Source of the DNA: an uncultured Bacteroidales bacterium
Lineage (GTDB): Bacteria > Bacteroidota > Bacteroidia > Bacteroidales > Paludibacteraceae
Assembly (NCBI GenBank): GCA_903901975.1
Contig: CAIUTB010000126.1
Location: 1-64,000 of the forward strand
Length of the DNA stretch: 64,000 nt
Direction of reading: 5' to 3'
Numbering within the stretch: the stretch's first letter is position 1; the number at the start of each line of letters is the position of its first letter. Shown here one piece after another: positions 1 to 64,000 of this stretch. The position numbers were made by a program, and so were the translations under genes. The notes under the pieces were generated by a model, which ran no database searches, was not told where the DNA came from, and worked only from the letters and a program-made list of their open reading frames with translations.

Positions 1-69
1 ATTACTACTCGTTTTTAGTAGCAATTCCAATGCTTCTATTTCTTCTGTTTTCAGTATTATATATCTCAT
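1..69 (-). CDS. IS630-like transposase, N-terminal fragment (runs off left edge)
   Basis: An open frame starts with ATG at 69 on the minus strand and is open to the window edge (23 codons). It reads MRYIILKTEEIEALELLLKT and onward. This resembles the first helix of the helix-turn-helix region of IS630-family transposases, as I remember them. A good promoter lies just upstream (77-108), leaving almost no leader. Only 23 residues are visible, so it could be another small HTH protein, and neither completeness nor terminal repeats can be judged. Confidence 0.45.
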   Translation of the reverse strand, partial: MRYIILKTEEIEALELLLKTSSN

Positions 70-76
70 TATGAGA

Positions 77-108
77 CAAATATACTACATTTTTGTGATA
101 TTACCAAA
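77..108 (-). promoter_or_regulatory. Bacteroidota promoter for the left-edge gene
   Basis: On the minus strand TTTG (108-105) is followed after 20 bases by TATATTTG (84-77), matching the TTTG-N19-21-TAnnTTTG consensus. The ATG is only 7 bases further on, so the transcript would be nearly leaderless. Confidence 0.55.
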
Positions 109-208
109 TAAATACGACATTATATTATTCTTATTACTTAATATACTTTGCGTTTTTTATTTATTTACAATTCGTAAATATGCTCATGAAACTTCATCGT
201 GTTTATAA

Positions 209-2164
209 TCAAATTTCTACACGCTTAATTTTACTCTTGTAATCTGATTTTACAAAAAGTGGTACCGATTCAACTGTCACATTGCTTGTGTCTAATCCAT
301 ACGATTTCACATCAGATACTCCCAGATGCTTGAAAATATTATAAAGGTTCATGGTTACTTTTTCTCTGAATTTAAAGGAGTATTCGAAGTTATAGATTCT
401 ATGGATAATAATAAACCGGAAATCACCCGGGATATTATTCTTCTTTAAAGAAGGGTATTCGCTTGTGAGATCAAACTCTTTGTTGGCGACAAGTTCTTCC
501 ACAATTTGCCTGAAATATAAGTTTATAAGCGGCTGAACACGGAATCCGAGTTTGAGATTCACCCTGAATAAGGTGTCGGGAATCAGCGCTTCAAATGTAT
601 ATTCAAATGTGGTTGGTTCATCTACGTGATCGATATGTAAAAGCCAGTAATGATCTGCTCTTTTGGGTTGTTTGTTGATGATGGAATAGATAATTTTTCC
701 TTCAATATCTGTTTTTTGATTCGCTTTACTCAAATACACCAAGTTGGTAGAGTATTTCGAAATCGACTCATCTTTTTTCAAATCACTCAAAATATCAAAA
801 TAAGTGTTGATTTTCAAGAATTGCATATGATGATTCTTGATTTTACGTGCATTAAACCAAATCAACATAACGGTGGCAATTACTCCGGCAATGAGTATGG
901 TTGCCCATCCACCGTGCAGGAATTTATACATATTGGCTGTAAAAAAAGATAATTCAATCGTGAGGAACACCGCCATAAATGGGATGATAAAAATAGGCTT
1001 GATTTTAGTCATTTTCAGGTAGAATCCAAGTAGGAAGGTGGTCATCATCATAGTAATGGTGATGGATAAACCGTAGGCAGCTTCCATATTGCTCGAATTT
1101 TGGAAAAATAGAATCATTATCACACAAAATACAAACAGAAAAGAATTTACAAATGGAATATATAACTGACCTTTTACGTGAGTCGGATATTTAATTTTTT
1201 GGCGAGGCCAAAAGTTCAAACTCATTGCTTCACTGAATATAGTGTAGGAGCCGCTGATTAATGCCTGACTTGCAATAATGGCAGCAGCTGTAGCCATTAC
1301 AACCCCGAAAAACAAAAAACTTTCAGGCATAATGCTGTAGAATGGATTAGTTTCTGCAGGTAAGTTATTTAAATGTGTTAAAACCCAAGCACCTTGTCCC
1401 AGGTAATTCAAAATAAGCATCACTTTTACAAATACCCAACTTACACGAATATTCTTAATCCCACAGTGACCCAAATCTGAATACAATGCTTCAGCCCCAG
1501 TGGTACATAGGAAAACTGCACCCAGTATCAGAAACCAGTTTGGGTAGTTTATCAGTAGATGAATGGCATAATAAGGGTTGAAAGCTTTTAGAATAAGCGC
1601 ATACTGTGTAATTTGCATAAAACCTAAAACCCCAAGCATAGTGAACCAGATGACCATAATTGGGCCGAAAGAATTCCCGATTGCTTTAGTTCCAAATTGC
1701 TGTATAAAAAATAAGAGAGCAATAATAATAATACTGATTGGAACGACAGGGGTGTCGGGATTTATACCTTTAAGTCCTTCAATGGCAGAAACAACTGTAA
1801 TGGCAGGAGTAATAATACCATCGGCGATTAAGGTACTGGCACCAATAATAGCCACAGCATAAAGCCATTTCTTTTTGTTTTTGCGAATCAGTGCATAGAG
1901 TGCGAGTATTCCGCCCTCACCGTTATTGTCAGCACGGAGCGTAATCAGAACATATTTAACCGTGGTTTGCAGCGTGAGAGTCCAGATGATACAGGAAATT
2001 GCCCCGATTATGTAATTGGCATCAATATGTTTGTTAGCGCCAAGAATGGCTTTCATCACATAAAGTGGTGAAGTACCTATATCCCCGTAAACAATTCCCA
2101 AAGTGATAATTACGCCAATCATACTGAATTTGCTGATATGGCTATGTTTTTGAGCTGCTTCCAT
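209..2164 (-). CDS. kup: Kup-family potassium uptake permease
   Basis: Integral membrane K+ uptake protein of the KUP/HAK/KT family, probably a K+/H+ symporter. The N-terminus carries the family signature GDIGTSPLY (residues 27-35 from the chosen start), followed by about 12 hydrophobic segments and a soluble C-terminal domain of roughly 180 residues, as in E. coli Kup. The frame could begin 45 bases earlier at a TTG (2209), but that TTG is part of a TACTTTTG promoter box, so the ATG at 2164 (MEAAQKHSH) is chosen, giving 651 residues. It stands alone, divergent from the MurC-like gene. Confidence 0.93.
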   Translation of the reverse strand: MEAAQKHSHISKFSMIGVIITLGIVYGDIGTSPLYVMKAILGANKHIDANYIIGAISCIIWTLTLQTTVKYVLITLRADNNGEGGILALYALIRKNKKKWLYAVAIIGASTLIADGIITPAITVVSAIEGLKGINPDTPVVPISIIIIALLFFIQQFGTKAIGNSFGPIMVIWFTMLGVLGFMQITQYALILKAFNPYYAIHLLINYPNWFLILGAVFLCTTGAEALYSDLGHCGIKNIRVSWVFVKVMLILNYLGQGAWVLTHLNNLPAETNPFYSIMPESFLFFGVVMATAAAIIASQALISGSYTIFSEAMSLNFWPRQKIKYPTHVKGQLYIPFVNSFLFVFCVIMILFFQNSSNMEAAYGLSITITMMMTTFLLGFYLKMTKIKPIFIIPFMAVFLTIELSFFTANMYKFLHGGWATILIAGVIATVMLIWFNARKIKNHHMQFLKINTYFDILSDLKKDESISKYSTNLVYLSKANQKTDIEGKIIYSIINKQPKRADHYWLLHIDHVDEPTTFEYTFEALIPDTLFRVNLKLGFRVQPLINLYFRQIVEELVANKEFDLTSEYPSLKKNNIPGDFRFIIIHRIYNFEYSFKFREKVTMNLYNIFKHLGVSDVKSYGLDTSNVTVESVPLFVKSDYKSKIKRVEI

Positions 2165-2206
2165 TAGTTTATTGTTTGGTTGAAATGAATTATCTAAAAT
2201 CGCTGA

Positions 2207-2214
2207 CAAAAGTA
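2207..2214 (-). promoter_or_regulatory. TAnnTTTG promoter box of kup
   Basis: TACTTTTG on the minus strand (2214-2207), 42 bases before the ATG at 2164. No clear TTTG is seen at the -33 position. The box overlaps the most upstream possible start codon and so rules it out. Confidence 0.5.
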
Positions 2215-2594
2215 CATAAAGATTTTATAAAGTTTACCATTAGGACTTTGTTTTTGTTTTATTTTATTCAAAATGATTTCAAATTGATTATAATTATATC
2301 ATAAATATATCAATATAGAATAAATACTAATAAAATGATGTTAATATATTAATGTTTGAAACAATTTGTTTAAATATTAACTGATTATTCTCGGCCAACC
2401 TCCGTTACTGGCAAGTTAACAATGATTTTAAATAAAATAAAATGTATTAGCAAGAGATTGATTTCTTATAAATTACCTAATGTACTAATTAATTACTGTT
2501 CATCGTATAATTAAGAGAATGGCATATTTTAAAGTCTTCAACAGCAACAAAATAAATATTTGCCTACAACATTTTTATGAATTTGACCTTTTTT
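2215..2594. other. AT-rich divergent intergenic region
   Basis: About 380 bases between two divergent genes. It is very AT-rich with no convincing reading frame. Apart from the two flanking promoters I see no RNA gene, repeat or hairpin that stands out. Confidence 0.6.
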
Positions 2595-2626
2595 TTTGCT
2601 GAAACTCTATTTTTTTGTTACTTTTG
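2595..2626 (+). promoter_or_regulatory. Promoter of the MurC-like ligase gene
   Basis: TTTG (2595-2598), 20-base spacer, TACTTTTG (2619-2626): a full match to the Bacteroidota consensus. Transcription should start near 2631-2634, so the coding start must lie at 2642 or later. Confidence 0.65.
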
Positions 2627-2641
2627 AACTTAGATTATTTA

Positions 2642-4036
2642 ATGAAACAATTTAACAAAACGATGAACATTAATCAATTCAACAATATATTCTTTATCGG
2701 AGTGGCAGGTACCGGAATGAGTGCCATAGCCCAATATCTGCAGGGAATTGGTAAAAATGTATGTGGCAGTGACCGCTATTTTATGCCTGATATAGTCAAC
2801 GAAACAAAAGTAAAACTGGAAGCCGAAGGTATTCAGTGTTTTTTGCAAGATGGAAGTGGAATTACAGGCAAGACTGATTTGATTGTAGTATCAACAGCCA
2901 TTGAAGATACGGTTCTTGAAGTGCAGAAAGCCAAACAATTAGACATTCCAATCCTGAGACGCTCACAAGTACTTGCATTGATTGCTGAAAGTAAAAAAAC
3001 GATTGCGGTAGGCGGAACATCAGGTAAGAGCACCACATCAGCCATGATTTTTGACATTCTGGAACATGCAGGACTTGAACCAAGCATTATTAGTGGTGCC
3101 GGTTTGACCAGTATTATCCGTGAAGGAAAAATTGGCAATGCCAAAGTAGGCAAAGGCGAATGGCTCGTAATTGAAGCTGACGAAAGCGATGGTTCAATCG
3201 TTCAATACCACCCCGAAATAGGTTTGTTGCTTAATATCGACAAAGATCATCAGGAAATTGATGAATTGATGCAGATATTCGGCACATTCAGAGACAATAC
3301 CAAAGAAATATTTATCACAAACCAATCAAATCGTTTGGCACAGAAGCTATCAACCAATGCCGAAAATGATTTTGCTGTTGACAATTCTATAAAAGCTGGT
3401 TTTGTTGGAGCTGATTTCGTGCAAAATGGCCTGGAGATTCAATTTTGCGTAAATGGCACAACAATAAAAATGAACACGGTTGGCAGACACAATATGGAAA
3501 ATGCGCTTGCTTCTATTGCTGTTGTAAACCGATTGGGAGTAAGTTTTCAGACTTGTGCGGATGCGCTTATTCATTACGAAGGCATTTATCGCCGTCATCA
3601 GATTATTGGTGAGAAAAAAGGAATTTTGCTGATCGACGATTATGCCCACAATCCGGCTAAATGTGCTGCTTCTATTTCTGCTTGCCAGCCTATTGCCCCC
3701 AAAGTGATTGCCTGGTTTCAACCTCATGGCTACGGTCCAACCCGATTCCTGCGTAAAGATTTTGTGGAGGAAATAGCTGCCGTTCTTCGCCCCGAGGATG
3801 AAATATGGATGAGTGAGATTTTTTATGCAGGAGGTACTGCTGTAAAAGATATTTCGGCCAAAGACCTGATTGAAGACATCAAACATTTGGGCAAAAACGC
3901 TTATTTTGTCGATGACAGAAACCAGTTGGTTGAAGCGCTGAAACCGCACTTTGAAAAACAAACCGTATTACTATTAATGGGAGCACGTGATCCCGGACTT
4001 GAAACTTTTTCCAAAGAAGTGTTTGAGAAATTATAA
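2642..4036 (+). CDS. MurC-like Mur ligase (UDP-N-acetylmuramate--alanine ligase family)
   Basis: ATP-dependent amide ligase of the Mur family acting on UDP-MurNAc or a recycled derivative in the cytoplasm. Visible are an N-terminal nucleotide-binding motif GVAGTGMSAIA (from residue 20), the Mur P-loop GGTSGKST (124-131), the ADESDGS segment in the central domain and a C-terminal domain with HNPAK. The length (464 residues) fits MurC/Mpl. The N-terminus is MurC-like rather than the GICGTFMG of Mpl. The gene is not among other dcw cell-division genes, so it may be a second MurC-type paralogue used in peptidoglycan recycling. The promoter at 2595-2626 excludes the earlier TTG; ATG 2663 is an alternative start. 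Confidence 0.8.
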   Translation: MKQFNKTMNINQFNNIFFIGVAGTGMSAIAQYLQGIGKNVCGSDRYFMPDIVNETKVKLEAEGIQCFLQDGSGITGKTDLIVVSTAIEDTVLEVQKAKQLDIPILRRSQVLALIAESKKTIAVGGTSGKSTTSAMIFDILEHAGLEPSIISGAGLTSIIREGKIGNAKVGKGEWLVIEADESDGSIVQYHPEIGLLLNIDKDHQEIDELMQIFGTFRDNTKEIFITNQSNRLAQKLSTNAENDFAVDNSIKAGFVGADFVQNGLEIQFCVNGTTIKMNTVGRHNMENALASIAVVNRLGVSFQTCADALIHYEGIYRRHQIIGEKKGILLIDDYAHNPAKCAASISACQPIAPKVIAWFQPHGYGPTRFLRKDFVEEIAAVLRPEDEIWMSEIFYAGGTAVKDISAKDLIEDIKHLGKNAYFVDDRNQLVEALKPHFEKQTVLLLMGARDPGLETFSKEVFEKL

Positions 4037-4038
4037 TT

Positions 4039-4147
4039 TCACACAAAGACGCTAAATCGCAAAAAAGTGGATTCCATTTTAATTGCAATCCACTTTTTTT
4101 ACTGTGTTTTGTTGAAAATAAATTTGCGACTTAGTGGCTTTGCGTGA
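4039..4147. repeat. Long imperfect inverted repeat around a terminator
   Basis: Arms of 25 bases at 4039-4063 and 4123-4147 are inverted copies with 4 mismatches (core CAAAG-CTAA-TCGCAAA). Between them sits a separate terminator stem (4061-4100). The whole spacer between the two convergent genes could fold into one long hairpin. Confidence 0.7.
4061..4100. terminator. Bidirectional rho-independent terminator
   Basis: AAAAAAGTGGATT (4061-4073) pairs with AATCCACTTTTTTT at the other end of the stem. There is an A-run on one side and a T-run on the other, so it can serve the MurC-like gene and the convergent pseudouridine synthase gene. Confidence 0.75.
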
Positions 4148-4154
4148 CACTCTT

Positions 4155-4832
4155 TCAAACCTTCTTCTCAAATGCCACCCAAAGCTTATCATCTTCAGGC
4201 ACAGGAGCTGTAATCTGAATGAGTTGTTTGGAAACCGGATGTATAAATTCCACATTACGGGCATGCAGACTGATTCCACCATTGGGATTTGAGCGGGCAA
4301 AGCCGTATTTCAAATCACCTTTAATCGGGCAACCCATCTTAGCTAGCTGGCAACGGATTTGATGATGGCGACCGGTTTCGAGGTGCACTTCTAATAAATG
4401 ATAGGTGTCTGAATGAGCAATCAGCTTAAAGCTTAATGCAGCAGTTTTCGCATTCGGCACCATTTTGTCATGAGCAACCGATTTGTTTTGCTTTTCATTG
4501 CGAAGCAGAAAATGTTCAAGTCGCCCTTCCACTTGAGCCGGTTTTTCCTTTACTATTGCCCAATATGTTTTCTTTACTTCCTGATTCTTAAACATTTCGT
4601 TCAGGCGGGTAAGAGCTTTGCTTGTTTTGGCAAACAGCACCACACCACTCACAGGGCGGTCGAGACGATGCGTCACTCCACAAAAGACCTCACCAGGCTT
4701 GTTGTATTTTTCTTTAAGATACTTTTTAATGGTTTCCGAAAGTGGTTCATCGCCTGTTTTATCACCCTGAACTATTTCTGAACAGGTTTTATTTATGGCT
4801 ATTATGTGGTTATCTTCGTAGAGAACAGTCAT
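4155..4832 (-). CDS. RluA-family pseudouridine synthase
   Basis: Isomerises uridine to pseudouridine in an RNA substrate. The family motif HRLDRPVSG is at residues 55-63 with the catalytic aspartate at 58. The protein (225 residues) lacks an N-terminal S4 RNA-binding domain, so it belongs to the short RluA/TruC-like branch; the target position cannot be told from sequence. It is the third gene of a likely unit with the 135-residue protein and rlmB, but 63 bases containing a heptamer tract separate it from rlmB. Its 3' end faces the MurC-like gene. Confidence 0.85.
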   Translation of the reverse strand: MTVLYEDNHIIAINKTCSEIVQGDKTGDEPLSETIKKYLKEKYNKPGEVFCGVTHRLDRPVSGVVLFAKTSKALTRLNEMFKNQEVKKTYWAIVKEKPAQVEGRLEHFLLRNEKQNKSVAHDKMVPNAKTAALSFKLIAHSDTYHLLEVHLETGRHHQIRCQLAKMGCPIKGDLKYGFARSNPNGGISLHARNVEFIHPVSKQLIQITAPVPEDDKLWVAFEKKV

Positions 4833-4844
4833 TCTTTGAGGTAC

Positions 4845-4876
4845 GGTTTACGATTTTAAATTTACGATTGGGTTGA
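4845..4876. repeat. Degenerate heptamer tract (rlmB/pseudouridine synthase spacer)
   Basis: Four successive 7-base units GGTTTAC, GATTTTA, AATTTAC, GATTGGG fill the spacer between rlmB and the next gene. It is one of several heptamer tracts in this window. Confidence 0.5.
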
Positions 4877-4895
4877 GTACTGAATTTAAATTATA

Positions 4896-5675
4896 TTAAC
4901 CAATCAACGAATCCACAATTCCACGTTGACGAACTGCTTCATAAATAAGTACACCCGCTGCAACCGAAACGTTCAGCGAATCAATAGTTCCTAGCACCGG
5001 AATGCGCACCATCTCGTCACATAGGCGTAGACGATCGGGCGAAACACCTTCATCTTCCGACCCCATGATAATTCCGATTGGCTTAGAAAGTATAGCTTCA
5101 GTATAGTTTTTTGTGGCTTTTTCGCTCGCTGCAACAAGCTTAATACCTGAAGATACGAGAAACTTCAATGCATTACCCAGATTTTCCTCGCGACAAACCG
5201 GAATAGACAGTAGTGCTCCGGCCGATGTTTTTATAGCATCGGCATTAATCGATGCACCTCCCTTGGTTGGGATAACGATAGCATCAACCCCGGCACATTC
5301 GCAGGTACGGGCAATTGCACCAAAATTGCGAACATCAGTCACACCATCCAATACTACGATAAACGGCATACGGCCTTCTTCATAAATTCCCGGAATAATG
5401 TCTTCAATGCGTTGATAAGCCACCGGTGAGATGAAAGCAATAGCTCCCTGATGGTTTTTTACGGTCAGTTTATTCAGTTTTTCCAGTGGAACGTACTGAA
5501 CAGGAACCTGCAAACCATTAAGTGCGGTAAATAATTCGCGCGACAGCTCACTGGTCATATCCCTGCGCATCAATATCTTGTCAATCTCTTTTCCGGACTG
5601 AATGGCTTCGATTACGGCACGAATTCCAAAAATCATATCCTTTTCAGGACGCTGTTTGTTTTTGTAGTTTATCAT
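4896..5675 (-). CDS. rlmB: 23S rRNA (guanosine-2'-O)-methyltransferase RlmB
   Basis: SpoU/TrmH (SPOUT) class methyltransferase that 2'-O-methylates a guanosine in 23S rRNA (G2251 in E. coli). The N-terminal third is the L30e-like substrate-binding domain (GIRAVIEAI near the start, then the HQGAIA segment). The SPOUT knot motifs follow: NFGAIARTCECAG, GSEDEGVS and SLNVSVAAGVLIYE. The length of 259 residues is typical. The stop codon lies 2 bases before... the upstream 135-residue gene ends at 5678, so the two are tightly coupled. Confident family call; exact rRNA position inferred from the family. Confidence 0.92.
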   Translation of the reverse strand: MINYKNKQRPEKDMIFGIRAVIEAIQSGKEIDKILMRRDMTSELSRELFTALNGLQVPVQYVPLEKLNKLTVKNHQGAIAFISPVAYQRIEDIIPGIYEEGRMPFIVVLDGVTDVRNFGAIARTCECAGVDAIVIPTKGGASINADAIKTSAGALLSIPVCREENLGNALKFLVSSGIKLVAASEKATKNYTEAILSKPIGIIMGSEDEGVSPDRLRLCDEMVRIPVLGTIDSLNVSVAAGVLIYEAVRQRGIVDSLIG

Positions 5676-5677
5676 TT

Positions 5678-6085
5678 TTAAGTTGTAGTTTTTTCTTTAA
5701 GTTCTGAAATTATCATTTCACGTTCAAACGAAAAAGTTTTATCTTTTTCATTCAGTATTAAATATATTTGCAGCGTTTTCAGGTAGTAACTTTGTGCAAA
5801 TATCACATTACCAATCAATTGAAATGAATTTGCCGTTTCATAAGCCAGGTTTGCCAAAGTTTCCAGATAGCTTGAAGTATATCCTTTTTGCCTTATAAAA
5901 TCAACAAATCGCTCAATTGGCATAACAGCCAGTTCATCCAGGTTGAAATCAAGGAGCTCTTTATACGTCTCATCAGCTAAACGAATAGCATCTTCGGGAA
6001 AACCTTTATCCCGAAATCCAAACATAGCCGCAATTACACGACTCAACTTTTCAAGATATTTCAGTAAATAATCTTCTTTTGGCAA
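5678..6085 (-). CDS. Conserved-looking hypothetical protein upstream of rlmB
   Basis: A 135-residue soluble protein, mostly helical by composition, with no signal peptide, membrane segment or enzymatic motif that I recognise. The middle and end (LANLAYETANSFQ, AQSYYLKTLQIYL) look like paired helices of a TPR-like or four-helix fold. It is translated just 2 bases before rlmB, so it shares its mRNA and may act in the same rRNA or translation context, but that is only positional inference. A TACCTTTG box lies about 60 bases upstream. Confidence 0.7.
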   Translation of the reverse strand: MPKEDYLLKYLEKLSRVIAAMFGFRDKGFPEDAIRLADETYKELLDFNLDELAVMPIERFVDFIRQKGYTSSYLETLANLAYETANSFQLIGNVIFAQSYYLKTLQIYLILNEKDKTFSFEREMIISELKEKTTT

Positions 6086-6143
6086 AACAAATTAATTAAT
6101 AATGAACGATTTAGAATTAATAATCAGCTTTTCAATTGGTCTG

Positions 6144-6151
6144 CAAAGGTA
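6144..6151 (-). promoter_or_regulatory. TAnnTTTG promoter box of the rlmB operon
   Basis: TACCTTTG on the minus strand (6151-6144), 59 bases before the ATG at 6085. A TTG occurs 22 bases further upstream, slightly beyond the usual spacing. Confidence 0.5.
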
Positions 6152-6263
6152 GCTAATTTATTGTATTTCATTGCAATGCAACTATAGAAATCATCTAAAC
6201 TATTAAGTTTCAATCAAATGTATAAATATACAATCCGAATGACTTATTCTGAATTAGTTACAT

Positions 6264-6271
6264 TATCTTTG
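6264..6271 (+). promoter_or_regulatory. TAnnTTTG promoter box of the DMT permease gene
   Basis: TATCTTTG at 6264-6271. It lies inside the longest possible reading frame (which would start at 6218) and therefore argues for a later start codon. The -33 element is weak. Confidence 0.5.
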
Positions 6272-6343
6272 CATAAATTCTTCATTTGCAGGATTTTTAA
6301 GTTTTCAATTGTAAATCATAATTCTAAAATCGTAGATAAATTC

Positions 6344-7225
6344 GTGTTTCAATCGCATATAGGTGAGTTTGCCGCGTTAGGCGTTTCAGTTTGCTGGACT
6401 ATGAGTGCCTTGTTTTTCGAAAAGGCAGGTCATAAAATTGGTTCCTTATCAGTCAATTTCATACGTATGCTTTTTGCATTTGTATTTTTGGGAATAACTA
6501 CATTTATCAGTAGAGGAATCTTCATTCCCAGCGATGCAACAGGTTATCAGTGGTTCTGGCTTGGACTTTCAGGATTTATAGGTTTCTTTTTAGGTGACTT
6601 ACTGTTGTTTCAATCCTATATGGTTATAGGATCTCGGACAGCTACTCTGGTCATGAGCCTTGCACCGATGCTTACAGCAGTAATCGGTTGGTTTTTTCTC
6701 GATGAGATTCTTTCTGTCCGAAATATCATTGCCATAATAATTAGCGTAAGCGGAATAATTATTGCTATTTCAAATCGGAAAATGAAACTGAATATTCCGA
6801 TTAAATGGTTTTTACTTGCATTCGGTGGAGCTACTGGTCAGGCAGTGGGATTAATTCTGAGCAAAAAAGGCATGGGTCATTATGATCCGGTTTCGGCAAC
6901 TCAAATTCGGGCAATTTTCGGTTTAATCAGTTTTGGAATTCTTATAACTGTACTTCGCCGCTGGCCGAAAATCCAGCAAGCATTTACCCACACATCTGCC
7001 ATGAAATCAGTTACTGTAGGTGCAATCTTCGGACCTTTTATCGGTGTTGCATTAGGATTATTTGCTATTCAGCAAACCAAAACCGGCATTGCTTCCACTT
7101 TGATGGCCTTGGTTCCTATTTTCATTATTGCTCCTTCTGCCATTATGTTTAAGGAAAAAATTAAACCACAACAGATCTTTGGGGCGGTAATCAGCATTGC
7201 GGGAGCTACATTGTTTTTTCTTTAA
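6344..7225 (+). CDS. EamA/DMT-superfamily permease
   Basis: Inner-membrane transporter with ten hydrophobic segments arranged as two EamA repeats of five; the substrate is unknown. The first repeat begins at GEFAALGVSVCWTMSALFFEK and the second in the segment around FLLAFGGATGQAVGLILSKKG. A longer frame to an ATG at 6218 exists, but a TATCTTTG promoter box at 6264-6271 lies inside it and the extra residues look unlike a permease start. The GTG at 6344 (V-F-Q-S-H-I-G-E-F) fits the family, giving about 293 residues. Start moderately sure, family sure. Confidence 0.8.
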   Translation: MFQSHIGEFAALGVSVCWTMSALFFEKAGHKIGSLSVNFIRMLFAFVFLGITTFISRGIFIPSDATGYQWFWLGLSGFIGFFLGDLLLFQSYMVIGSRTATLVMSLAPMLTAVIGWFFLDEILSVRNIIAIIISVSGIIIAISNRKMKLNIPIKWFLLAFGGATGQAVGLILSKKGMGHYDPVSATQIRAIFGLISFGILITVLRRWPKIQQAFTHTSAMKSVTVGAIFGPFIGVALGLFAIQQTKTGIASTLMALVPIFIIAPSAIMFKEKIKPQQIFGAVISIAGATLFFL

Positions 7226-7255
7226 AAAATACGCCCGAAAAACTCGGGGCGTATT
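7224..7255 (-). terminator. Terminator of gdhA
   Basis: Stem AATACGCCC (7228-7236) / GGGCGTATT (7247-7255). Read on the minus strand it is followed by a run of six T, directly after gdhA and overlapping the end of the convergent permease gene. Confidence 0.7.
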
Positions 7256-7260
7256 AATGA

Positions 7261-7291
7261 TAACTGCTAACTATAAACTGTCAACTGACTA
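7261..7291. repeat. Heptamer tract ending in the gdhA stop codon
   Basis: Plus-strand units TAACTGC, TAACTAT, AAACTGT, CAACTGA (7261-7288) are followed by CTA, which is the complement of the gdhA TAG stop. On the gdhA strand the tract reads as CAGTT/TAGTT repeats starting directly at the stop. Confidence 0.65.
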
Positions 7292-8626
7292 AAGTACTCC
7301 CTGCGCCATCATAGCTTTTGCAACTTTCATAAATCCGGCAATATTAGCCCCATTAACGTAATTCACAAAGCCATCCGGTTCAGTTCCATATTTCACACAG
7401 GATTCGTGAATACTTTTCATAATATCCTGCAAGCGTTTATCCACTTCTTCTTTCGGCCAGCTTAGTTTCATGGCATTTTGTGACATTTCCAGTCCTGATA
7501 CTGAAACACCGCCAGCATTTGCTGCTTTGCCGGGAGCATATAGAATTTTATTTTTGAGGAAAATGTTTACAGCATCGATGGTCGAAGGCATATTAGCACC
7601 TTCTGAAACTGCAATACAGCCATTCATCACCAACATTTCAGCATCATGTCCATCTATCTCATTTTGTGTAGCTGATGGCAGTGCAATAGTACATTTTTCT
7701 ACCCAGGGACGCTGACCTTCAACATATTTGCAACCGTATTTATCAGCATATTCTTTTATTCTTCCACGTTGATTGTTTTTTAAATCGAAAATATAGGTTA
7801 GTTTTTCTGTATCAATACCATTAGGGTCATAAATATACCCGCTGCTGTCGGACATGGTAACGACTTTCCCGCCTAATTCAAGCACTTTCTCTGCCGTATA
7901 AGTTGCCACATTACCTGAACCCGAAATAGCTACAATCTGACCTTTTAAATCGTTAATTCCTTTTCGTTTCAACATATTCATCACGAAATAGATATTTCCA
8001 TAACCGGTAGCTTCGGGGCGAATAAGAGAACCTCCAAATTCCAGTCCTTTGCCTGTGAAAGTTCCAGTATTTTCATGAGCCAGTTTGCGATACATGCCGT
8101 ACATATACGCCACTTCGCGACCACCAACACCGATATCACCTGCCGGAACATCAGTTTCGGGACCAATATGACGCCACAATTCCAGAATATAAGCCTGACA
8201 AAAACGCATAATTTCGCTATCAGATTTACCTTGCGGATTAAAATCAGAACCTCCTTTTGCACCGCCCATTGGCAGAGTCGTAAGTGCATTCTTAAAGGTT
8301 TGTTCGAAAGCCAGAAATTTCAGAATTGAAGGACAAACCGATTCATGGAAACGGATTCCACCTTTGTAAGGACCAATAGCATTATTGTGTTGTACACGGA
8401 AAGCCATATTGGTTTTCACATTAGCTCTGTCGTCCACCCAGGTGACGCGGAACGAAAAGATGCGATCGGGGATGCAAATGCGCTCAATAATATTCTGTTT
8501 TTCAAATTCGGGGTGCGCATTGTAGGTTTCTTCAATGGAGAGTAATACTTCTTCAACGGCCTGATGATATTCCGGTTCATTCGGAAACCGTTGTTTTAAA
8601 TTGTCAAGAACTTCTTTTACTTTCAT
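7289..8626 (-). CDS. gdhA: NADP-type glutamate dehydrogenase
   Basis: Catalyses reductive amination of 2-oxoglutarate with ammonia to glutamate, the main ammonia-assimilation step in many Bacteroidales. Length is 445 residues, typical of hexameric bacterial GDH. Visible are the substrate-site motif LPMGGAKGGSDFNP with its lysines, the stretch PAGDIGVGGREV, and the dinucleotide-binding GSGNVATYTAEKVLELGG. NADP use is inferred from overall similarity to the short hexameric class rather than from a decisive residue. A single gene with its own promoter box and terminator. Confidence 0.95.
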   Translation of the reverse strand: MKVKEVLDNLKQRFPNEPEYHQAVEEVLLSIEETYNAHPEFEKQNIIERICIPDRIFSFRVTWVDDRANVKTNMAFRVQHNNAIGPYKGGIRFHESVCPSILKFLAFEQTFKNALTTLPMGGAKGGSDFNPQGKSDSEIMRFCQAYILELWRHIGPETDVPAGDIGVGGREVAYMYGMYRKLAHENTGTFTGKGLEFGGSLIRPEATGYGNIYFVMNMLKRKGINDLKGQIVAISGSGNVATYTAEKVLELGGKVVTMSDSSGYIYDPNGIDTEKLTYIFDLKNNQRGRIKEYADKYGCKYVEGQRPWVEKCTIALPSATQNEIDGHDAEMLVMNGCIAVSEGANMPSTIDAVNIFLKNKILYAPGKAANAGGVSVSGLEMSQNAMKLSWPKEEVDKRLQDIMKSIHESCVKYGTEPDGFVNYVNGANIAGFMKVAKAMMAQGVL

Positions 8627-8664
8627 ATAGGTTGCAATTAAAGTTTAATGAAAATTTCACACAA

Positions 8665-8672
8665 CAAAAATA
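8665..8672 (-). promoter_or_regulatory. TAnnTTTG promoter box of gdhA
   Basis: TATTTTTG on the minus strand (8672-8665), 38 bases before the gdhA ATG. No clear -33 element. Confidence 0.45.
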
Positions 8673-8870
8673 CAAATAAATATGAAAATGAAGATATTTT
8701 AACTCAATTATTTTATTCATTTGAAAAATGACCCAGAATATAGCCCATATTATTTAAAATTATCACTTTAACTAAATGAAATATATATAAAAATATAATT
8801 TCATATGCTTAAAAATGAATAAGTTGGCAGGAAATCAATGAAATTATAAACGAAAAAGAAAGGTGGAAAA

Positions 8871-9464
8871 TTAACAGGTTGACAATTGTTTCAATAAGTG
8901 ATTCATTTTGTCAACCATGGGCAAATTATCGTCGGTATGAATAACTATATCAGCCAGGGGAATTTTGGATTCATCAGGTAATTGATTTGACATTCTGGCT
9001 TTAACCTGCTCAGAATTAACCCCATCACGCTTAATAACACGGCGTATTCTTAAATCTTCAGAAGCAGTCATTAAAACGACTTTATTTACAAGTTTATTAA
9101 AACCACTTTCAACCAAAATAGCCGATTCTACAAATAAAAAACGTTGTGTAGAATGCTTAATAATCCAGTTTTTAAAATCTTCTGTTACATACGGATGAAC
9201 AATTTCATTCAGTTTGCATAGTAATTCATGTTTTGTAAAAACTATTTTGGCCAGTTCCGGACGATTCAAACCCTGTGAAGTATAAATTTCTTCGCCAAAC
9301 AGCTCAGTCAGTTTTTTTCGAATTACCGGATGTTCATTTTGCAACCGACGGGCTTCCAAATCGGTATCATACACATTAAATCCTTCACGACGGAGATGTT
9401 CCGACAGTGTGGTTTTTCCACTGCCAATTCCACCGGTAATGCCTATGATTAAAGGATTTTTCAT
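8871..9464 (-). CDS. coaE: Dephospho-CoA kinase
   Basis: Last step of coenzyme A synthesis: phosphorylates the ribose 3'-OH of dephospho-CoA with ATP. The P-loop GITGGIGSGKT is at residues 8-18, YDTDLEARRL follows as the CoaE substrate motif, and the helical lid region precedes VIKRDG near the end. The 197-residue length is typical. It lies 47 bases downstream of the Wzi-like gene on the same strand and may be co-transcribed with it. The spacer consists of repeated AATTCGT elements. Confidence 0.92.
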   Translation of the reverse strand: MKNPLIIGITGGIGSGKTTLSEHLRREGFNVYDTDLEARRLQNEHPVIRKKLTELFGEEIYTSQGLNRPELAKIVFTKHELLCKLNEIVHPYVTEDFKNWIIKHSTQRFLFVESAILVESGFNKLVNKVVLMTASEDLRIRRVIKRDGVNSEQVKARMSNQLPDESKIPLADIVIHTDDNLPMVDKMNHLLKQLSTC

Positions 9465-9511
9465 GTATGTTCGTTTAGCGAAATTCGTATTAATTCGTGT
9501 AATTCGTATTG
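9465..9511. repeat. AATTCGT direct repeats between coaE and the Wzi-like gene
   Basis: AATTCGTATT, AATTCGTGT and AATTCGTATT follow one another with a 9-10 base period in a 47-base spacer. They resemble the heptamer tracts in being short degenerate tandem units that fill an intergenic gap, but the period differs. Confidence 0.5.
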
Positions 9512-11239
9512 TCAGAAACCAAAACTCAATCCGAATGAAAGCGTGGTATTTTTGCCCTGCAGGTATTTGGGTGTAAATAAATCCAGATAACCCTGAGCAG
9601 TCCGTGTATCTTCACCAATAATTGTGTATGAAGACGATGTCCTGTCATAACCCTTTATATCGCTGTAAGTTACATTTGCAAATGCATAAACATTATTGAT
9701 TATTTCGACATGCAAATCAAGAGCCAGCGAAGTATTACTCCATGTGATATCGCCTAACGATGGTTGGCTAATGATGTTATCTACAGCTCTACGGTCGTAA
9801 ATATATTCATTTCCATGTTTAGCATCAGTATAAGATAAACTTACATCTACTCCTTGCATAGGTTTGTATCGTGCAGCCAAATACAATTCGGTTGAATTAT
9901 CACCCAGATAACTTCCCAGATTATAACCGTTTGAAGACCATGTAAGTGCCGGCACGGAATGTTTGTAATTGATAATGTTTGTATTCGTATATTCGGCAAT
10001 AATCGACAGATTTTCAACCGGATAATTGCTCAGATTCGCTCCCACTTTATATGAAATCGGATTTCGTTCTTTGCTGCTTGGTAAAAAGCGGTTAAAACTA
10101 ATTTCGTCGGCATAAATGGAAGTAAACAAGTGTAGGTGTTTAATATTGCGGGAGCTGATATTCATAAAAACCTGCGAATTCTGATTTTCAATCCCCAAAC
10201 CTTTGGTAAGCGTGTGATCCTCCGATTTGTAGAATGCTATCGGAATCAGGTAAGCCGCCTGAATATTGGGTTCGGCATAAATAATTGAATTACCAACCGA
10301 CAAATTAAGATTTCGAACAGGTGTAAAAGTGAACATATTGGCAGCAATAAATTTGTTTGCCATGCGGTATTCCTTTGCCCCGGTATTGTCGATGTAATAA
10401 CGTGTAGAATCAAGCACATTGGATACCAACCAACCATGAATATACTGCATTTCGAACCAACTGACAGGCTTTAAATGCAATGTCAACATGGGAAACGATG
10501 GTGCACGGCCGGAAAGTATATTCGAACCATGATAATTATCACCCCAAACCACATTATCCTTTACCAAACCAACTGAGCCCCAGTTCCATGCATACTTTAT
10601 TCCACCGCGTGAATCGCTGAAATCGCCACCCAAAGCCGATTCCTTGTATTCATAACCCGGATAATCATTCAGATAAGTTGGGCGAGCCAAAAGAGCTGCC
10701 GAAACAGGCATATTTTTCAACCAACTGGCATCAATCGACAAATCACGCAGACTTCCATAAACACTCAGGTTTTTACCAATCATCGTTTGCAAATCAGCTC
10801 CAAACCAACGTTTGGTAAAAGCTCCGTTTCCATTTACTGTCACATGCATCCCTAAAATCGGAGTTATGCGGGCACTAAACACCGTATCTCTGTAATTATA
10901 TGCAGGCTGAAGTAAAGCAAGTGTAGAAGATTTGGTACGAATTTCAAGAATATTATCCGGTAACCGTTTTAGTTCCAGTGCAAATTCATTTTTAAAAAAT
11001 TTCAACTCTTTACGCTGACGGGAATTAAGGCTATTATTGCTTTCTGCTTCAACCAGTTTTTCGGCAATAAATGAGCGTGAATAAGGCTTTGCAACCGAAT
11101 TAAATTCTATAACACCATCCGTAGCCAATTCGTCGAGAAAATCATAAATTCGAGTATAGGAAATATGTTCAGGAATATCCTGAGCAGCCAGATAAAGTGT
11201 AGATAATATCGTCAGTGTAAAAAGGACTAGTTTTCTCAT
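9512..11239 (-). CDS. Outer-membrane beta-barrel, capsule-assembly Wzi-like
   Basis: A 575-residue exported protein with a clear signal peptide (MRKLVLFTLTILSTLYLAAQ). Many alternating amphipathic strands rich in aromatic residues follow, typical of an outer-membrane barrel, and it ends in an aromatic residue (SFGFGF-like). The N-terminal 90 residues are a helical, Ser/Asn-rich plug-like region. The central motif GDNYHGSNILSGRAPSFP recalls the Wzi family, which helps attach capsule to the cell surface. The family call is from memory of such motifs; a generic porin is possible. It has its own promoter box upstream and coaE downstream. Confidence 0.6.
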   Translation of the reverse strand: MRKLVLFTLTILSTLYLAAQDIPEHISYTRIYDFLDELATDGVIEFNSVAKPYSRSFIAEKLVEAESNNSLNSRQRKELKFFKNEFALELKRLPDNILEIRTKSSTLALLQPAYNYRDTVFSARITPILGMHVTVNGNGAFTKRWFGADLQTMIGKNLSVYGSLRDLSIDASWLKNMPVSAALLARPTYLNDYPGYEYKESALGGDFSDSRGGIKYAWNWGSVGLVKDNVVWGDNYHGSNILSGRAPSFPMLTLHLKPVSWFEMQYIHGWLVSNVLDSTRYYIDNTGAKEYRMANKFIAANMFTFTPVRNLNLSVGNSIIYAEPNIQAAYLIPIAFYKSEDHTLTKGLGIENQNSQVFMNISSRNIKHLHLFTSIYADEISFNRFLPSSKERNPISYKVGANLSNYPVENLSIIAEYTNTNIINYKHSVPALTWSSNGYNLGSYLGDNSTELYLAARYKPMQGVDVSLSYTDAKHGNEYIYDRRAVDNIISQPSLGDITWSNTSLALDLHVEIINNVYAFANVTYSDIKGYDRTSSSYTIIGEDTRTAQGYLDLFTPKYLQGKNTTLSFGLSFGF

Positions 11240-11256
11240 ATCAAATCATTTGCAGA

Positions 11257-11264
11257 CAAAAGTA
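11257..11264 (-). promoter_or_regulatory. TAnnTTTG promoter box of the Wzi-like gene
   Basis: TACTTTTG on the minus strand (11264-11257), 17 bases before the ATG. It abuts the terminator of the upstream pullulanase gene. Confidence 0.5.
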
Positions 11265-11266
11265 CT

Positions 11267-11311
11267 AAAAAAATTGACAACCAACTTTCTTCGTCAATTG
11301 TCAATTTTTTT
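11267..11311 (-). terminator. Terminator of the pullulanase gene
   Basis: A 14-base perfect stem (11267-11280 with 11298-11311, core TTGACAA/TTGTCAA) has an A-run at the base on one side and a T-run on the other. It lies 9 bases after the pullulanase stop. Confidence 0.75.
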
Positions 11312-11319
11312 GTTAGTTC

Positions 11320-13317
11320 TTATTTTGTGTAGAGTATACTTGCCGAAGAAGGTGCCACATTAAATAAGGTGTAATTTATCACCGCCAGCCCATTTTGATT
11401 GATTTGTCCGTCGTGACAAATCAAATTCCATTCGGCCTGCGGAATCTGTACTGTTACCGGCCTTCGGTTTCCATTATAAATTACCAGAATATCTTTCCAA
11501 ACTTCATCATTCACATGGTCGGTAAGCATAAAAGCAACCACATTCGGAATTTTAGTATTGATAAACCTGAGATGTTGCTGAACCATTTCCTGAGTTGGTA
11601 AGCGAAATGCAGGATGAGCCTTGCGCAAGGCAATAAGTCCTTTGTAATAATTAAAAATATCTTTATGTGACGTTTTTGAGTTCCAGTCGATGCGATTAAT
11701 CGAATCAGACGATTGATAGGTATTGTGAATGCCTTTTTTATTACGATAAACTTCTTCACCGGCATAAATAAACGGTACGCCCTGCGAAGTGTAAACCACT
11801 GTTTGAGCTAGTTTGTTAAATCGCACCAGTTCATCTTCTGAAGCATTAGCTGGTTTAGATTCTTTCAGCTTATCCACCAGACACATATCGTCGTGACACG
11901 ATACATAATTGATAATCTGAGTCGGATTATTCACATAAGAAACTTTGGAGTAAATCAGTTTTTTATAATCAATACTATCATACTGAGTCGCTCCAACAAC
12001 ACCAAATTTCACACTTTCTTCCAAACTGTCAACACCCGAAACAAAACCCGGCTTATCCTGATGCATCCAGCTGCCTTTCAGAGCATCGCGAATATCGTCA
12101 CTAAAAACAGCTATGTTTTCAAGTTGTTTGGCATTTTTCTTTACAGCCCGTTTTTCTTCTGCCAACGGTGAATTTGCAGCTGTCCAGCCTTCGCCATACA
12201 TAAAAATAGTAGGGTCAATTTTATCTAAGGCTGCCCGAATTGTGTTCATGGTTTCAATATCATGAATTCCCATCAAGTCGAAACGAAAACCATCCAGATG
12301 ATACTCTGTTGCCCAGTAAACTACCGACTCAACCATAAACTTACGCATCATACCTCGTTCAGAGGCAGTTTCGTTTCCACAGCCCGAAGCATTTGACCAG
12401 GTGCTGTCGGCATTCTGACGATAAAAATAATTTGGGGCCAGTAAATCCAGATGTGAACCTTTTCCCTTTGAAGTATGATTATAAACCACATCCATTATCA
12501 CACGGATACCCGATTTATGAAGCGATTGAACCATTTGTTTGAATTCAACAATACGCGTAACCGGATTATTCGGATTGCTGGAATAACTACCTTCCGGAAC
12601 GTTGTAATTCAACGGATCATAGCCCCAATTGTATTTGTTATCGGCGAGATGGGTTTCATCCACTGAAGCGTAATCAAATACCGGCAATAAGTGAACATGC
12701 GAAACGCCCAATTCTTTCAAATGGTCAATTCCGGTGGCATCTCCATGTAAATTTTTAGTTCCGTGCTCAGTAAAAGCCAGAAACTTTCCTTTATTCTTCA
12801 TGCCCGAATTGGATGCCATCGAAAAGTCGCGCACATGAACTTCGTACAATGAAATATCAGTAAAGTTTTTCAGTGGCGGACGTGTATCGTTTTCCCAACC
12901 AACAGGGTTTGTTTCAGCAAAATCAATAATGGCAGCACGTTTACCGTTTACTCCGGTAGCTTTCACCCACATGCCGGGAGTTTCGTCCAACCATTTTTCG
13001 CCAATCCGAATCTGAAATGTGTAAAACTTTCCTTTCAGATTTTCATCCACTTTCAATGTCCACGTTCCTTTTTCCGAACGCTTCATATCCATCGTTTTAT
13101 ACGCTCCACCTTCGTTACCATTATCGTAAAGCAGAATTTTCACTTCAGTGGCAGTAGGTGCCCAAACCCTGAAACCGGAAGCCTGAGGCGTATAAGTCAA
13201 CTCCAGATCATTCCCTTCGTATACGGGATAATCTGCATAAGAAACATATTTTTGAGTTGAATTACAAGCACTTAACATTCCGGCCATAAGCAATAATAAA
13301 ATTTGAGTACACTTCAT
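11320..13317 (-). CDS. pulA: Type I pullulanase lipoprotein (GH13)
   Basis: Hydrolyses alpha-1,6 branches of pullulan, glycogen or starch fragments. A lipoprotein signal with lipobox (LSAC, Cys18) places it on a membrane surface. Order: lipobox, N-terminal CBM48-like module (about 35-140, GFRVWAPTA), GH13 barrel and C-terminal beta domain. The pullulanase signature YNWGYDPLNYNVPEGSY is present, as are the GH13 catalytic motifs DGFRFDLMG (nucleophile Asp), MYGEGW (acid/base Glu) and VSCHDD (third Asp). The 665-residue length fits. No SusC/SusD genes lie nearby, so it stands outside a classical polysaccharide utilisation locus here. Confidence 0.93.
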   Translation of the reverse strand: MKCTQILLLLMAGMLSACNSTQKYVSYADYPVYEGNDLELTYTPQASGFRVWAPTATEVKILLYDNGNEGGAYKTMDMKRSEKGTWTLKVDENLKGKFYTFQIRIGEKWLDETPGMWVKATGVNGKRAAIIDFAETNPVGWENDTRPPLKNFTDISLYEVHVRDFSMASNSGMKNKGKFLAFTEHGTKNLHGDATGIDHLKELGVSHVHLLPVFDYASVDETHLADNKYNWGYDPLNYNVPEGSYSSNPNNPVTRIVEFKQMVQSLHKSGIRVIMDVVYNHTSKGKGSHLDLLAPNYFYRQNADSTWSNASGCGNETASERGMMRKFMVESVVYWATEYHLDGFRFDLMGIHDIETMNTIRAALDKIDPTIFMYGEGWTAANSPLAEEKRAVKKNAKQLENIAVFSDDIRDALKGSWMHQDKPGFVSGVDSLEESVKFGVVGATQYDSIDYKKLIYSKVSYVNNPTQIINYVSCHDDMCLVDKLKESKPANASEDELVRFNKLAQTVVYTSQGVPFIYAGEEVYRNKKGIHNTYQSSDSINRIDWNSKTSHKDIFNYYKGLIALRKAHPAFRLPTQEMVQQHLRFINTKIPNVVAFMLTDHVNDEVWKDILVIYNGNRRPVTVQIPQAEWNLICHDGQINQNGLAVINYTLFNVAPSSASILYTK

Positions 13318-13345
13318 AGGAAAAATTGTTATTGGTTTTATTCTG

Positions 13346-13353
13346 CAAAAATA
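13346..13353 (-). promoter_or_regulatory. TAnnTTTG promoter box of pulA
   Basis: TATTTTTG on the minus strand (13353-13346), 28 bases before the ATG. The -33 element is not clear. Confidence 0.45.
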
Positions 13354-13430
13354 ATAACTATCAGTTAATCAACATCAAGAATAATAAATTTCTTAAAAAA
13401 TAAGATTGCAAACGATTGAGATCACTTCAA

Positions 13431-13458
13431 CAACTATAAACTATCAACTATTAACTAT
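13431..13458. repeat. Heptamer tract containing the M3 peptidase stop codon
   Basis: Four nearly perfect units on the plus strand, CAACTAT, AAACTAT, CAACTAT, TAACTAT. The last contains CTA (13455-13457), the complement of the peptidase TAG stop. This is the most regular tract in the window. Confidence 0.7.
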
Positions 13459-15545
13459 TTCACTCCATTTCTTTTCAGCAAGGCATCAATAGTTGGTTCT
13501 TGTCCGCGGAAACGTTTATAAAGCACCATTGGATGTTCTGTTCCACCTCGTTCCAGAATATTTTTACGGAATGAATCGGCTGTTTTCTTATCAAAAATAC
13601 CGTTCTTTTCGAATACTGAAAAAGCATCGGCATCAAGCACTTCGGCCCATTTGTAGCTGTAATATCCTGCTGCATAACCACCCGAAAATATATGACTGAA
13701 CGTTGGGCTCATGCTTGTTTCGGTCAGTGCAGGTAAAACCTGCGTAGAAGCCATCGCCTTTTTTTCATAACTAATCACATCACCATCAAATGGTTTTTCG
13801 ATGGTATGCCATGCCATATCCAAATAACCAAAACTTAACTGACGCAGGCAAAAATTAGCAACATTATAGTTTTCTGAATCTTTTATTTTCTGAATCAGTT
13901 CTGCAGGGATTTTTTCGCCGGTTTTGTAATGAACAGCAAAACCATCCAAAAATTCTTTCTGCGATCCCCAGTTTTCCATTATTTGCGAAGGAAGTTCAAC
14001 AAAATCACGATATACTGCCGTGCCGGAAAGACTTTCATACGTACATTTTGTCAACATACCGTGAAGTGAGTGACCAAACTCATGCAGGAAGGTTGTAACT
14101 TCGTCGTAGGTAAGCAGAGCAGGCTTTGTAGAAGTTGGACGTGTAAAATTCATCACAATAGTGATATGCGGACGACTATCTGTTTTACCTTCCATACATT
14201 GTGCTTTGAAATCATTCATCCATGCACCGGCACGTTTGCCATCACGCGGATGAAAATCGGTGTACAAAACAGCCAGAAACTTTCCTTTTTCGTCGGTTAC
14301 GTCATAAGTATTTACTTCCGGATTATAAACAGGAATCTTCGTGTTTTTCACAAATTTGATTCCGTATAAGCGTGTTGCCAATCCAAAAACACCTTTCTTC
14401 ACGTTTTCCAGTTCAAAGTATGGTTTCAACATTTCGTCGTTGATGGCAAATTTCTCGTCTTTCAGTTTCTCGGAGTAATACGACCAGTCCCAAGGTTGAA
14501 CTTTAAAATAAGCCCCTTTTTTATTGGCATATTCCTGAACAGCAGCATATTCTTTTTCAGCAGCAGGTTTATAAGCCGCAAGCAATTTATCCAGCAAATC
14601 GTAAACTTTGGTTTTGTTTTCAGCCATGCGGTCAATCAGTTCATAATCGGCATAGGACTTATATCCCAGTAAATTAGCTATTTTCAAACGGGTATTGGCA
14701 ATTTTACGAACATTTTCACGATTATCAAATTCACCACCCAACATACATTTGGTATTATAAGCTATGTACAATTCGCGACGTAAATCGCGGTTGTCGGCAT
14801 ATTTCATAAACGGAACATAGCAGGTAGCTTTCAAATTAAGCAACCAACCAGTCTTCCCCGCTTTCTTTGCATTGGATGCCAGCATTTCGACAAAATCGGT
14901 AGACAATCCGCCCAACAATGCTTTATCAGCAATCAACAAACTGTAGTTATTCGTTTCTTTCAATACATTTTGTCCGTATTGCAGAGTCAGTAAGTTTAAA
15001 CTCTTTGACAATTCACGGTAGATAGCTTTATCAGCTTCCGACAAATTAGCTCCATTATTTGCAAAACCTTCGTAGGTGTTTTTCAATAACATTTGCTGTT
15101 CCGCAGTCAGTTTCAACTTTTCTTTTTGAGAATAAACGGCTTTAACACGTGCAAAAAGCTTATCATTCAGTTTTATCGAATTGCTGTGTTCGGTGACTAG
15201 TGGCGAAATTTTCTCCGCAATGGCTTGTAACTCATCATTTGTTTCAGAACCCAACATATTATAAAACGGCGAACCGACTTTAGTCAATAACGAACCAGAT
15301 TTTTCGAGTGCTACAATAGTATTCTCAAAAGTAGGAGTTTGTTTATTAGCAACAATTGCATCAATTTCAGCCGAATGTTGTTTCATGGCTTCCTGAAAAG
15401 CCGGAAAATAGTACTCATTCTTCAATTCGTTGAAGGGAATGGTTTGATGTGGGGTTTTGTAAGTTTCCAGTAATGGATTTCCTGCCAAAGCCGAAGCAGC
15501 GACAATTAATGCTGACATAAGTAATGTAATTTTTAAGTTTTTCAT
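13455..15545 (-). CDS. dcp: M3-family zinc peptidase, peptidyl-dipeptidase Dcp-like
   Basis: Metallopeptidase that trims short peptides, releasing C-terminal dipeptides if it is a true Dcp. A signal peptide (about residues 1-21, ending SALAG) exports it, probably to the periplasm. The zinc motif HEFGH is at residues 488-492, preceded by the M3 pattern around TTFLHEFGHSLHGML. The 696-residue length matches Dcp/oligopeptidase A. Dcp and OpdA are similar, so the exact specificity is uncertain. Its stop codon is embedded in a heptamer repeat tract. Confidence 0.88.
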   Translation of the reverse strand: MKNLKITLLMSALIVAASALAGNPLLETYKTPHQTIPFNELKNEYYFPAFQEAMKQHSAEIDAIVANKQTPTFENTIVALEKSGSLLTKVGSPFYNMLGSETNDELQAIAEKISPLVTEHSNSIKLNDKLFARVKAVYSQKEKLKLTAEQQMLLKNTYEGFANNGANLSEADKAIYRELSKSLNLLTLQYGQNVLKETNNYSLLIADKALLGGLSTDFVEMLASNAKKAGKTGWLLNLKATCYVPFMKYADNRDLRRELYIAYNTKCMLGGEFDNRENVRKIANTRLKIANLLGYKSYADYELIDRMAENKTKVYDLLDKLLAAYKPAAEKEYAAVQEYANKKGAYFKVQPWDWSYYSEKLKDEKFAINDEMLKPYFELENVKKGVFGLATRLYGIKFVKNTKIPVYNPEVNTYDVTDEKGKFLAVLYTDFHPRDGKRAGAWMNDFKAQCMEGKTDSRPHITIVMNFTRPTSTKPALLTYDEVTTFLHEFGHSLHGMLTKCTYESLSGTAVYRDFVELPSQIMENWGSQKEFLDGFAVHYKTGEKIPAELIQKIKDSENYNVANFCLRQLSFGYLDMAWHTIEKPFDGDVISYEKKAMASTQVLPALTETSMSPTFSHIFSGGYAAGYYSYKWAEVLDADAFSVFEKNGIFDKKTADSFRKNILERGGTEHPMVLYKRFRGQEPTIDALLKRNGVK

Positions 15546-15609
15546 TTTAATAATGTGTGATTGTTTATAGTAGTTTTTGTAGAAATAGTCTTAATTTCAA
15601 CATGACAGA

Positions 15610-15617
15610 CAAAGATA
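15610..15617 (-). promoter_or_regulatory. TAnnTTTG promoter box of the M3 peptidase gene
   Basis: TATCTTTG on the minus strand (15617-15610), leaving a leader of about 60 bases. A TTG lies 22 bases upstream. Confidence 0.5.
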
Positions 15618-15673
15618 CACATAGTTTACTTGCGAGTTTCAATAAATTCACAAGAAGATTCGGCAAATTTAGT

Positions 15674-17023
15674 TTATTGCTTAATTAATTTCTGGAACAA
15701 TTGTGCATCGGAGGTAGTAACTCTCAGCAAATATATTCCTCTCGGTAAATCAGTTATATCAATAACTCCACTTTGAAGCACTGATTCGTATTTTTTGAGA
15801 ATGCGTCCATTAAAATCGGAAACCAACCAGGATCTTATTCCAAGCTCGTTATAATTTACATAGTAAATACCGTTTGAAGGATTTGGATAGGCCTGAATCT
15901 GATGTGAACTTTGAGTGAAATGGGTTGAAAGTACTGTGTCATTTAAAATTGCATAACTAAGCTTTATGCTTCTGGCACGTTTTATTGCTATTTCGTTATT
16001 AAATATAAACGGAATAAATGAAGTAGTCAGCTCACCGGTATTACCACCCCAAAATTCATATTGCGACTTAATCGTATTGGATTTATTCTGTGCTAATTCT
16101 GAGTAATTAACCGAAACAATACCCCGCCAGTCGTGATATATTGGTAATAATAGGGTTTTCTTTAACAGTACGTTGTTGCTATCGTATAAATAATTATACT
16201 GTATGTTGTTTTCCCAAAACATGGTTTTCCAGTGCTGATATGATTCAGAAACTACCTGACTGTTATTATTATAGACATAATCAACACGCTGAAGATTTTC
16301 CCAAACATGTATAGATGTATTCCATCTCTTATTTTTCTGGGTTTGCACAAGTGTTGAATTTGGATAGTAAAACCAGTTGATAGAATCGGTATTCACCCAG
16401 CTTCTGTTTATAAATTGTTTCTGCACCTCAGAAAAAACTGATCCGGCAGTATTGTATTGAAATCTGGAGAGTATCTGAGAATTTAATGTATCAGCATTGT
16501 ATGACCTTATTATCAAGGAATCGGTTTTGTTATTCAAATAACGAAAATCGGTTTGCAAGGTCAAATGCCACAAATCATTTTGCCTTACATATTCTTTTTT
16601 AGTTGAAAGTTGATTTTGAGAATATGTAAAATTAATTTGCTTTACAGCTTTTGCAATGCCATTGGAATATACACTATGCGTTTCTGATTGCATAACATCA
16701 GCAGAATAACCATAATCGATAGTATAAGTGAAATTCCATCTATTCTCTTTCCAAACACTTTCACGCTGAGATATGCATTTATTGCCATTGTAAACCCATT
16801 CAGTAAAGGATTTTCGGATAAATGTGGTAGTATCGGGTTGATAAAATTTGGTTTCTAACACTTTATTCCCTGAATCATAAACATAAAGGTACAAAAAAGC
16901 AGAATCATTATCAATAACCTTTAACTGAGTAATCAACTGATTATCAATTCCCGAGTGAGAACGTGCAAAAAAAAATGTTTGAAAACAAAAAGTCAGTAAA
17001 AGGATTGATATGATGTATTTCAT
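15674..17023 (-). CDS. Type IX-secreted protein with C-terminal sorting domain
   Basis: Exported protein of unknown function, 449 residues from the chosen ATG (MKYIISILLLTFCFQ), which gives a clean signal peptide; an ATG 33 bases earlier is less suitable. The body consists of repeats of roughly 30-45 residues rich in Trp and Tyr, with patterns such as a Tyr pair, then W, then N (YNYLYDSNNVLLKK, DYVYNNNSQVVSES), reminiscent of YD/RHS-type strands. The last 75 residues are a type A sorting domain (YPNPSNGIYYV, then GIYLLRV, then QKLIKQ), which directs outer-membrane passage by PorSS/T9SS in Bacteroidota. No catalytic motif is seen; possibly a surface or adhesive protein. Confidence 0.8.
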   Translation of the reverse strand: MKYIISILLLTFCFQTFFFARSHSGIDNQLITQLKVIDNDSAFLYLYVYDSGNKVLETKFYQPDTTTFIRKSFTEWVYNGNKCISQRESVWKENRWNFTYTIDYGYSADVMQSETHSVYSNGIAKAVKQINFTYSQNQLSTKKEYVRQNDLWHLTLQTDFRYLNNKTDSLIIRSYNADTLNSQILSRFQYNTAGSVFSEVQKQFINRSWVNTDSINWFYYPNSTLVQTQKNKRWNTSIHVWENLQRVDYVYNNNSQVVSESYQHWKTMFWENNIQYNYLYDSNNVLLKKTLLLPIYHDWRGIVSVNYSELAQNKSNTIKSQYEFWGGNTGELTTSFIPFIFNNEIAIKRARSIKLSYAILNDTVLSTHFTQSSHQIQAYPNPSNGIYYVNYNELGIRSWLVSDFNGRILKKYESVLQSGVIDITDLPRGIYLLRVTTSDAQLFQKLIKQ

Positions 17024-17053
17024 TGATAAACAAATGCTATTAAAAAAATCTTT

Positions 17054-17061
17054 CAAAATTA
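17054..17061 (-). promoter_or_regulatory. TAnnTTTG promoter box of the T9SS cargo gene
   Basis: TAATTTTG on the minus strand (17061-17054), 30 bases before the chosen ATG. It overlaps the earlier ATG at 17056, supporting the later start. Confidence 0.4.
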
Positions 17062-17964
17062 GTAATAATTATTAATCAATCAAAATGCTAACGGATTCAT
17101 TTGCTCTAAATGATAAATATGAGAGATGATTTATGATAATTTAGGATAAATCCGGATTAGATGTTTTAATTTTCGTAATGCTCAATGATTCAAGCTTGTG
17201 TAGATGAAATATGTTCTAATCTCTTTTCCGGTTCATTTTACTGTCAACCTGATCTTCAGTGATAAATCAATTTTTAAATTAAATCTTTTTCTGAGTTAAT
17301 AGTTGGTCGATATATTTCTTAAAATATATTTTGTAACGCAGGTTAGAGCTGAATTTATTTTAAGGTTTTTTATTTGATTTGTTTTCTCAGCTATAGTCTG
17401 TTTTTTTTTATCAAAATGGAGCCAATTTGAAAAACTCAATTTCTCATTAAATCTGTAAAGTGCTTCTTAAACCTCTTAAAACACCTTATATTTCAAGGGT
17501 TTCAAGTGTTTCAAGAATAAATACTATTAAAAATACTTTTGTGGCAATGGTCTTGAACTAGACCCCGAAATGGGCATTTGGGGTTGGATTTATCCCTATA
17601 AAACAGACAAAATAATGTTAATAGTTCTGATTATTGTAAGTCAATATGTTATATGATGTGAATAGAATTCTAATCTGTTTTTCTTTTTCCCGGTAATCTC
17701 AGTTAAATTGACTCAGTATAAACACATGAAAATTGAAACCAATGTAATATATTTTCCATCTTGAGTGTGGACAATAATTATTAATCTGGTAAATATTCTA
17801 GCTTATTTTTCTTATTTCAGCGCTAACGCTATTAAACATATATTTTATGTTAATAGGCCTCACTCACAAAAAAAAACTCCCCTTTGAATAGTATTTTATA
17901 TTAACACAAAATTCTACATAATTAAGACATAATGCAGTATATCAATGTAATAATGATATAACTA
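17062..17964. other. Long intergenic region, no gene recognised
   Basis: About 900 bases between divergent genes with no reading frame of 60 codons or more and very high AT content. Contents seen: three TTTCAAG copies at 9-base spacing (17491-17515), a TACTTTTG box at 17534-17541 followed by several short GC-rich hairpins (to about 17605), and minor AT hairpins near 17820-17850. The cluster at 17534-17605 is listed separately as a possible RNA. Confidence 0.6.
17534..17610 (+). ncRNA. Possible small structured transcript (speculative)
   Basis: A TACTTTTG box (17534-17541) is followed by hairpins GGTCT/AGACC (17549-17553 with 17560-17564), CCCC/GGGG (17563-17566 with 17580-17583, competing with the first) and GGAT-TTAT-CC. 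The GC-rich patch is unusual in this very AT-rich spacer. No known RNA family is recognised and no terminator is obvious, so this is only a candidate. Confidence 0.2.
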
Positions 17965-17972
17965 TACATTTG
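17965..17972 (+). promoter_or_regulatory. TAnnTTTG promoter box of the 18.05-kb gene
   Basis: TACATTTG at 17965-17972, leaving a leader of about 75 bases before the ATG at 18054. Confidence 0.45.
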
Positions 17973-18053
17973 CAAAGAAGCATTTAACTTGATTTATGTG
18001 TTAATACGCAATTAGTTATATTTATTAATAACCTGCCTTAAAATTTAAATATT

Positions 18054-18632
18054 ATGAAAATTATAAGCCTCTTAGTGTTGATCTTCATCTCTATCAACTT
18101 ATCATCACAGAATGATTCCTGCTTAACAAAAATTGATTCTCTTTCATTTAAAACCCCCCTGGTACATATAAGCTCAACAATTAAAATCATGCCTGATTCA
18201 GCAGGTATGGCTAAAATCTTGTCAATAAAAAAAATAAAGGCAGAGAAATTTGCGAATAAAATGGAGTGGTTGAAAATAATAGGATTATATTCTGCTTCAA
18301 TTATATTAAATGGAATAGGGGATGGATTGAATAACAGTGAGCAAAAAACGATGGGGCATGTTTTCAATGGATTATCCATCGGGGTATTGTTGGCTTCTCC
18401 TTTTTTGGTGAATTATAATAAAAAGAACTGGTTTTGGTATGCTTTAACCTATACATCATTACGTGTTGGATTATTTGATACAACCTATAATCTAACCCGA
18501 AAATTACCTTTGGACTTTGTTGGTTCAACTTCACCAACTGACAAGATTTATAAAACTGTTGGTGTTAATCCTGCTTTTGTTAAGACTAACTTTTTAGCAC
18601 TTGGAATTACCTTCCCATTATCATTTTTATAA
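18054..18632 (+). CDS. Hypothetical exported membrane protein
   Basis: A 192-residue protein I do not recognise. It has an N-terminal signal peptide or anchor (MKIISLLVLIFISINLSSQ), a polar stretch to about residue 75, then hydrophobic segments at about 78-95, 108-125 and near the C-terminus, suggesting a small membrane protein. The segment LRVGLFDTTYNLTRK followed by GSTSPTDKIY recalls integral proteins seen near phage or hypothetical loci, but no function follows. It is a single gene with a TACATTTG box, isolated by large spacers on both sides. Confidence 0.7.
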   Translation: MKIISLLVLIFISINLSSQNDSCLTKIDSLSFKTPLVHISSTIKIMPDSAGMAKILSIKKIKAEKFANKMEWLKIIGLYSASIILNGIGDGLNNSEQKTMGHVFNGLSIGVLLASPFLVNYNKKNWFWYALTYTSLRVGLFDTTYNLTRKLPLDFVGSTSPTDKIYKTVGVNPAFVKTNFLALGITFPLSFL

Positions 18633-18799
18633 ACTTGCTTTTTTAAATTTCTAAAGAGTAATCCCCTCTGTTACAAAGCCTTTAAACTAAGAAAAGTTCT
18701 TTTGTAAATAAGTGTTTTTCAACCCAGGGTGTTGCTTTGGGTTAGTATATATAATGCTTTTATTCTGTATCGTCCTGAAATTTTCTTAGTTTGGGGCAG

Positions 18800-18830
18800 T
18801 TTGTTACTTCAGATTAATTTTGTAAATTTG
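18800..18830 (+). promoter_or_regulatory. Promoter of the DUF554 gene
   Basis: TTTG (18800-18803), 19-base spacer, TAAATTTG (18823-18830): a full consensus match, 32 bases before the ATG. Confidence 0.65.
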
Positions 18831-18862
18831 AGCGGTTAAATTGCATATACTTTATAAATACA

Positions 18863-19543
18863 ATGATTGGAACTCTTGTCAACACTGTAGCCGTAATTGT
18901 AGGCGGAACAATTGGTTTAGTACTTAAGAAAAGTATGCCTAAACGCGTTAGCACAATTTATTTTCAGGCTATTGGCTTGTTTACCCTGGCTATTGGTATC
19001 ACGATGGTAGTGAAAATGGATCATATCCTTATCGTAGTAGGCAGTCTGGCCATTGGTTCTTTACTTGGCGAATGGATGAATATGGAAGTGGGAGTTGAGC
19101 GCTTGAGTGAATTTTTGAAAAAACGGTTCCGTATAGGTAGCGATAAGTTCTCTGAAGGGCTAATTACTGCTTTTCTGCTTTTTTGCATTGGTTCTATGAC
19201 GATACTTGGTACTATTCAGGAAGGAACAGGTGGCTCATCTGATTTGCTGTTTACTAAGTCACTGATGGATTTTTTTTCCGGAATGTTGCTGGCCTCGGCA
19301 TTTGGTTTCGGGGTAATAGTATCTGCTGTTCCCTTGTTTATTTTTCAGGGCTTGCTGACCTTGCTTGCCATGTATGCAAGTTCGTTTTTTACTCATGCTA
19401 TTATTCAGGGTTTGAGCAGCGTGGGCGGCATTTTACTTATCGGACTGGGAATCAATGTACTCGAAATCAAAAAACTGTGGATTATGAATATGCTGCCGGC
19501 ACTGTTGGTGGTGGTTTTTCTCCTTTGGATATTTGTAAAATAG
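18863..19543 (+). CDS. DUF554-family membrane protein
   Basis: A 226-residue inner-membrane protein with about six or seven hydrophobic segments; function unknown (YdfK/YqgA-like family). Family features include the start MIGTLVNTVAVIVGGTIG, a central LGEWMN segment and FCIGSMTILGTIQEG near the middle. The family has been proposed to be a transporter, but no substrate is established to my knowledge. A consensus promoter lies just upstream; it stands alone before the aldo/keto reductase gene, 158 bases away. Confidence 0.85.
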   Translation: MIGTLVNTVAVIVGGTIGLVLKKSMPKRVSTIYFQAIGLFTLAIGITMVVKMDHILIVVGSLAIGSLLGEWMNMEVGVERLSEFLKKRFRIGSDKFSEGLITAFLLFCIGSMTILGTIQEGTGGSSDLLFTKSLMDFFSGMLLASAFGFGVIVSAVPLFIFQGLLTLLAMYASSFFTHAIIQGLSSVGGILLIGLGINVLEIKKLWIMNMLPALLVVVFLLWIFVK

Positions 19544-19701
19544 AACTACCCTAAATTTTGAATCATATTAAGGTAAATCTCTTTGAACTTCATAGGGTTT
19601 TAAGTGTTATATGATTACTTTTCAAATCAAGATATTCTAATAAGCTAAAACGATTCTCACCAAGGCTGAGATAAGTTCTACATAAAAAAAATCAGTATAA
19701 T

Positions 19702-20718
19702 ATGAAATACAATTTATTAGGGAATACAGGCCTGAAAGTGTCAGAACTGTGTTTGGGAACCATGACCTTTGGTGGCGGTGGTATGTGGACAAACATTGGA
19801 TCTTTAGCCCAGGAAGAAGTAAACGGTTTGGTAAAAACTGCGGTTGATGCCGGTATTAATTTTATTGATACAGCCAATGTATATAGTGAGGGATTAAGTG
19901 AAAAGATGACCGGTCAGGCTATACGTGATTTGGGATTAAAACGTGACGAACTGGTGATTGGTACTAAGGTTCGTGGCGTAATGGGTGTTGGACCGAATAG
20001 TTCGGGCTTGAGTCGGAAGCATATTTTACGGCAAGCCGACGAAAGTCTGCAACGACTGAATATGGATTATATCGATTTGTATCAGATTCACGGTTTCGAC
20101 CCACAAACACCGATGGAAGAAACACTTGAAGCACTTGATACACTGGTGAAAAGTGGCAAGGTGCGATATATTGGCTGCAGTAATCTGGCTGCTTGGCATA
20201 TAATGAAAGCATTAGGCATTTCGGCACAACAGCATTTGGCCAGGTTTGCATCTTTACAAGCTTATTATACGATTGCCGGACGTGATTTGGAGCGTGAACT
20301 TGTTCCGTTGTTGCTCGAACAAAAATTGGGATTAATGGTATGGAGTCCCTTGGCAGGTGGCTTTTTAAGTGGAAAATATACGCGTGACGGTGCTGCTGAA
20401 GAAGGTGGACGTCGTGTGAATTTTGATTTTCCTCCGGTAAATAAAGAAAAGGCTTATGATATTATAGATGTTATGCAGAGAATTGCGGCACAAAAAGGGG
20501 TGACTGTGGCACAGATTGCATTGTCGTGGTTACTTCATCAACCGGTTGTTACAACTATTATTGTGGGGGCAAAAAAACAAGAACAATTGCTTGATAATCT
20601 GAAAGCTATAGAACTGAATCTGACTGTAGACGAGTTATCTATACTGAATGAAGTGAGCAAATTAAACCCCGAATATCCGGGTTGGATGATTGAACGTCAA
20701 AGTGCAAACAGACGCTGA
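19702..20718 (+). CDS. Aldo/keto reductase
   Basis: NAD(P)H-dependent oxidoreductase of the AKR superfamily, 338 residues, cytosolic (TIM barrel). The catalytic tetrad is visible in order: Asp and Tyr in FIDTANVYSEG, Lys in VIGTKVRG and His in YQIHGFDP. The C-terminal cofactor motif TTIIVGAKKQEQLLDN is present. The start YNLLGNTGLKVSELCLGTMTFG resembles the group of putative oxidoreductases related to YajO and to voltage-gated channel beta subunits. The substrate cannot be told. Upstream (19544-19701) I see no clear promoter. Confidence 0.9.
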   Translation: MKYNLLGNTGLKVSELCLGTMTFGGGGMWTNIGSLAQEEVNGLVKTAVDAGINFIDTANVYSEGLSEKMTGQAIRDLGLKRDELVIGTKVRGVMGVGPNSSGLSRKHILRQADESLQRLNMDYIDLYQIHGFDPQTPMEETLEALDTLVKSGKVRYIGCSNLAAWHIMKALGISAQQHLARFASLQAYYTIAGRDLERELVPLLLEQKLGLMVWSPLAGGFLSGKYTRDGAAEEGGRRVNFDFPPVNKEKAYDIIDVMQRIAAQKGVTVAQIALSWLLHQPVVTTIIVGAKKQEQLLDNLKAIELNLTVDELSILNEVSKLNPEYPGWMIERQSANRR

Positions 20719-20789
20719 TAAAAGGATGTAAATTATATTTTTAGCGACAACGTTTTCGGAAATTAAATCTTATAAAAGCTGAAATTGTT

Positions 20790-20819
20790 TTTGATTATTG
20801 CACAAGTTTATTACTTTTG
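20790..20819 (+). promoter_or_regulatory. Promoter of the acyl-CoA carboxylase operon
   Basis: TTTG (20790-20793) and TACTTTTG (20812-20819) with an 18-base spacer, one short of the usual range. The leader before the ATG at 20928 would be about 100 bases. Confidence 0.5.
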
Positions 20820-20927
20820 TGCAGAATTTTCATGTGTTTACACTAATTTTGAACGAAATATAATTCAGTTTGAAAGAAAAACAGGTTATTGTTTTTTCTG
20901 ATTTTCTGAAAAATCCGTGATGAGATA

Positions 20928-22463
20928 ATGAATAAAAACAAAGTATTTGAGCAGCGGTTGAAAGCGTTGCAGGAAATGGAAGATAATGCGGCCACCAAGC
21001 AGCATTTAAAAGGAAAACTTACCGCACGCGAACGTATTAATGTGCTTTTCGACGAAGGAACTTTCTTTGAGTTTGATGCTTTCGTATCACCTTCGCAAAC
21101 ACCTATGAGCAGCAAACAATCCAATTTTGGTGATGGTGTTGTAGTGGGTCGTGGATTGGTACAGGGACGTAGCGTTTTTGCATATGGTCAGGATTTCACC
21201 GTGTTGGGTGGCTCATTGGGATATGCTCATGGTATGAAAATTGCCAAAGTGCAGGAAATGGCACTGAAACTGGGTTGTCCTATTGTGGGCTTAATGGATT
21301 CCGGCGGTGCACGTATTCAGGAAGGAGTGAAGAGTCTTTCAGCTTATGCCACTATTTTCAGAAACAATGTGCGGTCTTCGGGTATTATTCCTCAAATTTC
21401 GGCTATTTTAGGACCTGCAGCAGGTGGTGCGGTGTATTCACCGGCTCTGACCGACTTTATCTTCATGACAAATCAAACTTCGTATATGTTTGTAACAGGA
21501 CCTGATGTAGTGAAAGAGGTGTTGAATGAGGATATTGATATGGAAGGTCTGGGTGGAGGAAATGTTCATGCCAGCAAAAGTGGGGTGGCGCATTTTGTGT
21601 CGGACGATGAAGAACATACTATTATGTTGATTCGTAAGTTGTTATCCTATATTCCTTCCAATAATTATGAAACCCTTCCGGTATCAAATTTGATAAGTTC
21701 TTATAAGTCACGTCAGGAATTTTTGAATAAAATTATTCCTGATGACCCCAATAGACCCTATGATATAAAAGAAATTATCAATATCCTGGTGGATAAAGAT
21801 TCTTTCTTTGAAGTTCACGAAAAATTTGCTCAGAATATTGTAGTAGGTTTTGCCCGCTTGGATGGTAAATCCATTGGAATTGTGGCTAATCAACCTAAAG
21901 TTATGGCCGGAACGCTGGATATTAATGCCAGTGTGAAAGGCGCACGTTTTGTTCGTTTTTGCGATGCGTTTAATATTCCGTTATTGATTCTGGAAGACGT
22001 ACCTGGTTTTTTGCCGGGTATTGAACAGGAACATGCCGGAATTATTCGTAATGGGGCAAAATTATTGTATGCTTTCTGCGAAGCCACTGTGCCAAAAATT
22101 ACCATAATCACCCGTAAAGCCTATGGTGGAGCATATATTGTGATGAGCAGTAAAAATACAGGTGGTGATTTCAACTTTGCCTGGCCAACAGCCGAAATTG
22201 CGGTTATGGGACCAGGTGGTGCAATCAAAATTGTGAACAAACACGAACTTGCCAAAGCCGAAAATCGTGAGGAACTGGAAAAGGAACTGATTGAAAAATA
22301 TAAAAATGAAGTTGCCAATCCATATAAAGCAGAAGAATTCGGACTAATTGATGAAGTTATTACCCCTTCGGATACGCGCCAGATTCTGATTACTTCGTTT
22401 GAAATTTTGTCGAACAAACAGTATTTCAAACCGGCAAGGAAACATGGAAGTATACCACTTTAA
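20928..22463 (+). CDS. Acyl-CoA (propionyl-CoA) carboxylase, carboxyltransferase subunit
   Basis: Transfers the carboxyl group from carboxybiotin to an acyl-CoA, most likely propionyl-CoA to give methylmalonyl-CoA. A 511-residue crotonase-fold protein of the PccB/MmdA type. Visible: the N-terminal LTARERINVLFDEGTF, the oxyanion glycines in MDSGGARIQEGV and GPAAGGAVYSP, and the second-half AYGGAYIVMSSK and FAWPTAEIAVMGPGGA. First gene of a three-gene operon with a biotin carboxylase and a biotin carrier. No membrane decarboxylase subunit is present, so an ATP-driven carboxylase is favoured over methylmalonyl-CoA decarboxylase. A heptamer tract begins directly after the stop. Confidence 0.9.
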   Translation: MNKNKVFEQRLKALQEMEDNAATKQHLKGKLTARERINVLFDEGTFFEFDAFVSPSQTPMSSKQSNFGDGVVVGRGLVQGRSVFAYGQDFTVLGGSLGYAHGMKIAKVQEMALKLGCPIVGLMDSGGARIQEGVKSLSAYATIFRNNVRSSGIIPQISAILGPAAGGAVYSPALTDFIFMTNQTSYMFVTGPDVVKEVLNEDIDMEGLGGGNVHASKSGVAHFVSDDEEHTIMLIRKLLSYIPSNNYETLPVSNLISSYKSRQEFLNKIIPDDPNRPYDIKEIINILVDKDSFFEVHEKFAQNIVVGFARLDGKSIGIVANQPKVMAGTLDINASVKGARFVRFCDAFNIPLLILEDVPGFLPGIEQEHAGIIRNGAKLLYAFCEATVPKITIITRKAYGGAYIVMSSKNTGGDFNFAWPTAEIAVMGPGGAIKIVNKHELAKAENREELEKELIEKYKNEVANPYKAEEFGLIDEVITPSDTRQILITSFEILSNKQYFKPARKHGSIPL

Positions 22464-22498
22464 TTAATAATTGACAGTTGATAGTTGACAATTAATTA
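22464..22498. repeat. Heptamer tract directly after the carboxyltransferase stop
   Basis: Five 7-base units begin with the first base after TAA: TTAATAA, TTGACAG, TTGATAG, TTGACAA, TTAATTA. In sense orientation these match the ATAGTTG/ACAGTTG units that follow the stops of gdhA and the M3 peptidase. Confidence 0.65.
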
Positions 22499-22543
22499 AA
22501 GAAATATTTCCAATAAAAATAACTAATTACCTGATTACTCCAT

Positions 22544-22571
22544 GTAACTCGTAACTTGTAACTCGTAACTA
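22544..22571. repeat. Heptamer tract before the biotin carboxylase start
   Basis: GTAACTC, GTAACTT, GTAACTC, GTAACTA: four units with a single variable position, ending 5 bases before the ATG at 22577. Less regular units continue upstream to about 22520. Confidence 0.65.
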
Positions 22572-22576
22572 AAAAA

Positions 22577-24073
22577 ATGAAGAAACGACTTTTAATTGCC
22601 AATCGCAGCGAAATAGCCATTCGGATTATTCGTGCAGCTCATAAACTGGGTATGTTGGCTGTGGTTTTTCAGAGTGACAAAGAGCCCGATGCTCTATACC
22701 TGAATTACGCTGATGAAATTATTCCGGCACGTGATTCAGGAAATGAAAAACCCATTTTTCTGGATGCAGACCTGATCGTAAAGCTGGCACTGGAACACAA
22801 TATTGACCTTGTTCACCCGGGTTATGGCTTTTTGTCTGAAAACCCTGATTTTGCTCAACTTTGCGTGGATAACGGAATCAACTTTATCGGTCCTTCACCG
22901 CAATTAATTCGCGATATGGGACTGAAAACAGTGGCAAAAAGCATGGCTATTACCTGCGGTTTACCTTTAGTTCCGGGAAGTGATGGTGCAATAAATGATG
23001 CTGACGAAGCAAAAGCATTTGCTGATAAAATTGGATATCCGGTTATTCTGAAAGCTTCTGCCGGTGGTGGTGGTCGCGGTATGCGTATTGTGGAGAAAGC
23101 CGACACCATGGAACGTAACTTTAAATCGGCCTCGGATGAAGCATTGGCTGCGTTCAGTAACGGTGATATGTTTATTGAAAAATACCTGCAAAACCCGAAA
23201 CATTTGGAATTCCAGATAATGGGCGATAAACACGGCAATGTAGTGCATTTAGGCGAGCGCGAATGTTCTTTACAACGAAAACACCAGAAAATCGTTGAAG
23301 AAGCTCCATCAGCAAGTGTAACGCCTGAAATGCGTAAGGAAATGGGTGAAATGGCTGTTCGGTTTGCAAAAGCGATTGGTTACTATTCAGCCGGAACGAT
23401 TGAGTATATTATGGATGAGGACGGTTCGTATTATTTTATGGAAATGAATACCCGTATTCAGGTGGAACATCCTGTTACCGAAATGGTTACCGGAGTTGAT
23501 TTGGTTGACTGGCAGATTCGGGTAGCACTTGGCGAAGAATTGACATTGAAACAGGAAGATATAAAAATCAGTGGTTGGGCAATCGAATGTCGTGTTAACT
23601 GTGAAGACCCACAAAACCGCTTCAGTCCGCAAACCGGATTTATCGATAAAATTCATTTTCCGAAAAAAGACTTTATCCGTATTGAAACCGGTGTTCACAG
23701 TGGTTCGGTGGTGACACCGTATTTCGACTCAATGATTGCCAAAATCATTGTGAAAGGTGATAACCGCGCTGATGTGATTGAAAAAACACTGGCTGCATTG
23801 TACGATTTCAGCATGATTGGACTTAAAACAACCGTTCCATTTTGCCGTACCGTGATGCAACATCCTGATTTTGTAGATGCCAGTTATACTACCCGCTGGG
23901 TAGATTCTGTTTTTACTCCTGAAATGCTTGAAAATGAGGAGGAAGAAATGATTGGAGCTTTGGCTGCAACAATTATGTATGCTTCTGAATATCTGCAACT
24001 TTCGTCGGATTTACCTACTTATAAAAACGATTCATTAAGCGTTTGGGTACTGAATAAACGACTAAATTATTAA
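22577..24073 (+). CDS. Biotin carboxylase subunit of acyl-CoA carboxylase
   Basis: ATP-grasp enzyme that carboxylates biotin with bicarbonate. Length 498 residues. Domain order: N-terminal Rossmann-like domain (KRLLIANRSEIAIRIIRA), ATP-grasp with the glycine-rich ASAGGGGRGMRIV and the catalytic EMNTRIQVEHPVTE, then the biotin-carboxylase C-terminal domain (GWAIECRVNCEDP onward). About 50 residues longer than AccC, as is usual for the biotin carboxylase of Bacteroidota PCC-type systems. Middle gene of the operon, flanked by heptamer tracts on both sides. Confidence 0.93.
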   Translation: MKKRLLIANRSEIAIRIIRAAHKLGMLAVVFQSDKEPDALYLNYADEIIPARDSGNEKPIFLDADLIVKLALEHNIDLVHPGYGFLSENPDFAQLCVDNGINFIGPSPQLIRDMGLKTVAKSMAITCGLPLVPGSDGAINDADEAKAFADKIGYPVILKASAGGGGRGMRIVEKADTMERNFKSASDEALAAFSNGDMFIEKYLQNPKHLEFQIMGDKHGNVVHLGERECSLQRKHQKIVEEAPSASVTPEMRKEMGEMAVRFAKAIGYYSAGTIEYIMDEDGSYYFMEMNTRIQVEHPVTEMVTGVDLVDWQIRVALGEELTLKQEDIKISGWAIECRVNCEDPQNRFSPQTGFIDKIHFPKKDFIRIETGVHSGSVVTPYFDSMIAKIIVKGDNRADVIEKTLAALYDFSMIGLKTTVPFCRTVMQHPDFVDASYTTRWVDSVFTPEMLENEEEEMIGALAATIMYASEYLQLSSDLPTYKNDSLSVWVLNKRLNY

Positions 24074-24074
24074 T

Positions 24075-24109
24075 GCTAAATCGTAAATGATTAAATAGTA
24101 AATAGAAAA
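24075..24109. repeat. Heptamer tract between carboxylase and biotin carrier genes
   Basis: GCTAAAT, CGTAAAT, GATTAAA, TAGTAAA, TAGAAAA fill nearly the entire 37-base spacer between a stop and the next ATG. Confidence 0.55.
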
Positions 24110-24110
24110 A

Positions 24111-24659
24111 ATGGGAACTTCATATATTTATAAACGCGATGCTTCGCGATTGTTTATTGCTTTACGCGAGAACGGTAAACGTTTCAAAATCTATATTCCA
24201 AAAGAATCACAACCGGTTATTGACGGCATTGAGCAGGACATTGACTTTGTAGAACAGGAAGATTTTCACTATGCTTTCGACTGGAATGGCAAGCGTTTTC
24301 ATTGCGAACTTGTGTCCCGTGACCAAAACAAAGCAGTCGTAAAAGTGAATGGAGTGGAATACAAATTCAGTTTGGAATCACTTTTTTCGTATATTCGTCG
24401 TGGTATGATTAATTCAGATTCTAATAAGCTGAATGAGAATAATATAGTGGCACCCATGCCTGGTAAAATTGTGGATATTTTCCTTGCTGAAGGTGATTTG
24501 GTAAACGAAGGAGAACCAATTCTGAGTCTTGAAGCTATGAAAATGCAGAATGAGATTTCTGCTAACTGTAATGGTATCATTCGTAAAATTCGTGTTCAAT
24601 CGGGGCAGTCCGTAATGAAAGATGAATTATTAGTTGAAATAAGTTCAATTGACGAATAA
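24111..24659 (+). CDS. Biotin carboxyl carrier protein
   Basis: Carries biotin between the carboxylase and carboxyltransferase encoded just upstream. The C-terminal biotinyl domain (about 112-180) has the site EAMKM at 141-145 with Lys144 as the biotinylated residue, and the upstream APMPGKI typical of these domains. The first 110 residues form a separate beta-rich domain that may dock to the other subunits, as the BT domain does in propionyl-CoA carboxylase (inference). Length 182 residues. Last gene of the operon, followed by a strong terminator. Confidence 0.9.
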   Translation: MGTSYIYKRDASRLFIALRENGKRFKIYIPKESQPVIDGIEQDIDFVEQEDFHYAFDWNGKRFHCELVSRDQNKAVVKVNGVEYKFSLESLFSYIRRGMINSDSNKLNENNIVAPMPGKIVDIFLAEGDLVNEGEPILSLEAMKMQNEISANCNGIIRKIRVQSGQSVMKDELLVEISSIDE

Positions 24660-24703
24660 AAGCCCGCTACATATCTCGAATGGGAACTTTATAATCGATT
24701 TTT

Positions 24704-24741
24704 CCTGCAATTGACGTAAATACGTAATTGCAGGATTTTTT
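24704..24741 (+). terminator. Terminator of the acyl-CoA carboxylase operon
   Basis: CCTGCAATT (24704-24712) pairs with AATTGCAGG (24726-24734) and ACGTA with TACGT inside, with one bulged G, followed by ATTTTTT. Very strong stem. Confidence 0.85.
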
Positions 24742-24789
24742 GTTTAAAATTTATACAAATAAATATCACAGTTTTTCACATGGCTTTTG

Positions 24790-24797
24790 TATCTTTG
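24790..24797 (+). promoter_or_regulatory. TAnnTTTG promoter box of the phosphoesterase gene
   Basis: TATCTTTG at 24790-24797. It overlaps the start of the longest possible frame (24787), so translation should begin at the ATG at 24826. Confidence 0.55.
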
Positions 24798-24825
24798 TGA
24801 ATCTAATTGCAACCAAACTCTTCAA

Positions 24826-25605
24826 ATGAAGAAAGTAAGCTATATTTATTTACTTTTTGTTCTGATATTTCAGTTTTCGGTAATTGCTGCGAAAAACTTC
24901 CGTTTTGCGTTATTTACCGACATACATATATCCATATTAAAACCGCAAAATGCTGAAGATCTTCAATTTGCAGTAAACGAAGTGAATAGCAATGACAAAA
25001 TTGAGTTTGTGCTTGTTTCTGGCGACGATACCGACTTGGGCGATACTGCTTCAATGAAAATTGCGAAGAAAATACTCGATGGACTCGAAATACCCTACCA
25101 TATTACTACAGGAAATCACGATACAGCACAGGGAAAAAATGGTTCTGCCAATTTTATTCAATTTTTTGGAATGGATAAATTCTCCTTTGCTGCCAATGGT
25201 TTTCAATTTATTGGTTTTCCTACCGGACCCCTTAAACCAAATCAGAAAGGACATATCACAACCGACGATTTCGAATTTGTAAAAGCAGAACTGACCAAAT
25301 TAAAGCCAAATAAACCAGTGTTTTTAATTACACATTATCCATTGCTTGAAGGCGATTTGGATAATCGAATGGAAATGATTCATTTAATTCAAAAATACGA
25401 TGTGAAAGCGGTTTTAAATGGTCATTATCACCGTAATGCTGTGTTTAATTACGAAGGTATCGCCGGCATTGTAAACCGCTCCATACAACGTGATGAACAA
25501 CCATACGGAGGATACACCCTTTATAATCTAAGCGATTCGCTCTATGTCTCAGAGAAAATAATTCGACAGCCTGAACGTGAATGGCTGGTTATACCACTGA
25601 AATAA
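24826..25605 (+). CDS. Exported calcineurin-like metallophosphoesterase
   Basis: Two-metal phosphoesterase, 259 residues, with a signal peptide (MKKVSYIYLLFVLIFQFSVIAA). The metal-binding motifs appear in order: DIH (in LFTDIHIS), GDD (in VSGDDTDLG; the usual GD), GNHD, THYP (the His before the last block) and GHYH. The substrate may be a phosphodiester or phosphomonoester outside the cytoplasm; it is not predictable. The ATG at 24826 is chosen over an upstream TTG that lies within the promoter box. Follows the carboxylase terminator and is a single gene. Confidence 0.85.
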   Translation: MKKVSYIYLLFVLIFQFSVIAAKNFRFALFTDIHISILKPQNAEDLQFAVNEVNSNDKIEFVLVSGDDTDLGDTASMKIAKKILDGLEIPYHITTGNHDTAQGKNGSANFIQFFGMDKFSFAANGFQFIGFPTGPLKPNQKGHITTDDFEFVKAELTKLKPNKPVFLITHYPLLEGDLDNRMEMIHLIQKYDVKAVLNGHYHRNAVFNYEGIAGIVNRSIQRDEQPYGGYTLYNLSDSLYVSEKIIRQPEREWLVIPLK

Positions 25606-25675
25606 TGTGCCAATGTGATTATTTAATGATTTTATTGACTTTAAAATATATTGAGAATGCTAAAATGACTAAATT

Positions 25676-26377
25676 ATGAACGATAATTTTTTTGATATTT
25701 CCCAAGAAGAGGAAATTGCAGAAACCAAACGTTTTTTTGCCCGTGTGTATGGATGGATGTCTCTGGCTTTGATTATTACAGGTCTGGTGGCTTTCAGAAC
25801 AGCTAGTTCACCTGAAATACTGAATTTTATTTTTGGTCAGCATTTTGTGTTTTACGGCTTGTTAATTTTAGAACTGGTTTTAGTTGGAGTGTTGGTTGGT
25901 GCTATTCAGAAAATGACGCCAATGACTGCTACGATTGTATTTGTGTTGTACTCAATGCTCAATGGATTAACCCTTTCATGTATATTTTTTGCATTCACTA
26001 CCGGTTCTATTGCGTCCGTATTTTTTATTACTGCCGGAACATTTGCCGTTATGAGTTTGTATGGTTTTTTGACTAAATCAGATCTTACCAAACTGGGAAA
26101 TATCCTCGTTATGGTTTTAGTCGGGCTGGTTATAGCCACATTGGTCAATCTTTTTATTGGTAGCGAAATATTATATCTGATTTCTTCCTACGTTGGTGTA
26201 CTTATTTTTGTTGGATTAATAGCTTACGATACACAAAAGCTTAAGAAACTGAACGTTATTGGCAACGAAGGTACTGACGAAGATAAAAAAGAAGCCATTA
26301 TTGGCGCACTGACATTATATCTCGATTTTATAAACCTCTTCTTGTTTATGTTGCGGATTTTTGGAAGAAGAAGATAA
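25676..26377 (+). CDS. Bax inhibitor-1/YccA family membrane protein
   Basis: A 233-residue integral membrane protein with seven hydrophobic segments, matching the BI-1/TMBIM family (bacterial YccA, YetJ). The last segments contain AYDTQKLKKLN and ALTLYLDFINLFLFMLRIFG, which are characteristic; YetJ acts as a pH-sensitive calcium leak channel, and YccA modulates FtsH. Which applies here is unknown. The spacer to the next gene is filled with heptamers. Confidence 0.9.
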   Translation: MNDNFFDISQEEEIAETKRFFARVYGWMSLALIITGLVAFRTASSPEILNFIFGQHFVFYGLLILELVLVGVLVGAIQKMTPMTATIVFVLYSMLNGLTLSCIFFAFTTGSIASVFFITAGTFAVMSLYGFLTKSDLTKLGNILVMVLVGLVIATLVNLFIGSEILYLISSYVGVLIFVGLIAYDTQKLKKLNVIGNEGTDEDKKEAIIGALTLYLDFINLFLFMLRIFGRRR

Positions 26378-26387
26378 TTTTCAATGG

Positions 26388-26454
26388 TTAATGATTAATG
26401 ATAAGTGATTAATTCTTAGTAAAATACTTATTGCTTACCGCTTACTGCTGATTT
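26388..26454. repeat. Two adjacent heptamer tracts before the murF-alr gene
   Basis: First tract: TTAATGA, TTAATGA, TAAGTGA, TTAATTC, TTAGTAA (26388-26422). Second: CTTATTG, CTTACCG, CTTACTG, CTGATTT (26427-26454), ending 1 base before the ATG at 26456. Almost the whole 78-base spacer has a 7-base period. Confidence 0.65.
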
Positions 26455-26455
26455 T

Positions 26456-28918
26456 ATGAAACTAAAAAATATTGCACAAATTATTGGAACTTCGCTTCAG
26501 AGTAAAGTTACTGATTCAGAAATAAACTGGTTACTGACTGATAGTCGCTCCTTGTCCTTTCCGGCAGAGAGTTTGTTTTTTGCCATCAAAACAGCACGAA
26601 ACAACGGTCATAAATACATTGCAGGACTTTACGAACAGAATCTACGCTATTTTGTGGTGAGTGAAATACGTCCTGAGTTCGAAGAATTGACCGATGCTGT
26701 ATTTCTCCAGGTGAGTGATACCTTGGTAGCCTTGCAGAAACTGGCTTCTGTGCAACGATCAACGTTTAACGTTCCCGTTATCGGTATTACGGGCAGCAAC
26801 GGCAAAACGGTGGTGAAAGAGTGGCTTTACCAGCTTCTGCATACCGATTATAGTATCACCCGTTCGCCTCGCAGCTACAATTCACAAATTGGTGTGCCGC
26901 TTTCGGTGTGGGCAATGAATGAACATACACAACTGGGAATTTTTGAGGCCGGTATTTCTGAAATGCACGAAATGGAGCATCTCGAACCGATTATCAGACC
27001 CACCATCGGCATATTTACGAACCTGGGCGAAGCACATCAGGAAAACTTCAGCGGACTAAAGCAAAAGTGCGAAGAGAAACTGAAGTTGTTTGTAAATGCT
27101 CAAACACTGATTCATTGCTCTGATAATAAACTGGTTGAAATATCTATTGCACAATCTGGTTTCAAAGGAGAACTCTTTTCGTGGGGAAAATCGGACAAAG
27201 CGACTGTTCAGATTCTGAAAACCGAAGAGACTAGTTCAAATACCACAATTTCATACCGTTATTCAGGTGTTGAATCAACAATAGTTATAGCATTTACCGA
27301 CGATGCTTCGATTGAGAATGCACTGCAATGCCTTGCGCTCATGCTTTATCTTGGTATTGCAGCAGAAGAAATAAAACTTCGCCTTGCCCGATTGGAAGCC
27401 GTGGCCATGCGTATGGAAGTGAAAGAAGGGGTACGTGACTGCCTGATTATCAATGATAGTTACAATTCGGATTTGAATTCGCTGAGCATTGCGCTAGATT
27501 TTCTGAATCAGCAGGCAACGGCTAAAAATCTTTCGAAAACACTGATACTGTCAGATATTCTGCAAACCGGACTTTCGTCCGAAGAACTTTATAAAACCGT
27601 GGCTGAACTGGTTGCCAACAAAAACCTGCAACAAATTATCGGCATCGGACATGAAATTTCTACTCACACCGATAAATTTTCAATTGAGAAGAAGGCATTC
27701 TTTGACGATACCGCCGATTTTCTGAAATCTTCCTTTATTCGTGATTTCCGCAATGAAATTATCCTGCTGAAAGGCTCACGGGCATTTCATTTCGAAGATA
27801 TTTCCGAAAAACTGGAACTGATTGCTCACGAAACCATTCTGGAAGTCAACCTGAATGCCTTGGTGGATAACCTGAATTATTTCCGATCGAAACTTCGTCC
27901 TGAAACCAAAATGATGTGCATGGTGAAAGCCTTTGCCTACGGAAGTGGTTCGGTGGAAGTGGCACGCACCTTGCAACATCACCGCTGCGATTATCTGGCA
28001 GTGGCAGTGGCGGATGAAGGAGCAGAATTGCGTCGCGAAGGTATTCGTATTCCCATCGTGGTGATGAACCCTGAGAAAGGCAGTTTCGGAATGATTTTCG
28101 ACAACAACCTTGAACCTGAAATCTATAGCTTCCGCTTGCTCGATGCGTTTATTGCTGCTGCCGAAAAACTGGGTATAACCGATTATCCTATTCATATTAA
28201 GATAGATAGCGGTATGCATCGCCTTGGTTTCGAATTACAGGACATGGATGCTTTGCTTACCCGAATGAAAACCCAGACTCAGGTGAAAGTACGCTCGGTA
28301 TTTTCGCACCTTTCAGGCTCAGACGAAGCCAAATTTGATGCTTTTACCAAACAGCAAATCAAGACATTTACAGATTGTGCTGACCAATTTTCAGCTACTT
28401 TTCCGCACCATATCATGCGTCATATCCTCAATTCAGCAGGTATTGAGCGTTTCCCGGAATTTCAGTTCGATATGGTGCGACTTGGAATCGGTCATTACGG
28501 TATCAGTTCATTGCCGGAAGCCAATTTAAAACAGGTTTGTGCGCTGAAAACCATTATTTTGCAGATTAAAACCGTAAAAGCCGGCGAAACAGTGGGCTAT
28601 AGTCGAAAAGGTTTAGTAAACACCGATAAGCGCATTGCGGTACTTCCGATTGGTTATGCCGACGGTTTCGACCGCAAACTGGGCAATGGAGTGGGAGAGG
28701 TGCTTATCAACGGAAAACGTGCTAAAGTGATTGGCAATGTGTGTATGGATTTGATAATGATTGATGTAACCAATATCGATGCTAACGAAAGCGATCAGGT
28801 GGAAATCTTTGGCGACCATCTCACCATTTCCGAAGTAGCCAGTTGGCTCAAAACCATTCCCTACGAGGTGCTGACCAGTGTTTCGAGGCGGGTAAAGAGG
28901 GTTTATTTTCAGGAATAA
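26456..28918 (+). CDS. Bifunctional MurF ligase / alanine racemase
   Basis: A natural fusion of two cell-wall enzymes, 820 residues. The N-terminal half (to about 455) is UDP-MurNAc-tripeptide:D-Ala-D-Ala ligase: Mur P-loop GITGSNGKTVVKE, then SYNSQIGVPLSV and INDSYNSDLNS. The C-terminal half (from about 460) is a PLP alanine racemase with the lysine motif MVKAFAYGSG and the region RLGIGHYGIS that supplies the catalytic tyrosine neighbourhood. Supplies D-Ala and uses D-Ala-D-Ala in one polypeptide. This fusion is common in Bacteroidota. Symbols murF and alr both apply. Confidence 0.93.
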   Translation: MKLKNIAQIIGTSLQSKVTDSEINWLLTDSRSLSFPAESLFFAIKTARNNGHKYIAGLYEQNLRYFVVSEIRPEFEELTDAVFLQVSDTLVALQKLASVQRSTFNVPVIGITGSNGKTVVKEWLYQLLHTDYSITRSPRSYNSQIGVPLSVWAMNEHTQLGIFEAGISEMHEMEHLEPIIRPTIGIFTNLGEAHQENFSGLKQKCEEKLKLFVNAQTLIHCSDNKLVEISIAQSGFKGELFSWGKSDKATVQILKTEETSSNTTISYRYSGVESTIVIAFTDDASIENALQCLALMLYLGIAAEEIKLRLARLEAVAMRMEVKEGVRDCLIINDSYNSDLNSLSIALDFLNQQATAKNLSKTLILSDILQTGLSSEELYKTVAELVANKNLQQIIGIGHEISTHTDKFSIEKKAFFDDTADFLKSSFIRDFRNEIILLKGSRAFHFEDISEKLELIAHETILEVNLNALVDNLNYFRSKLRPETKMMCMVKAFAYGSGSVEVARTLQHHRCDYLAVAVADEGAELRREGIRIPIVVMNPEKGSFGMIFDNNLEPEIYSFRLLDAFIAAAEKLGITDYPIHIKIDSGMHRLGFELQDMDALLTRMKTQTQVKVRSVFSHLSGSDEAKFDAFTKQQIKTFTDCADQFSATFPHHIMRHILNSAGIERFPEFQFDMVRLGIGHYGISSLPEANLKQVCALKTIILQIKTVKAGETVGYSRKGLVNTDKRIAVLPIGYADGFDRKLGNGVGEVLINGKRAKVIGNVCMDLIMIDVTNIDANESDQVEIFGDHLTISEVASWLKTIPYEVLTSVSRRVKRVYFQE

Positions 28919-28985
28919 ATGGTTCCTATCCCCTAAAGGGAAAATATTCAATCTTGCGGATTGTGTATTTTTAGGTTCTTAATCC

Positions 28986-29002
28986 CCCCAACTATGTTGG
29001 GG
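28986..29002 (+). terminator. Hairpin after murF-alr, possible weak terminator
   Basis: CCCCAAC (28986-28992) / GTTGGGG (28996-29002) with a 3-base loop. The T-run that follows is interrupted (TTATGCATATTTTT), so termination is uncertain. Confidence 0.35.
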
Positions 29003-29049
29003 TTATGCATATTTTTCCTTCGGACATTTTAAAAATAAATTTCGCTAAT

Positions 29050-29796
29050 ATGATTTTAGTTGACATTCTCCAACTTTCAACTTCCAAAATACTTCTCCAG
29101 AGTGCTGTAAAACTTGCCGAACAGCTGGGAAAGTCATTTGCAGTATCGACTGTGGCTGAAAATGAAATAGGACTGAAATCGATGTTGAATGAGTCTGTAA
29201 TTGTTGATTATCAGATTCTTATAAAAGATAATTCAAAATCATTGGTGGAGATTTGTGAGGCCGAGGATGCTTCTTTTTTGTTTATCCAGTTGCCGGATGG
29301 ACAAATCAATAGCATACGACGGCTGCTGAATGATTGCCGCGAGTTGCGCATTCCGTATTTGTTTTACAAAGATTCATTCAACCCATTGGATTTGACTAAA
29401 GTGATTTTGCCTATTGGATTTTTGGAAGAGGAACTCGAAAAAGCGCAATTTGCAGCTGCTTTTGGGCGTTTTTGCGGTTCGGAAGTGAAAATGCTGCTGG
29501 CTAACGATTATGGTTCAAAAGCAGCCACGAATGCGGAGAAAATGAAAGTACTGTTTGAAAAGTTTGATTTCAGTTATACACTGGACAAAGCCACCAAAGA
29601 CAGTTTTAAAGTAGAAGTTGAATCGATTCAAGTAGCTGAAAAAGAGCAGGCTGGAATCATTATCGTTTCTGCTTCGCGGGATTATGGACTGGATGACATT
29701 CTTTTTGGACCAAAGGAATATCATGTGCTGAAAAAATCGCCAATTCCGGTTTTGCTTGTAAATCCCCGGGGCGATTTATACGCGCTGTGTGATTGA
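29050..29796 (+). CDS. Universal stress protein-like protein
   Basis: A 248-residue soluble protein from ATG 29050 (MILVDILQLSTSKI). The architecture suggests two UspA-type alpha/beta domains: the first lacks a clear ATP motif, the second ends with AGIIIVSASRDYGLDDILFGPKEYHVLKKSPIPVLLVNP, whose spacing resembles the G-2X-G-9X-G end of Usp domains but without a clean match. No enzyme function can be assigned. It lies between the MurF-Alr gene and a K+ channel, and Usp-like proteins sometimes accompany ion channels, but that is only contextual. An ATG at 29005 is possible but extends into non-family sequence. Confidence 0.6.
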   Translation: MILVDILQLSTSKILLQSAVKLAEQLGKSFAVSTVAENEIGLKSMLNESVIVDYQILIKDNSKSLVEICEAEDASFLFIQLPDGQINSIRRLLNDCRELRIPYLFYKDSFNPLDLTKVILPIGFLEEELEKAQFAAAFGRFCGSEVKMLLANDYGSKAATNAEKMKVLFEKFDFSYTLDKATKDSFKVEVESIQVAEKEQAGIIIVSASRDYGLDDILFGPKEYHVLKKSPIPVLLVNPRGDLYALCD

Positions 29797-29869
29797 TTAT
29801 TTCAGAAAATTATCTATTTTTACTACTCGAATTCTGCATCGGAATTTATACTGATAATTAATATTTCCC

Positions 29870-30916
29870 ATGAAACAAAAATCAACCATAAAATCATTGA
29901 TTTACAGAGCATTGTTTGTTCCGCTTATGGCTCTGTTCTCTATTTTCCTCATTGGTTTTATGGGATTTATTCTCATTGAAGGGTTCAGCCCACTGAAATC
30001 GCTTTATTTTCTGGTAATTACTTTTGCAACCATTGGTTTTGGCGACGTTGTACCTTTGACCGATGCCGGAAAAGTGTTTACAATTTGTATCGTTATTGCC
30101 GGATTCACAGTGGGATTATATGCTATTGGTAAAATATCAGCTTTCTTTGTCGAAGGTGAATTGTCTAAATTAATAAAGCTACGAAAAATGAACAAAACAT
30201 TAGAGTCTATGAAGGACCATTACATCGTTTGCGGTTATGGAAAAACCGGTAAACATGTGTTGGATGAATTATTGAAAAAAGGACTGGAAGTGGTAATGAT
30301 TGAGAGTAATGCGGATAGAAACGAAAAACTCCGCGAACTTTACGATCAGAAATTCATCCATTTGGATGCTGATGCTACCGATGATGCCGTGTTGCTTCAT
30401 GCAGGAATTAAACGTGCTAAATTTTTGATTGCAGTTCTCTCGACAGATGCTGAAAACCTTTTTGTAACGCTGAGTGCCAAGGATTTGAATAAGGATATCA
30501 AAGTGATTACCCGTGTAGCCGAAGGAAATTCACCCGATAAATTTAAAAAAGCCGGAGCTGATTTTATTGTTTCGCCTATCGAAATTGCTACCGACCGGAT
30601 TGTTTCAATTGCCACCACCAGTACCGATTTTTTTAGTTTTGTTGATTTTGCTGGGGGTAAGGAAGAGCTAAAAGATTACAAGTTCGGATTGGTTGAAATT
30701 AAGGCTGGGAGCGATTTGATTAATAAGACTTATCGCGATGCCAATATTCCACAGCGAACAAATTTGGTTGTTATTGGCTATTATTCCTCAGAAAACGAAC
30801 TGCAGGTTAATCCGACAGCTGAAAATGTCATTCGGCTCGACGACAGGCTTTTAGTATTTGGAAATGACAGTCAAATTGAAAATCTGAAGAAGATCGCAAA
30901 ACATAGCAAGTCATAA
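29870..30916 (+). CDS. Two-TM potassium channel with RCK (TrkA-N) domain
   Basis: Inner-membrane ion channel, 348 residues. Two transmembrane helices (about 14-37 and 70-92) flank a pore loop with the filter TIGFGD at 54-59, in place of the standard TVGYGD. A cytoplasmic RCK domain follows, with the Rossmann motif VCGYGKTGKHVLDELL, and a C-terminal TrkA-C-like domain after about 265 (the region EIKAGSDLINKTYRDANI). K+ conduction gated by ligand binding to the RCK ring is known for MthK-type relatives. Convergent with aldose epimerase across a shared terminator. Confidence 0.9.
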   Translation: MKQKSTIKSLIYRALFVPLMALFSIFLIGFMGFILIEGFSPLKSLYFLVITFATIGFGDVVPLTDAGKVFTICIVIAGFTVGLYAIGKISAFFVEGELSKLIKLRKMNKTLESMKDHYIVCGYGKTGKHVLDELLKKGLEVVMIESNADRNEKLRELYDQKFIHLDADATDDAVLLHAGIKRAKFLIAVLSTDAENLFVTLSAKDLNKDIKVITRVAEGNSPDKFKKAGADFIVSPIEIATDRIVSIATTSTDFFSFVDFAGGKEELKDYKFGLVEIKAGSDLINKTYRDANIPQRTNLVVIGYYSSENELQVNPTAENVIRLDDRLLVFGNDSQIENLKKIAKHSKS

Positions 30917-30934
30917 GCGTTAATGAGCTAAATC

Positions 30935-30966
30935 AAAAAGGAAGAATCAAACGATTCTTCCTTTTT
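30935..30966. terminator. Bidirectional terminator (K+ channel / aldose epimerase)
   Basis: Perfect 14-base stem, AAAAAGGAAGAATC (30935-30948) with its complement (30953-30966) and a 4-base loop, with A-run and T-run at the base. Confidence 0.85.
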
Positions 30967-30986
30967 ACTTATATCAAACAATTTTG

Positions 30987-31985
30987 TTACTTAACATAGA
31001 ATCGTGTGGTACCACTCCATGTTTTTCCGGCACTAATTCCCTGTAATCCTGTAACATCGCGTGGAAGATTAAGATTCGGAGCATTAATAGCCCATGTCTG
31101 AGGTTCAGGACATACCCAATCAACTTCTCCACCGTTGTTCCAAAGAGTCCAGTGCTTAAACTCTTTATCCACTTCGTAGTAAACACTTATATTGTTCTTA
31201 GTGTCAGTCATAATCGCGCCGTGATAGGGTTTAGCATTTACGGTAATTGCTTCGTCGGTTAATGCTATTTCAATGGGTTTTCCTGTAACGGTCATTCCTT
31301 CGGTTCGCAGCAACGATTCTTCTGCAGATAAATCGAGCAACTTTTCGGTTGGTAAGCTTCTGTCCGATAATTCCCAACGTTTTCCGGCCGATAGGCGTAA
31401 TTTATAATCGGCTTTATTGGTGTTTGCTGAAAATGGTAAGCGGATTGGAGTGTGAAATCCAACTCCTACAGGCATTGGTTCTGTGCCTGCATTTGTAATT
31501 GAAACTATGTGAGTCAATTCATTGTCAGTAAGAATAATACGTATTTTGCAAACAAAATCATGCGAAAAGTTGGCAAAAATGGCATTATTTATTCTGTTCG
31601 AAAAAAAGCTTAGCTCAACTTCCACTGCATCTGGCGAAAAACGGGTACGAGTAACTGTGAAAGCCTGTGATTTAATTATTCCGTGGTGATAGTTATTTTG
31701 AGCAGGAATCGTTATCGGAAACTCATAATTTTTACCGGCAAAACTGTACTTTCCGTCTTCAATCCGGTTTGGCGGGAAAAGCAACGGTACGCCAAAAATC
31801 TGCGGACGACTCAGGAATGTTTCCATTTCTTCTAAAGTCGGTGTACGTAAAATATCAATCTTTTTCTTTTTGTTGTAAAGTTTTACAAGATTTGCACCAA
31901 CCGTTGGAACAATAATTGCCTCGTATACATTTGTTTCCAACAGAATAGATTCAACTCCCTGCCACAAAATCTTTTCAATATTCAT
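30987..31985 (-). CDS. Aldose 1-epimerase (galactose mutarotase) family protein
   Basis: A 332-residue beta-rich protein of the galactose mutarotase-like fold, which interconverts alpha and beta anomers of aldoses. The N-terminal ETNVYEAIIVPTVGANLVKLY and the segment YHHGIIKSQAFTV match the family; the latter supplies the likely catalytic histidine region. No signal peptide. It starts 6 bases after the stop of the CBM9-like gene, so the two are translated together and may act on the same sugar. Sugar specificity is not readable. Confidence 0.8.
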   Translation of the reverse strand: MNIEKILWQGVESILLETNVYEAIIVPTVGANLVKLYNKKKKIDILRTPTLEEMETFLSRPQIFGVPLLFPPNRIEDGKYSFAGKNYEFPITIPAQNNYHHGIIKSQAFTVTRTRFSPDAVEVELSFFSNRINNAIFANFSHDFVCKIRIILTDNELTHIVSITNAGTEPMPVGVGFHTPIRLPFSANTNKADYKLRLSAGKRWELSDRSLPTEKLLDLSAEESLLRTEGMTVTGKPIEIALTDEAITVNAKPYHGAIMTDTKNNISVYYEVDKEFKHWTLWNNGGEVDWVCPEPQTWAINAPNLNLPRDVTGLQGISAGKTWSGTTRFYVK

Positions 31986-31990
31986 AATGC

Positions 31991-32644
31991 TTATTTTTCA
32001 AATATTAGCTCACCAAAGAATTCCGGACGGTGAAAATCAGGTGTTTCAGTTTTGATTGGACTCCAGCTTAAAAAATGCATAGAATCAGTGCCATCAGCAC
32101 ATTTGTAGAAATTTCCCAACAGCTTTTCAGGTAAGTTGGCCGGGTCAATTCCAATTAATTTGAATGGAATTTCAACGGTTAGTTCCCATTCAAACATGCC
32201 TTCCATCTCGTTGAATGCACGTCGACCCATGGATGGAAAACGTTTGATGGTTTGCATTTCCTCGGGTGTGAAAAACATAAGTTCTTCACTTCGACTCTTA
32301 CGGGTAGATGCCGAGCAAGTTCCAATGCAATTAAACTCAAAGTTGGTATATTTATCCGCTCCTATAGGTTTGCAAAAGAATTCAACGCAACTATCTTCGT
32401 GTACCGGTTCCTGATCGTTGGAATAAATAGCCCGAAGCATGCTTCCGTGAACCGAATATTTAATGAAAATGCTTTTATTTGAACGCCCGATAGTAAAATA
32501 GGTAATTGGTTTATACGGGTATTCCTTTGGCCAGTTGAGAATTTCTACAGTTTCGCGCTGACCAGATTCATCAAGAATGTTTCCAGCCGATTCAATATCG
32601 ACACTGTCTAATTCCACAATATGTTTAATAATCAGGCTTTTCAT
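31991..32644 (-). CDS. CBM9-like carbohydrate-binding protein
   Basis: A 217-residue protein without signal peptide that resembles the carbohydrate-binding family 9-like domain (DOMON/CBM9 fold). Pattern: an early strand IKHIVELDS, the segment VHEDSCVEFFCKP with an acidic calcium/sugar-site look, and WELTVEIPFKLIG near the C-terminus, followed by a typical closing PEFFGELIF. Such single-domain CBM9-like proteins are widespread in Bacteroidota with unknown substrates. Operonic with the aldose epimerase gene downstream. I see no clear promoter upstream. Confidence 0.65.
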   Translation of the reverse strand: MKSLIIKHIVELDSVDIESAGNILDESGQRETVEILNWPKEYPYKPITYFTIGRSNKSIFIKYSVHGSMLRAIYSNDQEPVHEDSCVEFFCKPIGADKYTNFEFNCIGTCSASTRKSRSEELMFFTPEEMQTIKRFPSMGRRAFNEMEGMFEWELTVEIPFKLIGIDPANLPEKLLGNFYKCADGTDSMHFLSWSPIKTETPDFHRPEFFGELIFEK

Positions 32645-32735
32645 ACGAAATATATATTAATTGAAATGAACTGCAATATTAACTAATATTTTTGATAGAA
32701 ATGGGTTTTGAAAATTATAAATAGGTTAAATAACA

Positions 32736-32773
32736 AAATTGGAGATTAAAACAAAATGTTTAACCTCCAATTT
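32736..32773 (-). terminator. Terminator of the nitronate monooxygenase gene
   Basis: AAATTGGAG-TTAAA (32736-32750) pairs with TTTAA-CTCCAATTT (32759-32773) with one mismatch. On the minus strand T-rich sequence follows. Confidence 0.65.
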
Positions 32774-32814
32774 AGTTGTTTTTTTATCCGTTTCTTCGTT
32801 TATTCTTCTTATTT

Positions 32815-33906
32815 TTAAGTCAATACAACTTTTTTAGCCTGATCGAAGTGTAAAATAATATCATCCAAAACTTCTTTTACCGTTGTAATTTTAGTGGCAA
32901 GATAAGCATTACTACCTGCAAAAGCATAACCTTTATCCATATTTCCTTTGTAGGCATTAAATAAAGTAAGAATAATACAATAAGGAACCACTTTATAGTC
33001 ACAGGTATGCAAACAATTGTACGGACATGATTTTGGGCGTGTAAGACCTAATTTTACCTTTTCCAAAAACTCTCCCTTAAGCGCCCTTCCTGGCATTCCT
33101 ACAGGACTTTGAATAATCTCAACTTCGTTTTGAGTGGCTTCGATGTATGATTTTTTGAATTTAACATCAGCATCACATTCCTTTGTGGTTACAAAACGAC
33201 TCGCAATCTGAACACCTTTTGCACCCAATTGCATCATTTTATACATATCCTCACCGGTATAAATACCACCTGCTGCTATAACCGGAATTTCCTGATTATA
33301 TTTTTCTTCAAAAATAGCAACTTCACTAACAACTTCAGGAATTAATTTTTCGATGCTGAAATTTTCATCTTCAATTTGAGTTGGTTTAAAACCAAGATGT
33401 CCACCGGCTTTAGGACCTTCAACTACTACCAAATCAGGCAGATAATCGTAGAGTGTTTTCCATTTTTCACAGATAATTTTTGCTGCTCTTGCCGACGAAA
33501 CGATAGGAACTAGTTTGGTTGTACAACCTTCGGTACGATACTTCGGCAAATCCATGGGTAAACCTGCACCTGCAAAAATGACATCGGCTTTTTCAGCAAT
33601 AGCAGTCTTAACCATATCACTGAAATTGGTTAATGCCATCATAATGTTTACTCCGATAATTCCATTCGATTTTTCTTTTGCTTTTCTAATCTCTTCTCTT
33701 AATCCAATAATACAGGCTTCCATGTAATCTTTGGCTGTATGTTTATAGATAAGACCAAGGCCCGCACACGAAATAACGCCAATTCCACCTTCATTTGCAA
33801 CTGCTGACGCTAATCCGTTCAACGAAATTCCAACTCCCATACCACCTTGAATGATGGGTAAACGAGCTGTTAAATTTCCAATTTTTAAACTATTCATATT
33901 GCACAT
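32815..33906 (-). CDS. Nitronate monooxygenase / FMN oxidoreductase family (NPD-like)
   Basis: A 363-residue TIM-barrel flavoprotein of the 2-nitropropane dioxygenase/FabK family. FMN-binding motifs: LPIIQGGMGVGIS near the start, VVEGPKAGGHLG, AAGGIYTGED and GAKGVQIASRF. Whether it oxidises nitronates or reduces an enoyl substrate is not certain. An unusual C-terminal extension carries four cysteines spaced C-x3-C-x3-C-x7-C (CPYNCLHTCDYKVVPYC), possibly a metal or Fe-S site. ATG 33906 or the one at 33897 may be used. A TACCTTTG box is just upstream. Confidence 0.85.
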   Translation of the reverse strand: MCNMNSLKIGNLTARLPIIQGGMGVGISLNGLASAVANEGGIGVISCAGLGLIYKHTAKDYMEACIIGLREEIRKAKEKSNGIIGVNIMMALTNFSDMVKTAIAEKADVIFAGAGLPMDLPKYRTEGCTTKLVPIVSSARAAKIICEKWKTLYDYLPDLVVVEGPKAGGHLGFKPTQIEDENFSIEKLIPEVVSEVAIFEEKYNQEIPVIAAGGIYTGEDMYKMMQLGAKGVQIASRFVTTKECDADVKFKKSYIEATQNEVEIIQSPVGMPGRALKGEFLEKVKLGLTRPKSCPYNCLHTCDYKVVPYCIILTLFNAYKGNMDKGYAFAGSNAYLATKITTVKEVLDDIILHFDQAKKVVLT

Positions 33907-33922
33907 TTTAATGATTATTGTG

Positions 33923-33930
33923 CAAAGGTA
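33923..33930 (-). promoter_or_regulatory. TAnnTTTG promoter box of the NPD-like gene
   Basis: TACCTTTG on the minus strand (33930-33923), 16 bases before the ATG at 33906. The -33 element is weak. Confidence 0.5.
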
Positions 33931-34097
33931 CGCATTATAAACCGAACAACCCGAGTGAAGGAGCTAAGTGTAATTAATTTAACCCATTTATTTCGTATTT
34001 AAAAGAAATATGCAGATTTATTTGATAAATAATCAGTTAAATTCATATCAAAATGTTATTCAAACACAAATATGTTTATTCAATCCTAAAAATTATA

Positions 34098-34105
34098 TAT
34101 CTTTG
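34098..34105 (+). promoter_or_regulatory. TAnnTTTG promoter box of the exonuclease gene
   Basis: TATCTTTG at 34098-34105, 23 bases before the ATG at 34129. Confidence 0.5.
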
Positions 34106-34128
34106 AAAGCAAGAAAAAATGAATTGGA

Positions 34129-34677
34129 ATGAATTTTACAGCAATAGATTTTGAAACAGCACATGCTGAATTTCCTTGTGAAATTGGATTGACCAGGGTT
34201 GAAAATGGAAAAATTACAGATATAAAATCCTGGTTAATCAAACCGGCATGCTTTCCATATATGAATTACTGGAATCAGAAGGTACACGGAATTTCGTCGG
34301 CCGATATAGCTCATGCTCCTACTTTTGAAGAGCTCTGGAGTGAACTGAAGCCCTGGTTTGAAGATAATTATCTTGTGGCACACAATGCTGCTTTCGATAT
34401 GCGGGTTTTGCGTGCAGCACTAAATTATTATGATTTGTCGATTCCTGATGCCAGGTATTTTTGTAGCGTCAGTTTGTCACGTAAAATATGGAAACATTTG
34501 CCAAGCCATTCGTTAGGAGTAGTTAGTCAGTATCATAATATTCATTTTAATCACCACAGGGCAGGAGATGACGCGAAAGCCTGTGCCATTATTACCATGA
34601 AGGCATTCGAAGAATTAAAAGTCATTTCGGTTGAAGATGGCATTCAAAGATCCGGAATTAACTTGAAGAAATTATAA
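34129..34677 (+). CDS. DEDDh 3'-5' exonuclease (DnaQ-like)
   Basis: A 182-residue DnaQ-superfamily exonuclease. The DEDDh residues are visible: Asp7 and Glu9 in AIDFETA, the second Asp in HNAAFDMRVL, and His plus Asp in HHRAGDDAKACA. It is a single domain without a BRCT or polymerase part, similar to the free-standing exonucleases annotated as epsilon-like in Bacteroidota. Role could be proofreading, RNA or small-oligonucleotide turnover. An out-of-frame ATG at 34119 opens only an 11-codon frame that overlaps the real start. Confidence 0.88.
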   Translation: MNFTAIDFETAHAEFPCEIGLTRVENGKITDIKSWLIKPACFPYMNYWNQKVHGISSADIAHAPTFEELWSELKPWFEDNYLVAHNAAFDMRVLRAALNYYDLSIPDARYFCSVSLSRKIWKHLPSHSLGVVSQYHNIHFNHHRAGDDAKACAIITMKAFEELKVISVEDGIQRSGINLKKL

Positions 34678-34759
34678 TAATTCAGGTGAATATTATAAAC
34701 TTTTGATTATGAAATACATAATTGTTGCAAAATACCAATCCTAAACTCCTGACTTTACA

Positions 34760-36799
34760 CTATTTCTTAAATCGCTGTATCAGATTATAGGCTTTGTAAA
34801 TACCCAGTTCACCGGCTTTGCTTAAATCAGCCAGTCCCTTTGTATCTTCGCCTATATATAGGTAGGTAAGACCCCTGTTATAATATCCTTCGGCAAAATC
34901 ACTATCTAACTGAATGGCTTTAGTGTAGTTTAAAATGGCTGTTTGGAAATCTTTTTGGGTACAAAGAATGTTGGCTTTGTTATAATATGCAAACGAAAAG
35001 TCAGGATTCAAATCATTCACTTTCGAATAATCCGTCATAATCATCGTTACATCAAACAAAGTCTGACTTTCAGTTACTTGTTTTTTAGTTTTTGGTTTTT
35101 CATCGGGAGTAGTTTTTCCATTCATATCTACTGCATTTTTCCCATAATCCACTAATTTATAACGTATATTGGCTCTGCAAAAGTAGGCCAGCATAAAATC
35201 AGGACGTAATGAAATGGCTTTATTTAAATCTTCAATGGCACTGCTAAAATCCTGCACCATGGCGAACTCCAGTGAACGGCTAAAATAAATATCAGCATTT
35301 TGATTATCGGTTGTAAGTTTTAATGAAATCTCATTTATTGCATCAAAATGACTGTTTACCAACTCGGCTGTTAATGGCAACTCATTGTTTGTAATTTTCA
35401 AAACGGAGTTTAATTTCTTCAGCTTATTATACTCCTGAACACTAGGGTAATATAGGTTTGTGTGCCGTATTTCATCCATTTTTGCATAGTAAGTCATTAC
35501 AAAATTCCGTTCATTAATCACGTCAGTATATTTGTCCTGAACAGCACCACGGGTAGCATCGGTATATTTCGAATCACTTTCTGCATCATCCATATTCTGA
35601 GCTGCAAACCGATTAAAAATCTCAGTTTTTCGACTTGTACTACTTTTTTGAGTATTGGTGGCTAACTTAGTGGTGGCTTGAATGTTTTCTTTATTTTTGT
35701 GTGTAATATAATCTTTGTTTTTTTCAATATTACTTGCCATTTGCTGATACAGAAATGCAGCTTTCTGATTACCCAATGCAGATTCAGCCTGAGCAATTCC
35801 CAAATATGCAGGAACAAAATACTGGTACTTAACAATAATTTTTTTGTAATCTTTAATCGTTGATTTGTAATCCCTTAATGAGTATTCAACCAGTGCTTTT
35901 TGTAATAAAGCCTCCGTCATCGTCGAATCTAGCTTTAATACAGTACTAAGGTCAGTCAGCGCATTATTATAATCACCTAAACTGGCTTTTAATAAACCAC
36001 GATTATAATAAATCAATGCATTATTCTTCTCCATTTTCACAGCCAAATTATAATCGCTGAGCGCCTGATTGTAATTCTTTTTCTCTACATTCAAAATACC
36101 CCTGTTGATATAATCTCCTACGTATATAGAATTCCGTTTTATAGCAGCTGTATAATCTTTCAACGCACCTGCCCGGTCATTTCGTTGCATTCGTAAAATG
36201 GCTCTGGCACTATATGACATAGCATTTGTACTGTCTTTTTGTACAAATAAATTGAAGGTTTTTTCGGCTGCAATAGTATCCTTCATTTCGAGTTGAAGTC
36301 TGCCTTTTTCATAAAGCAAATTAGTGGATTTCGGACTTAATTTTAAGTAGCTATCACAGTCTTCCATTGCAGCTTTGTAATCTTTGATGGCATCAAGTGC
36401 ATCCATACGATTCATGAGTAAATGCAAACTGTTTGGGCTGAATTCCAACGCTTTACTGAAATCGGCTATTGCTTCTTTGTGGTAGGAAAGTTTTCGACGG
36501 GCAAATCCGCGAGCGTAATAGGCTTGAGGCAAAAAAGGGTTAATCTCAATGGCTTTTGAACAATCTTCATCAGCACTTTGGTAATCCCCCAACTGAATTT
36601 TTGCAATTGCCCTGTCTAAATAAGGCTCTGCCAAATAGGGTTTTATTTTAATTACCTGATTAAAATACTGAATAGAAAGTACATAATCCTCAAAGTATAA
36701 AGCATTTTGTCCAATTGTCAGAATACGTTCGGTATTCCATTGGGCAAAGCACGAAACAAAAGATGTAAGCCAAATTGCTATTAAAATTACTTTTTTCAA
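34760..36799 (-). CDS. Exported tetratricopeptide-repeat protein
   Basis: A 679-residue exported protein with signal peptide MKKVILIAIWLTSFVSCFAQ and a long array of about a dozen TPR units of 34 residues from residue 25 to about 370 (typical signatures: A-x-x-D-x-x-x-A-I-x-x-P and YYNRG). A less regular linker at 370-500 is followed by further TPRs to the end. Likely a scaffold in the periplasm or at the outer membrane. It follows the PBP1A gene by 21 bases and is probably co-transcribed, so a role near peptidoglycan synthesis is plausible but unproven. Confidence 0.85.
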   Translation of the reverse strand: MKKVILIAIWLTSFVSCFAQWNTERILTIGQNALYFEDYVLSIQYFNQVIKIKPYLAEPYLDRAIAKIQLGDYQSADEDCSKAIEINPFLPQAYYARGFARRKLSYHKEAIADFSKALEFSPNSLHLLMNRMDALDAIKDYKAAMEDCDSYLKLSPKSTNLLYEKGRLQLEMKDTIAAEKTFNLFVQKDSTNAMSYSARAILRMQRNDRAGALKDYTAAIKRNSIYVGDYINRGILNVEKKNYNQALSDYNLAVKMEKNNALIYYNRGLLKASLGDYNNALTDLSTVLKLDSTMTEALLQKALVEYSLRDYKSTIKDYKKIIVKYQYFVPAYLGIAQAESALGNQKAAFLYQQMASNIEKNKDYITHKNKENIQATTKLATNTQKSSTSRKTEIFNRFAAQNMDDAESDSKYTDATRGAVQDKYTDVINERNFVMTYYAKMDEIRHTNLYYPSVQEYNKLKKLNSVLKITNNELPLTAELVNSHFDAINEISLKLTTDNQNADIYFSRSLEFAMVQDFSSAIEDLNKAISLRPDFMLAYFCRANIRYKLVDYGKNAVDMNGKTTPDEKPKTKKQVTESQTLFDVTMIMTDYSKVNDLNPDFSFAYYNKANILCTQKDFQTAILNYTKAIQLDSDFAEGYYNRGLTYLYIGEDTKGLADLSKAGELGIYKAYNLIQRFKK

Positions 36800-36820
36800 T
36801 GAGGATGTGTTTAGAATAAA

Positions 36821-39136
36821 TTATTGAAATGCATTGGCTTCACAACCGGAATTAGCATTAAATGAGCTTGGTATATCGAATTGTTCTGTTGACGAATAGC
36901 CAAGCTCTTTGTCGTTCAATACTTTTTTCATGTATATGGCCCAAATAGGTAATGCCATTGCAGCACCCTGTCCTTCAGCAATATTATCGAAGTGTATGGA
37001 GCGGTCTTCACCACCAACCCAACAGCCTGAAACCAATGAAGGTGTGTAGCCCATAAACCAACCGTCTGAGTTGTTCTGTGTTGTACCTGTTTTACCACCC
37101 ATTGGCATACGTAAACCATAAGTTCCACGTATTCTACCTCCTGTTCCACCATCAACAACGCCCTGCATCATATAAACCATTTTATAGGAAGTAGTTTCGC
37201 TGAAAATTTCGTGCATTTGAGGGCTGAATTTCCCGATTACATTTCCGTTGGCATCTTCAATACGTGTAACGTAAAGCGGTTCTACCCGAATACCCTTGTT
37301 AGGAAAAGCAGTATAAGCCTGGACCATTTCTCCTACAGAAATTTCACATGGACCTAAACATAAGGATACCACAGGATCAATCTGCCCTGTAACACCGAAT
37401 GAACGCATCATTTTTACCATGGCTTCCGGCGAGAATAAACTCATTAAATAGGCTGATATCCAGTTATCGGAATTTGCTAATCCCCAACGTAATGAAACAA
37501 TATCGCCTACTTTTTTATTCTTGGTTGTGGTTTTTGGTGTCCACGGATTGCCAGTACCATCCATTAAAGTTACCGGCTGCCAGGTTGCTTTATCACAAGG
37601 CCACATACCTTCTTCCATGGCCAATGTGTACAAGTATGGTTTCACTGTAGAACCAACCTGACGTCGACCAACATTCACCATATCATACTGAAATTGAGAG
37701 AAATCCGGTCCGCCTATATAGGCCTTCACTTCACCATTATGAGGATTCATCGACATAAAACCACAGCGTAAGAAGTATTTATGATAGCGTATAGAATCCA
37801 TTGGTGACATGAGTGTATCAATTACTCCATCGTATGAATATACGAGCATTTCAACTGGTTCCTTAAAAGATTCCCGAATTTCTGAATCTGAGTATCCCTC
37901 ATTTTTCAGGCGAATATAGCGGTCTGATTGCTTCATTGAATGGTTCATGGCCGTTTCAATATCCTGGGGTTTCATATTTCTGGCAAACGGTGCATAAGTC
38001 CTTTTTTTCTTTTCCTTAAAAAAGTTTTTCTGAAGTGCCTGCATATGCTCATTAACAGCCTCTTCGGCATAACGTTGCATACGTGAGTCAATGGTGGTAT
38101 ATATTTTTAAACCATCGGAATAAATATTATAGGGCGTTCCATCCGATTTCTTATTTTTATTGCAGAATCCGTACAGAGGATTTGTGTCCCAGGCTTTTTT
38201 ATCCTGTTCATACTTATCCATTTGCCAACTGGCATAATCACTTTTATCAGGTTCTTTCGCAGACATAATCGAACGGAGATATTCTCTGAAATATGTTGCC
38301 AGACCCAGTTTGTGATCAACTTTTTGATATTTTAAAGTCAAGGGCAATATTTTTAATGAGTCAAACTGTTCAGAGCTAATGAAATCGGCTTTTCGCATCT
38401 GATTCAAAACCACGTTTCTACGTTCCATAGTCCGTTTATTAAACCGAACGGGGTTGAAATATGCCGGATTTTTACACATTCCAACCAACGTGGCAGCCTC
38501 CTCGACCTTTAAATCAGCCGGTAACTTGTTGAAATAAATCTGCGATGCTGATTTAATACCTACTGCATTATTCAGAAAATCGAACTGATTGAGATACATA
38601 GCCAGAATCTCTTCTTTTGTATAAAGTTTTTCCAGTTTGATGGAGATGACCCATTCAATAGGTTTTTGGAGTGCCCGTTGAATTAAATTTCCGGCCTGTG
38701 GAGAATAAAGTTGCTTTGCTAACTGTTGCGTAATAGTACTGCCACCACCGGAGTTTTTTCGATGTGCGATTCCCGTGAGAATAAAAGCGCGTGTAAGTGA
38801 TCGTCCATCAATTCCAGAATGATCGTAAAATCGTATATCTTCCGTTGCAATTAGGGCATTGACAACATTCTTAGAAATTTCATTATAATGAACGCCTACT
38901 CGATTTTGTTTGCTAAAAAAATAGCGTCCTATTAACTGTAAATCAGATGAATATATCTCAGTTGCATATTTATTTTTAGGATTTTGTAATTCATCAATAG
39001 GAGGTAGGTATCCAATCCAGCCCAAATTAATCATGATGAATAATAAAACTAGACTTACAATCCCTGCGGTAAATAGTCGCCAGAAATAACGTTTAAATAG
39101 CGAACGAAAATCCCGTTTTTTTGCTGTATTTTCCAT
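36821..39136 (-). CDS. Class A penicillin-binding protein (PBP1A-type)
   Basis: Bifunctional peptidoglycan glycosyltransferase and transpeptidase, 771 residues, anchored by one N-terminal membrane helix (about 15-40). The GT51 domain has EDIRFYDHSGID and GGSTITQQLAKQLYSP. The transpeptidase domain has the serine motif GSTVKP (SxxK), SDN and KTGTTQNNSDGWF (KTG). All key residues of both domains are present. Its own TACTTTTG box lies upstream; a TPR protein follows in the same direction and a HemW-like gene precedes it. Confidence 0.95.
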   Translation of the reverse strand: MENTAKKRDFRSLFKRYFWRLFTAGIVSLVLLFIMINLGWIGYLPPIDELQNPKNKYATEIYSSDLQLIGRYFFSKQNRVGVHYNEISKNVVNALIATEDIRFYDHSGIDGRSLTRAFILTGIAHRKNSGGGSTITQQLAKQLYSPQAGNLIQRALQKPIEWVISIKLEKLYTKEEILAMYLNQFDFLNNAVGIKSASQIYFNKLPADLKVEEAATLVGMCKNPAYFNPVRFNKRTMERRNVVLNQMRKADFISSEQFDSLKILPLTLKYQKVDHKLGLATYFREYLRSIMSAKEPDKSDYASWQMDKYEQDKKAWDTNPLYGFCNKNKKSDGTPYNIYSDGLKIYTTIDSRMQRYAEEAVNEHMQALQKNFFKEKKKRTYAPFARNMKPQDIETAMNHSMKQSDRYIRLKNEGYSDSEIRESFKEPVEMLVYSYDGVIDTLMSPMDSIRYHKYFLRCGFMSMNPHNGEVKAYIGGPDFSQFQYDMVNVGRRQVGSTVKPYLYTLAMEEGMWPCDKATWQPVTLMDGTGNPWTPKTTTKNKKVGDIVSLRWGLANSDNWISAYLMSLFSPEAMVKMMRSFGVTGQIDPVVSLCLGPCEISVGEMVQAYTAFPNKGIRVEPLYVTRIEDANGNVIGKFSPQMHEIFSETTSYKMVYMMQGVVDGGTGGRIRGTYGLRMPMGGKTGTTQNNSDGWFMGYTPSLVSGCWVGGEDRSIHFDNIAEGQGAAMALPIWAIYMKKVLNDKELGYSSTEQFDIPSSFNANSGCEANAFQ

Positions 39137-39161
39137 ATAATCTGATAATTTTTTAAAGCCA

Positions 39162-39169
39162 CAAAAGTA
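39162..39169 (-). promoter_or_regulatory. TAnnTTTG promoter box of the PBP1A gene
   Basis: TACTTTTG on the minus strand (39169-39162), 26 bases before the ATG at 39136. Suggests transcription separate from the HemW-like gene. Confidence 0.5.
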
Positions 39170-39185
39170 CGAATTATTTTACGAA

Positions 39186-40313
39186 TTATACTTTCATCAA
39201 TTCGATTAAAATTTGGTTCGAAATAAGTACACCTTTGCTTGTTAAGCTTAATCTATTATCGGTTAAATTAAGATGCAAACTATCTACAAAGGGTTGACTG
39301 TTTTCTAAACATTCAATTACAAATTTTTTACCAAATTCAGTTTTAATATATTCTAAATCAATGCCTTCGGATGTTCGTAATGAAACCATTACATAATCAT
39401 TGAATTTTTCCGAAATCGATAGATTTTCTGTTTCAAAGAAATTCGTTTTATTCTCAACAGCATAAACATATTTCAATATTGATGAAACATTCCATTGCCG
39501 ACTCACCAAATTATACGAATGTGCCGAAGGTCCTAATCCCAAATAAGGTTGTTGCTTCCAATAGGCTGAATTATGCCTCGACCTGTAATCTTTCTGAGCA
39601 AAGTTAGATATTTCGTAAGCATCAAAGCCCTTTTCTTTCATATTCTTAACCAACAATAAATACATTTCATTCATTGTGTCGTCATCAACCGGAATAACTT
39701 CGCCCTTTTCACGCTGTTCCCAAAGTTTTGTACCTTCCTCATACGTTAAACCGTAGGACGAAATATGCTGAACATTCATAATCAATGCCATATTGAGTTG
39801 TTTTTCCCATTTTTCAATAGTTTGATAGGGCAATCCATAAATTAAATCAATACTAATATTTTTAAAGCCAGCATGTTGAGCATTTCTAATAGCTTGTACT
39901 GCCTGATTTCCAACATGGCGGCGGTTTATGCGTTTTAGGTCATCATCGTCGAATGACTGAATACCAATACTGATACGATTAAACGGAAGTTGGCTGATAG
40001 ATTCAAAGAATTGAACAGATAAATCATCCGGGTTAGATTCAAAAGTTATTTCGGCATTTTCACTTACTGAAAAAGTAGAATAAATGGCTTTGAAAATGGC
40101 AGAGAATTGCTCCGGTTTCAGAACACTTGGAGTTCCTCCGCCAAAGTAAATTGTATCAATTTGGTTGTTTGCTAAATAATCTGCTCTAATCTCAATTTCT
40201 TTACAAATTGAATCAACTAATCGGGGAATTAATTTGGGTGCAACTTCAGTGTAAAAATCGCAATATGTACATCTTTTTTTGCAGAATGGAATGTGAATAT
40301 ATATACCGGCCAT
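39186..40313 (-). CDS. hemW: HemW-like radical SAM protein
   Basis: Radical SAM enzyme of the coproporphyrinogen III oxidase-like group, now regarded as the heme chaperone HemW. The Fe-S motif CKKRCTYC (C-x3-C-x2-C) sits directly after the start MAGIYIHIPF, and the SAM-binding GGGTPS and the later GIQSFDDDDLKRINRRH follow. The frame extends 114 bases upstream, but a TATTTTTG box at 40376-40383 and the typical family start support the ATG at 40313, giving 375 residues. True oxygen-independent CPO (HemN) has a longer N-terminus, so HemW is preferred. Confidence 0.85.
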   Translation of the reverse strand: MAGIYIHIPFCKKRCTYCDFYTEVAPKLIPRLVDSICKEIEIRADYLANNQIDTIYFGGGTPSVLKPEQFSAIFKAIYSTFSVSENAEITFESNPDDLSVQFFESISQLPFNRISIGIQSFDDDDLKRINRRHVGNQAVQAIRNAQHAGFKNISIDLIYGLPYQTIEKWEKQLNMALIMNVQHISSYGLTYEEGTKLWEQREKGEVIPVDDDTMNEMYLLLVKNMKEKGFDAYEISNFAQKDYRSRHNSAYWKQQPYLGLGPSAHSYNLVSRQWNVSSILKYVYAVENKTNFFETENLSISEKFNDYVMVSLRTSEGIDLEYIKTEFGKKFVIECLENSQPFVDSLHLNLTDNRLSLTSKGVLISNQILIELMKV

Positions 40314-40375
40314 TTTTAAAATTTTAATTTTCAGCCAGTTGAGAATTATTAAATTTCTAAAAGGGCTTTTCAGTA

Positions 40376-40383
40376 CAAAAATA
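40376..40383 (-). promoter_or_regulatory. TAnnTTTG promoter box of the hemW-like gene
   Basis: TATTTTTG on the minus strand (40383-40376), divergent from the tRNA-Pro promoter next to it. Confidence 0.45.
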
Positions 40384-40393
40384 CAATAAATAG

Positions 40394-40424
40394 TTTGTAA
40401 TATCGGAAAAAGAACGTATCTTTG
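40394..40424 (+). promoter_or_regulatory. Promoter of tRNA-Pro
   Basis: TTTG (40394-40397), 19-base spacer, TATCTTTG (40417-40424), 27 bases before the mature tRNA. Full consensus match. Confidence 0.65.
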
Positions 40425-40451
40425 CACTCGCTTTTCAGAAATGAGATAGCA

Positions 40452-40526
40452 CGGGGTGTAGCGCAGTCCGGTTAGCGCACCTGCTTTGGGAGCAGGGGGT
40501 CGTGGGTTCGAATCCCGCTACCCCGA
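40452..40526 (+). tRNA. tRNA-Pro (anticodon TGG)
   Basis: A 75-base cloverleaf: acceptor CGGGGTG with TACCCCG (one G-T pair), D stem GCGC/GCGC, anticodon stem CCTGC/GCAGG with the 7-base loop TTTGGGA (anticodon TGG), variable loop GGGTC, T stem GTGGG/CCCGC with loop TTCGAAT, discriminator A. CCA is not encoded. The 3' part from the variable loop on is duplicated 384 bases downstream. Confidence 0.95.
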
Positions 40527-40570
40527 CTTGAAAATCAGCCACTTACAGTAAAATGTATGTGGCTGATTTT
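40497..40570 (+). repeat. Direct repeat copy 1 (tRNA 3' end plus terminator)
   Basis: 74 bases from the tRNA variable loop through GGCTGATTTT; identical to 40881-40954. Confidence 0.9.
40531..40570 (+). terminator. Terminator of tRNA-Pro
   Basis: AAAATCAGCCAC (40531-40542) pairs with GTGGCTGATTTT (40559-40570), with TACA/TGTA inside. It starts 5 bases after the tRNA. Confidence 0.8.
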
Positions 40571-40623
40571 GCATCTATACATTTTTTTATGCACAAATTG
40601 AGCACAAATAAAAGTCAAACAAT

Positions 40624-40873
40624 ATGTTTCATCTGTATATTCTACTTTCCGAAGAATCAAACAAATTCTACATTGGATCTACTGGAAATCTTGAAGACCG
40701 AATAGTTCGTCATAACAGCGGAAGAAGCAAATCTACTCTATCGGGTATTCCATGGAAACTAATTTACACAGAAAAGTTTGAAACTCGCAGTGAGGCATAT
40801 CGGCGTAAAAATTGAAATTAAGAGTTGGAAAAGCCATCAACGGATTGCGCAGTTGGTCAGCGCATCCCGTTAG
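40624..40873 (+). pseudogene. GIY-YIG endonuclease gene, frameshifted
   Basis: The first 63 codons (MFHLYILLSEESNKFYIGST and on) form a UPF0213-type GIY-YIG nuclease domain: YIL and YIGST carry the family tyrosines and glycine, DRIVRHN the conserved arginine, and ETRSEAYRR ends the intact frame. TGA at 40813-40815 stops it, but shifting frame at one extra T near 40812 restores EIKSWKSHQRIAQLVSASR and a stop at 40871-40873, matching the usual C-terminus and length of about 82 residues. The restored end is encoded by the D arm of the tRNA-like sequence. Confidence 0.75.
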
Positions 40874-40910
40874 AACGGGAGGGTCGTGGGTTCGAATCCC
40901 GCTACCCCGA
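40838..40910 (+). pseudogene. Defective tRNA-like sequence (chimeric tRNA-Pro copy)
   Basis: The 3' half from the variable loop on is identical to tRNA-Pro. The 5' part has a D arm (GCGC/GCGC) and an anticodon stem TCCCG/CGGGA, but the loop TTAGAA has only 6 bases and the acceptor 5' strand CAACGGA does not pair with TACCCCG. It cannot form a normal tRNA. Confidence 0.75.
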
Positions 40911-40954
40911 CTTGAAAATCAGCCACTTACAGTAAAATGTATGTGGCTGATTTT
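40881..40954 (+). repeat. Direct repeat copy 2 (tRNA 3' end plus terminator)
   Basis: Perfect 74-base copy of 40497-40570. It is followed by TTGCATACTTTTTGCATACT, in which GCATACT occurs twice 12 bases apart. Confidence 0.9.
40915..40954 (+). terminator. Duplicated terminator downstream of the tRNA-like sequence
   Basis: Same stem as at 40531-40570; here the T-run is longer (to 40956). Confidence 0.75.
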
Positions 40955-41030
40955 TTGTTGCATACTTTTTGCATACTAATTAATAGATTTCAAATTGAAA
41001 CTAATCATTCAGGATTGGATAAAAACAAAA

Positions 41031-41064
41031 AAGCCTGAGTTAAAATAACAATTAACTCAGGCTT
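41031..41064 (-). terminator. Terminator of the NRAMP-like gene
   Basis: AAGCCTGAGTTAA (41031-41043) pairs perfectly with TTAACTCAGGCTT (41052-41064); on the minus strand TTTTGTTTTT follows. It lies 18 bases after the NRAMP-like stop. Confidence 0.8.
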
Positions 41065-41082
41065 AATCAATACGTTTGCACT

Positions 41083-42345
41083 TTAAAAGAACGAAGATAT
41101 AAATAAGGTTATAGTAAGTCCAATCAGAACAGAAATAGTAAACCAGCCAAAGATATTCTGTACTTTGTTATTCACATAGCTACCCATTACTTCTTTGTTG
41201 TTGACAATCAGAATCATACAAATTAAAACCACCGGTAGCAGAATACCGTTTGCTACCTGCGACCACAAGGTTATTAGAATTAATGGGGCATTCGGTATTA
41301 ATATTATAGCTGCACCAATAATTATTATTGAGGTAAATAACCAGTAAAATTGTGGAGCTTCTTTCCATTTTTTATCAATACCTGCCTCAAAACCAAAGGC
41401 TTCACATACATAAAATGCTGTTGCTACCGGTAAAATAGTAGCTGAGAAAATGGAGGCAATAAATAATCCAAAAGCAAAGGTTATTGAAGCCAAACTACCG
41501 GCAATAGGTTTTAACGCCATGGCAGCATCTTTTGCTTCTTCAATTCTGATTCCTTTTTCGTGAAGTGTCGAAGCACAAGCCACAATAATGAAAAATGCGA
41601 CAGTGACAGTTATCAAACTTCCAATAATCAGATCGGCAAGTGTATATTTATATTCGGTAATTTTAATTCCCTTTTCAATTACAGCAGATTGCATATAGAA
41701 CTGCATCCAGGGCGCAATGGTGGTACCAACAATACCTATTACAATGGTCAGATATTCCTTATTATATTGTATATCCGGTTTAATCATTGCCTGACCGATT
41801 TCGTGCCAATGAGGTTTCCCTATCAATGCAGAAACGACATAGACCAACAAAAATGCACTGAAAATAAGAAATATACGTTCACTAAATTTATAAGTTCCTT
41901 TTACCACCAACCACCATACTAAGAGAGCTGAAATTGGCACACTTATATATTTACTAATATTAAAAACCTGCATACTTCCGGCAACACCGGCAAATTCAGT
42001 GGTTGTATTGCCAATATCAGCAATTAAAAGACCCACAAAAATGAAAAAAGTGATTTTCACACCGGCATTTTCCCGAATTAAATCAGCCAATCCTTTTCCG
42101 GTAACAATTCCCATTCGAGCATTCATTTCCTGAACCACTACTAATACCAGGAATGCGGGAATCATTGTCCAAAGCAGGTTATAACCATATAATGCACCGG
42201 CTACTGAATAAGTCGTAATACCACCGGCATCGTTATCTACACTACCGGTCACAATTCCTGGTCCAAGAATCGCTAAAAACAACAAAAAACTTCTAAAAAT
42301 GGATTTACGTCGTCGGTTGAATTCTTTGTAATTAATTAACGCCAT
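41083..42345 (-). CDS. NRAMP-family divalent cation transporter, NRMT-like variant
   Basis: A 420-residue inner-membrane transporter with about 11 hydrophobic segments, LeuT fold. The NRAMP site motifs are altered: the first-helix DPGN is replaced by DNDAGG (37-42), and the sixth-helix MPH by APW (211-213), so the methionine that favours Mn2+/Fe2+ over Mg2+/Ca2+ is alanine here. Such replacements are known in NRAMP-related Mg2+ transporters, so Mg2+ is the favoured substrate (inference). Its start overlaps the end of the MgtE-like gene by 10 bases, indicating translational coupling with a likely Mg2+ sensor. Confidence 0.85.
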   Translation of the reverse strand: MALINYKEFNRRRKSIFRSFLLFLAILGPGIVTGSVDNDAGGITTYSVAGALYGYNLLWTMIPAFLVLVVVQEMNARMGIVTGKGLADLIRENAGVKITFFIFVGLLIADIGNTTTEFAGVAGSMQVFNISKYISVPISALLVWWLVVKGTYKFSERIFLIFSAFLLVYVVSALIGKPHWHEIGQAMIKPDIQYNKEYLTIVIGIVGTTIAPWMQFYMQSAVIEKGIKITEYKYTLADLIIGSLITVTVAFFIIVACASTLHEKGIRIEEAKDAAMALKPIAGSLASITFAFGLFIASIFSATILPVATAFYVCEAFGFEAGIDKKWKEAPQFYWLFTSIIIIGAAIILIPNAPLILITLWSQVANGILLPVVLICMILIVNNKEVMGSYVNNKVQNIFGWFTISVLIGLTITLFISSFF

Positions 42346-43631
42346 GATAATCCGCCTTTCTTCGTTTTGCGTTTTGACATTAAATCTTCAACAATATCGT
42401 CAATTACGACCATACCAACCAATGTATTTACAGCATCAGTAACCGGAATGGCAAGTAAATCATACTTTAATATAATAGCAGCCAGTCTGTCAGCTTTATC
42501 TTCATCCTGAACACTGATAAATTCGGTATTCATTATTTCTTTAAGGGTCATTGTAGGCAATGAAATTACAAGGTCACGAAGTGAAACTGTAGCTATCAGT
42601 TTTTCATTAGTATCAGTAATAAACAACGAATAAATCATGTCTGCTTCCGGTTGTTGTTTCCGCAATTCTGATAATGTTTCATCAACAGTCATTGTTTCCA
42701 GGAATGACAAGAAATCCGTTGTCATCAAACTTCCCACTTCTTTATCCTCGTATTCAAGTAGTTCACGAACATCTTCCGAAGATTCTTTCTCCATTTCGTT
42801 GAGAATCAGTTCCACCTTATCATCTTCCAACGTGTCAAGTAAATCGGCAACCTCATCTGCAGGCATTTTCTCCAGTACATCGGCAGCTTTTTCAATAGAC
42901 AGACTTTCAATAATTTGTGCCTGTGCGTAAGGTTCCATTTCTTCCAACACATCAGCTGCTTTTTCCTCATCCAATGATTCGAAAATCTTTGTACGGGAGG
43001 CAGCACCCATTTCTTCAATAATATCGGCTAAATCGGAAGGATGTAATTTGTGAAGTTTGTTGGAATCGAGCGAAAGTTTAATGTTGAAATTTGACGTATC
43101 AAGTGCCTGTACATCATCCCACAAAATAAAGTTGGTTTCGAGAGCAATGTTGAATATATTGAGGAATTTCGTCAGAATTTCAGAAACTCCAAGTCGACGT
43201 AATAAGCCTTTGGTACTGACATCAACGGCAATAACAAAGGTGCCGGAATCAATTGAAACCAATCGAATATCATTTACCCGAACTAGTTTGCGTCCATTGA
43301 TGTCTACAATTTGACGGTCAAGAATATTCTTTGCCAAAGGTAATGAACTCTCAATAGTTGAAGTTTCAAGATCTACTGTTTTAGAACAAATAAACTTAAA
43401 TTTTTTCTGATTTCCGGAAATTTTGAAATAGTCATAGTTCAAATATCGAACCTCACCATTAATTTTAGTTTTAAGTCCTACAAATGCCGGTCTGAAAACC
43501 TCATCTTTATTAAGATTTTCTTGATGTGCATTTACATATATTTCTATGACTTTGCCTAATTGAGCTCCGTTTAGGTCATAGAGCTTACAGCCAATTATTT
43601 GGCTTAAGTAAAATGTAATTTGTGATGTCAT
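42336..43631 (-). CDS. Soluble MgtE-like sensor: PRC-type N-terminus, MgtE_N, two CBS domains
   Basis: A 431-residue cytoplasmic protein without membrane helices. Order: two PRC-barrel-like halves (about 8-90 and 105-190), an MgtE N-terminal helical superhelix (about 195-300, with repeated KAADVLEEM/KMPADEVADLLDTL units), and a CBS pair (about 301-425). In MgtE the N and CBS domains bind Mg2+ and close the pore; here the pore is absent and an NRAMP-type transporter gene overlaps its 3' end, so it probably regulates that transporter. The ATG at 43631 is chosen because a strong AAAGGAGGTGA lies 5 bases before it and a GTG at 43637 is inside that sequence. Confidence 0.88.
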   Translation of the reverse strand: MTSQITFYLSQIIGCKLYDLNGAQLGKVIEIYVNAHQENLNKDEVFRPAFVGLKTKINGEVRYLNYDYFKISGNQKKFKFICSKTVDLETSTIESSLPLAKNILDRQIVDINGRKLVRVNDIRLVSIDSGTFVIAVDVSTKGLLRRLGVSEILTKFLNIFNIALETNFILWDDVQALDTSNFNIKLSLDSNKLHKLHPSDLADIIEEMGAASRTKIFESLDEEKAADVLEEMEPYAQAQIIESLSIEKAADVLEKMPADEVADLLDTLEDDKVELILNEMEKESSEDVRELLEYEDKEVGSLMTTDFLSFLETMTVDETLSELRKQQPEADMIYSLFITDTNEKLIATVSLRDLVISLPTMTLKEIMNTEFISVQDEDKADRLAAIILKYDLLAIPVTDAVNTLVGMVVIDDIVEDLMSKRKTKKGGLSWR

Positions 43632-43633
43632 TG

Positions 43634-43644
43634 TCACCTCCTTT
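43634..43644 (-). promoter_or_regulatory. Strong Shine-Dalgarno sequence of the MgtE-like gene
   Basis: AAAGGAGGTGA on the minus strand, an almost perfect complement of the 16S rRNA 3' end, 3-5 bases before ATG 43631. Unusual here, where most starts have none; it fixes the start codon. Confidence 0.8.
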
Positions 43645-43780
43645 TTTTGTAGATTTAGAAGGTTGACTGAGGGATAGAACTAACAGACGACCTTTTAAAT
43701 CAGGATGATTTTTACTAAATTTCGTATCGCAGGGTCGTCGTCCATTATGGATTGTTATTTATTTTTACGGTGCAAAGGTA
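43645..43780 (-). promoter_or_regulatory. Promoter and long structured leader of the MgtE-like/NRAMP operon
   Basis: A TACCTTTG box (43780-43773) is followed by a leader of about 130 bases. GACGACC near 43735 can pair with GGTCGTC near 43688, closing a loop of about 40 bases upstream of the strong ribosome-binding site. A Mg2+-responsive element would fit the operon, but the leader lacks the conserved pieces of the M-box that I know. Confidence 0.4.
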
Positions 43781-43878
43781 GTTTTTATTTTTTAAACACG
43801 ATTGTGGTCAAAAAGTTTTAACCTATATTTAAACTGGCTTTAAAATATAAATTTGGTTTATGATTTCCATTTTTAAAA

Positions 43879-44859
43879 TTAAATAGTTTTATTCTTCCAT
43901 ACTAAAAGATTATGAAACAACTGAGCCAAACCAAATAGCCTGTAACGAACTAAGGTCAACATCAGTTTTTCACCTTTTCTGAACGTAGAAAAGCAATATT
44001 TTTCTTCGTCAATAAAAATATTGGCATACTCTTTTCTAAGCTTCGAAGAATGGGTGTCAATCATCAAACGTACTTTGCTTTGTGTTTTTGGTAAAGCCAG
44101 AATCGACTCATATTTTTCATATTCATTATGTTCTCGCAGAAAATCATCGAATAAATTCCAAAAAGTTACAACATTTTCAAAATGCATCCGTGTTTTGTTC
44201 TTGGTGATGGCCAGTGAGTTATAATGAACATAATGATAGAAAGCTTGGTTAATTTTTACAATAATTTTGGCAAAATAATATAATCTGGACATAATATGAC
44301 GGTCTTCATAATAGTTTAAGCCATTAGGTACCCTGCAATCAGGCCGGAGGTAAAGTTCACGACGAACAAGTTTATTGCACAAAAAAGTATGAGAATGGTC
44401 ATTCAAAATAATATCTGCAAAGTGCTCATTTTCATTTTCAGATAGATAATCTACAACGATTTCTGTGTAGCCAGTATATTCCATTATCATATCTGATATG
44501 ACTATATCTGCATCTGTTTCAATGGCTTTTTTATACATAGTTTCGATCATGTCAAATTCAATATAATCGTCACTATCAACAAAAGATATGTATTCGCCAG
44601 AAGCAATTTGTAAAGCTTCATTTTTTGAGAAAGCTGTTCCCTGGTTATTTGAATGCTGTAGTATTTTAATGTTATTACTTCGATTTGGGAATTTTTCCAT
44701 CAAGCTTTCCAGTTTTTCCATACTGTCGTCGGGTGTAGCGTCATTTACAAATATAAACTCAATCTCTTCAAATGTTTGATTGAAGAGGCTTTCAGCACAT
44801 CGTTCGATGTAGTTTGAAACCTTGTAAACCGGAACCAGTATGGATACTTTTGGAGTCAT
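43879..44859 (-). CDS. Family 2 glycosyltransferase (third of three tandem copies)
   Basis: Transfers a sugar from a nucleotide donor during surface polysaccharide assembly on the inner face of the membrane. A 326-residue GT-A protein: KVSILVPVYKV at the start, DATPDD, and the metal-binding FVDSDDYIE; the C-terminal third (SKLRKEYANIF, then GEKLMLTLVRYRLF) is shared with the next two genes. Overlaps the previous gene by 4 bases (ATGA). Last gene of the seven-gene operon; donor and acceptor are unknown. Confidence 0.88.
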   Translation of the reverse strand: MTPKVSILVPVYKVSNYIERCAESLFNQTFEEIEFIFVNDATPDDSMEKLESLMEKFPNRSNNIKILQHSNNQGTAFSKNEALQIASGEYISFVDSDDYIEFDMIETMYKKAIETDADIVISDMIMEYTGYTEIVVDYLSENENEHFADIILNDHSHTFLCNKLVRRELYLRPDCRVPNGLNYYEDRHIMSRLYYFAKIIVKINQAFYHYVHYNSLAITKNKTRMHFENVVTFWNLFDDFLREHNEYEKYESILALPKTQSKVRLMIDTHSSKLRKEYANIFIDEEKYCFSTFRKGEKLMLTLVRYRLFGLAQLFHNLLVWKNKTI

Positions 44860-45851
44860 TTTCTCAACAGATTTTGAAAATTTCGTTTGAGAATGAGAGC
44901 TTTGTGTAAGAGATGAGCAAAAATAAAAAACTTATTCCGGATTAATAATAGCATGAGTTTTTCCCCACGTTTGAATTCACTCAAAACTGCAGTTTCTTCG
45001 TTGTAAAACATATTGGAATATTCTTTTCTAAGTCTATATGATTCAGTATCAATCATTAGGCTTACTTTACTCTTTACTTTATTTTTGTTTACATAAACCC
45101 GATACTTCTCAAACAAATTTTGATCCATTAGGAAATTATCGAATAAGTTCCAGAATCTTATAACATTTTCAAAATGCATTTTATGTCTGCTTTTAGTCAT
45201 TGATTTTGCATTTTTATTAATATAATGATAGAATACACCTTCAAGTTTAACGATTTTAGTTGCATAAAAAAATAAGCGTGAAACCACGTGTTTATCTTCC
45301 ATAAAATTTAAACCATCAGGTACCCTACACAATGGATTAGCATATAAGCTTCTTAAAATCAATTTATTCCATAAAACTGTAGTAAAGGTATCATTAACAA
45401 TAAAATCATGAAAAGTTTGTGAACTTACTTCAGAAACAGACTCGCTAATAACTATAGGACCTTCAACATTTTCGATAATATAATCCATAACTACCAAATC
45501 AGCATTTTCTTCGGTTGCCTTATTGTAGAGTTTTTCTATCATATCCGACTCTATATAATCATCGCTATCAACTATAGCAATATATTTACCACGAGAAGCA
45601 TCTAATGCAGTATTACGAGCCGCAGCAAGTCCACGATTAACTTCATGATGTAAAATTTGAACCTGATCCTTCCGTTTAGGAAACTTTTCAAGTGTTCTAA
45701 GTAGTATTTCAATGCTATTATCGGGTGTAGCATCGTTTACAAAAATATATTCAAGATCCTCAAATGTCTGGTTGAATAGACTTTCGGCACATTTCTCAAT
45801 GAAATCCGAAACTTTATAAATCGGAACTAAAACGGATACTTTAAGATTCAT
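44856..45851 (-). CDS. Family 2 glycosyltransferase (second of three tandem copies)
   Basis: A 331-residue GT-A enzyme with the same plan as its neighbours: KVSVLVPIYKVSDFIEKC, VNDATPDNS, VDSDDYIESDMIEKLY and the paralogue-specific MTKSRHKMHFENVIRFWNLFDNF in the C-terminal region. Separated by 12 bases from the first copy and overlapping the third by 4, so the three are products of tandem duplication and are translated together. They may add successive related sugars. Confidence 0.88.
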   Translation of the reverse strand: MNLKVSVLVPIYKVSDFIEKCAESLFNQTFEDLEYIFVNDATPDNSIEILLRTLEKFPKRKDQVQILHHEVNRGLAAARNTALDASRGKYIAIVDSDDYIESDMIEKLYNKATEENADLVVMDYIIENVEGPIVISESVSEVSSQTFHDFIVNDTFTTVLWNKLILRSLYANPLCRVPDGLNFMEDKHVVSRLFFYATKIVKLEGVFYHYINKNAKSMTKSRHKMHFENVIRFWNLFDNFLMDQNLFEKYRVYVNKNKVKSKVSLMIDTESYRLRKEYSNMFYNEETAVLSEFKRGEKLMLLLIRNKFFIFAHLLHKALILKRNFQNLLRK

Positions 45852-45863
45852 TTATACCTATTT

Positions 45864-46850
45864 TTAAGCGTTCTTTGTAATCTTGTTTTTGAAAATAATC
45901 GCTTTTTGAAAAATATAAAATGTTATAAATAATCTATGTCTTAAAAACCATAAAAAACGACGTTCTCCTTTTGAAAAAAGATGTGAACATCTTTTTTCTT
46001 CTTCAAAAAAAATGTTAGCATAAAGTTTTCTTAATTTAAAGTCATTAGTGTCAATCATTAAGCGAATTTTTCTATGAATTTTCGTATAATCCATGTATAG
46101 TTTGTACTTCTCAAAAAGCTTCTTCTCAGTTAGAAATTGGTCGAAGGAGTTCCAAAGTATAACTGTATTCTCAAAATGCATTTTTCCCATTTTTTTTGTC
46201 AATGACTCAGTGTTTCTGAAGTCATAATGATAAAATACTTTATCCATTTTTCGAATAATTTCGGCAAAATAAACTAATCGCACATAAACATAAAAATCTT
46301 CCTGATAATTTAAGCCGTTTGGAATCCGGCATTCTTTCATTTTGTATAAATTGCTTTTCACAAATTTATTGCAAAGATTATGTGACCTTTTTTCAGTTAA
46401 AATATTTAATAAATTTTCATCTTTATCAGCCGAGACAGAATCCGAAATAATTTCACTATGGTCATGATATTGAATTTCCATATTAAACACTACAATATCA
46501 GCATTTTCCAGAATAGAAAAATTAAATAATTCTTCAATAGAGTTAAGTTCAATATAATCGTCACTATCTATAAATGCAATATATTCTCCACTTGAATTAT
46601 CAATTGCAATATTTCTGGATACTCCCACACCTTTGTTCTCTTGGTTTACAATTATCTTCACTTGTTTTTGTCGGTTAGGATATTTTGATAAAATATTTCT
46701 TAATATTTCAATGCTGTTATCGGGGCTTGCGTCATCCACAAAAATGTATTCTATATCCTGAAAAGTCTGTTCAAACAAACTTCTGGCACAACGCTCCATG
46801 TATTTTGAAGCCTTATATACAGGTACTAATATCGATACTTTTGTTGTCAT
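45864..46850 (-). CDS. Family 2 glycosyltransferase (first of three tandem copies)
   Basis: A 328-residue GT-A enzyme: KVSILVPVYKASKYMERC, VDDASPDNSIEILRN, FIDSDDYIELNSIEEL and the shared C-terminal block (MGKMHFENTVILWNSFDQF). It overlaps the flippase gene by 4 bases. Sequence divergence from the other two copies is clear in the central region, consistent with different acceptor specificity (inference). Confidence 0.88.
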   Translation of the reverse strand: MTTKVSILVPVYKASKYMERCARSLFEQTFQDIEYIFVDDASPDNSIEILRNILSKYPNRQKQVKIIVNQENKGVGVSRNIAIDNSSGEYIAFIDSDDYIELNSIEELFNFSILENADIVVFNMEIQYHDHSEIISDSVSADKDENLLNILTEKRSHNLCNKFVKSNLYKMKECRIPNGLNYQEDFYVYVRLVYFAEIIRKMDKVFYHYDFRNTESLTKKMGKMHFENTVILWNSFDQFLTEKKLFEKYKLYMDYTKIHRKIRLMIDTNDFKLRKLYANIFFEEEKRCSHLFSKGERRFLWFLRHRLFITFYIFQKAIIFKNKITKNA

Positions 46851-48121
46851 AGCAGGTTGTTTTTCTTAATAAGGTAATTACAATAGATAATTTCGCAAAG
46901 ACCTGATAAAGATAAAGAAATGACGATTATGTATATATTCTTATAAATAAGTAAACTCGGGATACAAAAAATAAAGAAAGAAATAAATGCAACGAGTTGA
47001 TTTTTAGTTACAAAATAGAATTTTTTGGCAGGAACAAAAATAAAACTTATATAACTTCCTACAACTAACCACACTAATACCGTGAAACTAAGAATAATAG
47101 CCATTGGATAGGCATTGAGCATCTCTTTACCACCTAATAATAGCACTATCCAGTGTCCAAAAATAATGATTAAGCTCATTACTACTAAACCAATCCAAAT
47201 CTCATATCGAATTATTTTCTTAACTGATGATTTTTCTTTATTCACAATCATCTTTGGAAATAAAGCGTCATTAATATTCAATGTTAACATTCTGGGAATT
47301 GTAATAATCTTTTCAGCTAAATTGTAGAATGCCAGATCTTTCATACCAAAAAAAGTTCCAATAATAATATTTACGCTTTCTTCCTTTATTATTCCGGTTG
47401 AAGAAGACCAAAAAAATGGCAATGCATCTTTGAAGTATTTTTTTAAAACAGAAACTGCGATAAACTGATATCTTATTGATTCATTTTTATATAAATATAT
47501 TAAGGCTATTAAAGCACTACTAATATTTGTGGATGATACAATGATTGCATATTTTACTATATCGTTGGGATTTTTTATAAATATAAAAGTTAATGGTAGA
47601 GATAATACTCTCATTGTTAGCTGTATATAAGTAAGTATTTTCATTTTTTGAATACCTTGAAAATACCATGTAGGATATATAATAGTCGATATAACCTGAG
47701 AAAAGACTATTAGTAGTAAAAATTTATTTTTATAAAAACCAGGAATGGAAAATATTAAAATAATTAAAATAAGGAAAGAAAATACAGCCAGAATGGATTT
47801 TGACGTGAAAACAGCAGAGGCAACTTCATTTTTTATCAACTTGTTATTTCTGTTTTCAGTTATTAGTTTTAGTGCGGGAAATGCAAAACCAAATGAAATA
47901 AAGATACTTAAGTAATTGGTTATAGATAATGCAAATATATATAAGCCATAGCTTTCGGCTCCCAAAACCCTTATAAGATAAGGATAGATTAGTATTCCAA
48001 AAAGAGAATTAATAACCTGAAGAGCAGTCATAAAGAAATAATTCTCAATAACTTTAGCATTGTTTTTGAGTTTACTTTTAACTGAATGATATTTGCTATT
48101 TAGCATACCCTTATGATTCAA
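46847..48121 (-). CDS. Wzx-type oligosaccharide flippase
   Basis: A 424-residue integral membrane protein with about 12 helices of the MATE/MVF polysaccharide-transporter group, which flips undecaprenyl-linked oligosaccharide repeats to the periplasm. Family features near the N-terminus are SLFGILIYPYLIRVLGAESYGLYIFA, then NLAEKIITIPRML in the middle. Coding sequence is visibly more AT-rich than in housekeeping genes nearby, as often seen in exchanged surface polysaccharide loci. Overlaps the methyltransferase gene by 11 bases. Confidence 0.88.
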   Translation of the reverse strand: MNHKGMLNSKYHSVKSKLKNNAKVIENYFFMTALQVINSLFGILIYPYLIRVLGAESYGLYIFALSITNYLSIFISFGFAFPALKLITENRNNKLIKNEVASAVFTSKSILAVFSFLILIILIFSIPGFYKNKFLLLIVFSQVISTIIYPTWYFQGIQKMKILTYIQLTMRVLSLPLTFIFIKNPNDIVKYAIIVSSTNISSALIALIYLYKNESIRYQFIAVSVLKKYFKDALPFFWSSSTGIIKEESVNIIIGTFFGMKDLAFYNLAEKIITIPRMLTLNINDALFPKMIVNKEKSSVKKIIRYEIWIGLVVMSLIIIFGHWIVLLLGGKEMLNAYPMAIILSFTVLVWLVVGSYISFIFVPAKKFYFVTKNQLVAFISFFIFCIPSLLIYKNIYIIVISLSLSGLCEIIYCNYLIKKNNLL

Positions 48122-48929
48122 ATGGACAGCTTTGCAATTGAATTTTGAAAACTTTATCCGGTTTTACAGGCGATTCTAATATAGTGACATTCAGATTCTG
48201 TTTACAATAAATAGCACAAATTGTATTCGATACATGATAAAGATGGGAGTGAGCCGCTGCCGGAATTCCGTCGAGAATGCCTGCAATAACGGAATGACGT
48301 GGCGTTTCTGGATTGTAACCGTAATCGTGCCAGACAATCATCGAATTATCATCTTTCAACAGTTCAAAAACTTTAGCACTGTCCGATTTGACTGCTTCGT
48401 AGGTGTGGTCGCCATCTACAAAGATTAAATCATATTTCTGATTAAGGGTTGAAAAATCAAAGCTGAGTGAATTGGCATATACAGTTTTAATCTTGCTTTT
48501 ATCTTTTATAAGGCAGCCATGAAGATGCGCGTATTTCTCGTCTAAGCCCAAAGCGATAATATCTATGGGGGACAGATTTATTGAAGTGCAGTTTGCACCT
48601 GTATCAGCTACATTCAGTATGCTTTCGCCACGCCAAGTGCCTATTTCCATATATTCGCAAGTCGGATAGGATGCAGCAATTGATTTCAGAACAGCCAGAT
48701 CGGTAGCAAGCGATGAACCGTCGAGAAAAGTATAATGATTTATTTCTGCCTGACCATCAACAAAAAACTGATTGATATCAACAGTTGGAAATTGTGTTTT
48801 GCTGTATTTTTTCTGAATATATGACTTATACTCGGTTTCGTCCCTCAGAACCAGAAAAATGGAGGAAGGTTTTATTAGTATTTTGCGAATTATGCTATAA
48901 ATGGCTTTCAGGCGCTGACTGTTTGTCAT
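48111..48929 (-). CDS. SAM-dependent methyltransferase-like protein (class I)
   Basis: A 272-residue protein with a class I methyltransferase core: the SAM motif YMEIGTWRGESILNVA, then the acidic IFVDGDHTYEAV and IVWHDYGYN, typical of the Methyltransf_24 group (related to sugar O-methyltransferases). Position between the GT4 and flippase genes suggests modification of a repeat-unit sugar. Stop overlaps the flippase start by 11 bases; start overlaps the GT4 stop by 4. Substrate unknown. Confidence 0.78.
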   Translation of the reverse strand: MTNSQRLKAIYSIIRKILIKPSSIFLVLRDETEYKSYIQKKYSKTQFPTVDINQFFVDGQAEINHYTFLDGSSLATDLAVLKSIAASYPTCEYMEIGTWRGESILNVADTGANCTSINLSPIDIIALGLDEKYAHLHGCLIKDKSKIKTVYANSLSFDFSTLNQKYDLIFVDGDHTYEAVKSDSAKVFELLKDDNSMIVWHDYGYNPETPRHSVIAGILDGIPAAAHSHLYHVSNTICAIYCKQNLNVTILESPVKPDKVFKIQLQSCPFES

Positions 48930-50068
48930 TGTTCTAATATGTTTTTATAAATGCTTATTAATTCATTTCCAACGGATTGGTAACTGTATTTATTACGTGC
49001 CATTTCAATCAGTTGTTCTTTATCGTATTCTTTGTAATGGTCTAGCATATAATCTATTGCTTTGAAGAGGGCAATTTCGTCTCCGGCATCAATCAGTAAA
49101 CCGTTTGATTTATCAATATGTTCAGCTATTCCACCCACATTGGTCGAAATAACGGGTAATCCACATGCAAAACTTTCAGATATCACTACCGGAATATTCT
49201 CATAATTAGAAAATAATACCGTAAAATCACTTTCCTGATAAGATCTGACAAGATTTTGGCCAGTTAGCATCCCCGTAAATGTAACAACGGTATTTTCCAA
49301 CCCTTTTTCGTGCGAAAGTTCTTTTATATAGCTAAAATCAATACCTTCGCCTACCAGCACTATTTCAAAATCCTGACGCTTAATATCCAGTTTTTCAACA
49401 ACATTAAGCAGTCCGCTCAAATTCTTTTGTTCATCGTTGAAACAGGTAACATTCAATATCCGAATCTTTTTCCCTGCGGGTTTAGTGAATCGTTCAAAGA
49501 ATAAATTGTCAACCACATTGTTGATAATCTTATAGTTATCATTCATCATGCCATGTTGTTCCATGCAGTTTTGAAGATGTTTGGTAACCGGCATAACAGC
49601 TTTAGCTTGACTGGCTGCCCATACAGACAAGTATTTGTGCAGACTGTTTCTGAAGGTGTTTTCCCGAAAATAACGTGTCCAATGTTCAATAACTGTATAG
49701 GGTGTGCCGTATTTATTTTTATATAAAGCGGCAATTAGCGCCGTTCGTGTAAAAACAGTTGCCTGAATTATATCCGGTTTTCCCCAAGATTCATGTAATA
49801 AGTCAAAGCCTTTTTTGTATGCTTTCAGATAATTGTACTGTTTAGAAATTGAGTTTTTTCCAACAGGATAATATACCCTTATTTCCTGAAATCCTTTTTC
49901 AGTAGTAGTTTGTATCTCTATCTCATTTAGTGAAGGGTCAATGTGTACATATAATGCTGCTACATTGGCATACAATGATACTGCTTCAGCGTGTTTCTGG
50001 ACAAACAACCCAAACATGGGGTCGTATCGGTGTGGATACCATTGGGATATGAAAAGTACCTTTATCAA
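48926..50068 (-). CDS. Family 4 glycosyltransferase (GT-B)
   Basis: Retaining sugar transferase of the GT4 family. The N-terminal IKVLFISQWYPHRYDPMFGLFV and the C-terminal donor-site region (ESFACGLPVISTNVGGIAEHI with the E-x7-E spacing SESFACGLPVI) are typical. A TTG at 50068 is chosen as start, giving 380 residues. The frame could start at an ATG (50116), but those 16 residues are encoded by a degenerate repeat tract (50070-50140), do not resemble the family, and would overlap the previous gene. Second gene of the operon. Confidence 0.85.
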   Translation of the reverse strand: MIKVLFISQWYPHRYDPMFGLFVQKHAEAVSLYANVAALYVHIDPSLNEIEIQTTTEKGFQEIRVYYPVGKNSISKQYNYLKAYKKGFDLLHESWGKPDIIQATVFTRTALIAALYKNKYGTPYTVIEHWTRYFRENTFRNSLHKYLSVWAASQAKAVMPVTKHLQNCMEQHGMMNDNYKIINNVVDNLFFERFTKPAGKKIRILNVTCFNDEQKNLSGLLNVVEKLDIKRQDFEIVLVGEGIDFSYIKELSHEKGLENTVVTFTGMLTGQNLVRSYQESDFTVLFSNYENIPVVISESFACGLPVISTNVGGIAEHIDKSNGLLIDAGDEIALFKAIDYMLDHYKEYDKEQLIEMARNKYSYQSVGNELISIYKNILEQ

Positions 50069-50069
50069 T

Positions 50070-50140
50070 GTTGGTTGGTTAATTAGTTGATTAGTTTTCT
50101 CTAGTTGTTTCCTCATCTCCTTGTTTCCTCGTCTCCTTTG
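50070..50140. repeat. Repeat tract at the GNAT-like/GT4 boundary
   Basis: Heptamer-like units (GGTTAAT, TAGTTGA, TTAGTTT) lead into a 16-base unit repeated twice with one change (TTGTTTCCTCATCTCC, then TTGTTTCCTCGTCTCC). The tract supplies the C-terminal tail (KETRKQGDEETTREN) of the upstream protein. Confidence 0.55.
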
Positions 50141-51023
50141 ATTTTATTTTCCCTACTAAAAACGAAGGTCGGAAGCGTTTTAGTATATAATATGGATGAT
50201 TTTCTGCACCAAAACCTCTATAAAGCCTTGCTATGCCTTCAATGCGTGAACCCTCGAAATCAAGTATTTTAGGCTGATCAGCATTTTCTAAAATAATACT
50301 GTTAATAAGGTGAAACATGGCAAACGAATTTTTCCCTTGAGCGTTTGATACGGGTAATAAGTATATTAATCGGTTTGAAGATTTCAACAGACACAATGCC
50401 GCAATCAGCTCACTTTCTTTAGATAGTACACCATAGATAGTCAATGCATTTTCAACCAGCGCTTTCTCAATCAATTGTTTCAGAACTGGTTGTTGAGGTG
50501 ATAAGTAATGCTTATCGACCGAGAAATAAAATGACAAATAAGTTTCAGGCGATAAATCGGAGAGAATTTTCAACTCTGATTTTTTTGCTTTGTCTATGTT
50601 TCGCTGGGTATTTTTTGAGAATTTTTTATAAATATCCACATACAAAGCATCTAAATTTAAGAGGAGATTGGGATATATAATGGCTTTTGAATAAATATTT
50701 GCTCCATTCAGATTAAGTTCATAACTGAAATATGGTATTTCTTTAATAAATTTCTCTACAATATCTTCAGTTATTTCAAGGTTGGAAAAAATTCCCAGTT
50801 GCTGGGTTAAAACCGGTTGTACAAGATAGGGGATTTTATATCGACTTTTTACGGGAAGTGGCATAAGATATTCATAATCTTCAGTAACCAATGCTTCCCA
50901 CGATGGTGAAACAACGTCCAAAAACCAGGTAAAAGCGTATGGCAATTGGTTTTGTGCTTGACCAATGCATTTATCCCAACGATTATAATCAATAGCTTTA
51001 TTTCGTAGATGTATGATCTTCAT
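50091..51023 (-). CDS. GNAT/FemAB-like acyltransferase
   Basis: A 310-residue protein of the FemAB-like GNAT group. It begins with WDKCIGQAQNQLPYAFTWFLD, carries the double-GNAT pattern, and has the FemAB-type KFSKNTQRNIDKAKKS and the closing motif LDFEGSRIEGIARLYRGFGA. Such proteins add an amino acid or acyl group to a lipid-linked saccharide or peptide. First gene of the polysaccharide operon, so the product may decorate its repeat unit (inference). The last 15 residues come from a low-complexity repeat tract. Confidence 0.75.
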   Translation of the reverse strand: MKIIHLRNKAIDYNRWDKCIGQAQNQLPYAFTWFLDVVSPSWEALVTEDYEYLMPLPVKSRYKIPYLVQPVLTQQLGIFSNLEITEDIVEKFIKEIPYFSYELNLNGANIYSKAIIYPNLLLNLDALYVDIYKKFSKNTQRNIDKAKKSELKILSDLSPETYLSFYFSVDKHYLSPQQPVLKQLIEKALVENALTIYGVLSKESELIAALCLLKSSNRLIYLLPVSNAQGKNSFAMFHLINSIILENADQPKILDFEGSRIEGIARLYRGFGAENHPYYILKRFRPSFLVGKIKSKETRKQGDEETTREN

Positions 51024-51047
51024 GCCAGACTTTAACGGTTATAAATA

Positions 51048-51055
51048 CAAAAGTA
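51048..51055 (-). promoter_or_regulatory. TAnnTTTG promoter box of the polysaccharide operon
   Basis: TACTTTTG on the minus strand (51055-51048), 25 bases before the ATG of the first gene (51023). Confidence 0.5.
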
Positions 51056-51176
51056 GTCTAATTTTATTCCATTTATAGATAACTTAATGTTAAATTTATA
51101 AATTGCATTAATACTTTTACACAAAATAAAAAACCATTTTTTAGTAATGAATCTGTATCTTCGACTATTTTATTTG

Positions 51177-51184
51177 TATTTTTG
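51177..51184 (+). promoter_or_regulatory. TAnnTTTG promoter box of the deacetylase-like gene
   Basis: TATTTTTG at 51177-51184, 62 bases before the ATG at 51246; divergent from the polysaccharide operon promoter. Confidence 0.45.
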
Positions 51185-51245
51185 CAAAAAAATAGCACAA
51201 TAAATTTAAACTCAGTCGGTCACTTCCATTACTATTCAACCCTGA

Positions 51246-52289
51246 ATGAAACTAAAACTTTTCCTTACATTTGATCACGAGTTGCCTTTAGGAAAACTGA
51301 AAACATCATTTGATGCTTCTCTTTTCGAACCTACCCGAGCTGTTTTGGATTTGGCGGATGAATTAGGAGTTAAAGTGACATTGTTTACTGATATTCTTTG
51401 TGCTGAACGATTTAAAAACTGGGATTATAGCAATTTTTATTATCCTTACACTCAACAATTGCAGGATGCCTTAAAAAGAGGTCACGATGTGCAGCTGCAT
51501 ATACATCCACACTGGCTTACAACTAAATATGAGAATTCAACGATTATTCCTTCACACAAATTTATGTTATCCGATTTTAGGGAAAACCCCGAATTTAATG
51601 GAATAAGTGGGATTATCAAACGAAGTATTGACGAGTTAAACCAGATATGTATGGAAGTAAATCCCGAATATAAATGTGTGGCATACCGAGCCGGTGGTTA
51701 CAATATTTGGCCATCTACTTCTGAAATATTGAGTGCATTACATTCTCTGGGCATTCTTTTCGACAGTTCAATAGCTCCGGGATATTATTTTAAATCAAAC
51801 ATTTCAGAGGTTGATTTCAGAAATCTTCCTTCAAAACCAAACTGGATTCTGAATCCTGAAAATTATCATTTATCGTCGAACGAAGCCGGAATAATGGAAA
51901 TACCCATTGCCACTATTCCCAAAACACCTTTTGTGGTTCCAACACGCTTTAAATTGAAGAAATACGCTTACCGTGCGCCCATTACTCATGGTTCAATGAT
52001 ACATTCGGGTGCAATTAATGATAGAATAGCTCAGCTTAAGATGTTATTCTCGTGGAGAATGCTGACCTTTGATAATTATACACTTTCGCTCAAATACTTG
52101 CTACGCATTATTGATTACAATATAAAGAAACATAAAACAGCTGATACGCTTATGTTGAGTATCGTTTCACATCCTAAAAGCATGGGCGATTATTCATTCG
52201 AATTAATGAAAGGTTTTATAAATAAGATTCAAACGAAATATCCGGATGTAGAGTTTCTTACATTTGCAGGTTTAAGTAAACTCCAATAA
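51246..52289 (+). CDS. Polysaccharide deacetylase-like protein
   Basis: A 347-residue protein of the NodB/CE4-like fold. It begins with LFLTFDHELPLG (the Asp-His-Glu replacing the usual TFDDG), has VQLHIHPHW (H-x-H-x-H metal site) and the strand AYRAGGYNIWP, all at the positions expected for metal-dependent N- or O-deacetylation. No signal peptide, so it may act on a lipid-linked sugar on the cytoplasmic face. It is divergent from the polysaccharide operon and followed after 9 bases by an AAC(3)-like acyltransferase. Confidence 0.75.
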   Translation: MKLKLFLTFDHELPLGKLKTSFDASLFEPTRAVLDLADELGVKVTLFTDILCAERFKNWDYSNFYYPYTQQLQDALKRGHDVQLHIHPHWLTTKYENSTIIPSHKFMLSDFRENPEFNGISGIIKRSIDELNQICMEVNPEYKCVAYRAGGYNIWPSTSEILSALHSLGILFDSSIAPGYYFKSNISEVDFRNLPSKPNWILNPENYHLSSNEAGIMEIPIATIPKTPFVVPTRFKLKKYAYRAPITHGSMIHSGAINDRIAQLKMLFSWRMLTFDNYTLSLKYLLRIIDYNIKKHKTADTLMLSIVSHPKSMGDYSFELMKGFINKIQTKYPDVEFLTFAGLSKLQ

Positions 52290-52298
52290 TTCAACTTT

Positions 52299-53162
52299 AT
52301 GATAATAAGCAAGTTACTATATAAAATTCTACCACTTAAAACCTTCTCTAAAATACGCTATAAGTATTATACTTACAGACAGAATCTCTATAAACCAATT
52401 ACTGAAGAGAAATTCAGAAAAATACTAACTCAGAAACTTGGAATTAAAACCGGTTCGGTAGTATTTATTCATAGTTCGATAGATTTTCTGAACACCGAAG
52501 TACCAGCTGAGAGAATATTAGATATTTTGCTAGAAACTGTAGGTACAGAAGGTACATTGGTTTTTCCGTGCTGGCATTTTAATTCCCGTGCCGAAATATA
52601 TCTTCAAAAGGATAAGGTGTTTGATTTAAAGAATTCCCGAACAGTGATGGGAGTTTTGCCCGAAATAGCCCGTCTGCACCCAAAAGCATTCCGGAGTATT
52701 CACCCTACAACATCCATTCTGGCTATCGGAAAATACGCTGAAGAATTGATTCAGGAACACCACAAATCAATTTATCCCTGTGGTGAAATGAGTCCGTATT
52801 ATAAAATGATGAAATACGATGCTATTATTGTTGGGCTAGGGGTAACATGTCATTTTCTGTCATTTATCCACTGTCCTGAAGATGTTTTAAAGGAAAAGTT
52901 TCCGGTTAAGACCAGAACTGATGAGGTTTTTGCCGGCAAAGTGAAACTGTGGGACGATAGCGTAATTACTGTCGACACCCTAGCGGCTCATTCTAACATT
53001 ACGAATCGTGATTTACCGACATTTGTCAGAAAATACCTCAATAAAGCCACTTTCTCTCAATACTCCGTCCGAGGCAGTAATTTCTTCAGAGCAGATTCAA
53101 AGTTACTATTTAAACGAGTGGTTGAGTTGGCTGAGAAGGGAATTACAATCTATACGGGATGA
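52299..53162 (+). CDS. AAC(3)-family N-acetyltransferase-like protein
   Basis: A 287-residue acyltransferase of the aminoglycoside 3-N-acetyltransferase fold. Visible: GSVVFIHSSIDFLN near the N-terminus, EGTLVFPCWHFN, the HPTTSILAIG motif with the conserved His, and GLGVTCHFLSFIHCPED. In surface polysaccharide loci these proteins usually acylate an amino sugar; antibiotic resistance should not be inferred. Paired with the deacetylase-like gene 9 bases upstream. Confidence 0.82.
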   Translation: MIISKLLYKILPLKTFSKIRYKYYTYRQNLYKPITEEKFRKILTQKLGIKTGSVVFIHSSIDFLNTEVPAERILDILLETVGTEGTLVFPCWHFNSRAEIYLQKDKVFDLKNSRTVMGVLPEIARLHPKAFRSIHPTTSILAIGKYAEELIQEHHKSIYPCGEMSPYYKMMKYDAIIVGLGVTCHFLSFIHCPEDVLKEKFPVKTRTDEVFAGKVKLWDDSVITVDTLAAHSNITNRDLPTFVRKYLNKATFSQYSVRGSNFFRADSKLLFKRVVELAEKGITIYTG

Positions 53163-53245
53163 TTCGAAAAGTTTGTGAACTGAATTCGATAAAATTCAAG
53201 TAATCCAACAAATATAATTCGAATGAATTCTTTAAAGTTTAGGTT

Positions 53246-54823
53246 CTAAAACTCCGAACTAAAATGGAATCTGATATTCTTGAAATCGTTCTGTGCCATT
53301 TGAAGCATATAGCCAGAATCGGCAAGAAAAACATCACGACCTTCTTTATCTTTAGCCATATATTGAGCTTTTCGTTTCTTGAAATTATCGAGTTCGATAG
53401 CATCGTCACTTTCGATCCAACATGCTTTGTAAAGTGAAATAGGTTCCCAGCGACCTTGAGCTCCGTATTCGTGCAACAAACGGTATTGAATCACTTCAAA
53501 CTGAAGCTGCCCAACTGTGCCTACAATTTTACGTCCGTTGTACTGATTGACAAATAGCTGTGCCACACCTTCGTCCATCAATTGATTAATCCCTTTGTCC
53601 AACTGTTTGGTTTTCATTGGATCAGCATTTTCAATATATTTGAACATTTCGGGTGAAAAGCTTGGAATTCCTTTAAAATGAAGGTTTTCACCACTTGTAA
53701 GTGTATCACCAATTTTAAAGTTTCCGGTATCAGGTAAACCGACTATATCGCCTGCATAGGCTTCGTCTACCGTTTCCTTTTTCTGTGCCATAAAAGCAGT
53801 AGGTGATGAGAAGCGCATCATTTTTCCGTGACGAATATGCTTGTAGTTTACATTACGTTCGAATTTTCCGGAGCAAATTTTCACGAAAGCAATACAACTT
53901 CGGTGATTCGGGTCCATATTGGCATGTATTTTAAAAATAAAGCCTGAAAATGCTTCTTCATAAGGATTCACTTCGCGTTCAAGCGAGTGGATTGGTCGGG
54001 GAGAAGGAGCTATTTCAACAAAACAGTCCAACAATTCCTTTACCCCAAAATTATTCAATGCACTACCAAAGAATACAGGGGCTAATTGACCGGCAAGATA
54101 CTTTTCGTTGTCAAATTCAGAATAAACGCCATTAATCAATTCCATATCTTCACGCAGTTTATTAGCGTCAGACTCACCAACCAGTTTGTCCAATTCGGAG
54201 CTATCAATGTCAGATAATTCAATCGATTCGCTGATTGATTGTTTATTTGGTGTGAAAAGTTGGAGGTTTTCTTTGTAGATATTATAAACACCTTTGAATG
54301 AAAATCCCTGATTGATAGGCCAGCTAAGTGGTTGAACATCAATTCCCAGTTCATTTTCCAGTTCATCCAATAAGTCGAAGGCATCTTTTCCTTCCCTGTC
54401 CATTTTATTGACAAAAATCATAACGGGCGTGTTTCGCATTCGGCACACTTCCATCAATTTCCGCGTTTGAGCTTCAACTCCTTTGGCAGTGTCAACTACG
54501 ATAATTACACTATCAACAGCAGTCAAAGTCCGGTAAGTATCTTCAGCAAAGTCCTGGTGACCAGGCGTATCGAGAATATTGATTTTATAATCACGGTATT
54601 CAAAACCCATAACCGAAGTAGCTACAGAAATACCACGTTGTTTTTCAATTTCCATCCAGTCGGAAGTAGCTGTTTTCTTGATTTTATTTGATTTTACAGC
54701 ACCGGCAACGTGTATAGCACCCCCAAAAAGTAACAGTTTTTCAGTCAGAGTGGTTTTACCTGCATCGGGGTGGCTGATAATAGCAAAAGTGCGTCGGCGT
54801 TGTATTTCGGATTCTAAACTCAT
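53246..54823 (-). CDS. prfC: Peptide chain release factor 3
   Basis: GTPase that removes RF1/RF2 from the ribosome after termination. Length 525 residues, full domain set. GTP-binding motifs: [13 protein letters not shown] (P-loop), switch [15 protein letters not shown] and NKMDREG; the RF3 body follows, with YVENADPMK-like and the C-terminal region [15 protein letters not shown]. Upstream TACCTTTG box with TTG 19 bases before it. Convergent with the AAC(3)-like gene. Confidence 0.95.
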
Positions 54824-54870
54824 TGTATGCTTGGTAATTTGCTTATTTGTTTCGTTGTTTTTTGCGGGTG

Positions 54871-54900
54871 CAAAGGTACAGTTTTTAGCACAAAAAACAA
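54871..54900 (-). promoter_or_regulatory. Promoter of prfC
   Basis: On the minus strand TTG (54900-54898), 19-base spacer, TACCTTTG (54878-54871), 48 bases before the ATG. Confidence 0.55.
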
Positions 54901-54928
54901 CAATAGTTTAATCAATTGATTTTTAAAC

Positions 54929-54957
54929 AAAAAGGCCAGTTAGCAACCGACCTTTTT
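54929..54957 (-). terminator. Terminator of the FadL-like porin gene
   Basis: AAAAAGG (54929-54935) / CCTTTTT (54951-54957) with an inner paired GGTT/AACT region including two G-T pairs; T-run on the minus strand, 33 bases after the porin gene stop. Confidence 0.65.
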
Positions 54958-54989
54958 ATTCGAAATAATAACAACAGATATTTATATTA

Positions 54990-56606
54990 TTAAAATTTGA
55001 ATCCAATACTGAAAACTAAATTATTAGTCATCGTATTCACATTTGCAGGTTTAACCATTAATTTTGAAGTATCTGTTTCAGTTGGAAAGCGATTTTGCAT
55101 TATTGTCAGGAAATCACTGGCAAAAGAATTATAAGCATAGAATGTCTCGTTTACATTTTTATTTACATATGCCAGGTCCATGAACCAGCTAGATTCCCGA
55201 TATCCAATCCCAACAGTATAAAAGTTAGTATTGTTATTTATAAAGTACTGAACATCAGTTCTGGTAGTAGTGGGTTGTAAAAGTAAATCTGCATTCGGAT
55301 TTGTTCCCGAAGACATATTAGCATAACCAAGTCTAATTGCCCAATTAGTTGTATACTTATATTCCAGACCAACTTTTATGGTTTGAACATCTTTTAGCAT
55401 AGTTTTCATTCCTTTATTTTCTTCCTTATAATTTTGGATACTATAACTATCATCCATAAAATAGCTTGATGTACTAAAATCCCTTACATATTCGGCACTA
55501 ATTAATCCCTTTTGACCAAGAATAAATGCTCCGCTGGCATTTACTTTCCAGGGAGTTGCCATTAAATATGATTTTGAATAGTTTGGCGTATCGAAGTTAC
55601 CACTAATTATGGTTGAATAGTTGATATAATAATCCAGATTTGCAGAATTACTATCAGTTAAGCCATAAACTGTCGGAGAATGAACGGCAAAGCCTAATCT
55701 CAACAGGTCAACAGGTCGGTAAATTATCCCTAAATTCAAGTTAATTCCTACACCCGTTGTTGATAATGAATTACTTAATGTCATTCCATCATTATTTCCA
55801 AACGATTCTTTATATTGACTGTTCATTGAGTAGTTGACAGATTGGAGATTAGCATTCAAACCAATAAACAAATTATTGCTAAAATTTCCAGCCCAACCAA
55901 TCGAATATTCATCAATTGCACCACGTTCCTGTATGGTAAAGGTAGGAGAAACCATTTCATTTTTTGACAAAAGTGACGACCAGGAACTTGTGGAGTCCGA
56001 TCCGTTTTTTGTTACTGTTTCATTCATAAGCCAGCCCTGATAACCGACAACAGAAATCCAGGAGATATCTCCATTACCATAAGGATTATAATTACCTGAA
56101 CTGCCCAAATTTCCACTAGGAATATTACCTGTAAAGTAACTCATATAATCAGTAATTGAAGATGTAGAGTTCTTAGTACTAATGGCTGAATTACGATCGA
56201 AACTTTTAATTCTGTTATAGGAAAAAGACCAATTTGAGTTCAATAATCCGGAATTTCCGGATTCGCTTATGTATGTCGGTTTTGCCAATATGTATGATAA
56301 ATTATTGAATCCAAGATTTAATAAATTATCATTTGAAATATTTCCATTCCAGTCAGAATTGCTGGTTTGATATTGTAAATTAATTGTCCCTGTAATTTCT
56401 GAACTTCTGTAAATGCCTAATCCAGCTGGATTATCTTTAATTGCAGAAGCATCACCACCTAACGCACCAAATGCTCCGGCCATTCCCATATACCGTGCTG
56501 TGCCAATAATATCGGGTTGAATTAATTTCTGTGCATCAAATTCTGTTTGAGCCATACTGAATGTCCCTAATAACAAAACTGTTAGTGCTAATAATGTCTT
56601 TTTCAT
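54990..56606 (-). CDS. OmpP1/FadL-type outer-membrane protein
   Basis: A 538-residue exported beta-barrel protein with signal peptide MKKTLLALTVLLLGTFSMAQ. The mature N-terminus has the FadL-like pattern ARYMGMAGAFGALGGDASAIKDNPAGLG (small-residue hatch with NPAG), and the remainder is alternating aromatic strands ending in a Phe-rich strand (GFKF). Family members carry hydrophobic substrates such as fatty acids or aromatic compounds across the outer membrane; Bacteroidota homologues are often of unknown substrate. It follows the Gly/Tyr/Ser-rich protein gene by 46 bases. Confidence 0.82.
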   Translation of the reverse strand: MKKTLLALTVLLLGTFSMAQTEFDAQKLIQPDIIGTARYMGMAGAFGALGGDASAIKDNPAGLGIYRSSEITGTINLQYQTSNSDWNGNISNDNLLNLGFNNLSYILAKPTYISESGNSGLLNSNWSFSYNRIKSFDRNSAISTKNSTSSITDYMSYFTGNIPSGNLGSSGNYNPYGNGDISWISVVGYQGWLMNETVTKNGSDSTSSWSSLLSKNEMVSPTFTIQERGAIDEYSIGWAGNFSNNLFIGLNANLQSVNYSMNSQYKESFGNNDGMTLSNSLSTTGVGINLNLGIIYRPVDLLRLGFAVHSPTVYGLTDSNSANLDYYINYSTIISGNFDTPNYSKSYLMATPWKVNASGAFILGQKGLISAEYVRDFSTSSYFMDDSYSIQNYKEENKGMKTMLKDVQTIKVGLEYKYTTNWAIRLGYANMSSGTNPNADLLLQPTTTRTDVQYFINNNTNFYTVGIGYRESSWFMDLAYVNKNVNETFYAYNSFASDFLTIMQNRFPTETDTSKLMVKPANVNTMTNNLVFSIGFKF

Positions 56607-56652
56607 ATTCTCAAAGTTAAACGTTAAATTCTTATTTTTAAAAAACTAAAAA

Positions 56653-58185
56653 TTATCTTCTACCACTACCACCCGAACTACCCGATGAACGACTTCCACC
56701 ACTGCTCGAGCTACTTCCGGAACTTGAACTTCCAGAGCTTCCGCTACTGTATGATGAATTTCCACTTGAATATGACGAACTTGAAGGGGCAGGAGTGCTG
56801 TTATTACTTCGTGAAACACCTGAGGATGAACTTCCAGAAGAATAACTTCCACGAGACGGACTTACAGAGGTATTGCCGGAACTTTGATTTGAATGTGTTA
56901 TTGAAGAGCCTGAACTTCTAAATGTAGAAACAGATGTACCATTGTCACGTGTTGTATAATTACCCGTTGGAACACTGTTTGAAGTTGATGTATATGTTCT
57001 TGGTTGAGTATTAACAGTTGAGCCAGAAGACCGTGAATTAAGATTTGAATTACTTCCAGTCGAACTACTAAAACCACGATTTGTTGTATTTCTGACTATT
57101 CCAATTCCATTTGCCTGATTTGAAACTGTTCGGGAAGTTGAGTTTGATGTTAATCGTGTATTTCCAGCATTATTTGAAGTGGAACCACTAATAATCGTGT
57201 AAGGATTTCGTGTTTGCGCAGTATTATATCCTCCTCCATTGACTGTGCTGCTTGCTGCTTCGGTTCTTGATCCGCCCAAACGGGTAGTTCCTCCGTTGTT
57301 ATAATTTGTTGAGGTTCGCCGGTTACTTTCATTGTAATTTTTATTTATTGAGGATATTCCACCTAAATATCCACCATAACCATAATTTCCATAGTATCCA
57401 CCGAAACCGCCATATCCGTAGGAATCCCAGTAATTTCCATATCCGTACATTCCTCCATAACCGTATATTCCACCGTAACCCCAACTGTTATAGCCCCATG
57501 GGCTATACATACCGCCAAAACCATAATAAGGTGAATTCCAGCCACTCCAGCCTCCTCCATATCCAAATGAGTTGAAATTATAATTCCACCAGTATGGATT
57601 AGTCCAGGTTGGAGTTACGTATGCATACGAATCATCAACATATACATTCCAATCGCTGTTGTTCAGAAAATAAATATCGTTATATCGGGGATCTCCAATG
57701 AAAATGCTGTATTTTGGATTATGAAAACGACGAATTCTTTCGGCATATTCCTTGTCAGATTCATTGCCGTTAAAGCCATTCAGGTAATAACCATTATTTT
57801 CTGTGTTATTGTCTTCTTCATTCACAAATCCGTTAACGTATATCGTATCATGAATCAATACCGGATTTGTGTGACCATCGTAATTCTTCATACTAAAGCT
57901 GTTATTAGTATGATTAACATTCCCATCGGGTGATTGTCCATCAACATAAATGGTGTCCTTTATTACAGTCGGATATTTAATATTTTTCTCTTTGAAAACA
58001 ATTTCCTTAGCGCCATTTTTGTAGTTTGGCTTTAATTTTGATTCTGTGATTTGTTTTACTGACGTATGTACCTGAGCATTGCTTGAGTTAAAGTAAACAT
58101 CGTCAACAATAGCATTTTGACTTTGTGCCATTGTCAGAAATGGAGAGTTTAATGCCAATAAGCTGAAAAAGATGATTCGTTTCAT
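56653..58185 (-). CDS. Secreted Gly/Tyr- and Ser-rich low-complexity protein
   Basis: A 510-residue exported protein of unknown function. Signal peptide (1-21, ending MAQ), an ordinary domain to about 190 that includes AERIRRFHNPKYSIFIGDP, then a Gly/Tyr/Trp/Asn-rich block at about 195-276 made of short GYGG and YGGMYG units, then a Ser/Thr/Asn/Gly-rich region to the end (SSYSSGNSSYSS units) finishing in SGRR. The two low-complexity blocks look like structural, adhesive or matrix proteins. A GGAG-type sequence precedes the ATG. Upstream of the FadL-like gene and probably co-transcribed with it. Confidence 0.75.
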   Translation of the reverse strand: MKRIIFFSLLALNSPFLTMAQSQNAIVDDVYFNSSNAQVHTSVKQITESKLKPNYKNGAKEIVFKEKNIKYPTVIKDTIYVDGQSPDGNVNHTNNSFSMKNYDGHTNPVLIHDTIYVNGFVNEEDNNTENNGYYLNGFNGNESDKEYAERIRRFHNPKYSIFIGDPRYNDIYFLNNSDWNVYVDDSYAYVTPTWTNPYWWNYNFNSFGYGGGWSGWNSPYYGFGGMYSPWGYNSWGYGGIYGYGGMYGYGNYWDSYGYGGFGGYYGNYGYGGYLGGISSINKNYNESNRRTSTNYNNGGTTRLGGSRTEAASSTVNGGGYNTAQTRNPYTIISGSTSNNAGNTRLTSNSTSRTVSNQANGIGIVRNTTNRGFSSSTGSNSNLNSRSSGSTVNTQPRTYTSTSNSVPTGNYTTRDNGTSVSTFRSSGSSITHSNQSSGNTSVSPSRGSYSSGSSSSGVSRSNNSTPAPSSSSYSSGNSSYSSGSSGSSSSGSSSSSGGSRSSGSSGGSGRR

Positions 58186-58304
58186 GATAATATCTCCTAT
58201 AGTTTTAGTCTTTTAAGACTGTTCATTATAACTAATTCAACAAGAATCGTGCCACTGAATAGTAAATCTTTTAGCTTTTAAATTAGAATTAATGGAGATT
58301 TATC

Positions 58305-58312
58305 TATCTTTG
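58305..58312 (+). promoter_or_regulatory. TAnnTTTG promoter box of prmA
   Basis: TATCTTTG at 58305-58312, leaving a leader of about 105 bases before the ATG at 58425. Confidence 0.45.
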
Positions 58313-58424
58313 TAACTTGAATTTATGTATTAGACTTACAAATATCACGATTGTTTAAGTCATATTATTCAAATTTCGTTTCAGATGTAATTATTTGTAT
58401 ATTATTAACTCATAAGAACTGTTT

Positions 58425-59264
58425 ATGAATTATTTTGAAGTACGTTTTTTTATTGAACCCTATGAAGAATATATTTCAGATGTGTTAGCCGAAGAACTTG
58501 GAGAACTGGGTTTTGAGAGTTTTGCATCAACTGAAGAAACACTTGATGCCTATATTCCGGAATCGATTTTTGATGAGTCGAAACTTAAAGCCTTGCTGGA
58601 TGATTTTCCTTTTGAAGCAAATATTGATTACAAATTTTCGAAAATTGAATCAAAAAACTGGAATGAAGAATGGGAAAAACATTACTTTGAACCTATTCTG
58701 ATTGGAAATGACTGTGTCATTCACAGTTCTTTTCATCAGAACGTACCTAAAGCAAAATACGACATTGTAATTGATCCGAAAATGGCATTTGGTACCGGAC
58801 ATCACGAAACTACTAGTCTGGTGATTGCAGAAATACTAAAAATGGATTTAAAGGGTAAATCTTTACTGGATATGGGTTGTGGGACAGCCGTTTTGGCTAT
58901 TTTGGCCTCCATGCGTGGTGCGAGAAATATTCTGGCTATTGACATTGATACCTGGTGTACCGAAAATTCGATTGAAAATATTTCTATCAATAAAATTGAA
59001 AACGTTGAAATCAAGCTTGGTGGTGCAGAATTACTTTCAGGATTGCATTTTGACATTGTTGTGGCTAATATTAACCGTAATATCCTGCTTTCAGATATGG
59101 AAAGTTATGCTGCTTGTCTTGAATCGGGTAAGGAATTGTATATGAGCGGATTTTACCGTGAAGATATTCCAATTATTGAGGCTGAAGCAAACCGAAATGG
59201 GCTGAGATTAATCGAATTTCGCGAAAAAAACAATTGGGTAGTTGTCAAGACGATAAAAGAATAA
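58425..59264 (+). CDS. prmA: Ribosomal protein L11 methyltransferase
   Basis: Trimethylates lysines and the N-terminus of ribosomal protein L11 using SAM. Length 279 residues. The N-terminal substrate-recognition domain (EVRFFIEPYEEYISDVLAEELGE) is followed by the class I core: DPKMAFGTGHHETT, LLDMGCGTAVLAILAS, and VVANINRNILL at the position of the usual NILA segment. Single gene, convergent with panB across a shared terminator. Confidence 0.92.
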   Translation: MNYFEVRFFIEPYEEYISDVLAEELGELGFESFASTEETLDAYIPESIFDESKLKALLDDFPFEANIDYKFSKIESKNWNEEWEKHYFEPILIGNDCVIHSSFHQNVPKAKYDIVIDPKMAFGTGHHETTSLVIAEILKMDLKGKSLLDMGCGTAVLAILASMRGARNILAIDIDTWCTENSIENISINKIENVEIKLGGAELLSGLHFDIVVANINRNILLSDMESYAACLESGKELYMSGFYREDIPIIEAEANRNGLRLIEFREKNNWVVVKTIKE

Positions 59265-59267
59265 AAA

Positions 59268-59300
59268 ATCCGGTGAATTGATATTCACCGGATTTTTTTT
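59268..59300. terminator. Bidirectional terminator (prmA / panB)
   Basis: ATCCGGTGAAT (59268-59278) / ATTCACCGGAT (59283-59293) with a 4-base loop, flanked by A- and T-runs. It begins 3 bases after the prmA stop; the panB stop (59299) lies within its T-run. Confidence 0.85.
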
Positions 59301-60117
59301 AATATTGTTCTTTATCACTTGGGAAGTCGCCCGATTTGACATCTTCCACATAATGTTCTATTGCTTCGTTCATAATTCCTTGTATGTTAGCGTATCGGCG
59401 TAAAAAACGGGGTGAAAAATCCTGAGTGAGTCCTATCATATCGTGTAAAACCAGCACCTGACCATCAACTCCACCACCGGCACCGATTCCAATTACCGGA
59501 ATGGTTAGTTCAGCTGCTACCTGCTTGGCTAATGCAGCCGGAATTTTTTCGAGCACTAACCCAAAACAGCCTGCTTCCTCCAGTAAGTGAGCGTCACGAA
59601 TAAGTTTTTCAGCCTCATCCCCCTCTTTGGCTCTTACTGCGTAAGAACCATATTTATTAATGGATTGAGGCATTAAACCTAAATGTCCCATAATAGGAAT
59701 ACCAGCGCTTAATATACGTTTTACAGATTCGAGAATTTCCTCGCCACCTTCCAACTTCAAGCAATCACAATGGGTTTCTTTCATAATGCGAATAGCTGAA
59801 GCAAGAGCTTCTTTTGAATTGCCCTGATAACTTCCAAAGGGCATATCAACCACTACCATAGCGCGTTTCACGCCTCTGACAACCGATTTTCCGAAGAAAA
59901 TCATTTGATCGAGTGTAATAGGTAAGGTGGTAATATTGCCACACATCACATTCGATGCTGAATCGCCAACCAATATAATATCTATACCTGCTTTATCCAC
60001 AATATTTCCCATAGTGAAATCATAAGCCGTCAACATACTTATTTTTTCCCCACGTTGCTTCATTTCTAGTAAACGATGAGTAGTTACCCTTCGGGAATCT
60101 TCGCTGTGAATTGACAT
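59299..60117 (-). CDS. panB: 3-methyl-2-oxobutanoate hydroxymethyltransferase
   Basis: First committed step of pantothenate synthesis: adds a hydroxymethyl group from methylene-tetrahydrofolate to ketoisovalerate. Visible motifs: [35 protein letters not shown] and the closing [17 protein letters not shown]. From ATG 60117 ([10 protein letters not shown]) it has 272 residues, the family length; an earlier TTG-type start at 60144 lies in a TATATTTG promoter box and is rejected. Confidence 0.93.
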
Positions 60118-60141
60118 AATTATAAGTTTTAAAAATGTTTG

Positions 60142-60149
60142 CAAATATA
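60142..60149 (-). promoter_or_regulatory. TAnnTTTG promoter box of panB
   Basis: TATATTTG on the minus strand (60149-60142), 25 bases before the ATG at 60117. Confidence 0.5.
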
Positions 60150-60295
60150 TACATTTATATTTTTATACCGTAATTTCTATTGTTTTTTATTGAATTGAAT
60201 TTTGTTTGTTTCAGTAAATGAGGTATTTACGGTGATTAATGAAATTTTTGACACTAATATAGCCAACTTTAGTTATAATTTACGTATTTTAGACT

Positions 60296-60303
60296 TATCT
60301 TTG
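60296..60303 (+). promoter_or_regulatory. TAnnTTTG promoter box of the FlaA1-like gene
   Basis: TATCTTTG at 60296-60303, 43 bases before the ATG at 60347. Confidence 0.5.
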
Positions 60304-60346
60304 TAACCTAATTTTCTACCGAAAATACCTATAATTATAGACGGAA

Positions 60347-62284
60347 ATGAAGGAAAAATTTAATTCTTTATGGAATTCGGATGTTTTTTCACATCTTGCT
60401 TCCCTTAAATATCTACCCCGTTGGGTAGTTCTTTTATTTGATATTCTTTTGTGTCTAATATCTTATTATATAGCATATTATATTACATTAAAAATATATA
60501 AAAAATTGCCGGATGAACGAATTCTATCTGTATTTCAACGGGAGGGTTTAATTGTTGGTTGTCAGATTATATTTTTCTGGATTTTTCATACTTATTCCGG
60601 AGTTTTACGATATTCGGGATATGTGGATGCAACTAAATTGTTGTTCGCAGTTTCAACTAACATTATCTTTATTTCTGCAGCAAATTTTATCATTTGTTTT
60701 TTTACAGATTTACATGCATTCTACTATTCGGCTTTGATAATTTATGCCGTATTGTCTTTTCTACTACTTTTTATTTTAAGACTTTCAGTTAAAACAATTT
60801 ATGACTATTTCAGTCAAAATTCAGGGCAGATAATACCTGTAATGATCTATGGTTCACAGTCTGCAGCCATTGGTATTGCCAAAATGTTACAAACTACTAC
60901 TGAAAATAAATATAAATTAGTTGGATTTATAGATGATGATAAAAATGCAACGGAAAAAATAATTATGGGGGTTAAGGTTTATAGCCTGAACGAAGAAACA
61001 ATAAAGAAATATGTTGTAAATAGAGTTAAGGCAATTATTGTTTCTCCACTTAAAATGAGCACCATAAATCCGAACACAGATTTGGATATTTTTATTAACA
61101 ATAATCTTTCTGTGTTGACATCACCACCGATGAGTATCTGGCAAAATGATATGCCCTCAATCAAACAAATTAAATCGATTCAAATTGAAGATTTGCTTGA
61201 AAGACCTATAATTGATATTTCGAATGAAAATACTGAAAAACATTTAAAATCAAAAGTTATATTAGTAACAGGTGCTGCAGGTTCAATTGGTGGAGAAATT
61301 GTACGACAAGTTATAAAATACAATCCTAAGCTATTAATACTTGTTGATCAGGCTGAATCTCCAATGCATGAATTGAAATTACAGATTGAAGAAAAATATC
61401 CTGATATGAATTTTACTTCATTTTTGGGGGATGTACGAAATAAAGAACGAATGGAATTCATGATTGATTTGTACCGCCCCGATATCATTTTCCATGCAGC
61501 AGCCTATAAACACGTACCGTTAATGGAGGATAATCCGGTTGAAAGTATTCAGGTTAACGTGAAAGGAACTAAGATTATGGCTGATTTAGCTGTAAAATAT
61601 AAGGTTGAGCGGTTTGTGATGATTTCGACTGATAAAGCAGTTAATCCAACAAATATAATGGGTGCTTCCAAACGTATTGCCGAAATATATGTACAGTCAT
61701 TATACCGCAAATTGCAGAAAGAAGCTGAATTTACAACTAAATTTATTACAACTCGTTTTGGCAATGTTCTTGGTTCCAATGGGTCAGTAATTCCTCATTT
61801 TAAGAACCAGATTGAAAAAGGTGGCCCCATAACAGTAACTCACCCCGAAATTATTCGTTATTTTATGACGATACCTGAAGCTTGTATGCTAGTACTTGAA
61901 GCTGGTTCAATGGGTCATGGAGGTGAAATATATATTTTTGATATGGGCAGTCCGGTAAAGATTGTAAATTTAGCACGTAAAATGATTCGTCTGGCTGGTT
62001 TCATTCCGGAAGTGGATATAAAAATTGAATTTACAGGATTAAGACCCGGAGAAAAACTCTATGAAGAGCTTTTAAATCAAAAGGAGATAACCACAAAAAC
62101 ACATAATCCAAAAATTTTAATTGCTAAAGTACAGGAATATCATTTTGAAACTATTTCAGCCCAAATTGATGAGTTAATACAATACAGCTCAATGTGTAAG
62201 GACTTTTTGACAGTATCATTAATGAAGAAAATTGTCCCTGAGTTTTTAAGTAAAAATTCACAATATGAACGACTCGATGTCTAA
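60347..62284 (+). CDS. Membrane-bound nucleotide-sugar dehydratase (FlaA1/CapD/WbpM type)
   Basis: A 645-residue protein of the UDP-GlcNAc 4,6-dehydratase/epimerase group used to make sugars for O-antigen, capsule or protein glycans. Four N-terminal membrane helices (about 20-145), a CoA-binding-like Rossmann domain (MIYGSQSAAIGIAKML), then the SDR domain with VTGAAGSIGGEIVRQV and the catalytic Met-x3-Lys in NIMGASKR, the variant typical of this branch. Followed after 18 bases by a WecA-like gene, suggesting an assembly unit for a polysaccharide. Confidence 0.92.
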   Translation: MKEKFNSLWNSDVFSHLASLKYLPRWVVLLFDILLCLISYYIAYYITLKIYKKLPDERILSVFQREGLIVGCQIIFFWIFHTYSGVLRYSGYVDATKLLFAVSTNIIFISAANFIICFFTDLHAFYYSALIIYAVLSFLLLFILRLSVKTIYDYFSQNSGQIIPVMIYGSQSAAIGIAKMLQTTTENKYKLVGFIDDDKNATEKIIMGVKVYSLNEETIKKYVVNRVKAIIVSPLKMSTINPNTDLDIFINNNLSVLTSPPMSIWQNDMPSIKQIKSIQIEDLLERPIIDISNENTEKHLKSKVILVTGAAGSIGGEIVRQVIKYNPKLLILVDQAESPMHELKLQIEEKYPDMNFTSFLGDVRNKERMEFMIDLYRPDIIFHAAAYKHVPLMEDNPVESIQVNVKGTKIMADLAVKYKVERFVMISTDKAVNPTNIMGASKRIAEIYVQSLYRKLQKEAEFTTKFITTRFGNVLGSNGSVIPHFKNQIEKGGPITVTHPEIIRYFMTIPEACMLVLEAGSMGHGGEIYIFDMGSPVKIVNLARKMIRLAGFIPEVDIKIEFTGLRPGEKLYEELLNQKEITTKTHNPKILIAKVQEYHFETISAQIDELIQYSSMCKDFLTVSLMKKIVPEFLSKNSQYERLDV

Positions 62285-62302
62285 TTTTTTATTATTAGCA
62301 AA

Positions 62303-63391
62303 ATGCATTATTTAAATACTCTTGTAAATAATTTTCCTGTATTGTCGATAATACTATCGTTTATCATTGGTCTTTGTTTTATGCCATTGGTGATTGATAT
62401 TGCAAAAAAAAGAGACTTTGTAGTAAAGCCAAATAAACGCACCTCACACGAAGGTACTATACCAAATATTGGCGGAATTAATATATTTATTTCTTTTTTG
62501 TTGACCGTGTTCCTGTTTTCTTATGGAATAATTGATCAACTTCAATTCATCATTGTCGGAGTGTTTTTCATACTGATTGTAGGATTTGTCGACGATTTGA
62601 TTGATATAAAAGCCTATTGGAAACTTTTAGGGGAATTAGTATCCGGCTTTTTTCTGATAGTTGTTTCAGATATTCGCCTGACAAGTCTGCACGGTTTTTT
62701 AGGTATAAATGAACTTCCGGTTTTTGCGAGTTATTTTCTCTCTATTTTTGTTTTTATAGCTATTATTAATGCCTTAAATTTGATTGATGGGGTTGACGGA
62801 CTTGCTTCCGGATTAGGCATTTTATATTCATTATTTTTTGCTTTATATTTTAGTTATACGGGTTCTGTCAACCTCGCAATTTCGGCTTATGCAATGGTTG
62901 GATCGTTGGGTGTGTTTTTCATCTACAATGTATTTGGCAAGAAAAATAAGATTTTTATGGGTGATACAGGTTCACTGTTACTCGGATATATGTTAACACT
63001 TTATGTCTTTCAATTCTGCGAAATGAACGCTTATCCTCAAAAATTTCATTTAAGTGAATTCTTTCAAATGAACGCAGCACCGGCAGTAGCAGTTTGTGTT
63101 CTAATGGTTCCACTGTTTGATACTATTCGTGTGATGCTTACCCGCATTAAAAAAGGCGTATCACCTTTTCATCCTGATAAAAACCATATTCATCATTTAT
63201 TGCTTAAGACCGGAATAAAACATCGTCAGGTAACCTATGTATTATTACTGGTTACTGGTGGATTCATTGCATTAGGAATCATTGGCCGAAACTGGTCGAT
63301 TGGTTTATTGTCCTTAGTAGCCTTTGTTATTGCTATAATTCTCACCGAAATACTTTGGCGGCTTTTAGACCGTAAGACTATGTCAAAGTGA
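62303..63391 (+). CDS. MraY/WecA-family UDP-sugar:undecaprenyl-phosphate transferase
   Basis: A 362-residue membrane enzyme with about 10-11 helices that starts lipid-linked oligosaccharides by transferring a sugar-1-phosphate to undecaprenyl phosphate. Motifs: GFVDDLIDIK (acidic pair), NLIDGVDGLASG, GDTGSLLLG and the histidine-rich HPDKNHIHH near the C-terminus. Not MraY itself in context (no dcw genes); most likely WecA-like. With the FlaA1-like gene upstream it could prime the polysaccharide whose other genes lie at 43.9-53 kb, but the link is only proximity. Confidence 0.9.
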   Translation: MHYLNTLVNNFPVLSIILSFIIGLCFMPLVIDIAKKRDFVVKPNKRTSHEGTIPNIGGINIFISFLLTVFLFSYGIIDQLQFIIVGVFFILIVGFVDDLIDIKAYWKLLGELVSGFFLIVVSDIRLTSLHGFLGINELPVFASYFLSIFVFIAIINALNLIDGVDGLASGLGILYSLFFALYFSYTGSVNLAISAYAMVGSLGVFFIYNVFGKKNKIFMGDTGSLLLGYMLTLYVFQFCEMNAYPQKFHLSEFFQMNAAPAVAVCVLMVPLFDTIRVMLTRIKKGVSPFHPDKNHIHHLLLKTGIKHRQVTYVLLLVTGGFIALGIIGRNWSIGLLSLVAFVIAIILTEILWRLLDRKTMSK

Positions 63392-63434
63392 TTTTCATGA
63401 CCTGGACTGTGTCTGGTTGAAAAATAATTAAACA

Positions 63435-64000
63435 TGATTTCTGTAGAACAACTAACCGTCGAATTTGGCGGATCTCCACTTTTTGATGAAATAAGTTTTT
63501 TAGTCAATCCAAAAGATAAAATTGCATTAGTAGGTAAAAACGGAGCGGGTAAAACAACATTGCTCCGGATTTTTTCAGGCAAACAACTTCCTACCAAAGG
63601 TAAAATAACGATACCCAAAGACCTCACAATTGGTTATTTGCCTCAGCACATGATTCATAATGAAGGTACAACTGTGATGCAGGAAGCTGAAAAGGCTTTT
63701 GAGCATATCACTGATTTGCAGGCCGAAATTGAACAAATGAACATTGAGCTGGCTGAACGTACCGATTATGAAAGTAATGAATATCACGAACTGCTCGACA
63801 GACTAAGTCATGTAAATGAACATCTTCAAATTGTTTCCAATGGTAATTTTTATGCTGAAATTGAGAAAACGCTTCTCGGATTAGGTTTTTTACGTACTGA
63901 TTTTGAACGACCCTGTTCTGAATTCAGCGGTGGATGGCGTATGCGCATTGAGCTGGCAAAAATTTTGTTACAACGCCCTGAAGTTCTGCTGCTGGATGAA
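63435..64000 (+). CDS. ABC-F family ATPase (partial, runs off right edge)
   Basis: Starts at ATG 63435 (MISVEQLTVEFGGSPLFDEI) and is open to the window end (188 codons plus 2 bases). The first ABC domain has Walker A GKNGAGKTT, then an inserted ABC-F-like helical segment rich in Glu/Gln, the signature SGGWRMRIELA and the beginning of Walker B LLLDE. ABC-F proteins have two ABC domains and no membrane part; they act on the ribosome (translation, antibiotic resistance, EttA/Uup type). Only the first domain is visible, so the subfamily cannot be set. Confidence 0.9.

Follow-up and report, generated by a model that had tools for sequence, protein, structure and literature searches.

An NRMT-type transporter gene and its PRC–MgtE_N–CBS partner: a candidate two-gene Mg2+ uptake operon with a conserved leader ORF in Bacteroidota

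NrmT was named a fourth class of Mg2+ importer by Shin et al. (2014; PMC4072509), whose main text notes that most NrmT genes adjoin a gene resembling the N-terminal cytoplasmic domain of MgtE and speculates that the product of this partner gene exerts feedback regulation on NrmT. Two Clostridium NrmT proteins complemented a Mg2+ mutant when the partner was left out, so the partner is not strictly required, and the Acidobacterium protein (from A. capsulatum) rescued the Mg2+ mutant at low-millimolar Mg2+ only, gave full rescue of a Mn2+ mutant and looked mainly like a Mn2+ importer; adding the partner brought this protein no benefit (PMC4072509). The defining motifs of the NRMT clade are DxxG in helix 1 and TxxA/T in helix 6 (PMC8806188), and its solved member EleNRMT transports both Mg2+ and Mn2+ (Ramanadane 2022). 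Mg2+ transport uncoupled from H+ is a further mark of the clade. Two further described systems concern short upstream ORFs (uORFs). The enterobacterial mgtQ combines Asp2, Pro4 and Glu5 with a stem that sequesters the Shine–Dalgarno (SD) sequence, and is reported to depend on the acidic residues, the Pro codon acting via base pairing. In leaders of the mgtL/mgtQ type, Mg2+-dependent elongation governs the gene downstream, and alternative RNA structures gate an SD or Rho site. In mycobacteria, rv1805A is a conserved uORF linked to the M-box riboswitch (PMC12810186).

The locus described here lies in a stretch of 64,000 nucleotides from an uncultured Bacteroidales bacterium (contig CAIUTB010000126.1, positions 1 to 64,000), referred to below as the window, and its features are collected in Table 1. 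A second uncultured Bacteroidales contig (L036) is 99.8% identical to the window over 7.1 kb.

Table 1. Features of the NRMT–partner locus, in window coordinates
Feature	Position	Strand	Basis
Probable intrinsic terminator downstream of NRMT	41031..41064	-	13-pair stem and T tract
NRMT-type (SLC11/NRAMP-related) transporter, predicted Mg2+ importer	41083..42345	-	Pfam Nramp 324 bits, EleNRMT match, site residues
Partner protein without a pore: tandem PRC barrel, MgtE_N and two CBS domains	42336..43631	-	Pfam, 2yvy match, AF2, Foldseek
Tandem PRC barrel of the partner, residues 1-190	43062..43631	-	AF2 (pLDDT 90.9) and Foldseek
SD sequence GGAGG of the partner gene, predicted sequestered	43637..43641	-	Predicted fold, arm-swap test
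Anti-SD arm GTCAACCTTCT	43657..43667	-	Predicted fold and arm-swap test over 24 leaders
Upstream ORF MDDDPAIRNLVKIILI, predicted Mg2+-responsive leader peptide	43695..43745	-	M[DE]..P conservation
Promoter -7 box TACCTTTG	43773..43780	-	Conserved in leader alignment

An earlier note on this DNA had placed an NRAMP-family ORF and a partner ORF here with an overlap of 10 bases, and both the coordinates and the 10 bp overlap of the two genes hold. The transporter gene encodes a protein of 420 amino acids with NDAGG in TM1 and TTIAPW in TM6, in agreement with the motifs (DNDAGG in the first helix, APW in the sixth) from which the note had started. The best solved relative by sequence is the Mg2+ transporter EleNRMT (7qia; E 3e-109, 45% identity), and alignment on this protein places the NRMT signature at D39-x-x-G42 and T208-x-x-A211, pairs E117 with the retained helix-3 glutamate and shows the first TM6 His replaced by Trp, as in EleNRMT itself. 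The DPGN and MPH metal-site motifs of canonical NRAMP proteins (MntH) are absent from the window protein, which has NDAGG and APW instead; it reaches 145 of the 430 bits required by the MntH model PRK00701 and passes the broad Nramp_1 model with 77.6 over 50. A second Nramp protein encoded in the same genome is of the DPGN/MPH type. In a quick tree the window NRMT falls in a clade of 58 rows (SH-aLRT 98) that includes M-box-controlled relatives from Clostridium, Alicyclobacillus and Desulfosporosinus (66-74% identity), with an Acidobacteriota member on a long branch outside it. We predict that the window protein is a Mg2+ importer of this known family. The terminator listed after its gene is one of two terminator-like sites found, against 2.2 expected from shuffles.

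The partner is a protein of 431 amino acids, with an ATG start preceded by an SD sequence AGGAGG. The earlier note had described it as MgtE_N plus CBS domains without a pore; Pfam indeed finds MgtE_N at residues 196-296, two CBS domains and no match to the MgtE pore (PF01769), and the partner scores 156 of the 233 bits of TIGR00400. The cytosolic domain of MgtE (2yvy) matches residues 193-418 (E 4.8e-34), and the partner's C-terminus falls at about the point where the plug helix of MgtE would start. An AF2 model of the whole protein has a pLDDT of 87.2, its MgtE-like part superposing on 2yvy with a target TM-score of 0.82 at 2.3 A and 30% identity (Foldseek). The note had overlooked the tandem PRC barrel formed by residues 1-190. 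Pfam PRC matches residues 6-35, and in Foldseek the sole entry below E 0.001 is CdpB1/CdpB2 (8qzo; E 1.7e-6, TM about 0.5), with RimM, reaction-centre H and CdvA matching residues 1-190 at E of about 0.02. Five residues of this part (D105, D121, D137, R145 and R146) are invariant in 57 sequences.

Residue numbers for the Mg2+ sites of MgtE (Mg4-Mg7), as given in PMC5882242, allow the MgtE-like part to be examined more closely. All six of the probed acids are D or E in the window partner. Over 75 partners the acid share at these sites is 0.88, 0.88, 1.0, 0.17, 0.91 and 0.71, compared with a mean of 0.51 in 44 other acidic MgtE columns (Mann-Whitney p 0.028), the value of 0.17 belonging to site Mg5 (D226), which is mostly lost. 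The ATP residues described for MgtE (PMC5529423) are partly kept, F227 being L in most partners. We consider the partner to be a predicted cytosolic Mg2+ sensor. In a tree of the MgtE-like parts of 49 partners and 20 MgtE proteins, the two groups lie on opposite sides of one branch with support of 99/96, which points to one old event, in either direction. A recent local transplant of the MgtE domain is thus ruled out, the partners forming one old clade, and of the earlier suggestion that the MgtE module had been transplanted onto the transporter there remains an ancient event, to which a PRC barrel has to be added.

Is the gene pair found elsewhere? The best 80 of 580 NRMT relatives in GTDB genomes were taken for a locus survey, a sample that near kin consequently dominate. 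As the earlier note had anticipated, the adjacency recurs: the partner gene is on the NRMT strand in 74 of the 80 loci, upstream in 73 and downstream in 1, with no fusion of the two into a single ORF. Four of the six loci without an adjacent partner have NRMT at a contig end, and partner loss, considered for L095 and L096, was ruled out, the gene being elsewhere in both genomes. Amongst Bacteroidota loci with NDAGG and TTIAPW, TTVAPW or TTITPW, the window included, the partner is within the fetched flanks in 22 of 23, the unpaired locus being cut short, and it was found beside none of eight loci with other Nramp-type motifs (flanks 1.5 kb). One Bacteroidota family has the reversed order, NRMT first. 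Flanks were at most 1.5 kb in the Bacteroidota, partner-anchored and uORF locus sets, some loci being cut longer.

The converse search gives a similar picture. The first 190 residues of the partner have 23 matches in 22 of 198 Bacteroidota genomes; all 23 adjoin NRMT by coordinates, with the NRMT motif confirmed for 22, and the sole carrier missed (G177) has its NRMT in a locus that is cut. The first 200 residues of a Desulfosporosinus partner match 42 places in 39 of 398 genomes of the Desulfosporosinus phylum, and of 30 such partner-anchored Firmicutes loci that were fetched, 28 are beside NRMT, one is beside an APC permease (L136, with the partner within 0.2 kb before the permease) and one is beside neither; stand-alone units of M-box and partner occur in L137, L139 and L140. 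The mirror-tree correlation between NRMT and partner, a value that shared ancestry also raises, is 0.77 over 72 pairs (L075 and L036 left out), none of 2000 permutations being as high. Recurrence across genomes excludes chance for the gene pair, and the pairing is nearly exclusive in both directions.

The RNA upstream of these operons offers clues to the ion. Of 16 Bacillota loci amongst the best 80 of 580 relatives, 14 have an M-box riboswitch (RF00380) ahead of the operon, a count drawn from two Rfam scans with M-boxes in 11 of 11 and 3 of 13 loci; the same two scans found none in eight Bacteroidota and Spirochaetota loci. A further scan found M-boxes in 3 of 12 loci, all in delta-proteobacterial lineages (L094, L101 and, partial, L099), and together the scans covered 61 of the best 80 relatives. 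Fifteen of the 20 partner-anchored loci scanned, of 30, also have one. In the L095 genome, where the partner gene is not linked to NRMT, each of the two has an M-box of its own. None of the 28 Bacteroidota loci scanned has an M-box, and an M-box in the window was ruled out, there being no RF00380 at gathering score.

Further clues come from the other Mg2+ importers of carrier genomes. The window's genome is 98.6% complete and its single MgtE_N is that of the partner. It has neither CorA nor an MgtE pore, and nothing in it reaches the cut-off for MgtA, the nearest being two weak pieces of one P-type ATPase ORF, so that NRMT is its sole recognised Mg2+ importer over cut-off. Across 60 Bacteroidota genomes, MgtE is found in 12 of 23 NRMT carriers versus 33 of 37 non-carriers (Fisher p 0.002) and in none of the five closest carriers, CorA over cut-off in 12 of 23 versus 30 of 37 (p 0.023), and neither protein in 5 of 23 versus 1 of 37 (p 0.027), in a comparison where the non-carrier controls were hand-picked, the carriers are related and non-carrier status was assigned by score, and by motif solely for fetched loci. 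When the comparison is restricted to family f17, the difference in MgtE loses significance (p 0.19). A two-protein Mg2+ system, as the earlier note had proposed, is well supported, if indirectly, by riboswitches, exclusive pairing, importer loss and site residues; because the pair consists of an NRMT importer and its known companion, that idea was right in outline and had already been published in 2014 (PMC4072509).

Upstream of the partner gene lies a very short ORF. An alignment of 20 Bacteroidota leaders shows a conserved TACnTTTG box followed by a near-invariant ATGGAC. In the window this box is TACCTTTG, and we take it to be the -7 box of a Bacteroidota-type promoter, consensus TAnnTTTG; the ATGGAC is the beginning of the short ORF, MDDDPAIRNLVKIILI in the window (43745-43695). 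By a pattern chosen after inspecting the leader alignment (an ATG-started M[DE]..P), 27 of 29 Bacteroidota leaders, the window and its same-species copy being among the 29, have a uORF ahead of the partner, versus 0.30 expected from dinucleotide shuffles, and 7 of 14 Bacillota leaders have one versus 0.20. It is also present in 2 of 4 Spirochaetota leaders and the single Nitrospirota leader, whilst Ignavibacteriota (6 leaders), Thermodesulfobacteriota (9), Omnitrophota (6) and others (7) gave no match; L057, L099 and L110 entered this count with short leaders. The Bacteroidota leader L049 has none, and of four further Bacteroidota carriers one has the uORF (G160, MDDDPGG...), whilst G156, G097 and the portion of the G078 leader covered (167 nt) lack it. 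Amongst the partner-anchored Firmicutes loci, many of them near kin and counted without a shuffle control, 18 of 30 have it; so do the stand-alone partners L137, L139, L140 and L160. It is absent before M-box NRMTs without a linked partner and before the APC-linked partner, and present in 1 of 17 NRMT-first operons.

In each of the 24 Bacteroidota leaders counted the second codon is GAC, and variation at codons 3 and 5 is mainly third-base, with D/E and P retained. By eye, GGAG is found 8-13 bases upstream of 8 of the 10 uORFs from Bacillota, Spirochaetota and Nitrospirota. A stricter pattern matches the window's genome once, at this leader, and a reversed control pattern gave two matches in 30 genomes. 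The uORF pattern had three more genome matches (L194-L196), set aside as chance-like, and a general role as an mgtE leader in Bacteroidota was rejected on two chance-like matches in 19 mgtE leaders, one of them TTG-started. By analogy with enterobacteria, this conserved tiny leader peptide gene may signal low Mg2+ to the cell.

How might such a peptide act? In 24 Bacteroidota leaders with curated start codons, the partner's SD sequence is predicted to be unpaired at 0.10, versus 0.20 in shuffled leaders, with none of 60 shuffle sets as low. RNAalifold found no consensus structure in a MAFFT alignment of the leaders, probably owing to shifts of the arms from row to row, and an arm-swap test was therefore used instead: anti-SD and SD arms from the same leader pair at -13.6 kcal/mol versus -11.5 when swapped (24 leaders; 0 of 5000 permutations), the own arm ranking first in just 11 of 24. 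Both sets omit L036b, from the window's species, and L054, where the start is uncertain. With a modelled ribosome, the SD sequence is unpaired at 0.20 when the ribosome is at codon 5 and 0.11 when it is at the stop (p 0.012; 26 leaders, without L041, where no SD was matched, L049, which has no uORF, and L075, which was set aside). Without a ribosome the value is 0.12, so that the switch is weak in folding. Automatic start codons gave a weaker Bacteroidota effect (0.22 versus 0.27, 1 of 30 as low) and no sequestration beyond shuffles in Bacillota (0.35 versus 0.36), which limits the SD part of the model to Bacteroidota. The automatic analysis was run without duplicates, L075, L036b, leaders under 300 nt and leaders in which no SD was found, and some phyla are consequently thin or missing in it.

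Taken together, these results make it reasonably probable that the locus is a two-gene Mg2+ uptake operon, comprising an NRMT importer and a gating sensor partner under M-box or leader-peptide control. NRMT would import Mg2+, probably partly hydrated; the MgtE_N-CBS part of the partner would bind Mg2+ at the retained acidic sites, and the partner would dock via its tandem PRC barrel and throttle the importer at high cytosolic Mg2+. Transcription of the operon would be controlled by the M-box in most Bacillota, whilst in Bacteroidota the Met-Asp-x-x-Pro leader peptide would be translated poorly at low Mg2+, altering access to the partner's ribosome-binding site, a logic we propose to be that of mgtL and mgtQ. 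What we infer is the identity of the ion, how the partner docks, its gating of NRMT and the response of the leader to Mg2+, and the leader is both the most novel and the least proven part of the account.

That the transporter imports mainly Mn2+, with the partner sensing Mn2+ or another ion, has been suggested for A. capsulatum, where rescue of the Mn2+ mutant was full and rescue of the Mg2+ mutant confined to low-millimolar Mg2+ (PMC4072509), and EleNRMT too carries Mn2+ besides Mg2+. We regard this as very unlikely here: the window clade holds M-box-controlled relatives and leaves the long-branch Acidobacteriota member outside, and the window's genome has a second Nramp of the DPGN/MPH type but no other Mg2+ importer over cut-off. 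Somewhat less improbable, but still unlikely, is that the partner does not gate NRMT directly and instead serves more generally as a Mg2+-responsive regulator or chaperone acting on other targets, as its stand-alone M-box units, its position before an APC permease and the published complementation in its absence (PMC4072509) would allow; its place beside NRMT in 28 of 30 Firmicutes partner loci and all 23 Bacteroidota matches counts against this reading, as does, with the caveat of shared ancestry, the mirror-tree correlation.

The leader is where doubt weighs most. Its uORF could be a translated small protein, or its letters could be fixed by RNA structure, neither of which would involve sensing of Mg2+. 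In favour of this, the fold predicted for the window has the uORF's GACGACC paired to a downstream GGTCGTC, codon 2 is GAC throughout the 24 Bacteroidota leaders, and a conserved M-box-linked uORF is on record in mycobacteria (PMC12810186). The third-base variation at codons 3 and 5 with D/E and P stable, the use of other codons for MDxxP in Bacillota, Spirochaetota and Nitrospirota, and the dissimilarity of the peptides beyond MDxxP across phyla (by eye) speak against this alternative, which on balance we find doubtful.

Returning to the Mg2+ uptake operon, a broader reading, to which we would give a little less than an even chance, is that the same operon is under three-level control across phyla, by the M-box, an MD-x-x-P nascent-peptide sensor and a gating PRC-MgtE_N-CBS protein. 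The M-box would operate in most Bacillota and some delta-proteobacterial lineages, the peptide would travel with the regulator gene in Bacillota, Bacteroidota, Spirochaetota and Nitrospirota, and Bacteroidota would possess the peptide sensor but no riboswitch. If this is true, Mg2+ sensing by acidic-proline destabilisation of the ribosome extends from enterobacteria to several other phyla; were the leader to work as proposed, ribosome fragility on acidic-proline peptides would amount to a widespread means of sensing Mg2+, usable on top of a riboswitch or in its stead. The tandem PRC barrel allows a specific hypothesis of docking to be framed, and a genome in which NRMT alone is recognised as a Mg2+ importer makes a clean case for physiology. 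A literature search with subscription papers outside its scope found no test of the NrmT-partner mechanism after 2014, no paper dealing jointly with the PRC barrel, MgtE and magnesium, and no report of such a leader. New here are the near-exclusive two-way pairing, the genome whose unlinked NRMT and partner genes have an M-box apiece, the PRC module, the NRMT-only genome, the single partner clade and the MDxxP leader.

With NrmT/NRMT as described (Shin et al. 2014; Ramanadane 2022) the window locus shares the DxxG/TxxA site, the NRAMP fold family and an adjacent gene for an MgtE-like cytosolic domain, with M-boxes upstream in Bacillota relatives, but has a leader uORF and no M-box; the partner's tandem PRC barrel is absent from the 2014 main text, in which the words 'PRC' and 'barrel' do not occur (PMC4072509). 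The partner has the MgtE_N-CBS fold of the MgtE cytosolic domain (2yvy) and keeps most of its Mg2+-site acids, but differs from MgtE in lacking the pore, in its N-terminal tandem PRC barrel and in forming a separate clade. Like mgtL and mgtQ, as these have been reported, the leader is a short uORF before a Mg2+ transporter with acidic and proline codons near its N-terminus; unlike them it occurs in other phyla and another operon, has Pro at position 5, tracks the regulator gene and, in Bacillota, sits downstream of an M-box. This last arrangement it shares, together with an N-terminal proline, with rv1805A, which is conserved as well but is described as mycobacteria-specific, lies upstream of pe20 and has its Pro at position 7.

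A contig from the same species as the window (L036; 99.8% identity over 7.1 kb) carries a second copy of the pair formed by NRMT, the NRAMP-related predicted Mg2+ importer, and its poreless PRC barrel–MgtE_N–CBS partner (367/420 and 324/433 residues identical, respectively). This copy is inverted and located past tRNAs, and is again accompanied by an MDDDP upstream ORF (uORF). Alignment of the two contigs ends at window position 40388, and a search of the window's own genome found no second pair. The extra copy is either a true duplication or the product of a chimeric MAG contig.

The window also contains an exact 74-bp direct repeat, whose copies take in the 3' portions of two tRNA matches; the second match scores only 34.6 bits, which is weak. 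The arrangement resembles a scar left by integration at a tRNA. Upstream of the window pair lie three glycosyltransferase-like ORFs (326, 331 and 328 aa), paralogous and in tandem, and farther out a flippase-like ORF, these functions being assigned by eye.

Coordinates of the features
Feature	Location	Strand
Second NRMT–partner pair	L036:7143-9697	-
74-bp repeat, first copy	window 40497-40570	
74-bp repeat, second copy	window 40881-40954	
Three glycosyltransferase-like ORFs	window 43879-46850	
Partner and APC-type permease, Desulfosporosinus	L136:2484-5909	
M-box, partner and NRMT, Clostridium manihotivorum	L141:1860-6649	
M-box and partner, C. ljungdahlii	L139:2324-3597	

In Desulfosporosinus, a second partner gene is followed by an APC-type permease (AA_permease_2, 647 aa) in place of NRMT, with neither the M-box Mg2+ riboswitch (RF00380) nor the uORF found at this locus; a partner-type regulator may have been recruited by another transporter. 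By eye, the C. manihotivorum NRMT is interrupted by a transposase-like ORF. The C. ljungdahlii partner stands alone, divided between two overlapping ORFs, and recalls the split C. acetobutylicum homologue in Shin et al. 2014 (PMC4072509).
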